Below, piece by piece: positions 1 to 36,475 of a DNA stretch of 36,475 nucleotides (within the stretch, counting starts at the first letter, position 1; every line of letters begins with the position of its first letter). The position numbers were made by a program, and so were the translations under genes. The notes below the pieces were generated by a model. It was not told the origin of the DNA. It did not search any database and saw nothing but the letters and a program-made list of their open reading frames with translations. Source of the DNA: an uncultured Clostridia bacterium (lineage in GTDB: Bacteria > Bacillota > Clostridia > Oscillospirales > Ruminococcaceae); contig CANPYR010000023.1 of the NCBI GenBank assembly GCA_947588805.1, positions 1 to 36,475 of the forward strand. The letters are read 5' to 3'.

Positions 1-4
1 CATC

Positions 5-17
5 GCCTGCTTTGCTA
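5..17. repeat. 13-base direct repeat, left copy (right copy 1486-1498)
   Basis: GCCTGCTTTGCTA occurs at 5-17 and again at 1486-1498. The two copies bracket the membrane ORF, the hsdS remnant and the DUF6173-like remnant. They could be recombination or attachment remnants, or coincidence. Confidence 0.45.
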
Positions 18-515
18 TGCTTTTTTTCTTCTTCATATATTTTTTCATTTTTCCTATTGACTTTTATTTGCAGGTTTCGAATGGTTTGTGGTTACCTCAT
101 TCTACCGGAAGTGCGGGGACATGTCTATATTTTTGTCCTTTTTCTTTTTGCGAAAGATATTGTACCTTATCCAATGATGCTTGCAATATTGATCATTCTT
201 TCCGGCTTTGATTTTTCGCATAGAAGCGAAACGGAAAATAATAGAGCTTCTAAAGTTGTAAATGAAACGATAAACGCAATTATATTTGATAGCGTTCTTT
301 GCATATTCTTAATGATATATGGACTGATAATTATAGTTCTTGAGGGGGCATCACTGCCGAAATTTCCGATAAATGCATCGATCATTAAAGCGATTCTTTC
401 AGGTGCAGCATATTACATCTTTACGGTTATCCTTCTGAATTTACTTTTAATTATTAAGCACATGAGCAATATTATAAAATATAGAATGATAATCAAAAAG
501 GAAGATAAAAAATGA
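12..515 (+). CDS. Hypothetical integral membrane protein, possibly part of the decayed region
   Basis: The frame encodes up to 167 residues with about four hydrophobic segments and a basic C-terminus ending in KKEDKK. The first 23 residues are very hydrophobic and low in complexity, and a later ATG at position 81 is an equally good start, because neither has a clear ribosome binding site. The stop codon overlaps the ATG of the hsdS remnant that follows (ATGA), so the two may once have been translationally coupled. I do not recognise the family. The gene is AT-rich and sits among pseudogenes, so it may be a fragment whose real N-terminus lies outside the window. Confidence 0.4.
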   Translation: MLCFFSSSYIFSFFLLTFICRFRMVCGYLILPEVRGHVYIFVLFLFAKDIVPYPMMLAILIILSGFDFSHRSETENNRASKVVNETINAIIFDSVLCIFLMIYGLIIIVLEGASLPKFPINASIIKAILSGAAYYIFTVILLNLLLIIKHMSNIIKYRMIIKKEDKK

Positions 516-1204
516 CGCCACAGAACTTAAAAACAGCATTTTGCAGCTTGCGATTCAGGGGGAGCTCGTGGATGGCAGTGTGAAATTGATAAAAATAGTC
601 TTTTATTTTTAGAGGACAAAATCAACGAACGCCGTGTGAAGAAGAAAGAACAGAATAAAAGGTCCAGAAAAGGCTTTTGATATTCTAAAGACATGGGATT
701 GGATTAAGCTCAGAAATGTATGCACAATTGCCAGAGGAGGTTCGTCTCGTCCTATTAAGGACTACCTAACAACCTCAGTTGACAGAACAAATTAGATAAA
801 ACTTGGAGATACGAAAAAAACGGCAAGTATATTACATCAACTGCCGAAAAAATTATACCGTCTGGTGTTTGTAAAAGCAGAATGGTACATTCTGGTGATT
901 TTTGGCTCACTAATTCTATGAGCTTTGGAAGACCATATATTTTGAAGATTGATGGCTGCATTCATGACGGTTGGCTTTTTATCAGCTCTTCTTTTGATGT
1001 ATTTAATCAAGATTATCTATACTGGCTTCTTTCCTCAGCATATGCGTACGCCCAATTTTACGGAAAGGTTAGCGGAGCGGTTGTAAAAAATTTGAATAGT
1101 GAAAAAGTTGCAAATTCTGTGTTCCCCCTTCCACTCTCGCCGAGCAAAAGCGAATCGTCGCAAAGTTAGAGGAAATCCTGCCGCTGTGCGAAAGGTTGAA
1201 ATGA
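512..1204 (+). pseudogene. hsdS: Type I restriction-modification specificity subunit (HsdS), decayed
   Basis: HsdS gives a type I restriction enzyme its DNA specificity. The frame opens with MTPQNLK and, after a one-base shift in an A run near 522, continues as NSILQLAIQGELV, a typical clostridial HsdS N-terminus. A target-recognition segment follows (WDWIKLRNVCTIARGGSSRP). It meets an in-frame TAG just before IKLGDT, where this family usually has Trp. A one-base deletion in the A run near 820 shifts the frame to NGKYITSTAEK through IHDGWLFIS. Another shift near 1130 leads to the conserved tail LAEQKRIVAKLEEILPLCER and a stop at 1202-1204. Only one recognition domain is visible, and no hsdM or hsdR gene lies in the window. 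With at least three frameshifts and one stop, the gene cannot make HsdS. Confidence 0.85.
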
Positions 1205-1458
1205 AAGAAGATACATTTATGGATAATTCTTATTGGTCAGATTCGTTATTTCCGCAATTTAAAAATGCTGATCTTTCTATAATTGAAACGGAGACTTCTG
1301 ATGCTCCTATTCATCATGTTTGGGCAAGTGAACAGTTTAAAATACTGAAAAGTTATATTTAGGAATTTGAAAATTCTTTAGATTCCGAGCATGAAGTTGG
1401 CATGATGCTTACTAATTTCGGGCAATCAATTTTAATCAATTTAACTCAAATCGAATGA
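1201..1458 (+). pseudogene. DUF6173-like protein remnant
   Basis: An ATG overlapping the hsdS stop (ATGA) opens a frame that reads to TAG at 1360-1362, then continues in frame as EFENSLDSEHEVGMMLTNFG and QSILINLTQIE to TGA at 1456. The segment around EFE.SLD.EHEVG..L..FGQS is what I recall from the DUF6173 family of small proteins of unknown role. The C-terminal half expected for that family is absent. The stop plus truncation make it a remnant, decaying along with the preceding hsdS. The family call comes from memory of the motif and should be checked. Confidence 0.5.
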
Positions 1459-1513
1459 TATTATAAAATGCCTTAGCTGCACTCTGCCTGCTTTGCTAAA
1501 CATGACACAAGCC

Positions 1514-2359
1514 TCATGCTCTCTTCCGGATTCTAAAATCTACGCCATAATATCCACGGTAATTATGCGGCATCTTATTCATATTAAATATATAATCTAT
1601 GACATTCTCTTTTGACTGCGAGTCATGATATCTGTCATTGCAGTTTGCCGTCTTGAATATCGTTATAATTGGTTCTCCTATATACTTATACATTATATAT
1701 AATGAATATACCGCCGAAAGTCTGTGTGTTATCAGCACAGCGCACTTGTCGGTTATCATGCTTCCGAACTGCGTATAGATCTCATACTCGGCCATCGGAT
1801 CGAGCGCAGCCGTAGGCTCGTCCAAAAGAAATATTTTGCGGTCGCGGTAACAGGCTCTCGCTATTGCGATACGCTGTCCTTCTCCTCCCGACGGCTCAAA
1901 TCTCTCGTCGTCAAACCACTTTCCGACCTGCGTATCATATTTTTTATGAAGCTTATCCACAAGCTCCGAAATCCAGCTCTGCCTGCATACGGCGTCAAGC
2001 TTTTCGAGATTCTTATCGCCTGCTAATACGGTATTGTTTTCTATCGACATATAAAAACTTGCAAAATCCCGGAAAACCGGAGAAAATAAATTCTGATACT
2101 TATCGTTATCATATTCGCCTATGTTTACCCCATTCAGAAGTATTTCACCTTCGGTCTGCAAATACAGTTTCGTAAGCAGCTTGGTGAATGTTGTTTTGCC
2201 GGAACCGTTCGCTCAGACTATGCATAGCTTTTCATTTTTATGTTTTTTAAGATTGAGATTTTTAATTGCGAAATTTTCACTTCCCGGGTATCTGAAAGAT
2301 ACGTTTTTAAATTCAACGACGAAGTCGTCTTTCACGGTCGGCACTTTAACAGTATGCAT
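1514..2359 (-). pseudogene. ABC transporter ATP-binding domain, broken, with foreign C-terminus
   Basis: Read leftward from ATG at 2359, the frame encodes an exporter-type nucleotide-binding domain (VEFKNVSFRYPGSENFAIKNL). At 2213-2215 an in-frame TGA replaces the first Gly of the Walker A motif, giving stop-ANGSGKTT. Downstream the domain is intact: a signature-like segment (PSGGEGQRIAIARA), Walker B with D-loop (IFLLDEPTAALDP) and H-loop (LITHRLSA). A stop lies in frame upstream of the ATG, so no fused permease domain is present. After the H-loop, at about position 1700, the sequence leaves the ABC family and ends in about 50 residues (ANCNDRYHDSQSKENVIDYI) that look like the start of a mobile-element protein. 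It is therefore both interrupted and chimeric. Confidence 0.8.
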
Positions 2360-2499
2360 ATAGAAGTTTCAAGAAACAATGACAGACAGATACGGCAAGC
2401 TAAATAATTACCGAAACAACAGCTCACAATGTTCCGTAACGATTAGACATTTTTGTATTCTCTGCACGTAAAACTATGGCTTAATTTGTGAGATTTTAC

Positions 2500-2555
2500 A
2501 AAAGTGATAAATTCATCACTTTTCTCTTGACAACAAGTCTTTGAAGTGATATATT
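2500..2555 (+). promoter_or_regulatory. Promoter with upstream palindromic operator candidate
   Basis: A perfect 9-base inverted repeat, AAAAGTGAT and ATCACTTTT separated by six bases (2500-2523), lies four bases upstream of a TTGACA -35 box (2527-2532). Seventeen bases later comes TATATT (2550-2555). A further AAGTGAT half-site overlaps the -10 box (2544-2550), and ATCAC lies at 2578-2582 before the ribosome binding site. The layout suggests autoregulation by the XRE protein encoded at 2977. Confidence 0.7.
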
Positions 2556-2599
2556 TGTAACAGAAAGAGATAAATAAATCACATCAAGGAGCGATTGTT

Positions 2600-2977
2600 A
2601 TGAAAAAGAAAGCCAAAATTAAGTCACTCAGATTATATCACGCATTTTTTGGCGCATTGTCGCTGTTCACCATGCTGATCATCATATTTATGGACAACTG
2701 GGGCGACTGGTTCCACTTTTTGCCGATATTAGTGGTGTTATGCTTTGACGGCAAGTTTGAGAAAAATGATGAACTTGCAAGACAACATCTTGCCAAAGCG
2801 AATACTGCCGTCATGTGGACTCTGATCGCCGCGCTCGTCATGTTGTATATGCGCGGACGCTTTCACCCCATACCTGCTACTCGATATCTTATTATCATCT
2901 GCGCGGCTCTTTTTTTACGAAGCGTGCTGTTTCTAATTTTTGACAGAGCGCTGGAAATCGAGGAGAAGGATGAATAA
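2600..2977 (+). CDS. Small membrane protein paired with an XRE regulator
   Basis: This 125-residue protein has a basic N-terminus and four predicted membrane helices, roughly residues 10-30, 38-50, 68-85 and 92-115, with a charged tail (EIEEKDE). AAGGAG lies eight bases before the ATG, so the start is secure. The stop overlaps the start of the XRE regulator (TAATG), which implies translational coupling. Small membrane proteins coupled to short helix-turn-helix repressors are common in Firmicutes, where some act as immunity or signal-sensing partners. I do not recognise this family, and the role here is inferred only from the pairing and the palindromic operator upstream. Confidence 0.8.
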
Positions 2978-3180
2978 TGGCTGAGCTGAAAACGAAGATC
3001 AAAGAGCATCGAGCGCGGCTGAACATGAAGCAGGAGGAGCTTGCAGAGCTTGTGGGCGTCCGGCGTGAGACTATTATCCGGCTCGAAAAAGGACAGTATA
3101 ATCCGTCGCTGAAGCTCGCCATGGATATTGCCGCAGTATTTAATACAACAGTCGAAGAGCTGTTTGAGTTTTATGGATAA
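2977..3180 (+). CDS. XRE-family helix-turn-helix transcriptional regulator
   Basis: This 67-residue protein is almost entirely one Cro/CI-type DNA-binding domain. The helix-turn-helix runs through [23 protein letters not shown], followed by the family-typical [22 protein letters not shown]. It has no sensor domain, matching the short YozG-like regulators that accompany membrane proteins. The start overlaps the stop of the upstream membrane-protein gene, so the two form a two-gene operon ending at the hairpin at 3368. It probably binds the palindrome at 2500-2523, which is inference. Confidence 0.92.
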
Positions 3181-3365
3181 AGAACATAGCCTATCGGCGC
3201 ACTTAAAAGCCGTTCCACACAAGTCAGAATCGTAATTGTGTAGCATACCGCAACAAGCACATAAACTAAATATACGAATTCTTTTTTCGGAGGAAACGCA
3301 CTTGTATTATAATCACTTATCGCTTTCAACATCTTTAATCGAATATGATTTATATGTTAAATAAT

Positions 3366-3410
3366 AAAAAAGCATTTGAACGCTAAAAGATTCAAATGCT
3401 TTTAAATTTT
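3366..3410. terminator. Bidirectional intrinsic terminator
   Basis: AAAAGCATTTGAA (3368-3380) and its exact complement TTCAAATGCTTTT (3391-3403) form a 13-base stem with a ten-base loop, flanked by A-rich and T-rich tracts. It lies between the convergent XRE gene and the leftward export gene and can serve both. The rest of 3181-3488 shows no gene. Confidence 0.85.
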
Positions 3411-3488
3411 GAATTTTACCATTTGACAAAAGCCGGCTGACTTTAATTTATCACAGAAAACACTTTCATACGATCGCTCCTGCGCTGT

Positions 3489-3944
3489 TCAAAACAATAT
3501 CTTTACCCCCGCGATAACCGCTACGAGCAGGAACGTCGCTATGCAGTTTCCGATGAAAATAGCGATCGCAGCTTTCTTCTTATCAAGTCCCGCGACCCTT
3601 GCTATTATCGCCCCGAGCCATGTCCCAACGCCTGTGCAGGGGATAGCGGTGATCGCAAGAAGCGCTATCCAGCCGTACTGCTGTACGATTTTTTTGAAAA
3701 ACGCACGTTTCCCGGTTTTGATATCATCCTCGGTCTTTTCCGGGACTCCGAACCGCCCGCCCTTGAGAATAAACGGGACCGGGACAAACGCGCCGGCCGA
3801 GGAAACTATCCCGGAGGGGACGAGACGAAGATGGAACATATTAGCAATTAAAATAGAGCCCTTGCTTTCGCAGAACGGGAGGATAGACGAGAAGAACACT
3901 ACTATCATTCTCCATATATTTCCGATATGTAAGGTCAAAGACAT
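3489..3944 (-). CDS. Small multidrug export protein family (COG2426) membrane protein
   Basis: This 151-residue membrane protein matches the Sm_multidrug_ex family by its glycine- and proline-rich helices. They include LPFCESKGSILIANMFHLRL near the N-terminus, a basic cytoplasmic loop (KTEDDIKTGKRAFFKKIVQQYGW), and AIPCTGVGTWLGAIIARVAGLDKKKAAIAIFIGN in the second half. About four membrane segments are visible, which is full length for the family. GAAAGGAG precedes the ATG at 3944. The family name rests on weak historical evidence and its substrate is not known. The gene stands alone, leftward, and ends at the terminator at 3366-3410. Confidence 0.8.
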   Translation of the reverse strand: MSLTLHIGNIWRMIVVFFSSILPFCESKGSILIANMFHLRLVPSGIVSSAGAFVPVPFILKGGRFGVPEKTEDDIKTGKRAFFKKIVQQYGWIALLAITAIPCTGVGTWLGAIIARVAGLDKKKAAIAIFIGNCIATFLLVAVIAGVKILF

Positions 3945-4082
3945 TTCCCGTTCTCCTTTCCGAAGTGTCGTTATTTATATTATACATCTGCAAGCGAGGT
4001 TTGTCAAGGGCGAATTAGGGGAAATTCTGTTTATCGGGGGGAGGGGATATCTGCTTTTCTATGCGAAGCAGGAGGCTTTATT

Positions 4083-4119
4083 TCTAACTTCTAATCATCT
4101 AACTTTCTATCCTCTAAGA
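4083..4119 (+). repeat. Degenerate heptad array A (TCTAAYY units)
   Basis: Five TCTA-starting units recur at spacings of 7, 8, 8 and 7 bases (TCTAACT, TCTAATC, TCTAACT, TCTATCC, TCTAAGA). It resembles the arrays at 4288, 8669, 25001 and 27432. It lies in the 552-base gap between two divergent genes (3945-4496), which otherwise holds a long stem-loop, one composite repeat and a promoter. Confidence 0.6.
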
Positions 4120-4122
4120 GCA

Positions 4123-4182
4123 GGGTGCAGCCCGCGGACGAAGGACGGCGAGTCGTGTGCGTCAGCGCACCGGGCTGCGCCC
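4123..4182. other. Long GC-rich stem-loop between two heptad arrays
   Basis: GGGTGCAGCCCG (4123-4134) pairs with CGGGCTGCGCCC (4171-4182) over 12 positions with one G-T wobble. The loop contains a second small hairpin, GTGCG-TCAG-CGCAC (4157-4170). No T tract follows, so it is not an ordinary terminator. It could be a structured RNA or part of a repeat. Confidence 0.5.
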
Positions 4183-4222
4183 GGGGTGGGGTCGGAAAGT
4201 GAAAGACAAGCAGAAGGCCGCT

Positions 4223-4322
4223 GGGAGCGAAAGCCGCACCCGAGCATTTATTGCGCCGAGGGGGAGTGTAGAGGGATAGTAAGCAGGTCTGATTTCTGAT
4301 TTTTCAATTCTGTTTTCTGACA
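4223..4322 (+). repeat. Composite hairpin-plus-heptad repeat, copy B
   Basis: The unit starts with GGGAGCGAAAGCCGCACCC, followed by GAGCATTTATTGCGCC. After about 30 variable bases come five exact-phase heptads at 4288-4322 (TCTGATT, TCTGATT, TTTCAAT, TCTGTTT, TCTGACA). The first 40 bases align by eye with the copy at 24933, for example the shared AAAGCCGC, CCCGAGC and TTTAT blocks. The length is about 100 bases in both. Confidence 0.65.
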
Positions 4323-4425
4323 GCGGCGGCGGGATTCGCTGCATATCTACCGAATTACTACCGACTGCGCCCACCCGCCATCCCTCTTCCGCTCATCCCG
4401 CCGCCGCTTCCCTCGCCAAAACCTC

Positions 4426-4454
4426 TTTACAAATCCGCGATTATATGTTATATT
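4426..4454 (+). promoter_or_regulatory. Promoter of the DUF1846 gene
   Basis: TTTACA (4426-4431) and TATATT (4449-4454) are separated by 17 bases and lie about 40 bases upstream of the ATG. Confidence 0.65.
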
Positions 4455-4496
4455 ATATACAGACTCTTTATAACATCTTCGCGAAAGGAACTAATC

Positions 4497-5981
4497 ATGA
4501 AAAATACGGGATTTGACAATGAAAAATATCTTCGCTTGCAGTCTGAAAAAATCCGTGAGAGGATAGAAAGCTTCGGCGGGAAGCTCTATCTTGAATTCGG
4601 CGGGAAGCTCTTTGACGACTACCACGCTTCTCGCGTTCTTCCGGGCTTCAAGCCTGATTCCAAGCTCCAGATGCTTTTACAGCTCAAGGACCAGGCCGAG
4701 ATAGTGGTAGTAATAAGCTCCGAGGATATCGCTCAGAACAAGGTCAGAGGGGATATAGGGATCACATACGATCTTGACGTTTTAAGGCTTATCGACAGCT
4801 TCAGACAGTACGGATTATATGTAGGAAGCGTTGTGCTGACGCGTTTTGAGGGACAGCCCGCGGCGCAGACTTTTGCAAATAAGCTTACAAGTCTCGGGAT
4901 AACGGTATACCGCCACTACCCGATCGAAGGGTATCCCACCAACTTAAGTCATGTCATTTCGGACGACGGTTACGGAAAAAACGACTACATAGAGACTTCT
5001 CGGGAGCTCGTAGTGGTAACTGCTCCCGGCCCGGGAAGCGGAAAGATGGCGACCTGCCTTTCTCAGCTCTATCACGAGCACAAAAGGGGGATAAAAGCCG
5101 GGTATGCGAAATTCGAGACCTTCCCGATATGGTCTATTCCTCTGAACCACCCCGTGAACCTTGCGTACGAAGCGGCGACTGCGGATCTATCGGACGTGAA
5201 TATGATCGATCCGTATCATCTTGAAGCGTACGGGACTCTCGCCGTGAACTATAACCGGGATATAGAGGTGTTTCCGGTCCTGAGCGCGATATTTAATATG
5301 ATACTCGGCGAATCGCCTTATAAATCCCCGACGGATATGGGGGTAAACATGGCGGGATTCTGTATCGTGGACGACGAGGTCTGCGCTTACGAATCGAAGC
5401 AGGAGATAATCCGGAGATATTATAAAACGCTCGCCGCGAAGATGTCGGGAAACGCTTCCGAGGACGAGGTCATGAGAATAGAGCTTTTAATGAAGAAGGC
5501 GGGGATAACCGGCGCAGACAGAAAGCCGGTGAGCGCGGCTCTCACCAAGGCCGAGATAACAGGCGCGCCCGCGGCGGCAATTGAGCTTTCGGACGGAAGG
5601 ATAATAACCGGAAAAACCTCCGCGCTTTTAGGAGCTTCGTCCGCTATGCTGCTCAACGCTCTCAAAGCGCTGGCGGGGATCCCGGACAGCACGCTTTTAA
5701 TCTCTCCGTCGGTAATAGAGCCGATACAGAAGCTCAAGGTTAATCACCTCGGAAACGAGAATCCGAGACTTCACACCGACGAAGTTCTTATTGCGCTTTC
5801 GATATGCGCGGCCGAGGACGAAAACGCGAAAAGCGCTCTTGGGCAGCTCAAAAATCTTGAGGGCTGTGAAATGCATTCGAGCGTGATGCTATCGCACGTT
5901 GATTTAAGCATATTCAGAAGGCTTAAAGTGAATGTGACCTGCGAAGCGGTATATCAGAAGCAGAAGCTTTATCACCGTTAA
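4497..5981 (+). CDS. DUF1846 domain-containing protein
   Basis: The 494-residue product matches the DUF1846 (UPF0371, COG4868) family along its whole length, from the N-terminal NEKYLRLQSEKIRERIESF, through FGGKLFDDYHASRVLPGF and the glycine-rich APGPGSGKMATCLSQLYHEH near residue 180, to the C-terminal domain. The central segment has a nucleotide-loop-like G-P-G-S-G-K-M pattern, but its function has not been established and I do not assign one. The length is normal. AAAGGA lies eight bases before the ATG. The gene is monocistronic, between its own promoter and a strong terminator at 5999. DUF1846 genes are widespread in anaerobic Firmicutes. Confidence 0.93.
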   Translation: MKNTGFDNEKYLRLQSEKIRERIESFGGKLYLEFGGKLFDDYHASRVLPGFKPDSKLQMLLQLKDQAEIVVVISSEDIAQNKVRGDIGITYDLDVLRLIDSFRQYGLYVGSVVLTRFEGQPAAQTFANKLTSLGITVYRHYPIEGYPTNLSHVISDDGYGKNDYIETSRELVVVTAPGPGSGKMATCLSQLYHEHKRGIKAGYAKFETFPIWSIPLNHPVNLAYEAATADLSDVNMIDPYHLEAYGTLAVNYNRDIEVFPVLSAIFNMILGESPYKSPTDMGVNMAGFCIVDDEVCAYESKQEIIRRYYKTLAAKMSGNASEDEVMRIELLMKKAGITGADRKPVSAALTKAEITGAPAAAIELSDGRIITGKTSALLGASSAMLLNALKALAGIPDSTLLISPSVIEPIQKLKVNHLGNENPRLHTDEVLIALSICAAEDENAKSALGQLKNLEGCEMHSSVMLSHVDLSIFRRLKVNVTCEAVYQKQKLYHR

Positions 5982-5998
5982 GATAATAAAAATATATT

Positions 5999-6034
5999 AA
6001 AAAGAGCCGGGCGCGATACCCGACTCTTTTTTGT
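5999..6034 (+). terminator. Intrinsic terminator after the DUF1846 gene
   Basis: AAAAAGAG-CCGGG and CCCGA-CTCTTTTTT form a stem of about 12 pairs with a T run. The following 6035-6562 stretch holds only a possible decayed leftward frame and a second terminator. Confidence 0.85.
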
Positions 6035-6147
6035 TTATGATTTTTTTCGGAGCTGTCAGAGAGGAATCGAAGCCGCGCGCACGGCACGTTATAGAATGCT
6101 CTCTTTAGTTCCTAAAGGGTTTTATGTCATACCTGAAAACGACTTTA

Positions 6148-6474
6148 TCATATTGCTCCGTTTGACTTCATGTGCTCCCTGATTTCAGTTTCATGTTCCC
6201 CGCAATAATCAAAACTGCCGCGCATGAAATCTTCAATGCTCAAAGACCGGTACATTGTATCCAACGTATCTAAAACAAGCGCGCCGTCCGCCTTCATATC
6301 AAAAGAAGCAGGGATAGATACATCCTCCGTTTTCTCTTGGAAAATAAGGGTTGATCGAGCTTAGCCGCTCGTCCTTCCTGACCGTGAAAAAATCAGCTTT
6401 CCGTTAAGACGGCAAATCGTTTTTCCCGAAGTTTTGTCAGTCTTGAATAGAAAACGCTCCGGCGATTTTGTCAT
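6148..6474 (-). pseudogene. Possible decayed leftward gene of unknown family
   Basis: Reading leftward from ATG at 6474, a frame of 108 codons is interrupted only by a TAA at 6361-6363 and ends at 6148. The second part reads as ordinary protein (EDVSIPASFDMKADGALVLD, then YRSLSIEDFMRGSFDYCGEH). A neighbouring frame before the stop also looks coding (ADFFTVRKDERLSSINPYF), suggesting a frameshift as well. I cannot name the family. The upstream end overlaps the terminator at 6451, so the original gene was truncated or the reading is accidental. Confidence 0.3.
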
Positions 6475-6489
6475 CAATCAGAGCGTTTT
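6451..6489 (-). terminator. Intrinsic terminator of the leftward araD set
   Basis: AAAACGCTC (6451-6459) and GAGCGTTTT (6481-6489) are exact complements separated by 21 bases, about 75 bases beyond the stop of the membrane-anchored protein gene. The long loop makes the call less certain. Confidence 0.55.
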
Positions 6490-6562
6490 TATTCAATATC
6501 CCGACTTTTTCCTCAGTCGCAGGCTGCTGTTTTATGAAAAACCCCGTAAGCCGTACGATCTT

Positions 6563-7036
6563 CTATACGCTCACACCAATCTCAAAGCTTTCCCTGTCGC
6601 CCTCGTAAAATACTATCCGAAGATCTCCCGAGATCGGTTCCTCGCCGGGGGCTTCAAGGGATATGTGAGCGATTCGGCACTTTATCCCCATTATCCTGTC
6701 AAGAAATGACCCAGTGCGCCGAGGGATCTCCCGCTCGCCCGAAAACAGACGTATGTCGCTTATTTTTCCGAGACCGGGACAGGTGAACCTGAAATTAAGC
6801 TGTCTTACGCCCTCCGCGCTGACAAGATACATCTTAGATACAAGCGCGGAGCCGCCTAAGACGCTTCTATCTATCCCGCTTATCTTACCGACCTCGGGCG
6901 CGTAGCCGTCCCAGTATACCGTTATCCCGCCGAGCCCGGAGTTGAACATATTCCAGAACGCCGAGACGGTTATCAAAAGAGCGGTGATAACAATAAGAGC
7001 TACTGAAAGAAGCGCGAATTTTCGGCGGGAGATCAT
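6563..7036 (-). CDS. Hypothetical membrane-anchored protein, coupled to araD
   Basis: This 157-residue protein has a basic N-terminus (MISRRK) and one hydrophobic segment at about residues 7-27. Then comes an extracytoplasmic domain of mostly beta-type sequence ([59 protein letters not shown]). The start codon overlaps the araD stop (ATGA), indicating translational coupling. I do not recognise the family. The segment could be an uncleaved signal anchor or a signal peptide, but no lipobox is evident. Its role beside araD is unknown, and shared transcription may only reflect position at the operon end. Confidence 0.7.
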
Positions 7037-7731
7037 TTTTTGACCTGGCCGTAATAGGCGTTAGCCCCATGCTTTCTTAAGTAGTGCTTATCCAAAAGCT
7101 CCTGCTGCATCGTAGGAACGTCGCCGCCGTAGATGATCTTTGAATACATCGCCATCTTCGCGCACTCTTCAAGTATGACCGAGTGATGGACGGAGTCTAC
7201 GGCGTCCTTTCCCCAGGTGAACGGCCCGTGGGAATGAACGAGAACGCAGGGGATGGCGTTCGGGTCGATATCCTTGAAGGTCTCGATGATTACAAGGCCG
7301 GTGTTCTTTTCATATTCTCCTGCTATCTCCTCGGGAGTCATTTTTCTCGTGCAGGGAACAGCGCCGTAGAAGTAGTCCCCGTGGGTGGTGCCGAGCGCGG
7401 GGATGGGCTTTCCGGCCTGAGCGAAGGATGTGGCGAAGGTTGAATGGGTATGAGTAACGCCGCCGATATCCTTGAACGCCTTATAGAATTCGATGTGGGT
7501 AGGAGTATCCGAAGACGGTCTCAGATCGCCTTCCACTACTTTCCCGTTAAGATCTACTACTACCATGTCCTCCGGCTTCATCTCGTCGTACTCCACTCCC
7601 GAGGGCTTTATAACTATAAGTCCCTTTTCGCGGTCTATCCCCGAGACGTTTCCCCAAGTGAAGGTGATGAGCCCGTATTTCGGCAGCATCATATTGGCCT
7701 CGTATACTTCCTTTTTGAGTTTTTCCAGCAT
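7033..7731 (-). CDS. araD: L-ribulose-5-phosphate 4-epimerase
   Basis: The enzyme interconverts L-ribulose 5-phosphate and D-xylulose 5-phosphate, feeding arabinose into the pentose phosphate pathway. The 232-residue sequence is full length for class II aldolase-type epimerases. Visible hallmarks are TWGNVSGID near residue 25, [17 protein letters not shown] with Asp75, the metal-binding THTH pair (His94 and His96), a third histidine in HSHGPFTWG (His168), and the C-terminal Tyr226/Tyr227 in NAYYGQ. It lies 70 bases downstream of the phosphoesterase gene and overlaps the next gene by four bases. No araA or araB gene is in the window, so the rest of the arabinose pathway is elsewhere. It fits the hemicellulose locus at 16.7-22 kb. 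Confidence 0.96.
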
Positions 7732-7801
7732 TTTAAGATCAATCCTTTCTTTTCCGGCAACATTTGGCCGGAGCCTTCATATAATATTCCATAGAGAGCT
7801 G

Positions 7802-8284
7802 TCATTCGAGCTCTGCATGAGTAACCAAAACCCCTCCCGGGATAATATCTATAACGGCGTAGGACGGCGGGAGCCCGTCGCGCGGTTCTCCGAGACTTCC
7901 GGGGTTGATATAATAGATCCCGTCCTCGTATTTGTTAAGGCGAATATGGGTATGTCCGAAAAGAACTATGTCGGCGTTATTGCTCGCGGCAAGCTCTTTA
8001 AGGTGCGAAAGCCCGAAGCGCACTCCCTGCATATGGCCGTGGGTAAAGAGGATCTTTTTCCCGGCGGCTTCGGTAACGCTTACGGCGGGAGTGAAGGAGC
8101 CGAAGTCGCAGTTTCCGCTTACCGAAAGAATGTCTTTACCGGGATAAAGCGACGGGATGTTGTCAAGATCCCCCTCGCCGTCGCCTAAGAAGATATACAG
8201 ATCCGTGGAAAGATGAGTCTGCTCAAAGAGCTTATGCACCCGGGAGTAGTGCCTGTGGGAATCGGAAAAGGCGATTATGCGCAT
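7802..8284 (-). CDS. YfcE/MJ0936-family metallophosphoesterase
   Basis: This 160-residue enzyme has the ordered two-metal motifs of the calcineurin-like phosphodiesterases: DSH at residues 8-10, GDGEGD near 39, GNCDF near 59, HGH near 82 and GHTH near 108, with NPGS after it. The family hydrolyses phosphodiesters; the natural substrate is usually unknown. I chose the ATG at 8284, not the longer frame from 8374, because GGAGG lies just upstream and the motifs then sit at their usual N-terminal positions. It is the first gene of the leftward set with araD and has a near-consensus promoter at 8327-8355. Confidence 0.92.
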   Translation of the reverse strand: MRIIAFSDSHRHYSRVHKLFEQTHLSTDLYIFLGDGEGDLDNIPSLYPGKDILSVSGNCDFGSFTPAVSVTEAAGKKILFTHGHMQGVRFGLSHLKELAASNNADIVLFGHTHIRLNKYEDGIYYINPGSLGEPRDGLPPSYAVIDIIPGGVLVTHAELE

Positions 8285-8326
8285 ATATTTCCTCCATAAA
8301 AATATTTTGCCGTTCAGTCGCAGAAT

Positions 8327-8355
8327 ATTATACCATACTTTATCGGGAATTGCAA
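8327..8355 (-). promoter_or_regulatory. Promoter of the phosphoesterase-araD set
   Basis: On the minus strand, TTGCAA (8350-8355) and TATAAT (8327-8332) are separated by 17 bases. Confidence 0.8.
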
Positions 8356-8417
8356 GAAAATTTTTCAGTCTCAAAAGCTAAAAAACTAAAATTCAATAAA
8401 GATCGGAGCGTATCGTT

Positions 8418-8660
8418 ATGAATCTTAACGCAAATCAGCAGGATATGTTAATAAAGATGACCTCGGAGAAGCTGGGGATACCTAAAGAAGATCTTACCCG
8501 CGAGCTTAAGGCCGGGACGTTTGACAGGCTTCTGACTACTCTCCCGCGGCAGGATCAGCAGAAGCTGACCGCGGCGCTTTCAAATCCCGCTACCGCAAAA
8601 GCGGTGCTTTCAAGCCCGCAGGCTAAGGAGCTTATGAAAAAGATCTTCGGCGGGAAATAA
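8418..8660 (+). CDS. Small hypothetical protein, first of a three-gene set
   Basis: This 80-residue soluble protein is predicted to be helical: NANQQDMLIKMTSEKLGIPK at the start, then QQKLTAALSNPATAKAVLSS and a basic end (KKIFGGK). GGAG lies about ten bases before the ATG. It is followed by a heptad repeat array and two further small genes in the same direction, so an operon is likely. I recognise no family. The repeated pattern of short helices separated by Asn-Pro or Ser-Pro turns resembles small scaffolding or regulatory proteins, but that is only an impression. Confidence 0.75.
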   Translation: MNLNANQQDMLIKMTSEKLGIPKEDLTRELKAGTFDRLLTTLPRQDQQKLTAALSNPATAKAVLSSPQAKELMKKIFGGK

Positions 8661-8668
8661 ATATTCAA

Positions 8669-8703
8669 CTAATCACTAATAACTAACAACTAACAACTAC
8701 CAG
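8669..8703 (+). repeat. Heptad array C between two operon genes
   Basis: Five consecutive seven-base units, CTAATCA, CTAATAA, CTAACAA, CTAACAA and CTACCAG, fill nearly the whole 52-base gap between two genes. No hairpin precedes this array, unlike copies B, D and E. Confidence 0.75.
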
Positions 8704-8712
8704 AGGCTCTAC

Positions 8713-9084
8713 ATGGAAGATCTTGCAGAAAAAATAAATTCCGTTCTACAGGACCCGCAATCCCTCAAACAGCTCGGAGAGCTCGCGCAGATGCTCGGAT
8801 TCCCGCCGCCCGCGAACGGGGAAGAATCCCCGAAGGATAACGGCAACGCTTCACCCATAGGCGGCGGGCCGGATATTTCGGCGCTCATGAGTCTTGCGGG
8901 AAGGATAAGGGAAGCGGGAGGAGACGACGATAATATAAACTTCCTGCTCGCTTTAAGACCGCTTTTAAGCGATGAAAAGAAGCCGAGGATAGATCGGGCG
9001 GTGAAGATCCTGAGACTTATAAATATTCTTCCCGCACTTAAAGACAGCGGAATTTTGGGAGGGGATTTCCTTGGCGTCCTATAA
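8713..9084 (+). CDS. Small hypothetical protein, second of a three-gene set
   Basis: This 123-residue protein has a helical N-terminus (MEDLAEKINSVLQDPQSLKQ), a flexible Pro/Asn/Gly linker at about residues 34-55, and a conserved-looking C-terminal domain (NINFLLALRPLLSDEKKPRI, then DRAVKILRLINILPAL). No membrane segment or catalytic motif is visible. It has no strong upstream ribosome binding site beyond AGAGG, ten bases before the ATG, within the end of the heptad array. The 3' end overlaps the next gene by 14 bases. I have no function to offer. The pattern of a linker followed by RPLLS..K..RIDRA suggests a family that a profile search could resolve. Confidence 0.75.
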   Translation: MEDLAEKINSVLQDPQSLKQLGELAQMLGFPPPANGEESPKDNGNASPIGGGPDISALMSLAGRIREAGGDDDNINFLLALRPLLSDEKKPRIDRAVKILRLINILPALKDSGILGGDFLGVL

Positions 9085-9391
9085 CGGAGACTTCGGGAAA
9101 ATGCAGGAGGAAGCGCTCAGAAGAATGCGGGAAATGCAAAAGCGCTCCCGCACGGCGGTAAATTCCCCCGAGCAGCCTAAGAGTAATCCCCCTCACGAAT
9201 CCCAAAGCCCTCCCAAACAGCCGCAGGCTCAGAATCCCCGCCCGCCGCAGGGCGCGGATATAATAGCTTCGCTTTTGGGGGATGTAAAACCGGATCCCGA
9301 AAAGCTGATGATACTTTTGATGCTTTTTGTTCTTTATAAAAATAAAGCGGATATGAAGCTTATCTTGGCTCTTGCATATCTTCTGATGTAG
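9071..9391 (+). CDS. Small hypothetical protein with C-terminal hydrophobic segment, TTG start
   Basis: The only reasonable start is TTG at 9071, placed six bases after GGAGGGG, so this 106-residue gene begins inside the preceding one. The N-terminal third is charged and helical (GKMQEEALRRMREMQKRSRT). The middle is a Pro/Gln/Ser-rich linker (residues 35-66), and the end is hydrophobic (LMILLMLFVLYKNKADMKLI), ending LALAYLLM with a lone KNKAD in the middle. The C-terminus could be a membrane hairpin or an amphipathic pair. With the two genes before it, it forms a set whose shared task is unknown. Confidence 0.7.
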   Translation: MASYNGDFGKMQEEALRRMREMQKRSRTAVNSPEQPKSNPPHESQSPPKQPQAQNPRPPQGADIIASLLGDVKPDPEKLMILLMLFVLYKNKADMKLILALAYLLM

Positions 9392-9440
9392 TTTTAAACG
9401 CACCGTTTCCGAAAATTTTATGTCCGTGCTTCTACCCAAA

Positions 9441-9472
9441 CCGCGCAGCGCCCCGTAACTGCGCGGCTTTTA
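9441..9472 (+). terminator. Intrinsic terminator after the three small genes
   Basis: CCGCGCAG (9441-9448) and CTGCGCGG (9459-9466) form an eight-pair GC-rich stem followed by CTTTTAAAT. Confidence 0.75.
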
Positions 9473-9512
9473 AATATTCCCCGGCATTTTGCCGCGTTTC
9501 CATATTTTGTTC

Positions 9513-9541
9513 TTGCAATTGATTAAAAACTGTGCTATAAT
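9513..9541 (+). promoter_or_regulatory. Promoter of the hybrid kinase gene
   Basis: TTGCAA (9513-9518) and TATAAT (9536-9541) are separated by 17 bases. Confidence 0.8.
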
Positions 9542-9574
9542 AAACTGATTGAATTTCAGAAATTGGTGAAGGAC

Positions 9575-12526
9575 ATGAATAAAAAGAAAATTACATCGGT
9601 AGTAACTCTGCAGCTGGTCGCGACTATTCTCTTGCTTGCGTTCATAGCTTTGGCGTTCGTTATATTCATGCGCGACAACCGTCTTCGCACCGTCGAGCAG
9701 AACGGCAGCTTTATTGAAGCCGCTACGCGCGAGACCGCAAGAAGAATAGGCGGTCTTGTCGAGGACTCCGCAAAAAACGCGGAGGTCATCTCGGGATTCT
9801 ATGAATATTACTTCGACGGCTATGAGGAGACTCCGAAGATAAGCTCCGAGCTTTTGCAGATGATGGCCGACCGCTCAAGCTTCGACTATGTGGAATTTAT
9901 CTCCCCCGACGGCATAGACCTTACCGCCGACGGTCTTACCGCGGATCTTTCCGACAGGGAATATTTCCGGCTCGGTATGCAGGGAAAGAGCGGCAGATGC
10001 GTGATTTATAACTCCAGGATCACCAACGAGACGCTTCTTATTTTCTATACGCCGTTCCGTTATAAGGGAGAGGTCGCGGGAGTGATCAGCTGCATACTCC
10101 GGGGAGATACCCTTCACGACGCTCTTGTGACAGATTATTTCGGCGAACATGGAAGCACTTATCTTATCGAGAGAAACGGAGATATAATCTTTTCGGTAAA
10201 CGGCGCTAAGAACGAGGAGAATCTCTCGGAATATCTTATAGAGACCGAAAAGCTGAGCGACTCGGACAGGATAAAATTCGAGGAAGCGCTCAGAGCGGAT
10301 AACGGGATAGATTCAAACTCCTTCAACTATCAGGGCTCCAACGGAGAGGGAAACGCATATATCACAGCCATCGGAGACGGCGAGTGGATGCTTGTGCAGA
10401 GCTTCCCGTCGTCGGTGACTAAGAGAATGACCGAGAGCGCGAATTCAGCCGGCGTAAGGCTCATGATAATGCTTCTTGCGGCGTTTTTGGCTTATGTGAT
10501 ATATGTGATCGCAAGAAACTGGTTCCAGAAAAAACAGCTCGTCACCGAAAAGCAGGAGATCCTAAGCATAATAGACGCTACGAAGGGACTCTTCACAAGA
10601 TTCTCTCTTGTGGATTTCAAAAAGAACACCTACGAGTATCTTGAAAACAAAAAGAGCTCTGCTCCTGCAAGCGGAAATTATACCGAGCTGATGGAATATC
10701 TCTCGGAGAGATATATCGACGACGGCGGCAAGGTGAAGATGTCTCAGGCGATATCTCCGGAATTTGTGAGGGAGCATCTTACAAAGGACGTTCCGTATTT
10801 GCAGTACGAATACGAGATAGATATGGACGGAAGAAGATGGGAAAACGTCTCGATAATATGCATAAAGAGGAAAAACGGGAAGCCTGTGAACGTTCTTTAC
10901 GCAATTCAGGACGTAACGCCGCTTAAAGAGCGCGAGCAGGAGATAAGGGCTGCGCTCAAGAATTCATACGAAGCCGCGGAAGCTGCAAACCGGGCGAAAT
11001 CAGACTTCTTGGCAAGAATGTCACACGATATCCGCACGCCTATGAACGCGATAATGGGAATGACCGCGGTCGCGGCTATGCACCTTGACGATAAGGAAAG
11101 GCTCTCTGACTGCTTAACTAAGATAACGATTTCGAGCCGCCATCTTCTGGCGCTTATAAACGACGTGCTTGACATGTCTAAAATAGAGAGCGGAAAGGTA
11201 TCCTTGAACGAGGAGCCGTTCTCGATGGCCGATATGGTAGACAGCATAGTGACGATAATCAAGCAGCAAGTGAAGGGGAAGAATCAGGAATTCAAGGTAC
11301 ACATAAACGAAATAAGGCACGAGGACGTTATCGGGGATATTCTAAGGCTGAGACAGGTGTTTGTGAACATCCTCGGAAACGCTGTAAAATTCACTCCCGA
11401 GGGCGGTACCATCGTATTTTCGATAAGAGAGACAGAGCCCTCGGTCCATGGGATGGTATCCTTCGAGTTCGTCTGCGAGGATACCGGTATGGGTATGGAT
11501 AAGGAATTCATGAAGACTATCTTCGACCCGTTCAGCAGAGGAAAGAACACCTCGGGCATCGAAGGGACGGGTCTCGGGATGCCGATAACGAGAAATATAA
11601 TCAGGATGATGGGCGGCGATATCTCGGTAGAGAGCGAAGTCGGAGTAGGCTCGAAGTTCACGGTGCAGATACCTCTGAAGCCGCAGGAGGGGATCGAAAA
11701 CGCTGCGGATGAGCTTCGGGATCTTCGGGTGCTCGTCGTAGACGACGACAAGGATTCCTGCGTCACCACCTGCGACATACTTGGCGGGATAGGGATGAAA
11801 GCGGAGTACGTATTAAGCGGTGAAGAAGCTATAGATAAAACCGTAAGCGAGCAGGAGAGCGGAAACGGATACTCGGCGGTGATACTTGACTGGAAAATGC
11901 CCGGAAAGGACGGGATAGAGACCGCGAAGGAGATAAGAAAACGAGTCGGTAACGAGCTTCCTATCATAATTCTTTCCGCGTACGACTGGACGGAGATCGA
12001 AGGCAAAGCGAGGGACGCGGGAATACAGGCGTTCATAGAAAAGCCGCTTTTCCGTTCAAGACTTGTTTACGCGCTTAAATCCGTTCTTACCGATGAAGAA
12101 AAGATCCGAAAGACCGCTGCAGACGAGCTTACGGAGGTAAGCTTTGAAGGAAAGAGAGTGCTTCTTGTCGAGGATAACGAGCTTAATCTTGAGATCGCCC
12201 ACGAGCTTCTTTCCTATACCGGAGTCGCTGTCGAGAGCGCAGAAAACGGCGAGATCGCGGTCGGAAAGGTGAAAGAAAATCCGGACGGGTATTATGATCT
12301 TGTATTTATGGATATACAGATGCCGGTGATGAACGGATACGACGCTTCGGCGGCGATAAGGGCGATAGGCACGGCGTATACGAAAAATCTCCCTATAATT
12401 GCCATGACTGCGAACGCGTTCTCGGACGATATCTTTAAGGCTCACGAAGCCGGGATGAACGGACATATCTCGAAGCCGGTAGAGGTATCTAAGCTGACCG
12501 AGACGTTAAAGAGCTGGCTGAAATAA
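9575..12526 (+). CDS. Hybrid sensor histidine kinase with two receiver domains
   Basis: This 983-residue membrane kinase senses an external signal and relays phosphate internally. In order it has a membrane helix (residues 9-31), an extracytoplasmic Cache-like sensor to about 290, a second helix, a cytoplasmic PAS-like region, a HisKA dimerisation domain with the phospho-acceptor His484 (ARMSHDIRTPMNAIMG), and a HATPase_c domain (N-box LGNAVKFTP, G2 box EGTGLGM). Two receiver domains follow, with acceptor aspartates in VILDWKMPGKDG and LVFMDIQMPVMNG; the second ends in the usual GHISKPV. ATG 9575 is preferred over TTG 9563, which lacks a ribosome binding site. It has no HPt or output domain, so the phosphate must pass to a partner not in this window. 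Confidence 0.95.
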   Translation: MNKKKITSVVTLQLVATILLLAFIALAFVIFMRDNRLRTVEQNGSFIEAATRETARRIGGLVEDSAKNAEVISGFYEYYFDGYEETPKISSELLQMMADRSSFDYVEFISPDGIDLTADGLTADLSDREYFRLGMQGKSGRCVIYNSRITNETLLIFYTPFRYKGEVAGVISCILRGDTLHDALVTDYFGEHGSTYLIERNGDIIFSVNGAKNEENLSEYLIETEKLSDSDRIKFEEALRADNGIDSNSFNYQGSNGEGNAYITAIGDGEWMLVQSFPSSVTKRMTESANSAGVRLMIMLLAAFLAYVIYVIARNWFQKKQLVTEKQEILSIIDATKGLFTRFSLVDFKKNTYEYLENKKSSAPASGNYTELMEYLSERYIDDGGKVKMSQAISPEFVREHLTKDVPYLQYEYEIDMDGRRWENVSIICIKRKNGKPVNVLYAIQDVTPLKEREQEIRAALKNSYEAAEAANRAKSDFLARMSHDIRTPMNAIMGMTAVAAMHLDDKERLSDCLTKITISSRHLLALINDVLDMSKIESGKVSLNEEPFSMADMVDSIVTIIKQQVKGKNQEFKVHINEIRHEDVIGDILRLRQVFVNILGNAVKFTPEGGTIVFSIRETEPSVHGMVSFEFVCEDTGMGMDKEFMKTIFDPFSRGKNTSGIEGTGLGMPITRNIIRMMGGDISVESEVGVGSKFTVQIPLKPQEGIENAADELRDLRVLVVDDDKDSCVTTCDILGGIGMKAEYVLSGEEAIDKTVSEQESGNGYSAVILDWKMPGKDGIETAKEIRKRVGNELPIIILSAYDWTEIEGKARDAGIQAFIEKPLFRSRLVYALKSVLTDEEKIRKTAADELTEVSFEGKRVLLVEDNELNLEIAHELLSYTGVAVESAENGEIAVGKVKENPDGYYDLVFMDIQMPVMNGYDASAAIRAIGTAYTKNLPIIAMTANAFSDDIFKAHEAGMNGHISKPVEVSKLTETLKSWLK

Positions 12527-12619
12527 GTCGGGGCGGGGATATAGGGAAAAGGCGAAAGCATTTTTGCAGGGGGGATACGGACGGCTTTTTCGGAGCTCAA
12601 AAAAATTTTTCCTAACCCC

Positions 12620-12648
12620 TTGATATTTTCCGCGTTATCCTGTATAAT
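12620..12648 (+). promoter_or_regulatory. Promoter of the glycolytic cluster
   Basis: TTGATA (12620-12625) and TATAAT (12643-12648) have a 17-base spacer, about 60 bases before the pgk ATG. Confidence 0.8.
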
Positions 12649-12707
12649 GTAGCTTAAGCGCAGTAATGACTGTGAATGTAAATTTTATAATAAAAGGAGA
12701 AATCACC

Positions 12708-13928
12708 ATGTCAGAACTCAAGAAATATTCAGTGGACGACCTCTCTTTAAAGGGCAAGAAGGTACTCGTAAGAGTCGACTTCAACGTTCCTCTCAAGGAC
12801 GGCGTGATCACAAACGACAACCGTATCACCGCGGCTCTTCCCACTATCAATAAGCTCGTTTCAGAGGGCGCTAAGGTAGTCTTATGCTCCCACTTGGGCA
12901 AGCCGAAGAACGGTCCCGAGGACAAGTTCTCCCTCGCTCCCGCAGCAGAAAGACTTGCTCAGCTTGTAAATACCAACGTTATCTTCGCTAAGGATAACGA
13001 GGTCGTAGGAGCTAACGCTAAGAAGGCTGTCGCCGAGATGAAGGGCGGCGAGATCGTAGTTCTTGAAAACACCCGCTTCAGAGGAAACGACGAGACCAAG
13101 AACGGCGAAGGATTCTCCAAGGAGCTTGCGGATCTTGTAGACGGCGAAGTATTCGTTATGGACGCTTTCGGCTCCGCTCACCGCGCTCACGCTTCCACCG
13201 TCGGCGTTACTAAATATGTAAAGGAAACCGCCGTTGGATATCTTATGCAGAAGGAGATCAAGTATCTCGGAAACGCTGTCGAGAATCCCGTAAGACCGTT
13301 CGTAGCTATCTTGGGCGGCGCTAAGGTCGCGGATAAGCTCAACGTTATCTCTAACCTTCTTGAAAAGTGCGATACCCTTATTATAGGCGGCGGCATGGCG
13401 TACACCTTCTTAAAGGCCAAGGGCTGCGAGATAGGACATTCTCTTGTAGACGACGAGAAGCTTGACTACTGCAAGGAAATGCTCGCAAAGGCCGAAAAGC
13501 TCGGCAAGAAGCTTCTTCTCCCCGTAGATACCGTAGTCGCGGCTTCCTTCCCCGATCCTATCGACGCTCCTATCGAGGTTTCTACCGTTTCTGCGGACGC
13601 TATTCCCGCGGATATGATGGGACTTGATATCGGCGAAAAGACAAAGGAGATCTTCGCTAAGGAGATCGCAACCGCGAAGACCGTTGTTTGGAACGGACCT
13701 ATGGGCGTATTCGAGAATCCCGTTCTTGCTAAGGGAACCTTAGCCGTAGCTCAGGCTCTTGCAGACGCTGACGCTACTACGGTTATCGGCGGCGGCGATT
13801 CCGCGGCTGCTGTAATCAACTTAGGATTTGCAGATAAGATGACTCACATCTCCACCGGCGGCGGCGCTTCTCTTGAATATCTTGAGGGCAAGGGACTTCC
13901 CGGCGTAGACGCTATCGCCGACAAGTAA
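12708..13928 (+). CDS. pgk: Phosphoglycerate kinase
   Basis: The enzyme makes ATP from 1,3-bisphosphoglycerate and ADP in lower glycolysis. The 406-residue product has the family signature [19 protein letters not shown] near residue 21, substrate-binding LCSHLGKPK, the [11 protein letters not shown] loop, and C-terminal nucleotide motifs GPMGVFE and [14 protein letters not shown] precedes ATG 12708; an upstream in-frame ATG at 12666 adds 14 residues but lacks a ribosome binding site. It heads a cluster with tpiA and gpmI that lacks gapA and eno. Its codon use is strongly biased, consistent with high expression. Confidence 0.98.
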
Positions 13929-13939
13929 TCTAATATCCG

Positions 13940-14029
13940 AGCAGGCAGGGCGGCGCTCTGTCTGTTCTTATATGAAAATATTAAACCGAAACGAAGAGCC
14001 TTCGGCGGTATGACTTAACGCGAAGGCTC
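13940..14029 (+). other. Two hairpins in the pgk-tpiA gap
   Basis: AGCAGGCAGGG with CTCTGTCTGTT (13940-13966) forms an 11-pair stem with G-U pairs. GAGCCTTCG (13996-14004) and CGAAGGCTC (14021-14029) form a perfect nine-pair stem. Neither has a T tract, so they look like mRNA stability or processing structures, not terminators. Confidence 0.55.
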
Positions 14030-14077
14030 CGAGGATCGTGAAAAGAATCTGAAAAATAATTTTTTAGGAGATTTTAT

Positions 14078-14845
14078 ATGAACAAAAAACTTAGAAAAGC
14101 GATCATCGCCGGAAACTGGAAGATGAATAAGACTCGTCCCGAGGCAAAAGAGCTTATCGAAGCGATAAAGCCGCTTTCAAAGGACGCAGGCTGCGAGGTA
14201 GTCGTATGCGTGCCGTTTACGAATCTTGAAACCGCCGTGGAAGCCTGCAAGGGAACTAATATCCACGTCGGCGCGCAGAACTGCCACTTTGAAAAGTCGG
14301 GAGCCTTTACCGGCGAAATTTCCGCGGATATGCTTAAAGAGGTCGGCGTAGAGTATGTAGTTCTCGGCCACAGCGAGCGCAGACAGTATTTCGGCGAGAC
14401 CGACGAGACTGTGAATAAGAGACTCAAGGCCGCGCTTGAAGCGGATCTCAAGCCGATAGTATGCATAGGAGAGCTTCTTTGGGAGCGCGACTGCGGCATC
14501 ACCGAGGAAGTCCTGGGCAAGCAGTGCAAGCTTGATTTCTACGGTCTGAGCGCGGAGGATATGCGCAAGTGCGTTATCGCATACGAGCCTGTTTGGGCGA
14601 TAGGGACCGGCAAGACCGCGACTTCGGATCAGGCCGAGGAAGCCTGCGGATATATCCGCTCGGTCATATCTAAGATGTTTGATAAGGCGACTGCCGACGC
14701 GGTAACGGTGCAGTACGGCGGGTCGATGAACGCTAAGAACGCGGCAGAGCTTCTCTCTAAGGAGAACGTGGACGGCGGTCTTATCGGCGGCGCTTCGCTC
14801 AAGGCGGCCGATTTTGGAGTTATTATCGAAGCGGCGGGAAAATGA
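14078..14845 (+). CDS. tpiA: Triosephosphate isomerase
   Basis: The enzyme interconverts dihydroxyacetone phosphate and glyceraldehyde 3-phosphate. The 255-residue barrel shows the substrate lysine in AGNWKMNKT (near residue 13), the electrophile histidine in VLGHSERRQYFGE (near residue 98), the catalytic glutamate in IAYEPVWAIGTGKTA (near residue 168) followed by the flexible loop, and the phosphate-binding YGGS and GLIGGASL near the end. TAGGAG precedes the ATG. It lies between pgk and gpmI, separated from each by over 120 bases with stem-loops, which suggests one transcript with processing or differential stability. Confidence 0.98.
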   Translation: MNKKLRKAIIAGNWKMNKTRPEAKELIEAIKPLSKDAGCEVVVCVPFTNLETAVEACKGTNIHVGAQNCHFEKSGAFTGEISADMLKEVGVEYVVLGHSERRQYFGETDETVNKRLKAALEADLKPIVCIGELLWERDCGITEEVLGKQCKLDFYGLSAEDMRKCVIAYEPVWAIGTGKTATSDQAEEACGYIRSVISKMFDKATADAVTVQYGGSMNAKNAAELLSKENVDGGLIGGASLKAADFGVIIEAAGK

Positions 14846-14846
14846 T

Positions 14847-14924
14847 ATGTAAAGGTATGCGTCTTTACATGGATTTTCTGCGGCTTGCCGCTTGAAACGT
14901 CTTGCTTCTGCGGCTTGCAAGCGG
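14847..14924 (+). repeat. Leader hairpin and 13-base direct repeat before gpmI
   Basis: ATGTAAAG and CTTTACAT (14847-14854 and 14863-14870) form an eight-pair hairpin. TTCTGCGGCTTGC is repeated at 14876-14888 and 14906-14918, and CCGCTTG (14888-14894) can pair with CAAGCGG (14918-14924). No terminator tract follows. Confidence 0.6.
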
Positions 14925-14969
14925 ATATAAAGCAGATATACTTTACACGTTTAGAAAGGAACAGTCAGA

Positions 14970-16535
14970 ATGAAACCCTTACTTTTAGTTGTAATGGACG
15001 GCGTAGGCTTCTCAAAGACCGGTCTCGGCGACGCGGTCGCTCTTGCGAATACCCCCGTCCTTGATAAGCTCCTCAAGGAGCGCCCGAATACTCGCCTTAA
15101 GGCCCATGGCGGCGCGGTCGGACTTCCTACCGACGACGATATGGGAAACTCCGAGGTGGGACATAACGCCCTCGGCTGCGGTCAGATCTATTCTCAGGGC
15201 GCAAAGCTGGTGAACGAATCCATCGAAAGCGGAAAAATGTTTGCCTCGGAAACCTGGCTTAAGCTCGTCGATAACTGCAAGAATAACGGCTCGGCGATGC
15301 ACTTCATCGGCCTTCTTTCGGACGGAAACGTTCACTCGAATATCAGTCATTTAAAGCAGATGATTATCAAATCAAAGGAGATGGGAGTTAAAAAAGTCCG
15401 CTGTCATATCCTTCTTGACGGCCGCGACGTTCCCGCCACGTCGGCTTTGCAGTATGTGGACGAGCTCGAAACGCTTCTTGCGTCCCTTAACGACGCTTCC
15501 TTTGATTCAAAGATAGCTTCCGGCGGCGGCAGGATGAAGGTAACTATGGACCGCTATCAGGCCGACTGGAATATGGTAAAGCTTGGGTGGGATACCCACG
15601 TCCACGGAATCGGCAGACAGTTCGGGACCGCTAAGGACGCTATCGAAACATACAGAAAAGAGCTTGACGTAATCGATCAGGATCTCCCGGCGTTCGTTAT
15701 CGCGAAAAACGGCGAACCCGTCGGAAGGATCGAGGACGGCGACAGCGTTATTCTCTATAACTTCCGCGGCGACAGGGCGATAGAGCTTTCTATGGCGTTC
15801 GACCGGCCGGACTTCGATAAGTTTGACAGAGGAGCTGTCCCGAAGGTGATTTATGCCGGAATGCTCCAGTACGACGGGGATCTTAAGCTTCCCGAGAATT
15901 ATCTCGTCGCGCCGCCGGAGATCAAAAATACCCTTTCGGAGCTTTTGGTCGCGCACGGCCTGAGACAGTATGCGGTATCCGAGACTCAGAAATACGGCCA
16001 CGTGACATATTTCTGGAACGGAAACCGCTCCGGAAAATTCTCCGAAGAGCTTGAAACTTATAAGGAGATCCCGTCGGATAACGTAAGCTTCGACGAGCGC
16101 CCGTGGATGAAGTCCGCGGAGATAACCGACGACGTTATTGCGGCTATGAAGAGCGGGGAATACGACTTCATCCGCTGCAACTTCCCGAACGGAGACATGG
16201 TAGGACATACCGGGAATCTTGACGCGACTATAACCGGCGTTGAAGCGGTAGATCTCGGACTCGCGAGGATTTTGAAGGTCGCGGACGAGATCGGAGCTAC
16301 GGTTCTTATAACCGCCGACCACGGCAACGCGGACGAGATGCTTGAAAAGAACAAGAAGGGAGCCATCCAGGTGAGAACCGCGCACTCCCTCAATCCCGTT
16401 CCGTTCATAATTTACGATAACGATGTAAATTATGAGATCAAGCCCGGAAGCTACGGACTCGCAAACGTCGCGCCCACGGTGGCGAAGATCTTGGGTCTGA
16501 CTCCTCCCTCCTGCTGGGAGCCCGCGATGATCTGA
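14970..16535 (+). CDS. gpmI: 2,3-bisphosphoglycerate-independent phosphoglycerate mutase
   Basis: The enzyme converts 3-phosphoglycerate to 2-phosphoglycerate using two manganese ions and a phosphoserine intermediate. The 521-residue product shows VVMDGVGFS at the N-terminus, the catalytic serine in DMGNSEVGHNALG (near residue 62), the HILLDGRDVPATSALQY segment, RGDRAIELS, and the C-terminal metal motifs FPNGDMVGHTG and TADHGNADEM with TAHSLNPVPF. The length is normal. AAAGGA lies ten bases before the ATG. It is the last gene of the cluster and ends at a strong hairpin. Confidence 0.98.
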   Translation: MKPLLLVVMDGVGFSKTGLGDAVALANTPVLDKLLKERPNTRLKAHGGAVGLPTDDDMGNSEVGHNALGCGQIYSQGAKLVNESIESGKMFASETWLKLVDNCKNNGSAMHFIGLLSDGNVHSNISHLKQMIIKSKEMGVKKVRCHILLDGRDVPATSALQYVDELETLLASLNDASFDSKIASGGGRMKVTMDRYQADWNMVKLGWDTHVHGIGRQFGTAKDAIETYRKELDVIDQDLPAFVIAKNGEPVGRIEDGDSVILYNFRGDRAIELSMAFDRPDFDKFDRGAVPKVIYAGMLQYDGDLKLPENYLVAPPEIKNTLSELLVAHGLRQYAVSETQKYGHVTYFWNGNRSGKFSEELETYKEIPSDNVSFDERPWMKSAEITDDVIAAMKSGEYDFIRCNFPNGDMVGHTGNLDATITGVEAVDLGLARILKVADEIGATVLITADHGNADEMLEKNKKGAIQVRTAHSLNPVPFIIYDNDVNYEIKPGSYGLANVAPTVAKILGLTPPSCWEPAMI

Positions 16536-16565
16536 CAGAGCGTACAAGTAAGTTAATTTGTAATA

Positions 16566-16604
16566 CCCCCCGGCGGCATGAGAGATCATGCCGGCGGGGG
16601 ATTT
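16566..16604 (+). terminator. Terminator of the glycolytic cluster
   Basis: CCCCC-CGGCGGCATGA (16566-16581) and TCATGCCGGCGGGGG (16586-16600) form a 14- to 15-base stem with a four-base loop, followed by ATTTC. Confidence 0.8.
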
Positions 16605-16648
16605 CATAAAATCTCACAAAAAGTCAATTATTATCTTTCTACAGGTCA

Positions 16649-16709
16649 TTGCCAAAATTTTGTTTATGAGTTATTATATTATTATAAGTTGTACAAACTG
16701 TTTTAACAG
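16649..16709 (+). promoter_or_regulatory. Promoter and small palindrome before the hemicellulose locus
   Basis: TTGCCA (16649-16654) and TATTAT (16672-16677) have a 17-base spacer. CTGTT-TT-AACAG (16698-16709) lies downstream of the -10 box, where a repressor could block transcription. No regulator gene is adjacent. Confidence 0.5.
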
Positions 16710-16724
16710 AGATAGGTGATTTTA

Positions 16725-19076
16725 ATGCTTTATGCGGTAAAACCCCGCTCTTCGGAAATAACCGGAGTCAGGCGTGAAAACGATACGTTAATACTTGAAT
16801 CCGAAAATATGCTTTACGCCCTGAAGCCCGTCTCGGAGGGTATAATAAGAGCTGTGGCAACGCGTGAAAAAGCTTTTTCGGATATAGAAAAGCCGGGAGT
16901 ATGCAATAACGCCGTTTTTTCTGACTGGAAATACTCGGAAACTCAGGAAGAGATCGTTCTTGAGACCGCTGAGATAAGACTTCTGATCTGTCGCGCCACG
17001 GGTTCTTTTTCCTGGCATGATAAAACCGGAAGGCTCTTACTTTCCGAGACGGAAAAGGATCCGAAAATACTTGAAAGATACACAAAATACAGGACCGTTT
17101 CCGCAAGAACCGAGCGCGTAAAGACTGCGGACGGCGAAAAAGAAGTGGTAAGAGACGCGGAGCGAATAGAGGACGGCTGCAGCTATCACGCCACGCTTAA
17201 TTTGAAGTTTCAGGACGGCGAAGCGATCTACGGCCTTGGGCAGCATGAGGAAGGATACGGGAACCTCCGCGGGAAAACGCTTTATCTCAATCAGGCTAAC
17301 AGAAAGATAGTTATTCCATACGCGATATCTAACTTGGGCTACGGGATTCTTGTCGATACATACAGCCCGCTTATATACAGCGACGGCGAATTTTCAACCT
17401 ATATTTACTCCGAATCGGTCCCGGAGCTTGATTATTACTTCGTCTACGGTAAAGACATGGCCGGAGCGGTGAGGGGCTACAGATATCTCACCGGAAACGC
17501 TGCGATGCTTCCGAAGTGGGCTTTCGGGTATATACAGTCTCAGGAGAGATACGAGACTCAGGAGGAAATAGAGGAGATCGTAACAAAATACCGCGAAAAA
17601 GGGATAGGGATAGACTGCGCGGTCCTTGACTGGTGCTCCTGGGAGGACGGAAAGTGGGGACAGAAGTCCTTTGATAAAAAGCGCTTCCCGGATCCTGCGG
17701 GGATGGTTGAAAAGCTCCACGAGATGAACGCGCATTTCATGATCTCGGTCTGGGCGAACAGCGATCCGGGCGGGGAGAATCATGAGGAGTTCAAGAAGGC
17801 GGGACTATTCCTTCCGGGGCAGAATATATATAACGCGCTTTCCGAGGAAGGAAGAAGGATGTACTGGGATCAGCTCAGCAAAGGGCTATTCAAATACGGC
17901 GTAGACGCCTGGTGGTGCGATAACAGCGAACCGATAACTCCGGAGTGGAATCATCTTGAACGCCCGGAGCCTTCAAGGATGTACGACGAATACTGCCGCA
18001 GCGTTTCTAACCATATCCCGGACGAGTTCACTAATTCCTTCGGCTTGTATCACGCGATGGGAGTTTACGAGGGACAGAGGAAAGAGACCGAAGAAAAGAG
18101 AGTCTGCAACCTGACAAGGAGCGGATATACCGGCTCGCAGAGATACGGGACTATACTCTGGTCGGGAGATATCGCCGCGACGTGGGATACTCTTACCGAG
18201 CAGATAGCGACGGGACTTAATTTCAGCGCCGCGGGGCATCCTTACTGGACAACCGATATCGGGGCGTTCTTTGTAAAGAGAAGCGTAAACTGGTACTGGC
18301 GCGGAGATTTTGACGGTACCGTAAACGACCTCGGCTACAGGGAGCTTTTCACCCGCTGGTATCAGTGGGAAGCGTTCCTTCCGATTTTCCGCGGGCACGG
18401 CACCGACTGCAGAAGAGAGCTCTGGCTCTATGAAAACGCCGAAGACGTTAAATTCTACGACGCTATTTTAAAAGCGAACAGACTGCGCTATAAGCTTATG
18501 CCGTATATATATTCCGTCGCGGCTGACTGCTGCTTAAACGGCGCTTCGATGATAGAAAATTTGGCGTTTATAGCTCCTACGGATCCTATCGCCGTGGAGA
18601 TAAAAGATCAGTATATGTTCGGCCCCGCTATGATGATCTGTCCCGTGCATGAGCCGATGTATTACCTGCCGGGTTCGGTAAAAACCGACCGTGAAAAGAC
18701 AAGGCGGGTATATCTTCCCGAAACGCCGGGAGGGTGGTATGCTTTTGAGAGCGGGGAGCATTATAACGGCGGACAGTGGATAACCGTCCCCGCGCCTATA
18801 GATACCGTACCCGTTTTCGTAAGGGCGGGATCGGTTATACCCATGGCGAAGCACGCGCTTTCGGTAGGCGAACAGGATCCCGGGATAACCGTCGGAAAAT
18901 ATCCCGGAGCTGACGGAAAATTCGTGCTCTATGAAGACAGCGGCGACGGGTACGGATATGAAAAAGGGGAGTACCGCTTGACCGAGATCGTTTATGACAA
19001 CAGTACCGGAAACTTAGAATACAAAGTCATTCACGATACGGAATGCGATTTTAAAAAGTACGTTCCGGAAATATAA
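16725..19076 (+). CDS. Glycoside hydrolase family 31 (alpha-xylosidase or alpha-glucosidase type)
   Basis: This 783-residue GH31 enzyme probably removes terminal alpha-linked sugars from plant oligosaccharides. The N-terminal beta-sandwich contains GLGQHEEGYGNLRGKTLYLN. The catalytic barrel contains the nucleophile Asp399 in DAWWCDNSEP and the acid/base Asp482 in LWSGDIAATWDTL, followed by the family-typical TTDIGAFF, FTRWYQWEAFLPIFRGHG and LPGSVKTDREKTRRVYLP. No signal peptide is visible, so it acts in the cytoplasm on imported substrate. ATG 16725 is chosen because AGGTGA lies five bases upstream; GTG 16716 is the alternative. The neighbours suggest xylose- or arabinose-bearing substrates, but sequence alone does not separate alpha-xylosidase from alpha-glucosidase. 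Confidence 0.92.
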   Translation: MLYAVKPRSSEITGVRRENDTLILESENMLYALKPVSEGIIRAVATREKAFSDIEKPGVCNNAVFSDWKYSETQEEIVLETAEIRLLICRATGSFSWHDKTGRLLLSETEKDPKILERYTKYRTVSARTERVKTADGEKEVVRDAERIEDGCSYHATLNLKFQDGEAIYGLGQHEEGYGNLRGKTLYLNQANRKIVIPYAISNLGYGILVDTYSPLIYSDGEFSTYIYSESVPELDYYFVYGKDMAGAVRGYRYLTGNAAMLPKWAFGYIQSQERYETQEEIEEIVTKYREKGIGIDCAVLDWCSWEDGKWGQKSFDKKRFPDPAGMVEKLHEMNAHFMISVWANSDPGGENHEEFKKAGLFLPGQNIYNALSEEGRRMYWDQLSKGLFKYGVDAWWCDNSEPITPEWNHLERPEPSRMYDEYCRSVSNHIPDEFTNSFGLYHAMGVYEGQRKETEEKRVCNLTRSGYTGSQRYGTILWSGDIAATWDTLTEQIATGLNFSAAGHPYWTTDIGAFFVKRSVNWYWRGDFDGTVNDLGYRELFTRWYQWEAFLPIFRGHGTDCRRELWLYENAEDVKFYDAILKANRLRYKLMPYIYSVAADCCLNGASMIENLAFIAPTDPIAVEIKDQYMFGPAMMICPVHEPMYYLPGSVKTDREKTRRVYLPETPGGWYAFESGEHYNGGQWITVPAPIDTVPVFVRAGSVIPMAKHALSVGEQDPGITVGKYPGADGKFVLYEDSGDGYGYEKGEYRLTEIVYDNSTGNLEYKVIHDTECDFKKYVPEI

Positions 19077-19111
19077 ACCATGACGCAAGAAGCGTCGGAA
19101 AGGATTCAGAA

Positions 19112-20503
19112 ATGAAAAAACAGGCATTTAATCCCTATCTTCCGTCCTGGGAATACATCCCCGACGGCGAACCCTATGTATTCGGCGACAGAGTATATGT
19201 ATACGGCTCGCACGATCTCTCAAACGGCTGGGTATTCTGTCTTGGAGACTATGTATGCTGGTCCGCGCCGATAGACGACCTCGGAAACTGGAGATATGAA
19301 GGAGTCATATATCCCAAAACTTCCGACCCCCTGAACCGCGACGGGAGGATGTGCCTTTACGCCCCCGACGTGACGGTAGGCCCCGACGGGAGATATTATT
19401 TATACTATGTTCTTGATAAGGTTTCGGTGGTATCGGTCGCGGTATGCGATACGCCGGCGGGTAAATACGAATTTTACGGATATGTTCACTATCCCGACGG
19501 GACGCGTCTCGGCGACAGGCCCGGAGACGAGCCGCAGTTCGACCCCGGAGTTATAACCGAGGGAGACGTGACGTATCTCTACACGGGCTTCTGCGGGCGC
19601 GGAGACAGATCGAGAACCGGCGCTCAGGCGACCGTTCTTGAGAGCGATATGCTCACCGTCAAAGAAGCACCGGTTATAATCGCCCCGGGATGCATGTACT
19701 CCGAGGGAACAGGCTTTGAGGGGCATGCGTTCTTCGAGGCTCCGTCTATCAGAAAGATCGGGGATACATACTACTTCGTTTATTCCTCCGAGGTGATGCA
19801 CGAGCTCTGCTACGCGACATCAAAGAAGCCGCGCGAGGGATTTAAGTACGGCGGCGTTATCGTCTCGAACGGCGATATCGGGATATCTTCCTACAAGCCG
19901 GCCGGAAAGGTCATGTCTAATATCGGAAACAATCACGGCTCTATCGTTGAAATAAACGGCGAGTGGTATATATTCTATCACCGCCAGACAAACGGGACTT
20001 GGTTCTCGCGCCAGGGCTGCGCGGAAAAGATAGAGGTTCTTCCAGACGGAAGGATCCCGCAGGTCGAGATCACTTCCTGCGGACTTAACGGGGGACCCTT
20101 GAAGGGCGAGGGAGAATATCCCGCGTACCTTGCTTGCCATATCTTCAGCGGCTCCGAGGACAGGCGCGCCCCGAATGCGAAGATAGTTCAGGACGGCGGC
20201 GACGGAGATGAAAACGAGGGGTATATCACCGGCATATACGACGGAATTACCGCAGGGTTCAGATATTTCGACTGCAAGGGGATAAAGGAGATCGGAGTGA
20301 CCGTGAGAGGATACTGCGGCGGCGAATTTAATATCAAAACCGCATGGGACGGAAAGGTCCTTGCGACGGTAAAGGTGATAAGCGCGAATATTTGGCAGGA
20401 ATTCAAGTCGCCGATAGATATCCCGGACGGCGTGAACGGAATCTATCTTGAATACAAGGGCGGCGGCAACCCGCAGCTCAAATCGTTCACGCTTTATAAA
20501 TAA
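19112..20503 (+). CDS. Glycoside hydrolase family 43 (beta-xylosidase/arabinofuranosidase type)
   Basis: This 463-residue enzyme carries a five-bladed propeller with the GH43 residues in order: the general base Asp18 in SWEYIPDGEP, a conserved Asp86 in YAPDVTVGPDGRYYLYY, the modulator Asp144 in QFDPGV, and the acid Glu209 in FFEAPSIRK. NNHGS is near residue 275. The last 130 residues (from about 330) form a separate beta-rich domain resembling a family 6-type carbohydrate-binding module. There is no signal peptide. It starts 35 bases after the GH31 gene behind AAAGGA and is probably co-transcribed with it. Xylosidase versus arabinofuranosidase activity cannot be decided from the sequence, though the nearby araD makes an arabinose-releasing role attractive. 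Confidence 0.9.
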   Translation: MKKQAFNPYLPSWEYIPDGEPYVFGDRVYVYGSHDLSNGWVFCLGDYVCWSAPIDDLGNWRYEGVIYPKTSDPLNRDGRMCLYAPDVTVGPDGRYYLYYVLDKVSVVSVAVCDTPAGKYEFYGYVHYPDGTRLGDRPGDEPQFDPGVITEGDVTYLYTGFCGRGDRSRTGAQATVLESDMLTVKEAPVIIAPGCMYSEGTGFEGHAFFEAPSIRKIGDTYYFVYSSEVMHELCYATSKKPREGFKYGGVIVSNGDIGISSYKPAGKVMSNIGNNHGSIVEINGEWYIFYHRQTNGTWFSRQGCAEKIEVLPDGRIPQVEITSCGLNGGPLKGEGEYPAYLACHIFSGSEDRRAPNAKIVQDGGDGDENEGYITGIYDGITAGFRYFDCKGIKEIGVTVRGYCGGEFNIKTAWDGKVLATVKVISANIWQEFKSPIDIPDGVNGIYLEYKGGGNPQLKSFTLYK

Positions 20504-20549
20504 GTTTAATAAATAATTTATATAATTTTAAAACGAGAGGAGAATATCA

Positions 20550-22055
20550 ATGTTAAGAATCGCAAAAACCGAAAACGGTCTGGTGCGCGGCATAGAAGCC
20601 GCCGACCCGAGGATCACCGCATTCAAGGGGATACCCTTCGCGGCCCCGCCTGTAGGCAAAAACCGCTGGAGAGCTCCGCAGCCTGCGGAAAACTGGGAGG
20701 GAGTTCGCGAATGCTACCGCTTCGCCCCGATCTCCGTACAGGATACCCCCGGTCTCGGAACCGATATCTACTGCCGCGAGTGGCACGTGGACCCCGATAT
20801 CGCGATGGGGGAGGACTGCCTTTATCTGAACGTCTGGACCCCAGCTAAGACCGCGGACGAGAAGCTTCCGGTGTACGTATGGTTCTTCGGCGGCGGGCTT
20901 CAGTGGGGATATCCCGCCGAGATGGAATTCGACGGCGAAAGACTCGCAAGGCGCGGGATAGTGGTAGTATCCGTGAACTACAGACTTAACGTTTTCGGGT
21001 TCATGGCGCACCCCGAGCTCACCAAGGCTCAGCCCGACGCTCCGACGAATTTCGGAAGCCTTGATCAGCAAGCGGGACTTCGCTGGGTGAAGAGAAATAT
21101 CGCGGCGTTCGGCGGCGATCCCGACGAAGTGACCATAGGCGGCCAGTCCGCAGGCGGCGGCAGCGTTATGAGTCAGCTCGCGTGCAAGGAAAATAAGGGA
21201 CTTTTCAAACGCGCTATAATCATGTCCGGAATGATAAAGAGCCCCTATATGCCCGGCGGCATCGGCACCCCGAACACCCTTGAAAACGCCGAGAAGACGG
21301 GCGAGGAGTTCGTGAAGTTCATGGGATGCAAATCCGTCGATGAAGCAAGAGAGATTGACGCTAAGACGGTTCTTTCAAAGTATAACGAATTCACCCACAG
21401 CCACGGCCGTTTCTTCACCGTTCAGGACAACGTATTTTCGACCGGAGAGCCGTATAAGCAGATACTTTCCGGGGACTGCGTAGACGCAGCGATAATGGCT
21501 GGAAATACCGGAGACGAGTTCCCGAGCTTTATCATGGCGCAGTCTGAGGAGGAATATAAAGAAAAAGTCAAGGAGATTTTCAAAGACAAGGCCGAGGAAT
21601 TCTTAAGCCAGCCCGAAGCGGCTTACCGCCCCGGAGCTTCGGCGAAGACCGCAGGGATCGAGCAGACCTGCAAGGCGCTCTTCAACGAGATCTCAAAGCA
21701 GGGAAGGCGCGGATATTACTACCGCTTCGAGCCCGATATCCCAGGCTGGGACAATCCCGGAACATTCCACTCGGTGGATCTTTGGTTCTTCTTCGAGACT
21801 CTGGCGAAGTGCTGGAGACCCTTCGTGGGAAGGCACTACGACCTTGCAAGACAGATGGCTGACTACCTCTGCAACTTCGTCAAGACCGGCGACCCCAACG
21901 GTACCGACCTTTGCGGATATGAGCTTCCGACATGGAAGCCGTTCTGCGACGAAACTCCGGTAGAGATGAGATTCACTTCCGACGGAGCGAAGCCCGAAAA
22001 CGAGAAGAAGACTGAATTCAACGAGATCTTAAGAGAGAAGATCTTAAAGGGATAA
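20550..22055 (+). CDS. Carboxylesterase type B (PnbA-like)
   Basis: This 501-residue alpha/beta-hydrolase starts TENGLVRGIEAADPRITAFK and continues GIPFAAPPVGKNRW, which is typical of the type B family. It has the oxyanion segment FFGGGLQWG, nucleophile Ser200 in GGQSAGGGSV, acid Glu323 in NTGDEFPSF, and His407 in FHSVDLWFFFE. No signal peptide is visible, so it is cytoplasmic. As the last gene of the locus it could remove acetyl or other ester groups from imported xylan fragments; that role is inferred from position, since the family is broad. AGAGGAGA precedes the ATG, and a terminator follows at 22067. Confidence 0.92.
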   Translation: MLRIAKTENGLVRGIEAADPRITAFKGIPFAAPPVGKNRWRAPQPAENWEGVRECYRFAPISVQDTPGLGTDIYCREWHVDPDIAMGEDCLYLNVWTPAKTADEKLPVYVWFFGGGLQWGYPAEMEFDGERLARRGIVVVSVNYRLNVFGFMAHPELTKAQPDAPTNFGSLDQQAGLRWVKRNIAAFGGDPDEVTIGGQSAGGGSVMSQLACKENKGLFKRAIIMSGMIKSPYMPGGIGTPNTLENAEKTGEEFVKFMGCKSVDEAREIDAKTVLSKYNEFTHSHGRFFTVQDNVFSTGEPYKQILSGDCVDAAIMAGNTGDEFPSFIMAQSEEEYKEKVKEIFKDKAEEFLSQPEAAYRPGASAKTAGIEQTCKALFNEISKQGRRGYYYRFEPDIPGWDNPGTFHSVDLWFFFETLAKCWRPFVGRHYDLARQMADYLCNFVKTGDPNGTDLCGYELPTWKPFCDETPVEMRFTSDGAKPENEKKTEFNEILREKILKG

Positions 22056-22066
22056 TTAAAAAAAGA

Positions 22067-22094
22067 AAAACCCTCGGTCCGACCGGGGGTTTTC
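22067..22094 (+). terminator. Terminator of the hemicellulose locus
   Basis: AAAACCCTCGGT and ACCGGGGGTTTT (22067-22078 and 22082-22093) pair around CCG, ending in a T run. Confidence 0.85.
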
Positions 22095-22104
22095 TATATA
22101 CAAC

Positions 22105-22138
22105 AAAAGCGGCATGACCGAAAGCCATGCCGCCTTTT
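22105..22138 (-). terminator. Terminator of the leftward lepA unit
   Basis: AAAAG-CGGCATG and CCATGCCG-CCTTTT form a stem of about 12 pairs with flanking A and T runs, 64 bases beyond the stop of the leftward membrane protein. It is symmetrical and could work in both directions. Confidence 0.7.
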
Positions 22139-22201
22139 AGATTTCAAAGCCGAGAAGAACGAAAATCCGGCCTCAGACGTCCTGATAACCAAAGATCCGA
22201 T

Positions 22202-23020
22202 TTATCCCCGTATGTTGATGAAGCGGAGGTAGTTTTTGTCCTCCATCGGGGTTATCGTCGAAGTTTTCCACTCTCCGTCGCCGAAAGCGTAGCTGATGGT
22301 GCTTGAATCTATCCACTTGACGTCGGGAGTTACGCCGCGCGAGGAGTGTATCGCCACGCGCTGGGAGTATCCGACTTCGACGAGGGTGAAATAGCGGTAC
22401 TGCTTGTCAAGATTGTTCGGCTCTACCACTATCATGACCTTGCCGCGAGAGTTGTCCTGAACGTCTACGATGTAATATCTGTATTCGCCGCCGGGAGAAA
22501 CGCTCATCGCGTTAAGATTATCTATCTTCGCGGCGTCATATTCCGCTAAGACCTCTGCGGGCGAATCGGCGGTGAGTCTTGTTTCGACGGAGGAGCCGCC
22601 GAAGAGCGTTCCGGCTATCATAAAGATAACAAGTCCTACCACGTATAAAAGGATATAGACGGTTCCGACGATCACTTTTGTGGATTCTCCCGCTGAGCAG
22701 GCGAAGAAGAGTATCACGCCTACGATAAGCGGGGGAAGATATATGACCGGGCGGGAGAAGTTGAAGAGTATAAGAAGAAATACCGGGAATAACAGCAGCA
22801 TGGAGATGATTCTTGTCGGCAGCATTTTTCTTGAATAGAACATAAGAATCAGGAAAAATACGCTCACGCCGATGTAGATTATCTCGAAGGTACGCTCGTT
22901 TTTAAAGCGAATCTCGTATAAAAACGTCCAGTACGAAAGAATGCCGACGAGAGCTAAGTATGCAGTCGTAAGAAGCGATATCCCGAACTGCAGCCATTTG
23001 TTTGAGAGTACAGATTTCAT
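22202..23020 (-). CDS. Hypothetical membrane protein downstream of lepA
   Basis: This 272-residue protein has five to six membrane helices in its first 145 residues (for example FGISLLTTAYLALVGILSYW and VIVGTVYILLYVVGLVIFMI). A soluble C-terminal domain follows at residues 150-272, rich in beta-type sequence (GGEYRYYIVDVQDNSRGKVM, KQYRYFTLVEVGYSQRVAIH). AGGAGG overlaps the lepA stop region 11 bases upstream, so the two genes are co-transcribed. I do not know the family. The C-terminal domain may be extracytoplasmic and bind a ligand. Confidence 0.75.
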   Translation of the reverse strand: MKSVLSNKWLQFGISLLTTAYLALVGILSYWTFLYEIRFKNERTFEIIYIGVSVFFLILMFYSRKMLPTRIISMLLLFPVFLLILFNFSRPVIYLPPLIVGVILFFACSAGESTKVIVGTVYILLYVVGLVIFMIAGTLFGGSSVETRLTADSPAEVLAEYDAAKIDNLNAMSVSPGGEYRYYIVDVQDNSRGKVMIVVEPNNLDKQYRYFTLVEVGYSQRVAIHSSRGVTPDVKWIDSSTISYAFGDGEWKTSTITPMEDKNYLRFINIRG

Positions 23021-23031
23021 AATTCGACCTC

Positions 23032-24834
23032 CTATGAATCGAGCTTCAGAACAGCCATGAAAGCTTCCTGCGGCACCTCTACAGAGCCGAGCTGTCGCAT
23101 GCGCTTCTTTCCTTCCTTCTGTTTTTCAAGAAGCTTTTTCTTTCTTGTGATATCGCCGCCGTAGCATTTAGCCAAAACGTCCTTGCGGTATGCCTTTACC
23201 GTTTCCCTCGCGATTATCTTTCCTCCGATCGCTGCCTGGATAGGCACCTCGAACATCTGGCGTGGGATATTCTCCTTGAGCTTTTCGCAGAGCTTTCTTG
23301 CGCGGTTGTAGGCGCGGTCTGCGTGAACGATAAAGCTCAGCGCGTCCACTATCTCGCCGTTTAATAAAAGATCAAGCTTTACAAGCTTTGAAGGCGCGTA
23401 CCCGAGCATCTCGTAGTCGTAGGACGCATAGCCGCGCGTCCTTGATTTTAACGTATCGAAGAAATCGTAAATTACTTCGTTGAGCGGAAGCTCGTAGTGG
23501 ATATCGACTCTCGTATCGTCGATATATTTCATGTCCCTAAACGTTCCTCTTCTCTCCTGACAGAGCTCCATGACGTTTCCGACAAATTCGGACGGCGAGA
23601 AGATATGAGCGTTGATGATAGGCTCCTCTGCGGACTGTATCTGTCCCGGATCGGGATAGTTTGTCGGGTTGTCGATATATTTAACTTCGCCGCTTGTGAG
23701 CGTGACTTTATATATGACGGAGGGCGCGGTGGTGACAAGATCAAGATTATATTCCCTCTCAAGCCGCTCCTGGATTATGTCCATATGCAAAAGCCCCAGG
23801 AATCCGCACCTGAACCCGAAACCGAGCGCCACCGAGGTCTCGGGCTCGAACGTAAGCGAAGCGTCGTTTAGTCTCAGCTTTTCAAGAGCGTCTTTAAGAT
23901 CGCCGTACTTCGCGCCGTCTGCGGGATATATCCCGGAAAACACCATAGACTGCACGTTTCTGTATCCCGGAAGAGCTTCGGCGCAGGGCCTGTCGGCGTT
24001 CGTCACGGTATCGCCGACCTTTGTATCCGAAATGCTTTTTATCGACGCTGTGATATATCCGACTTCGCCGGCTCTTAAGATCCCTGACGGTATAAGCTCG
24101 GTAGCGCCCATGAATCCGACCTCCACGGTCTGGAACACTGCCCCCGTAGCCATAAGCTTTATCAGATCTCCGGCTTTAAGAGTACCTTCTTTTACCCTGA
24201 CGTAAATAATTACGCCCTTATAGGAATCGTACACGCTGTCGAAGATAAGGCATTTGAGCGGCTCGGTATCATCGCCTTTCGGAGCTGGGATATCTGTTAT
24301 GACGCGCTCTAAGACCTCGCGGATATTTATTCCCTGCTTAGCGGATATCCGCGGAGCGTCCTGAGCCGGAAGGCCGATAACGTTTTCGATCTCCGATATA
24401 ACGTTTTCGGGATTCGCGCTCGGAAGATCTATTTTATTTATCACCGGCATAACTTCAAGATCGTGTTCTATTGCAAGATAGGTATTAGCGAGAGTCTGGG
24501 CTTCGATCCCCTGGGAAGCGTCGACGACCAGAATAGCTCCCTCGCAGGCTGCGAGCGAGCGCGAGACCTCGTAGTTAAAATCGACGTGGCCGGGAGTATC
24601 TATAAGGTTAAAGATAAATTCCTCGCCGCTAAGAGAGGTATATTTGAGACGGACAGCCCTTGCCTTTATGGTAATTCCGCGCTCGCGTTCTATGTCCATA
24701 TTGTCAAGGAGCTGCTCCTCCATGTCGCGCTTAGCGACGGTTTCGGTGAGCTCCAATATTCTGTCGGCGAGAGTAGATTTACCGTGATCGATATGAGCGA
24801 TTATGCAAAAGTTCCGGATATTTTCCCGATTCAT
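23032..24834 (-). CDS. lepA: Elongation factor 4 (LepA)
   Basis: LepA is a ribosome-binding translational GTPase that can back-translocate tRNAs and aids initiation or assembly. The 600-residue protein is full length: G1 [14 protein letters not shown] at residue 13, switch I RGITIKA, G3 DTPGHVDF, G4 NKIDL, the EF-Tu-like domain II, and the LepA-specific C-terminal domain ([49 protein letters not shown]). The start follows AGGTGA and a promoter at 24890-24918. In many Firmicutes lepA precedes hemN or grpE; here a membrane protein gene follows. Confidence 0.98.
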
Positions 24835-24889
24835 ATTTTCACCTGCAATAAAATTCGAGTATTTTTCATGTAAAAAGCATGCTCAAATA

Positions 24890-24918
24890 ATTATAGCATA
24901 TTCCGGAAGAAAAGTAAA
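24890..24918 (-). promoter_or_regulatory. Promoter of lepA
   Basis: On the minus strand TTTACT (24913-24918) and TATAAT (24890-24895) are separated by 17 bases. The composite repeat D begins only 15 bases upstream of this -35 box. Confidence 0.7.
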
Positions 24919-24932
24919 GAGAAAATTTTGAA

Positions 24933-25035
24933 GGGGAGAAAGCCGCTCCCCGAGCCTTTATCTCGCCCTCGGCATGAAGCAGAAACTCAGCGCCGGCATA
25001 TCTGATTTCCGACCTCTGACCTCTGTCTTCTAACC
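24933..25035 (+). repeat. Composite hairpin-plus-heptad repeat, copy D
   Basis: GGGGAG and CTCCCC (24933-24938 and 24946-24951) form a hairpin, followed by GAGCCTTTATCTCGCCC, about 30 variable bases and five exact heptads at 25001-25035 (TCTGATT, TCCGACC, TCTGACC, TCTGTCT, TCTAACC). CGCG follows. The start aligns with copy B. The hairpin is not downstream of any rightward gene, so here it is part of a repeat and not a normal terminator. Confidence 0.7.
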
Positions 25036-25043
25036 GCGCTTTT
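25036..25043 (+). repeat. 8-base target duplication of the IS element
   Basis: GCGCTTTT at 25036-25043 is repeated exactly at 25951-25958, immediately outside both ends of the IS. The match extends by one C on the left, making nine bases. Eight to nine bases is normal for IS1-family insertion. Confidence 0.85.
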
Positions 25044-25950
25044 GGGAGTGTACAAACCGCCCACAATATGCTATAATATCATCGAGGTGATAAAAATGTC
25101 AAGAGTAGCAAAAATTGATGAAAACATATATTGCCCAAAATGCGGGAAACATGAACATCAGGTAAAACACGGCAAAAACAAGTCGGGATCACAAAAATAT
25201 CGTTGCAACGACTGCAACATAGACTACACGCCCGAACCGCGGCCGTGGCAGTACAGTGAGGAAGTCCGCGAGCAAGCAATCAAAACATACTATTCCGGAG
25301 TAAGCGGAAGAAAGGTAGGACTTTTGAATAATTTCAACAAATCCAACGTCTATAATTGGATAAAAAAACGAAATAAGTAATCAACAAAGTGTTGAAAACC
25401 GGTCTAAACTTTCTGAAATTTTCAAGAAATTTAATATCAAGTCGAAGCTTTATGAGCTGGACGAGCTTTACTGGTTCATAGGCAAAAAGCCTGAAACGGA
25501 AACTAAAGAGAATGCTTATTTGATGTCGATGGTTTCCCGCAAACCGCGTATTATGACGGGTCATCAAGTCGCAGAGGATAAATCTGCACGCAGGATTCAG
25601 GAGATAGTAGACAGTGCGCCATATGCAGATTACTACTGCACCGACGGGTATTTCGGGTATTTGAATGTGATCTACCCCGGAAAGCATATTTATAACTGCC
25701 ATGACAAGAGCGATACTTTCACAGTCGAAAGCGTTAATGCAGACCTACGCGACTATATACCGTTACTCAGACGCAGGAGCAGATGCTTTGCGCGGAGCAT
25801 AGAAACGCTGCGGGCAGTGGTTGACGTTTTTGTTGATGCTTATAATAAGTTTGGAATTGCAAAATTGATGTATCGTGAGAAGTATCCAAAAGGCGAATTG
25901 CCTTTCGGACTTGTTAATTTTCTTTAATGTGAGCGGAATGGGCACACCGC
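25044..25950 (+). mobile_element. IS1-family insertion sequence, about 907 bp
   Basis: The element lies between 8-base direct repeats. Its ends are imperfect inverted repeats: GGGAGTGTACAAACCGCCCACA on the left against GCGGTGTGCCCATTCCGCTCAC read inward from the right, sharing GTGT, CCGC and CACA blocks. A promoter sits in the left end (TGTACA, 17 bases, TATAAT at 25072-25077). It encodes an InsA-like zinc ribbon/HTH part and an InsB-like catalytic part in different frames. The intact target duplication shows a direct and fairly recent insertion between the composite repeat D and the MFS promoter. Confidence 0.85.
25096..25927 (+). CDS. IS1-family transposase, split by a frame change
   Basis: The first frame (25096-25380) encodes about 94 residues with an InsA-type zinc ribbon (CPKCGKHEH, then YRCNDC) and a helix-turn-helix (SGRKVGLLNNFNKSNVYNW), ending KKRNK-stop. 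The second part reads from 25379 in the +1 frame (SVENRSKLSEIFKKFNIKSK, ELDELYWFIGKK) to 25927. It carries the IS1-type catalytic segment YYCTDGYFGYLNVIYPGKHI, followed by CHDKSDTFTVESVNADLRDY. The frames would join if one A of the seven-A run at 25362-25368 were skipped. IS1 uses -1 frameshifting at A6C, but here a +1 change is needed, so this is either slippage on the A7 run or an inactivating insertion. Confidence 0.8.
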
Positions 25951-25965
25951 GCGCTTTTCTTTATG

Positions 25966-25994
25966 TTGACTTTTTCCGGTTATTGTGATACAAT
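25966..25994 (+). promoter_or_regulatory. Promoter of the MFS transporter
   Basis: TTGACT (25966-25971) and TACAAT (25989-25994) have a 17-base spacer. The promoter starts eight bases beyond the IS target duplication, so the insertion left it intact but removed whatever lay upstream. Confidence 0.8.
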
Positions 25995-26035
25995 ATAGGT
26001 AAGTTTTTCCGACTTTTCCTGAAGGGGGTAATATT

Positions 26036-27325
26036 ATGAAGTTAAACGTCAGACAGACCGTTCTTATCGGGCTTCCGTTCGCGTCCATCCTTGCCTTCTG
26101 GCAGTTCTACGACCAGGTCATACCGGTAATACTTGAAAACCGCTTCGGCTGTTCAACTTTGATTACAAACGTCGTTATGTCTATCGATAACGTCCTTGCG
26201 GTGTTTATGCTGCCGCTGTTCGGGACTCTTTCCGATAAGACTTCTACACGTCTCGGAAGGCGCACGCCGTATATCCTCTTCGGAACGCTCGCCGCGGCGG
26301 CGCTTATGATAGTGATGGCGGCGCTGACCGAATCAAGAAGCTTTGTCGGATTCTTTATCTGCCTTATGATCCTTCTTGTCACTATGAGCATATATCGCTC
26401 CCCGGCGGTGGCGTATATGCCGGACGTGACTCCGAAGCCGCTTCGCTCTAAAGGGAATGCGGTTATAAATCTTGTGGGATATATCGGTGGGATATTCTCT
26501 ACTATTTTAATGACTTTTCTTATCTCCTCCCGCACTACCGACAGCGGAATCATAGAATACGACAGCTTTATCCCGATCTTTACGGCCGTAGCTCTGTTTA
26601 TGCTTGTCACGGTCCTTGCGATGGTGTTCACGCTTAACGAGAACAAGGTCGTAAGAAATTCCGGAGTCGGAAACGACGCGGAGGAAAAGGCTTCGGCGGG
26701 TGAAAAGCTTCCGAAGCCGGTGGTGAAAAGTCTTGTGTTTATCCTTGTCTCGGTGTTTCTGTGGTTCACGGCCTATAACGGAGTTACCACGTCTTTCTCG
26801 CGCTATTTTGAAAACCGTTACGGACTTGACGCGGGCGTGTCGTCTTTGTATCTCACCGTCGCGACGGTCGCGGCTATCGCTTCCTTCGTTCCGCTGGGGA
26901 TCATATCCTCCCGTCTCGGAAGAAAGAAAACTATCCTTATAGGTATCACGGTCATGACAGTATGCTATCTTGCGATATTCTTCCTTGGCTCCGCAGGGGT
27001 TTTGATGTACATAGTTTTCGCGACCGTAGGTATCGGCTGGGCTGCTATCAACGTAAACTCCTTCCCGATGGTAGTTGAGATGTGCCACTCGTCCGACGTT
27101 GGAAAATATACCGGATACTACTACGCGTTTTCTATGGCGGCGCAGATCTTCACTCCGATATTCTCGGGGATTTTGATAACGAAGTTAGGCTATACAGTTC
27201 TATTCCCGTATGCGGTGATATTCTCGGCGCTGAGCTTTATAACTATGATATTTGTAAGACACGGCGATTCAAAGCCGGAGCAAAAGGCTTCTGTGCTTGA
27301 GCACTTCGACGTGGATATAGATTGA
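26036..27325 (+). CDS. MFS transporter, SLC45/GPH-like sugar-type
   Basis: This 429-residue protein has 12 predicted membrane helices and the MFS loop signature in GTLSDKTSTRLGRRTPYIL after helix 2, with a second basic loop (SSRLGRKKT) in the C-terminal half. The sequence resembles the SLC45/melibiose-type carriers (YRSPAVAYMPDVTPKPLRSK, with GNAVINLVGYIGGI), which import di- or oligosaccharides with protons or cations. A central hydrophilic loop lies near residues 205-232. AGGGGG lies before the ATG. It could supply the intracellular GH31/GH43/esterase enzymes, though it is 4 kb away and separately transcribed. The substrate is not determined. Confidence 0.85.
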   Translation: MKLNVRQTVLIGLPFASILAFWQFYDQVIPVILENRFGCSTLITNVVMSIDNVLAVFMLPLFGTLSDKTSTRLGRRTPYILFGTLAAAALMIVMAALTESRSFVGFFICLMILLVTMSIYRSPAVAYMPDVTPKPLRSKGNAVINLVGYIGGIFSTILMTFLISSRTTDSGIIEYDSFIPIFTAVALFMLVTVLAMVFTLNENKVVRNSGVGNDAEEKASAGEKLPKPVVKSLVFILVSVFLWFTAYNGVTTSFSRYFENRYGLDAGVSSLYLTVATVAAIASFVPLGIISSRLGRKKTILIGITVMTVCYLAIFFLGSAGVLMYIVFATVGIGWAAINVNSFPMVVEMCHSSDVGKYTGYYYAFSMAAQIFTPIFSGILITKLGYTVLFPYAVIFSALSFITMIFVRHGDSKPEQKASVLEHFDVDID

Positions 27326-27375
27326 CAGAGGATAAAAGCGCGGCGAGAAACGCAAATAAAAAACCTATACCAAAA

Positions 27376-27410
27376 TTTCGGGGGAGCGAAAACGCGCCCC
27401 CTGATTTTTT
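27376..27410 (+). terminator. Terminator after the MFS gene, embedded in repeat copy E
   Basis: TCGGGGG and CCCCCTGA flank AGCGAAAACGCG, followed by TTTTTTC. Here the hairpin of the composite repeat works as a normal intrinsic terminator. Confidence 0.75.
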
Positions 27411-27480
27411 CACCCATCCTCCCGCCGTTTGATCTCAGATCTCTGACCTCTGATCTCCGACTTCTGTCCTTTGTTCGCGG
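27380..27480 (+). repeat. Composite hairpin-plus-heptad repeat, copy E
   Basis: A hairpin at 27380-27401 is followed by TGATTTTTTCACCC, about 20 variable bases and six consecutive heptads from 27432 (ATCTCAG, ATCTCTG, ACCTCTG, ATCTCCG, ACTTCTG, TCCTTTG). Then TTCGCGG ends the unit. Order and length (about 100 bases) match copies B and D. Confidence 0.7.
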
Positions 27481-27518
27481 TTGTTTACGTCATAAAAACG
27501 CTTTTTACGTTAAAAGTA

Positions 27519-27547
27519 TTGACATGAGAGGATAACTTTGGTAGAGT
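27519..27547 (+). promoter_or_regulatory. Distal promoter of the ABC/CARDB operon
   Basis: TTGACA (27519-27524), 17 bases, TAGAGT (27542-27547). The -10 box is weak. The leader between this and the second promoter, 27548-27725, shows no gene. Confidence 0.55.
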
Positions 27548-27725
27548 AGTTTATGTATAAATCCGCCCGCATATAACTCCGGATATTGCCTGAAAAATTT
27601 ACAGAAAAAATTTTTCGCGATCTGCAATAATTCGGGGTGAAAAAGCGTATTACATATGTGAGGAAAACAGCGCGGAAGGAAATCTTAAGAAAATATTAAA
27701 ATTTGATTACAGATTGTAAAACCAC

Positions 27726-27754
27726 TTGAATTTTCCGGTTTGCAGTGCTATAAT
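27726..27754 (+). promoter_or_regulatory. Proximal promoter of the ABC/CARDB operon
   Basis: TTGAAT (27726-27731), 17 bases, TATAAT (27749-27754), about 50 bases before the start codon. Confidence 0.7.
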
Positions 27755-27801
27755 CACAGTGTGAGAACGCGGCGGTATACAAATCAAAGAAAAGAAGGGA
27801 G

Positions 27802-28791
27802 ATGACGGCGTTGGAGGTATCGGCCGGTACAAAGAAGCCTGCCATTTCTATAAGGGGTCTGACGAAGGTCTTCGTGCTCGGACATGAAAAGGTCAGGGCG
27901 CTGAACGGGATCGACCTCGACATATATCCAAACGAGATTGTTTGTCTCCTTGGAACGTCGGGCTCGGGCAAATCGACTCTTCTGAATATGATGGCGGGCC
28001 TTGAAAAGCCAACCAAGGGAAGCGTTTCCATCTACGGCGAGAGAATAGAGAAGATGAACGAAAGAAAGTTAGCTATCTTCAGACAGAAGTATATGGGATT
28101 TGTCTTCCAGTCCTATAACCTGCTTCCGAACCTTACGGCTATCGACAACGTGGCGCTTCCGCTCGCTTTTGCGGGAGTAAAGAGGAGCGTAAGGGATAAG
28201 AAAGCGAAGAAAATGCTTAAGATGGTGGGTCTCGGAAAGAGGATGCGGCACCGTCCGACTCAGATGTCAGGCGGCCAGCAGCAGAGAGTAGGAATCGCGA
28301 GGGCGTTCGTAGGAACGCCGAAGATAGTCTTTGCAGACGAGCCTACCGGGAACCTTGATACAAGGACCACGATTGAGATCATGGAAATGATGGTCAATAT
28401 GTCGAGGGAAAACCATCAGACGCTTATAATCGTCACGCACGATATCGAGATCGCGGCTTATGCGGATACGGTTTATCACATCATCGACGGAAAGATCTCG
28501 TCGGTGGAGGATAACCGAGGAAAACAGGCCATACCGAGAGCTGCGGGAGAGGATCTCAGCGACAGCGAGATCGAAGCCCAAAGGCTTAAGGCGGTCGAGG
28601 AAGCGGCCCCGGATATAAGGGCCGGCCGGACCGAGGAGCAAAGACATTCGGAGGACGAGCCCGAGATAGAAGCTATCGAGAGCGCCGACGAGGAAAAGAA
28701 CGAGGAGCAGATAAGCGAGATACTTGAGAATTCCGAACTCGGAGAGAGCTCCGAAGCGGATGAAATACATACGGAGGAAGATGAACAATGA
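27802..28791 (+). CDS. ABC transporter ATP-binding protein (MacB/LolD type) with acidic tail
   Basis: This 329-residue ATPase drives the FtsX-like permease encoded at 31414. It has Walker A GTSGSGKST near residue 52, Q-loop FQSYNLLP, signature MSGGQQQRVGIARAF, Walker B IVFADEPTGNLD and H-loop VTHD. About 230 residues complete the domain. The remaining 85 or so form a strongly acidic tail (for example EDEPEIEAIESADEEKNEEQ), unusual for this family. The start is uncertain: ATG 27802 directly abuts AAGGGAG, while TTG 27811 is better spaced. The stop overlaps the next start (ATGA). Confidence 0.92.
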   Translation: MTALEVSAGTKKPAISIRGLTKVFVLGHEKVRALNGIDLDIYPNEIVCLLGTSGSGKSTLLNMMAGLEKPTKGSVSIYGERIEKMNERKLAIFRQKYMGFVFQSYNLLPNLTAIDNVALPLAFAGVKRSVRDKKAKKMLKMVGLGKRMRHRPTQMSGGQQQRVGIARAFVGTPKIVFADEPTGNLDTRTTIEIMEMMVNMSRENHQTLIIVTHDIEIAAYADTVYHIIDGKISSVEDNRGKQAIPRAAGEDLSDSEIEAQRLKAVEEAAPDIRAGRTEEQRHSEDEPEIEAIESADEEKNEEQISEILENSELGESSEADEIHTEEDEQ

Positions 28792-31382
28792 AAAGGTTTT
28801 TGATAGTGATTTTAAGCATAGCCCTTGCGTTTAGCTGCCTTGGGGTATCGGCGTTCGCGGCGGGCAACGGGGATAGGGTCAACTCGTATTTAAACATAAA
28901 TACAGTTGGAGACCTTCAGGCAGATGCCGGAAAAGAGTTTGATGTAAAGCTTCAGCTCGATACATCGACATATGGCGGTACGGCAAAAGTAACAATTTCC
29001 GGCGATGGCTTTACAATGAGCGGGCATTCTACGCAGGTTGAAAAGAAAGTTTCAAACGCGGCAGATACGATTGATTTTAAAGTCATTGCTGACAGCGCAT
29101 TATATAAAGGCGAATATCTTTTAACTGTCAATGTAACTTATACCGCTTTGGACGAAAAGGGTTTTGTACTATATGAAGTTACTGCTTCCAGAGAGTTTAG
29201 AGTAACAGTAAATTCCGAATATACAGGACCCGAAGAACCTCCGGAAGAGGAAGATTTAACTTTAGTTATAACTAATGCTTATGTTTCCGGAAATGGTATT
29301 GTGAAAAACGGAAACGGCAGTATTTCTTATGGTATTCAGGTTAATGAAGCAGGAGGAACTGCTTATGCTTCAATAGAAAGTACCGGAATTGAGGAAAATT
29401 CGTATTACGGTTCAAACAGTATCACGGTTTCCAATAACAGCGCTTCCGGAACGCTTCCTATTATTTGTATGCCATCAGCGCAAGCCGGAATGAATAAAAT
29501 TACCCTTACTGTTACCTACGTTAAGGGAAGCAAACAGGCAACTGCAACTAAAACAATCAACGTAAATGTAATTGATCCATCTGAATCTGAAATTGAAGGT
29601 ACTCCGGGTGTTTCGTTGACGATAACCTCTGCGCCTGAGAATGTAATCATGCCCGGCGATACTTTTAGAATTGACTTTACGACCAAGCTTAACAATATTG
29701 AAATTATAAACACTTGGAATTATCATAGCATTGTTGAGGGATTAGTAACAATTTCCGGAGAGGGCTTTACTCTTGCGGGAGCACTGGCGCAGGAAGAAAT
29801 TTCCACTGGCAATGCTTCAATAGAAGTTCTGTGCGATGAGGGAGCGGTAAGCGGGAGACAGCAATTTACTGTAGAGGTTGAATTTAAAGTAGACGGTGAA
29901 TCCTATACTGCTTCAAGAATTGTCAATGTAGATGTTGTTAAAGACGAGGAAGAAAAGGAAGAGGTAGACGAATCCAAGGAGCACGCAAACTTCAGCCTTG
30001 TGAGCGCTTCCATCCCCGAAAAGAAGGGCCGCTCTAACCTCTCTACCAAGCTCACTATGGTATTTAAGAATAACACCGATTATACCGCCGAGAATCTCAA
30101 GGTCAAGCTTGCGGGACTCGGAGACATCATCCTTAACACCTATACCGATACCGCCGAAGCGGGCGATGTAAAGGGCGGCGAATCGGTCACGGCTTCCTTC
30201 CCGATAAAGTTTGCGGAATATCCGACGGTACAGACCAAGCTTGACGTTGAGGTCAGCTACGATTCGATAGCGGGACCTCAGACCGAGACCTTCAGCGTTT
30301 ATCTCCAGGCGACCGAAAAGAAGAAGGAGGATGAAACCGTTCCCGAGGATAAGAAATCTCTGAAGCCGAAGGTCATCGTATCGAGCTACAGCGTTGAAGC
30401 GGATAACGAAAAGAACGAGGTAGTCTCCGGCGAGGAATTCACGCTTAAGATAGTTTTGGAGAACACTTCTGTCGATAAGGATCTTCGCAACATGACGGTA
30501 AACGTAACTCCCGGAGCGAATTATAACACCGGCACGAACGGCTCCGGAGCGAGCGGGGGACCGGTATTCAGCTTTATCGACGGCACCAGCTCCTTCTACA
30601 CCGATATGTTTGAAAAGAGTTCGACCAAGGAATACTCGATAAGACTCAAGTGCTCAGCGAGCGCCGGCGCGGGAAGCTATCCTATAGACGTAAGCTTCGA
30701 CTTTGAATACGAGCTTGACAGCGGAAACGGATACGATAACGGAAACGGCGAGCTTTCGATAAACCTCCCCGTCACCCAGCCTATCAAGTTCGACCTCATG
30801 GAATGGACTCCTCCTACGGAATGCGGACCGGACGGCGTTGAGCTCAGCTTCCAGTACTTCAATAAATCCAAGAACCCCATGACCGCTCTCGGGATCTCGG
30901 TTGAAGGCGACTTCGAGATGCCGACTCAGTACCCCGGCTCTTTGGCGGCTTCAAGCTATGAATACTTCTCCGGGACTATGACTCCCGTTGATCCCTCCGC
31001 GGTTGGCGAAACAAAACAGGCTGTTCTTGTATTCACCTTCGAGGATTCCGCAGGAGCCGAGCAGAGGATCGAATATCCCTTCGACGTTACTATCGTAGAA
31101 ACGTCTTCTATGGGCGACGATATGATGATGGGCGACGACATGGGAATGATGGGCGGCGACAACGGCTTTGACGTTATGGATCCCAACATGGGCGGGGATA
31201 TGATGTTCGACGAGTTCGGAAATCCCGTATCTTCGGAAACCGAACAGCAGAGCGGACTTCCCCTCTGGGCAAAGATAGCGATCCCCGCGGCGGTTGTGGT
31301 TGTCATAATTATAGCCGCAGTGGTAATTACTAAGAAGGTAAAGGCGAAGAGATTAGCCGAGGACGAGGATGACGACGAGTAA
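28788..31382 (+). CDS. Secreted CARDB-like surface protein anchored by a C-terminal helix
   Basis: This 864-residue protein has a signal peptide (MKRFLIVILSIALAFSCLGV, cut near AFAAG) and a series of beta-sandwich repeats with NEAGG, SGEGFTL and FKNNTDYTAENLKVKL patterns resembling CARDB/COG1361 domains. A Met/Asp/Gly-rich linker follows (GDDMMMGDDMGMMGGD), then a single membrane helix (LPLWAKIAIPAAVVVVIIIA) and a basic-acidic tail. It lies between an ABC ATPase and its permease with a four-base overlap upstream, so it probably acts with them, perhaps as a Gram-positive stand-in for a membrane-fusion or substrate-handling subunit. The first 390 or so codons are AT-rich compared with the rest. 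Confidence 0.85.
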   Translation: MKRFLIVILSIALAFSCLGVSAFAAGNGDRVNSYLNINTVGDLQADAGKEFDVKLQLDTSTYGGTAKVTISGDGFTMSGHSTQVEKKVSNAADTIDFKVIADSALYKGEYLLTVNVTYTALDEKGFVLYEVTASREFRVTVNSEYTGPEEPPEEEDLTLVITNAYVSGNGIVKNGNGSISYGIQVNEAGGTAYASIESTGIEENSYYGSNSITVSNNSASGTLPIICMPSAQAGMNKITLTVTYVKGSKQATATKTINVNVIDPSESEIEGTPGVSLTITSAPENVIMPGDTFRIDFTTKLNNIEIINTWNYHSIVEGLVTISGEGFTLAGALAQEEISTGNASIEVLCDEGAVSGRQQFTVEVEFKVDGESYTASRIVNVDVVKDEEEKEEVDESKEHANFSLVSASIPEKKGRSNLSTKLTMVFKNNTDYTAENLKVKLAGLGDIILNTYTDTAEAGDVKGGESVTASFPIKFAEYPTVQTKLDVEVSYDSIAGPQTETFSVYLQATEKKKEDETVPEDKKSLKPKVIVSSYSVEADNEKNEVVSGEEFTLKIVLENTSVDKDLRNMTVNVTPGANYNTGTNGSGASGGPVFSFIDGTSSFYTDMFEKSSTKEYSIRLKCSASAGAGSYPIDVSFDFEYELDSGNGYDNGNGELSINLPVTQPIKFDLMEWTPPTECGPDGVELSFQYFNKSKNPMTALGISVEGDFEMPTQYPGSLAASSYEYFSGTMTPVDPSAVGETKQAVLVFTFEDSAGAEQRIEYPFDVTIVETSSMGDDMMMGDDMGMMGGDNGFDVMDPNMGGDMMFDEFGNPVSSETEQQSGLPLWAKIAIPAAVVVVIIIAAVVITKKVKAKRLAEDEDDDE

Positions 31383-31413
31383 TAGGTCTTAGTCCCGAAA
31401 GGATAATTGCTTA

Positions 31414-32877
31414 ATGAGAAAAATTGACATTTTTATCTTCGCGCTCTCTAACTTTCTGAGACGCAAGGCAAGATCCGCGCTGACGGTCTTAGGCGTTGTA
31501 ATCGGCACTGCCGCCGTTGTGATAATGCTCTCTATCGGTATCGGAATGAACAAGGGCTTCGAGGATCAGATAAGCTCCTGGGGAGACCTGAGAGAGATAA
31601 GCGTTTACACCAAGACCGGCTCTTATAACGAGGAGACCGGCGAGTGGGAACAGGCGGCGGTAGTCGAACCGCTTGACGATATCGCGATAGAAAATATCAA
31701 GAAGATCGACGGCGTTAAGGCTGTTTCCCCTATGCAGTACGGAAACTACATCAACTATCTTATAAGAAACAAAGAGGAGAGGATCTGGTATCCGTCCTTC
31801 CAGGGAATAGACGCGGCTTCTATGGCCGATCTCGGCTACGAGGTAGTGCTGGGAAGGCTTCTTGACGAGCGCGACGTGGGTACATATAACTTCGTGCTCT
31901 GCTATAACCTGCCGTTCGAGTGGAACGATATCCACGAGACCGATTGGCAGAATCTAACCAGATATTATGAATCGACTGCGGGCGAGGAGCTGCCGATGAA
32001 CCCGGTAAACGAATTCGACGACAGCGTGTTTTACGAGATGACCTGGGATCAGAACTACGCTTCCGGCGCGGTCGATACGACAAAGCCGAAGGTTAAGGCG
32101 TTTAAAGGAAAATGCGTGGGAGTGCTGGTACAGAATCTCCAGAACGGAACCAGCGACTGGAGTCACGAAGCGTATATGGATATCAAGGGCCTGATGGAGC
32201 TTGACAAGCTTCTTGAGGAGAACCAGAACAAATACTATTCCGATCTCTGGGGCGAGGAGGTATCCATAGGAATCGGATACGGCGGAGACTCAAGCAACTA
32301 TAGCAGAGAGAATCTCTACCAGAATCTTACGGTTTTAGTCGAGGATACCGACGACGTTTTAGAGGTTCAGGACGCTATAAACGAGATGCAGTACGAGACC
32401 AACTCCAACATGGACTACTTAAGGCAGATGCAGGAGCAGACTGCGTTTCTGAGAGGAGTCTTAGGCGCGATAGGCGCGGTAGCGTTCTTCGTCGCGGCCA
32501 TCTCTATCGCGAACACGATGGTAATGTCGATATACGAAAGAACGCGAGAGATAGGGATCATGAAGGTCATAGGCTGCAAGCTCAAGGACATAAGAGGGAT
32601 GTTCTTAGTAGAAGCCGCGATAATAGGAGTAGTCGGAGGTTTGCTCGGGATAGGGTTAAGCTACGGGATATCGTTTGCTTTGAATAAGATGTCCGAGGGC
32701 GGGGGACTTGCGGAATCGTTCGGGATATATGCAAACGGAGCCTCGCTTTCGATAATACCGTTATGGCTTGATTTAGCGGCAGTACTGCTCGCGACCGGGG
32801 TAGGAGTGATTTCGGGATTATATCCTGCGATCAGGGCGACGAGACTGTCGGCGTTAGAAGCCATTAAGAATGAATAA
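31414..32877 (+). CDS. MacB/FtsX-like ABC transporter permease
   Basis: This 487-residue permease has the type VII ABC arrangement. An N-terminal helix (ALTVLGVVIGTAAVVIMLSI) comes first. A large extracytoplasmic domain follows at about residues 45-340, with MacB-like segments such as IENIKKIDGVKAVSPMQYGN. Three C-terminal helices come last, containing the FtsX-type ERTREIGIMKVIGCK coupling region and end motif SGLYPAIRATRLSALEAIKNE. Family members use ATP to move substrates or transmit force across the membrane and do not form a classical channel. AAAGGA precedes the ATG. It completes a three-gene operon. Confidence 0.94.
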   Translation: MRKIDIFIFALSNFLRRKARSALTVLGVVIGTAAVVIMLSIGIGMNKGFEDQISSWGDLREISVYTKTGSYNEETGEWEQAAVVEPLDDIAIENIKKIDGVKAVSPMQYGNYINYLIRNKEERIWYPSFQGIDAASMADLGYEVVLGRLLDERDVGTYNFVLCYNLPFEWNDIHETDWQNLTRYYESTAGEELPMNPVNEFDDSVFYEMTWDQNYASGAVDTTKPKVKAFKGKCVGVLVQNLQNGTSDWSHEAYMDIKGLMELDKLLEENQNKYYSDLWGEEVSIGIGYGGDSSNYSRENLYQNLTVLVEDTDDVLEVQDAINEMQYETNSNMDYLRQMQEQTAFLRGVLGAIGAVAFFVAAISIANTMVMSIYERTREIGIMKVIGCKLKDIRGMFLVEAAIIGVVGGLLGIGLSYGISFALNKMSEGGGLAESFGIYANGASLSIIPLWLDLAAVLLATGVGVISGLYPAIRATRLSALEAIKNE

Positions 32878-32912
32878 GCTTTCTTCCATCTTTTTTCATA
32901 TTTTTCCTTTCT

Positions 32913-33150
32913 GTAATGATCTGCTCACGGGCGGGTCATTACGCTTGTATGAGGGAAAAGAGGAATTAAAGAGGAAATAAAAAGGTTTCGCCGGCCTTTC
33001 CTCAAAAGGCCGCAGGTGTCTCGGGGGGCAGAAATCGCAACGACCACTGGTCGCGGCACGCAGGCGAGAAACTCTCCCAGCGTAAGCAAGCGCAGGACGG
33101 GGAGACACTCGCCGGGTGTTCCCCGCACTTAAAGACCCGCAACCCTCCCC
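32913..33150 (+). other. GC-rich structured non-coding block
   Basis: GTAATGATCTGC and GCGGGTCATTAC (32913-32924 and 32931-32942) form a 12-pair stem including wobbles. Further on, GGCCTTT/AAAGGCC, CGACCA/TGGTCG and a distant GTGTCTC/GAGACAC pairing (about 33017 and 33102) suggest a folded RNA. The short frames here look non-coding. The block separates the ABC operon from the phage region. Confidence 0.45.
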
Positions 33151-33189
33151 AAGCTTACAATCAAAGAAAAACAACCATACAAACCGTCT

Positions 33190-33228
33190 CGGCTCTTGCA
33201 CACAAAAATGGGCAAGAGCCGATTTATG
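33190..33228 (+). terminator. Intrinsic terminator-like hairpin
   Basis: CGGCTCTTGC and GCAAGAGCCG (33190-33199 and 33212-33221) form a ten-pair stem followed by ATTTATGTTT. No clear rightward gene precedes it except the distant permease or a non-coding RNA. From here to 33564 I see no convincing gene. Confidence 0.7.
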
Positions 33229-33564
33229 TTTGAACGATAAGTCAAACCTGTGATTGGCGCGTCAGAGAAGCGGCTGCAAGCCGCACGAGTTACACGAGCA
33301 TGAGCAGTTTTTACTGTTGCAATATGTGTCAAAAATCAATAAAATTTTTTGCAGAGAGACCGCGCAGAAGCAAGTACAGGAAATGTCATCTCCTCCCAAT
33401 ATCCCACGTCTCTAAAACGCAAAGCGGCAAAAAAGCGAGCGACAAAATCACAAGATTGGCAAACGGCGAAATATTAAACGTTTCCGGTCCGAACAAATAA
33501 TAAGGTTTAAGAAACACCCAAATGTTGTATTCCTGCATAATTGTGGGAAATGAAAACCTGTTAA

Positions 33565-33708
33565 TCAAAAATTCAAACAGTACGACAACTGCTGATATCA
33601 GCCGTTGAATGGAATTTACACTGTATTTTTGAAAGCACACTGAATATAAAGGAGATTGACCGCAATATCAGACTTGCAATCGCTTACTTAAACACCATTG
33701 ACGCTTAA
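33565..33708 (+). pseudogene. Possible C-terminal fragment of a phage gene
   Basis: A frame without a start, reading QTVRQLLISAVEWNLHCIF and then STLNIKEIDRNIRLAIAYLN before stopping at 33706, looks like real protein by its composition. A stop at 33562 closes it upstream. I do not recognise it. It may be what is left of a tail or retroelement gene deleted upstream of the lysis cassette. Confidence 0.25.
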
Positions 33709-33718
33709 TAAAATAAAA

Positions 33719-33806
33719 GCTGCCCTAACGGCTAAACGGGGAGAAAAAGAGCTGTATTTAATGCGATAAAGCAATTTAGCTGACCTATCGGCAAGACGGG
33801 GAGAAA
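33719..33806 (+). repeat. Pair of 28-base repeats, 60 bases apart, carrying ribosome binding sites
   Basis: The segments at 33719-33746 and 33779-33806 match at 24 of 28 positions, sharing GCTG, CCTA, CGGC and the end ACGGGGAGAAA. The second serves as leader and ribosome binding site for the 33816 gene; the first precedes only a two-codon frame. Both could fold through CC and CGGGG. Confidence 0.65.
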
Positions 33807-33815
33807 GGACAAAAA

Positions 33816-34229
33816 ATGAATACTTGTATTGAAATTATTTTGATAAATGAACACTTAGGAAATCCGACGGTTTTTCAGTGTGATAGTGATGAAATAGAGG
33901 AGGCAAAGTTATTTGCAAAGAATTACAAACAAAAGAACGGATTCAGCTATAAGAAAGAAAGTCACATCTTTTCTGTCAAGGACATTGTTTTAAGGGAGCG
34001 AACCTATACCACGCTTCATATGAAGCAGCACCTCAAATATGTAATGGAGCATTACAGCACGGGTGAACTCCCGCAGGATTATTGTCTTAGCGTTATAAGG
34101 AGCTACCTCGGTTTGATGAAATACTGCGACTGCGATGCTTTGAGGAACAAAGTCGTAAACGACTTCGCTTTGGTGAAAAAATTTGTAGAAGAATATCCCG
34201 ATGAGGAGGACTACCCCGATTATTTCTAA
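33816..34229 (+). CDS. Phage protein with reverse-transcriptase-like C-terminus
   Basis: This 137-residue protein has its own ribosome binding site (AGAAAGGA). Its first 70 residues match nothing I know (IEIILINEHLGNPTVFQCDS). The last 70 (MKQHLKYVMEHYSTGELPQD, then SVIRSYLGLMKYCDC) resemble the C-terminal thumb segment of retroelement-type reverse transcriptases, which typically end in SYLG-hK-h-sphaLR. The palm domain with YxDD is absent, so it cannot copy DNA. It could be a remnant fused to a new start or an independent phage protein that shares this helical motif. Its stop codon lies inside a terminator hairpin. Confidence 0.55.
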   Translation: MNTCIEIILINEHLGNPTVFQCDSDEIEEAKLFAKNYKQKNGFSYKKESHIFSVKDIVLRERTYTTLHMKQHLKYVMEHYSTGELPQDYCLSVIRSYLGLMKYCDCDALRNKVVNDFALVKKFVEEYPDEEDYPDYF

Positions 34230-34242
34230 TCGGGGAATTTTT
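34214..34242 (+). terminator. Terminator hairpin overlapping a stop codon
   Basis: CCCCGATTA and TAATCGGGG (34214-34222 and 34227-34235) enclose TTTC and are followed by AATTTTT. The TAA of the 33816 gene is in the right arm, and the ribosome binding site of the next gene starts at 34246. Confidence 0.8.
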
Positions 34243-34257
34243 ATGGAGGAAACAGGT

Positions 34258-34509
34258 ATGACTGAGGCAGTAATTGTGGCTTTAATTACCGGTGGGTTGT
34301 CGCTCATCGGTGTAATAATCAGCAACGCGGCTTCAAATCGACGCATAAGCGGCGAGCTTGCGGAAAAACAGGCGATAACCGATACTAAGCTCGATGAGCT
34401 CACTCGCGAAGTTAGAGAGCATAATAACTTTGCAAAGCGTATGCCGGTTGTTGAAGAAAGAATAAAGGTCATCAATCATAGGCTCGATGACCTTGAAAAA
34501 GGCGAATAA
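34258..34509 (+). CDS. Phage membrane protein with coiled coil (hemolysin XhlA-like position)
   Basis: This 83-residue protein has an N-terminal membrane helix (VIVALITGGLSLIGVIISNA) followed by a charged coiled coil (DTKLDELTREVREHNNFAKR, then VEERIKVINHRLDDLEKGE). GGAGG placed eight bases upstream selects ATG 34258 over 34243. Such proteins regularly precede holins in phages of Firmicutes and are thought to assist lysis at the membrane. It begins the lysis cassette that ends with the endolysin. The family name is inferred from position and architecture. Confidence 0.8.
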   Translation: MTEAVIVALITGGLSLIGVIISNAASNRRISGELAEKQAITDTKLDELTREVREHNNFAKRMPVVEERIKVINHRLDDLEKGE

Positions 34510-34510
34510 A

Positions 34511-34753
34511 ATGAAGTTTTCCAAGATTCTTATTATCGTCCTGCTCACCGCGATCGCGGTGTTTTTTGTTGCGATGATGATAACTTATTGGTGCATGGGC
34601 GACGTTCCCGAACCGTTAATCAACGGTTTTACTACCGTTGTAACATCGGAACTTTTGTCACTTATGCTCATCAAGCGGTCAGATAACAGATATTCGCAGG
34701 ACGAAACAAGCGAGCCTCAAGACGAGGCAGAAGATGACAATATTAAAGGGTGA
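34511..34753 (+). CDS. Small phage membrane protein in the lysis cassette
   Basis: This 80-residue protein starts one base after the previous stop. It has two hydrophobic segments (ILIIVLLTAIAVFFVAMMIT and TTVVTSELLSLMLI) separated by a short polar turn, and an acidic tail (DETSEPQDEAEDDNIKG). It could be a second holin-type or antiholin protein paired with the 34762 protein. I do not recognise a specific family. The following start is eight bases past its stop, so it is part of the cassette transcript. Confidence 0.75.
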   Translation: MKFSKILIIVLLTAIAVFFVAMMITYWCMGDVPEPLINGFTTVVTSELLSLMLIKRSDNRYSQDETSEPQDEAEDDNIKG

Positions 34754-34761
34754 TATAACTT

Positions 34762-35073
34762 ATGACAGTTTCTATGTTTCTTATTCTATTAACGGCTTTC
34801 TCGCTCATAGTAGGGCTCATCGTTCAGGCACTCAAAAAGCTGCTCGACAGCCTCAACGTGAGCTATTCGACAAACGTCGTTGCGGTAATAGTTTCGGCAG
34901 CCGTCGGAATCGGCGGAACGGCGATATATTACGTCATCGCAAGCGTACCGTTCAGCGCGACAAACATTATCTGTATGGTGCTTATGGGCGTTGCAACGGC
35001 AGTCGGCGCGATGGTGGGATATGATAAAGTAATTCAGACAATAAAACAGATTGTGTCAAAAGGGGGTTCTTGA
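34762..35073 (+). CDS. Phage holin
   Basis: This 103-residue protein has three membrane helices (VSMFLILLTAFSLIVGLIVQ, VVAVIVSAAVGIGGTAIYYV, IICMVLMGVATAVGAMVGYD) and a basic C-terminus (DKVIQTIKQIVSKGGS). This fits class I holins, which form membrane holes that release the endolysin. AAAGGGTGA lies before the ATG. The stop is one base before the endolysin start, a typical lysis arrangement. The assignment rests on size, topology and position. Confidence 0.8.
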   Translation: MTVSMFLILLTAFSLIVGLIVQALKKLLDSLNVSYSTNVVAVIVSAAVGIGGTAIYYVIASVPFSATNIICMVLMGVATAVGAMVGYDKVIQTIKQIVSKGGS

Positions 35074-35074
35074 T

Positions 35075-35851
35075 ATGGCAGAAATCAAAGGCAAAACAAA
35101 CACGGGCCTTGTGGCATACGCAAAGGCTCAACTGGGTTTGCCTTATTGGTACGGCACATTCGGGCAGGTAGCTACCGAATCTCTTTACAACAACAGAAAA
35201 AAGGCGTACCCCTCATACTACAAATCGTGGTCGGATTTCCCGACCCAGTACGGTAAGCGCGTACATGACTGCATCGGCTTGGTGAAAGGCTATATGTGGA
35301 GCGACACGCCTACGTCCGTTCCCAACGAGCATTACAGTATCTTGCAGGATAAATCCGCTGCTGGTATGTACTCCGCTTCCAAAACAAAAGGGCAAATCAG
35401 TACATTTCCCGCTCACGTCGGTCAGCTCGTCTATAAGTCCTCGGTCAAAACGAGCGCAAGCAAGATTCATCACGTCGGCGTATATATCGGCGACGGATAT
35501 GTAATCGAAGCGAAAGGACACGAATACGGCGTCGTTAAAACAAAATTTTCGGGCGCAGGCTGGACTCACTGGAGCCAGTGTCCGTACATCGTCGACGATA
35601 CCCAACTCGGTGGCACGTCCTACACAAAAGAGTACGAGGGGACTTATGCCGTAACCGGCGGCTCAGTATATATCCGCGAGGGAGCGGGAACAAGCCACAA
35701 AGCTCTTGGTGTCCTGCTCAAAGGAAATACTGTGACCTGCTCTGGGTATTTCACAAAAGTCAGCTCTACGGTATGGCTGAAAGTCTACGTGACGCTGAAA
35801 GGAAAGTCGGTCACTGGCTGGATGTCCACAAAGTATCTCAAAAAATCATAA
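35075..35851 (+). CDS. Phage endolysin, NlpC/P60 peptidase with SH3 domain
   Basis: This 258-residue enzyme would cut peptidoglycan stem peptides at lysis. The N-terminal NlpC/P60-like domain carries the catalytic cysteine in HDCIGLVKGYMW (near residue 68) and the histidine in KIHHVGVYIGDGYVIEAKG (near residue 134). The C-terminal 65 residues are a bacterial SH3 wall-binding domain (GGSVYIREGAGTSHKALGVL, then VSSTVWLKVYV). There is no signal peptide, as expected for a holin-dependent lysin. ATG 35075 follows AGGGGG by eight bases. A terminator at 35883 ends the cassette. Confidence 0.9.
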   Translation: MAEIKGKTNTGLVAYAKAQLGLPYWYGTFGQVATESLYNNRKKAYPSYYKSWSDFPTQYGKRVHDCIGLVKGYMWSDTPTSVPNEHYSILQDKSAAGMYSASKTKGQISTFPAHVGQLVYKSSVKTSASKIHHVGVYIGDGYVIEAKGHEYGVVKTKFSGAGWTHWSQCPYIVDDTQLGGTSYTKEYEGTYAVTGGSVYIREGAGTSHKALGVLLKGNTVTCSGYFTKVSSTVWLKVYVTLKGKSVTGWMSTKYLKKS

Positions 35852-35882
35852 GCCATTTTCTTTTCTCTAATCTCCATACAAT

Positions 35883-35917
35883 GCCCCCGCAAGGATAACA
35901 CCCTGCGGGGGCGATTT
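35883..35917. terminator. Bidirectional terminator at the end of the lysis cassette
   Basis: GCCCCCGC and GCGGGGGC (35883-35890 and 35905-35912) with one more A-T pair are followed by GATTTTTA. It lies between the endolysin and the convergent leftward gene. Confidence 0.85.
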
Positions 35918-35937
35918 TTAATGTGCGGGAAGTGCTT

Positions 35938-36129
35938 CTATTTTGCAAGAAATTCTTCAACCGCCTGCTTGACGATCTGCGCCTGTGATACTCCAAGCTC
36001 GGCGCATTTTTGCTTAAACTCTTCGCCCATTCCCTTTGGCACAACTACCGAAATTCGGTCATAGGCTTTCTTGTTGTAACGGTTTTTAACTGCCGATGAG
36101 GTTTTAGTCTTTCTTTTTTCTTCCGCCAT
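35938..36129 (-). CDS. Ribbon-helix-helix (CopG/Arc-like) protein
   Basis: This 63-residue basic protein has a disordered N-terminus (EEKRKTKTSSAVKNRYNKKA) followed by a ribbon-helix-helix fold: beta strand DRISVVVPKG, helix EEFKQKCAELG, turn VSQ and helix AQIVKQAVEEFLAK. Such proteins repress transcription on phages and plasmids or act as antitoxins. No toxin partner is seen beside it. AAAGGAGCAAAAGG, which serves as its ribosome binding site, lies inside the end of the upstream small gene, with which it overlaps by 26 bases. Confidence 0.85.
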   Translation of the reverse strand: MAEEKRKTKTSSAVKNRYNKKAYDRISVVVPKGMGEEFKQKCAELGVSQAQIVKQAVEEFLAK

Positions 36130-36283
36130 TTCCTTTTGCTCCTTTCAACGCTGTCACAAGCGCGGCTGTCGCGGATATTGCCGCAGCAATGTATGACAGG
36201 ATTCCTACCGTGCTATCAGACATCCACCCCGCCGAAGCGAAAACGGCTGTCAGACAGATTAAAATAAGAGTTGACTTTTTCAT
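36104..36283 (-). CDS. Small membrane protein (59 residues), overlapping the RHH gene
   Basis: The frame from ATG 36283 encodes KKSTLILICLTAVFASAGWM, then DSTVGILSYIAAAISATAAL and a basic end GGRKKKD, that is, two hydrophobic segments with a cytoplasmic basic tail. It resembles small phage membrane proteins. The ribosome binding site is weak (AGCAAAG). Its 3' end overlaps the start of the ribbon-helix-helix gene in another frame. It is short, but the composition is clearly protein-like and the overlap typical of compact phage genes. Confidence 0.6.
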   Translation of the reverse strand: MKKSTLILICLTAVFASAGWMSDSTVGILSYIAAAISATAALVTALKGAKGNGGRKKKD

Positions 36284-36309
36284 GACTTTGCTGTATACTG
36301 TGAGAGGGT

Positions 36310-36335
36310 GGAGCGAGGTCTTTCGACCCCGCCCC
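36310..36335 (-). other. Hairpin with GAAA tetraloop
   Basis: On the minus strand GGGCGGGGTC and GACCTCGCTCC enclose GAAA, with wobble pairs. It lies between the stop of the partial gene and the start of the 59-residue gene. No T run follows, so it may stabilise or separate transcripts. Confidence 0.5.
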
Positions 36336-36343
36336 CTTGAAGA

Positions 36344-36475
36344 TTACCGCTTGTGCTTCCGGTTCGGGGATTTACTCGCGGTTTTCTTTTTGCCCTGCCT
36401 TCGTTGCCTGATTGAGATTATCAAGGCGACGGTCGCGATAAGGTTTGACCAAACGTGTAAGGCAGTTGCAACCCA
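36344..36475 (-). CDS. Partial membrane protein, C-terminus only
   Basis: The frame enters from beyond the window and reads VATALHVWSNLIATVALIIS, then IRQRRQGKKKTASKSPNRKH and KR before a stop at 36344-36346. One hydrophobic stretch followed by a strongly basic tail suggests a small membrane protein. The start lies outside the window, so the family cannot be judged. Confidence 0.5.
   Translation of the reverse strand, partial: WVATALHVWSNLIATVALIISIRQRRQGKKKTASKSPNRKHKR

What the first reader, a model, noticed from the sequence alone, without database searches (positions are those of the whole stretch)
27380..27480. Dispersed ~100-bp composite repeat: GC-rich hairpin, T-rich stretch, then a degenerate heptad array
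Three copies (4223-4322, 24933-25035, 27380-27480) share the same order, length and orientation, with a GGG-AG-GAAA-C-CCC-type hairpin, a T-rich stretch, about 20-35 variable bases, five or six 7-base units near TCTGAYC, and a CGCG end. The phase is exact in B, D and E, which is unlikely by chance across separate intergenic gaps. The heptad units vary in sequence while keeping the period, suggesting selection on spacing or a copying mechanism. Each copy with a hairpin lies upstream of a promoter for a rightward gene. Heptad arrays of this kind are known in cyanobacteria (STRR), but I do not know this hairpin-linked form.
Basis: partly seen in the sequence, partly recalled or inferred. Interest (0 to 1): 0.8.

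Follow-up and report, generated by a model that had tools for sequence, protein, structure and literature searches.

The report
Promoter-seeking mini-transposons carrying seven-base combs
The seven-base repeats are pieces of a small jumping DNA element that, probably with a helper insertion sequence also present in the window, tends to land 16 bases in front of gene promoters; jumping DNA that seeks promoters was known before, but from unrelated transposons.

Summary
The three heptad arrays are real. The genome has 117 matches to the heptad pattern, some several to an array, and 0 to the reversed control. The "hairpin + heptads" composite is a minority form: 6 of 85 arrays without a terminal hairpin in the stretches fetched. 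The best-preserved heptads lie in ~124-bp non-autonomous mobile elements: left end GGGAGTGT..CCGC, body, (TCTRAYN)3-TCTRTYY-TCTTGAT in 7-nt register, terminal hairpin, 9-bp target duplications. The window holds a probable helper, an IS1-like insertion sequence (25044-25949) whose two ends match the element's left end. It lies between heptad copy 24933-25035 and a promoter. IS and mini-elements tend to insert with one end 16-17 nt upstream of the -35 box of complete sigma-70-type promoters: 51 of 85 elements in eight related MAGs and 28 of 34 here (either side), against 1.5% of random points (one side). A second genus with the IS but no heptad match shows the same targeting, so targeting belongs to the transposase. 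Such targeting is published for Mutator-like transposons (TnGBS/ISLre2, ISKra4); an IS1-like lineage doing it, with heptad-comb passengers, appears new. Polymerase tethering is inferred, the heptads' role unproven. The window copies are diverged relatives.

The parts
24933..25034 (+). Heptad composite copy (GGGGAG.. segment, spacer, heptad array 24998-25034); diverged, without the terminal hairpin
   Evidence: element-profile hit 24998-25031, 14.9 bits, E 0.0004; hairpin z -0.8
25035..25043 (.). Left copy of 9-bp target-site duplication CGCGCTTTT
   Evidence: sequence
25044..25949 (+). IS1-like insertion sequence, 906 bp; ends GGGAGTGTACAAACCGCCCAC / GTGAGCGGAATGGGCACACCG; built-in promoter-like TGTACA 25049 - TATAAT to 25077
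   Evidence: both ends hit by the element profile (25044-25075 +, 11.5 bits; 25948-25925 -, 7.2 bits)
25096..25380 (+). InsA-like ORF with zinc ribbon (94 aa; weak HTH hit)
   Evidence: PF03811 E 3.9e-7, 30.1 bits, above gathering score; NF033558 59.3 bits, below its cut-off of 100 (on the longer reading 25042-25380)
25364..25927 (+). InsB-like DDE transposase frame (187 aa), overlapping InsA near an A7 run (25362-25368): a shift of frame is needed to join them
   Evidence: PF03400 E 2.2e-4, 22.0 bits, below the gathering score of 24.1
25950..25958 (.). Right copy of 9-bp target-site duplication CGCGCTTTT
   Evidence: sequence
25966..25994 (+). Target promoter TTGACT-N17-TACAAT upstream of the MFS-like ORF 26036-27325; -35 starts 16 nt after the IS end
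   Evidence: the gene name is from its look, not from a family search
27379..27480 (+). Heptad composite copy (finding): GC-rich hairpin 27378-27404 with T run, probably the terminator of the preceding ORF; heptads 27430-27470
   Evidence: 11.1 bits, E 0.006 at 27437-27470; z -3.2; terminator role is inference, and the scan did not list it
4223..4322 (+). Heptad composite copy; heptads 4285-4318, diverged
   Evidence: 8.8 bits, E 0.03; z -0.5
4082..4117 (+). A-type heptad array (TCTAAYY)n ending TCTATCCTCTAAGAG, related motif

Best explanation
The heptad arrays belong to a lineage of ~124-bp non-autonomous, MITE-like transposable elements and their decayed relatives. They are probably moved in trans by a co-resident IS1-like insertion sequence, one copy of which lies at 25044-25949. 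The transposase joins an element end to target DNA so that the 9-bp duplicated target spans about 16 to 8 nt upstream of the -35 hexamer of a complete sigma-70-type promoter, usually with the element's right end facing the promoter. I infer that the transposase docks on promoter-bound RNA polymerase (or its sigma/alpha parts) and cuts at the upstream edge of the polymerase footprint. I infer that the in-register heptads plus terminal hairpin are an alternative right end, a comb that binds transposase or a host protein in 7-bp steps, because the mini-elements lack a clear right-hand inverted repeat. Shown: mobility (near-identical copies, duplications), matching left end, fixed distance, company of both promoter boxes, conserved comb. 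Inferred: IS1-like transposase as mover, polymerase tether, function of the comb, descent of the three window copies from such elements.
For: Copies: 44 BLAST matches in own genome; 22 full copies at 94% identity or more. Duplications: 9-bp, by eye; at least 8 of 9 letters alike in 41 of 64 elements whose left end was found. Targeting: 85 unique right ends from 80 loci of 8 MAGs, chosen by last heptad + terminal hairpin, scored for a promoter (8 of 12 matches or more): right side 45/85, left side 6/64, either 51/85; other offsets 3.2%, random points 1.5% (both one side). Own genome: right 27/34, either side 28/34; other offsets 6.2%. With a stricter test either side 39/85, right side 33/85, against 213/40,000 random points. 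All 48 insertion sites with TTGAC at 16/17 nt also have a -10, against 73/140 non-coding TTGAC. Nested re-insertion at the same 9 bp, and element-free uvrB promoters in sister species. IS itself: 8 of 15 IS right ends show a promoter at 16-17 nt (IS ends picked out by eye); window IS at 16 nt. In G332, another genus of the family with no heptad match, 4 of 7 IS right ends have a clear promoter at 15-16 nt (by eye). Ends: a profile of 64 elements has as its top five window hits the three heptad arrays and both IS ends; next hit 3.7 bits, best in 10 locally shuffled windows 6.1. Comb: in four heptads, positions 1-3 and 5 average 96-100% identity, positions 4, 6 and 7 66-76%; 50/64 elements have four units in register before TCTTGAT, 11 have three, 3 none (TCTTGAT and the hairpin were fixed by the selection). 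Distribution: TIR pattern in 10 of 12 element-bearing genus genomes and 0 of 19 others.
Against: 34 of 85 insertions show no recognisable promoter at the fixed distance on either side; some abut other elements, others look non-promoter. The share differs between genomes: with a stricter right-side test 24/34 in G000 but 6/14 in G004, 5/16 in G018, 6/15 in G028, 3/15 in G022 and 0/3 in G014. 7 of 15 IS right ends lack a promoter at 16-17 nt (1 has it at 20; 4 abut another element). The element's right end lacks a clear TIR, so trans-mobilisation by this IS is not proven. An ISLre2/ISKra4-type transposase, known to target promoters, was not searched for in these genomes. PF03400 and NF033558 hits are below curated cut-offs. 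The TIR pattern also matches the elements' own left ends, so its distribution is not independent of theirs. Of 61 hairpin-less arrays with 3 or more units in the own-genome stretches only 23 have a promoter within 80 nt (random 8.6%), and the window copies match the profile only over the heptads.
Confidence: 0.7

Rival explanations
1. Heptads are regulatory sites next to promoters (binding comb for a transcription factor or RNA-binding protein), spread or kept by selection; the mobile elements merely picked them up.
For: Several hairpin-less arrays abut the -35 box (e.g. TCTGTCTTCTAATAGCGC-TTGACT); 23/61 have a promoter within 80 nt against 8.6% random; positions TCT..A are conserved while others vary.
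Against: 38/61 hairpin-less arrays have no promoter within 80 nt; orthologous uvrB promoters are present without heptads in sister species (by eye); the IS targets promoters in G332, a genome without heptad matches.
Confidence: 0.2
2. The mini-elements are moved by an unseen Mutator-like (ISLre2/TnGBS or ISKra4-type) transposase, which is known to insert 13-17 bp upstream of sigma-A promoters with 8-9 bp duplications.
For: Same distance, duplication length and orientation bias as published for those families (PMC3942029).
Against: Element left ends match the ends of the IS1-like element, whose own insertions show the same targeting and whose ORFs hit IS1 models. Presence of a Mutator-like gene was not tested.
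Confidence: 0.12
3. No targeting: insertion is random and only insertions just upstream of promoters survive in compact genomes.
For: Intergenic space is limited; insertions inside genes are lost (general knowledge, no call).
Against: Survival does not predict a two-position peak at 16-17 nt (31 of 42 right-side promoter hits at these two offsets of 0-44) or re-insertion into the same 9 bp.
Confidence: 0.04
4. Heptads are ordinary slippage microsatellites, or a copying mechanism unrelated to transposition.
For: Heptads vary about twice as much as the rest of near-identical copies (0.62 against 0.29 changed copies per site among 22); several chimeric elements switch family at the array.
Against: Unit number is nearly constant and in fixed register with the terminal hairpin.
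Confidence: 0.04

Closest known systems
TnGBS / ISLre2 family and ISKra4 group (p-MULT 3 and 4, Mutator-like DDE transposases; PMC3942029: abstract, passages and the Discussion section read)
   Same: Insert at fixed distance (13-17 bp, peak at 16 bp from IRR for p-MULT 3) upstream of sigma-A promoters; 8-9 bp duplications; orientation set by asymmetric ends; contact with the RNA polymerase initiation complex proposed for TnGBS
   Different: Here a small two-ORF IS1-like transposase (about 94 + 187 aa) and non-autonomous elements with a heptad comb; no Mutator-like transposase-domain hit
IS1 family
   Same: InsA zinc ribbon, InsB hitting the IS1 DDE models weakly, overlapping frames, TIRs, 9-bp duplication
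   Different: Precise promoter-distance targeting; I saw no report of it for IS1 in the listings and passages searched (classic IS1 target preferences are recalled, not read)
MITEs of bacteria (e.g. MITEAba12, PMC6382973, passages read; review PMC10969869, passages read)
   Same: ~110-125 bp, non-coding, 9-bp duplications, dispersed, co-resident IS with matching end
   Different: Right end is heptads + hairpin rather than an inverted repeat of the left end; for MITEAba12 the passages report AT-rich duplications without sequence trend
ISAjo2 / IS1202 family (PMC10132070, abstract and section list read)
   Different: Site is the XerC site of dif (5 bp), not promoters; TnsB-like transposase
STRR of cyanobacteria (search listing only; otherwise recalled) and TAACTGA repeats (PMC4679880, abstract and passages read)
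   Same: Dispersed intergenic 7-nt direct repeats in short arrays
   Different: TAACTGA sets lie mostly just upstream of start codons with mostly constant letters; here the letters vary, the best copies lie inside mobile elements and the sites are upstream of the -35

Membership tests
IS1 family insertion sequence | InsA with zinc ribbon | tested here: met
   PF03811 30.1 bits against cut-off 26.1 for the window copy; not found at E 0.01 in the G332 relative
IS1 family insertion sequence | IS1-type DDE domain | tested here: inconclusive
   PF03400 20.0-23.7 bits against 24.1; NF033558 21.7-59.3 bits against 100, split over two ORFs
IS1 family insertion sequence | Overlapping insA/insB read by a frame shift | tested here: inconclusive
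   ORFs overlap near an A7 run in two copies read (window, L110) and overlap in L370; in the window the shift needed is +1 (or -2), not shown to occur
IS1 family insertion sequence | Terminal inverted repeats and 8-9 bp target duplication | tested here: met
   TIR near GGGAGTGTMCAWWCCRCCCAC (by eye); 9-bp CGCGCTTTT (window) and GGTAGATGT (L109); L115, L121 and L123 show no clean duplication
MITE | Short, non-coding, flanked by target duplications, dispersed | tested here: met
MITE | Terminal inverted repeats at both ends matching an autonomous element | tested here: not met
   Left end matches both IS ends; right end is the hairpin GATGTGGCC-N5-GGCCACATC with only weak similarity by eye; hence 'MITE-like', not filed as MITE
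TnGBS/ISLre2/ISKra4 | Insertion 13-17 bp upstream of sigma-A promoter | tested here: met
   (promoters judged by consensus only)
TnGBS/ISLre2/ISKra4 | Mutator-like (p-MULT) transposase | tested here: not met
   IS ORFs gave IS1/IS1595-type and generic zinc-ribbon/HTH hits, plus one IS256_N_4Cys zinc-binding domain hit at its cut-off (27.1 against 27 bits), but no transposase-domain hit of that kind
Cyanobacterial STRR | Contiguous heptanucleotide repeats of defined cyanobacterial sequence classes | not tested
   No STRR sequences were compared; the named relatives of the host are uncultured Clostridia MAGs

The most novel reading that the evidence does not exclude
A lineage of IS1-like transposases has independently evolved RNA-polymerase-guided integration at the same 16-bp distance as the Mutator-like TnGBS/ISLre2 elements, which would make promoter-bound polymerase a convergent docking site for unrelated DDE transposases. 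Its passengers replaced one inverted repeat by a five-tooth heptad comb plus hairpin, a new kind of transposon end.
Probability: 0.4. Interest if true: 0.8.

Novelty: new variant of a known kind. Interest (0 to 1): 0.62.

Why it matters
If right, promoter-targeted transposition is not a peculiarity of Mutator-like elements: a minimal IS1-like enzyme does it too, at the same distance, which points to RNA polymerase itself as the landing pad and makes that testable with a very small transposase. Insertions replace the DNA at about -50 and upward of many promoters, uvrB among them, so the elements could rewire regulation of a whole genome without breaking genes. It also explains many of a puzzling class of dispersed heptad repeats as transposon ends and relics, a lead for other unexplained heptad repeats.

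Tried and rejected
Rfam: no match at gathering scores in the window. Canonical two-sided TIR MITE: rejected because the right end is not an inverted repeat of the left. Strictly one-way insertion: rejected, since 12 of 93 left ends carry a promoter pointing away at 15-17 nt. TTGAC alone as the target: disfavoured (48/48 have a -10). "Terminator-adjacent" insertions, noticed by eye, proved in several cases to be reverse-oriented promoter insertions. G160, an order relative with 9 heptad matches, showed no comparable element by eye in the five stretches fetched. A class-level search for the InsA protein (391 genomes) added no new genome; an order-level one (345 genomes) matched 10 genomes besides own and G022, of which only G332 and one more (L356) could be read for targeting here. 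Novelty of promoter targeting as such: I first thought it unprecedented, and dropped that when the last paper search listed PMC3942029. Earlier searches had not shown it in their listed rows (one search listed 20 of 492) or returned nothing, so absence from these searches is weak evidence. No paper on IS1-like promoter targeting was seen in those listings. Structure prediction, fold search and covariance models were not used. Rows dropped: one of 30 loci (L250) was not parsed, and 14 others were not IS right ends by eye, elements whose left end was not found or of odd length; one search says 82 stretches but lists 80, and only those 80 were used.

Full report
Observation. The window is contig C23 of a 2.0-Mb draft genome (G000, 86% complete). 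Genome-wide, TCTGANNTCTGANNTCTGA has 117 matches, sometimes several in one array, and its reversed control none. The hairpin is strong only in the 27380 copy. The GGGAG.GAAA-type composite precedes 6 of 85 arrays that lack a terminal hairpin, in the 286 kb of the genome held. So the composite is real but a small branch of something larger.

Mobile elements. Fetched copies showed a ~124-bp element repeated almost letter for letter. BLAST found 44 matches in the own genome. Aligned flanks showed 9-bp duplications such as GATTTCTTA, CGGACGCTT and GCTTCCCAC; they are at least 8/9 identical in 41 of 64 elements from eight related MAGs whose left end could be found, out of 85 right ends. Consensus of 64 elements: GGGAGTGTCcAttcCGCaCgCATTAT, a body with a small hairpin (GTCgCC-gcA-GGcGAC), ACCTTGAA, three TCTRAYN units, TCTRTYY, TCTTGAT, and a hairpin GATGTGGCC-N5-GGCCACATC. 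Over the four heptads before TCTTGAT, positions 1, 2, 3 and 5 average 99, 100, 97 and 96% identity and positions 4, 6 and 7 66-76%; 50 of 64 elements have four units in exact register, 11 have three and 3 none. TCTTGAT and the hairpin were fixed by the way the elements were chosen. Several elements in the own genome are chimeras that change family at the heptads.

The helper. Directly after heptad copy 24933-25035 the window holds a 906-bp IS (25044-25949) flanked by CGCGCTTTT on both sides, with an InsA-like zinc-ribbon ORF and an InsB-like DDE frame. IS1 models are hit, the DDE ones below their cut-offs. A profile of the mini-elements, 63 of the 64 from other genomes, has as its five best window hits the three heptad arrays and the two ends of this IS (7.2-14.9 bits). 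Next best is 3.7 bits; the best of ten locally shuffled windows is 6.1. InsA relatives in the genus were found in G000, G003, G004, G014, G017 and G018 of the 20 genus genomes searched, and in G022; G028 shows the transposase C-terminus by eye. The end pattern occurs in 10 of the 12 element-bearing genus genomes and in 0 of 19 others, although it also matches element left ends and so is not independent.

Targeting. Downstream of the element's right end a -35 hexamer recurs at 16-17 nt. In 118 insertions from 12 genomes (34 own; 84 from 80 stretches chosen from the BLAST list), 49 have at least 5 of 6 TTGACA letters exactly there. To avoid choosing by the array, I took right ends found by the last unit and terminal hairpin in a scan of 84,980 genomes: 82 stretches, of which 80 are listed, all 80 from eight MAGs titled uncultured Clostridia, isolates 'Lapin' (French for rabbit; a rabbit-gut origin is my inference). 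Records of the own genome may be left out of that scan. Of 85 unique right ends, 45 have a promoter (8 of 12 matches or more) at 16-17 nt on the right and 6 of 64 on the left; 51 of 85 on either side, against 3.2% at other offsets and 1.5% at random points, each one-sided. In the own genome it is 27 of 34 on the right and 28 of 34 on either side, against 6.2% at other offsets. 34 of 85 show none, and the share varies by genome: with the test, 24/34 in G000, 6/14 G004, 5/16 G018, 6/15 G028, 3/15 G022, 0/3 G014. Every insertion with TTGAC at that place also has a -10 box (48 of 48), against 73 of 140 non-coding TTGAC (those 140 include insertion sites). Right-end-first orientation is preferred but not absolute: 12 of 93 left ends carry such a promoter.

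Empty and re-used sites. The uvrB promoter was read upstream of the gene in loci from 30 of 31 genus genomes. By eye, G000 and G028 each carry two nested elements just upstream of TTGAC, and G028's junctions repeat the same 9 bp (TGGTCAATG). G015 has a heptad remnant abutting the -35. G022, G014, G004 and G017 have the promoter without an element. In a few loci (e.g. G018) the gene start was not placed, and no uvrB match was found in G005.

The IS targets promoters too, without heptads. Of 15 IS right ends picked out by eye (transposase C-terminus visible, among 30 loci fetched), 8 have a promoter at 16-17 nt and 1 at 20; 4 of the others abut another element and 2 show nothing. In G332, another genus of the family with no TCTRA heptad match, 7 IS right ends were found. 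Four have a clear promoter at 15-16 nt. One has TTGACG at 16 with a weak -10 (and a better-matching pair starting at 9), one has a weaker reverse promoter (TTGCTT-N18-TATACA) 16 nt from its left end, and one abuts another copy (by eye). One order-level relative (L356) has its promoter at 20 nt.

Mechanism. Shown: mobile, promoter-proximal at fixed distance, targeting a property of the IS. Inferred: the cut at about -52/-43 lies at the upstream edge of the RNA polymerase footprint (textbook knowledge), so docking on polymerase is the simplest way to require both boxes. The heptad comb is then best read as a substitute right end; a protein reading it in 7-bp steps is inference.

What is known. 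TnGBS, ISLre2 and ISKra4-group elements insert 13-17 bp upstream of sigma-A promoters with 8-9 bp duplications, and polymerase contact has been proposed for TnGBS (PMC3942029). Here the way of working is the same, but the transposase is IS1-like, so it is not a member. ISAjo2-type IS (PMC10132070, abstract) are another fixed-distance case. TAACTGA heptads (PMC4679880) differ in place and letters.

The window copies. They match the element profile only over the heptads and show no duplications I could see. I read them as decayed or divergent relatives. Copy 24933-25035 sat next to its promoter before the IS split them. In 27380-27480 the hairpin is probably just the terminator of the preceding ORF, though the simple terminator scan did not list it. 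Of 61 hairpin-less arrays with at least three units, 23 have a promoter within 80 nt (random 8.6%); of 32 hairpin-ended ones, 27 have one downstream. The history of the hairpin-less arrays is thus only partly explained.

Noticed in passing
own genome C16:18450, C29:8169, C1:128851, C21:34702, C27:33165: Chimeric elements: halves of different families joined at the heptad array, as if the array were a recombination or template-switch point.
   Followed up: partly
own genome C6:32359 and C6:15660: Pairs of heptad arrays in opposite orientation (TCTAAYY type and TCTGAYY type); at C6:32359 each seems, by eye, to abut the -35 box of one of two divergent promoters.
   Followed up: partly
window 8667-8699: A further 7-nt tandem array, AACTAAT x 4.7, the strongest period-7 stretch of the window, apparently outside the family.
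   Followed up: no
G018 C11:34222-34331, C21:36761-36869, C59:8483-8592; G017 C38:1610-1720: Pairs of IS-type ends in opposite orientation spanning about 110 bp (listing): probably a second, heptad-free class of mini-element with inverted repeats at both ends.
   Followed up: no
G160 (another family of the order), L349-L353: Nine TCTGA heptad matches in unrelated contexts; independent origin or transfer unknown.
   Followed up: partly
own genome C1:183100 and C6:31082: A repeat of about 245 bp, 94% identical, that runs into a heptad array: perhaps a longer heptad-ended element.
   Followed up: no
window 8536-8634, minus strand: ARAGORN reports a tRNA with an odd four-base anticodon inside an ORF; probably spurious.
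   Followed up: no
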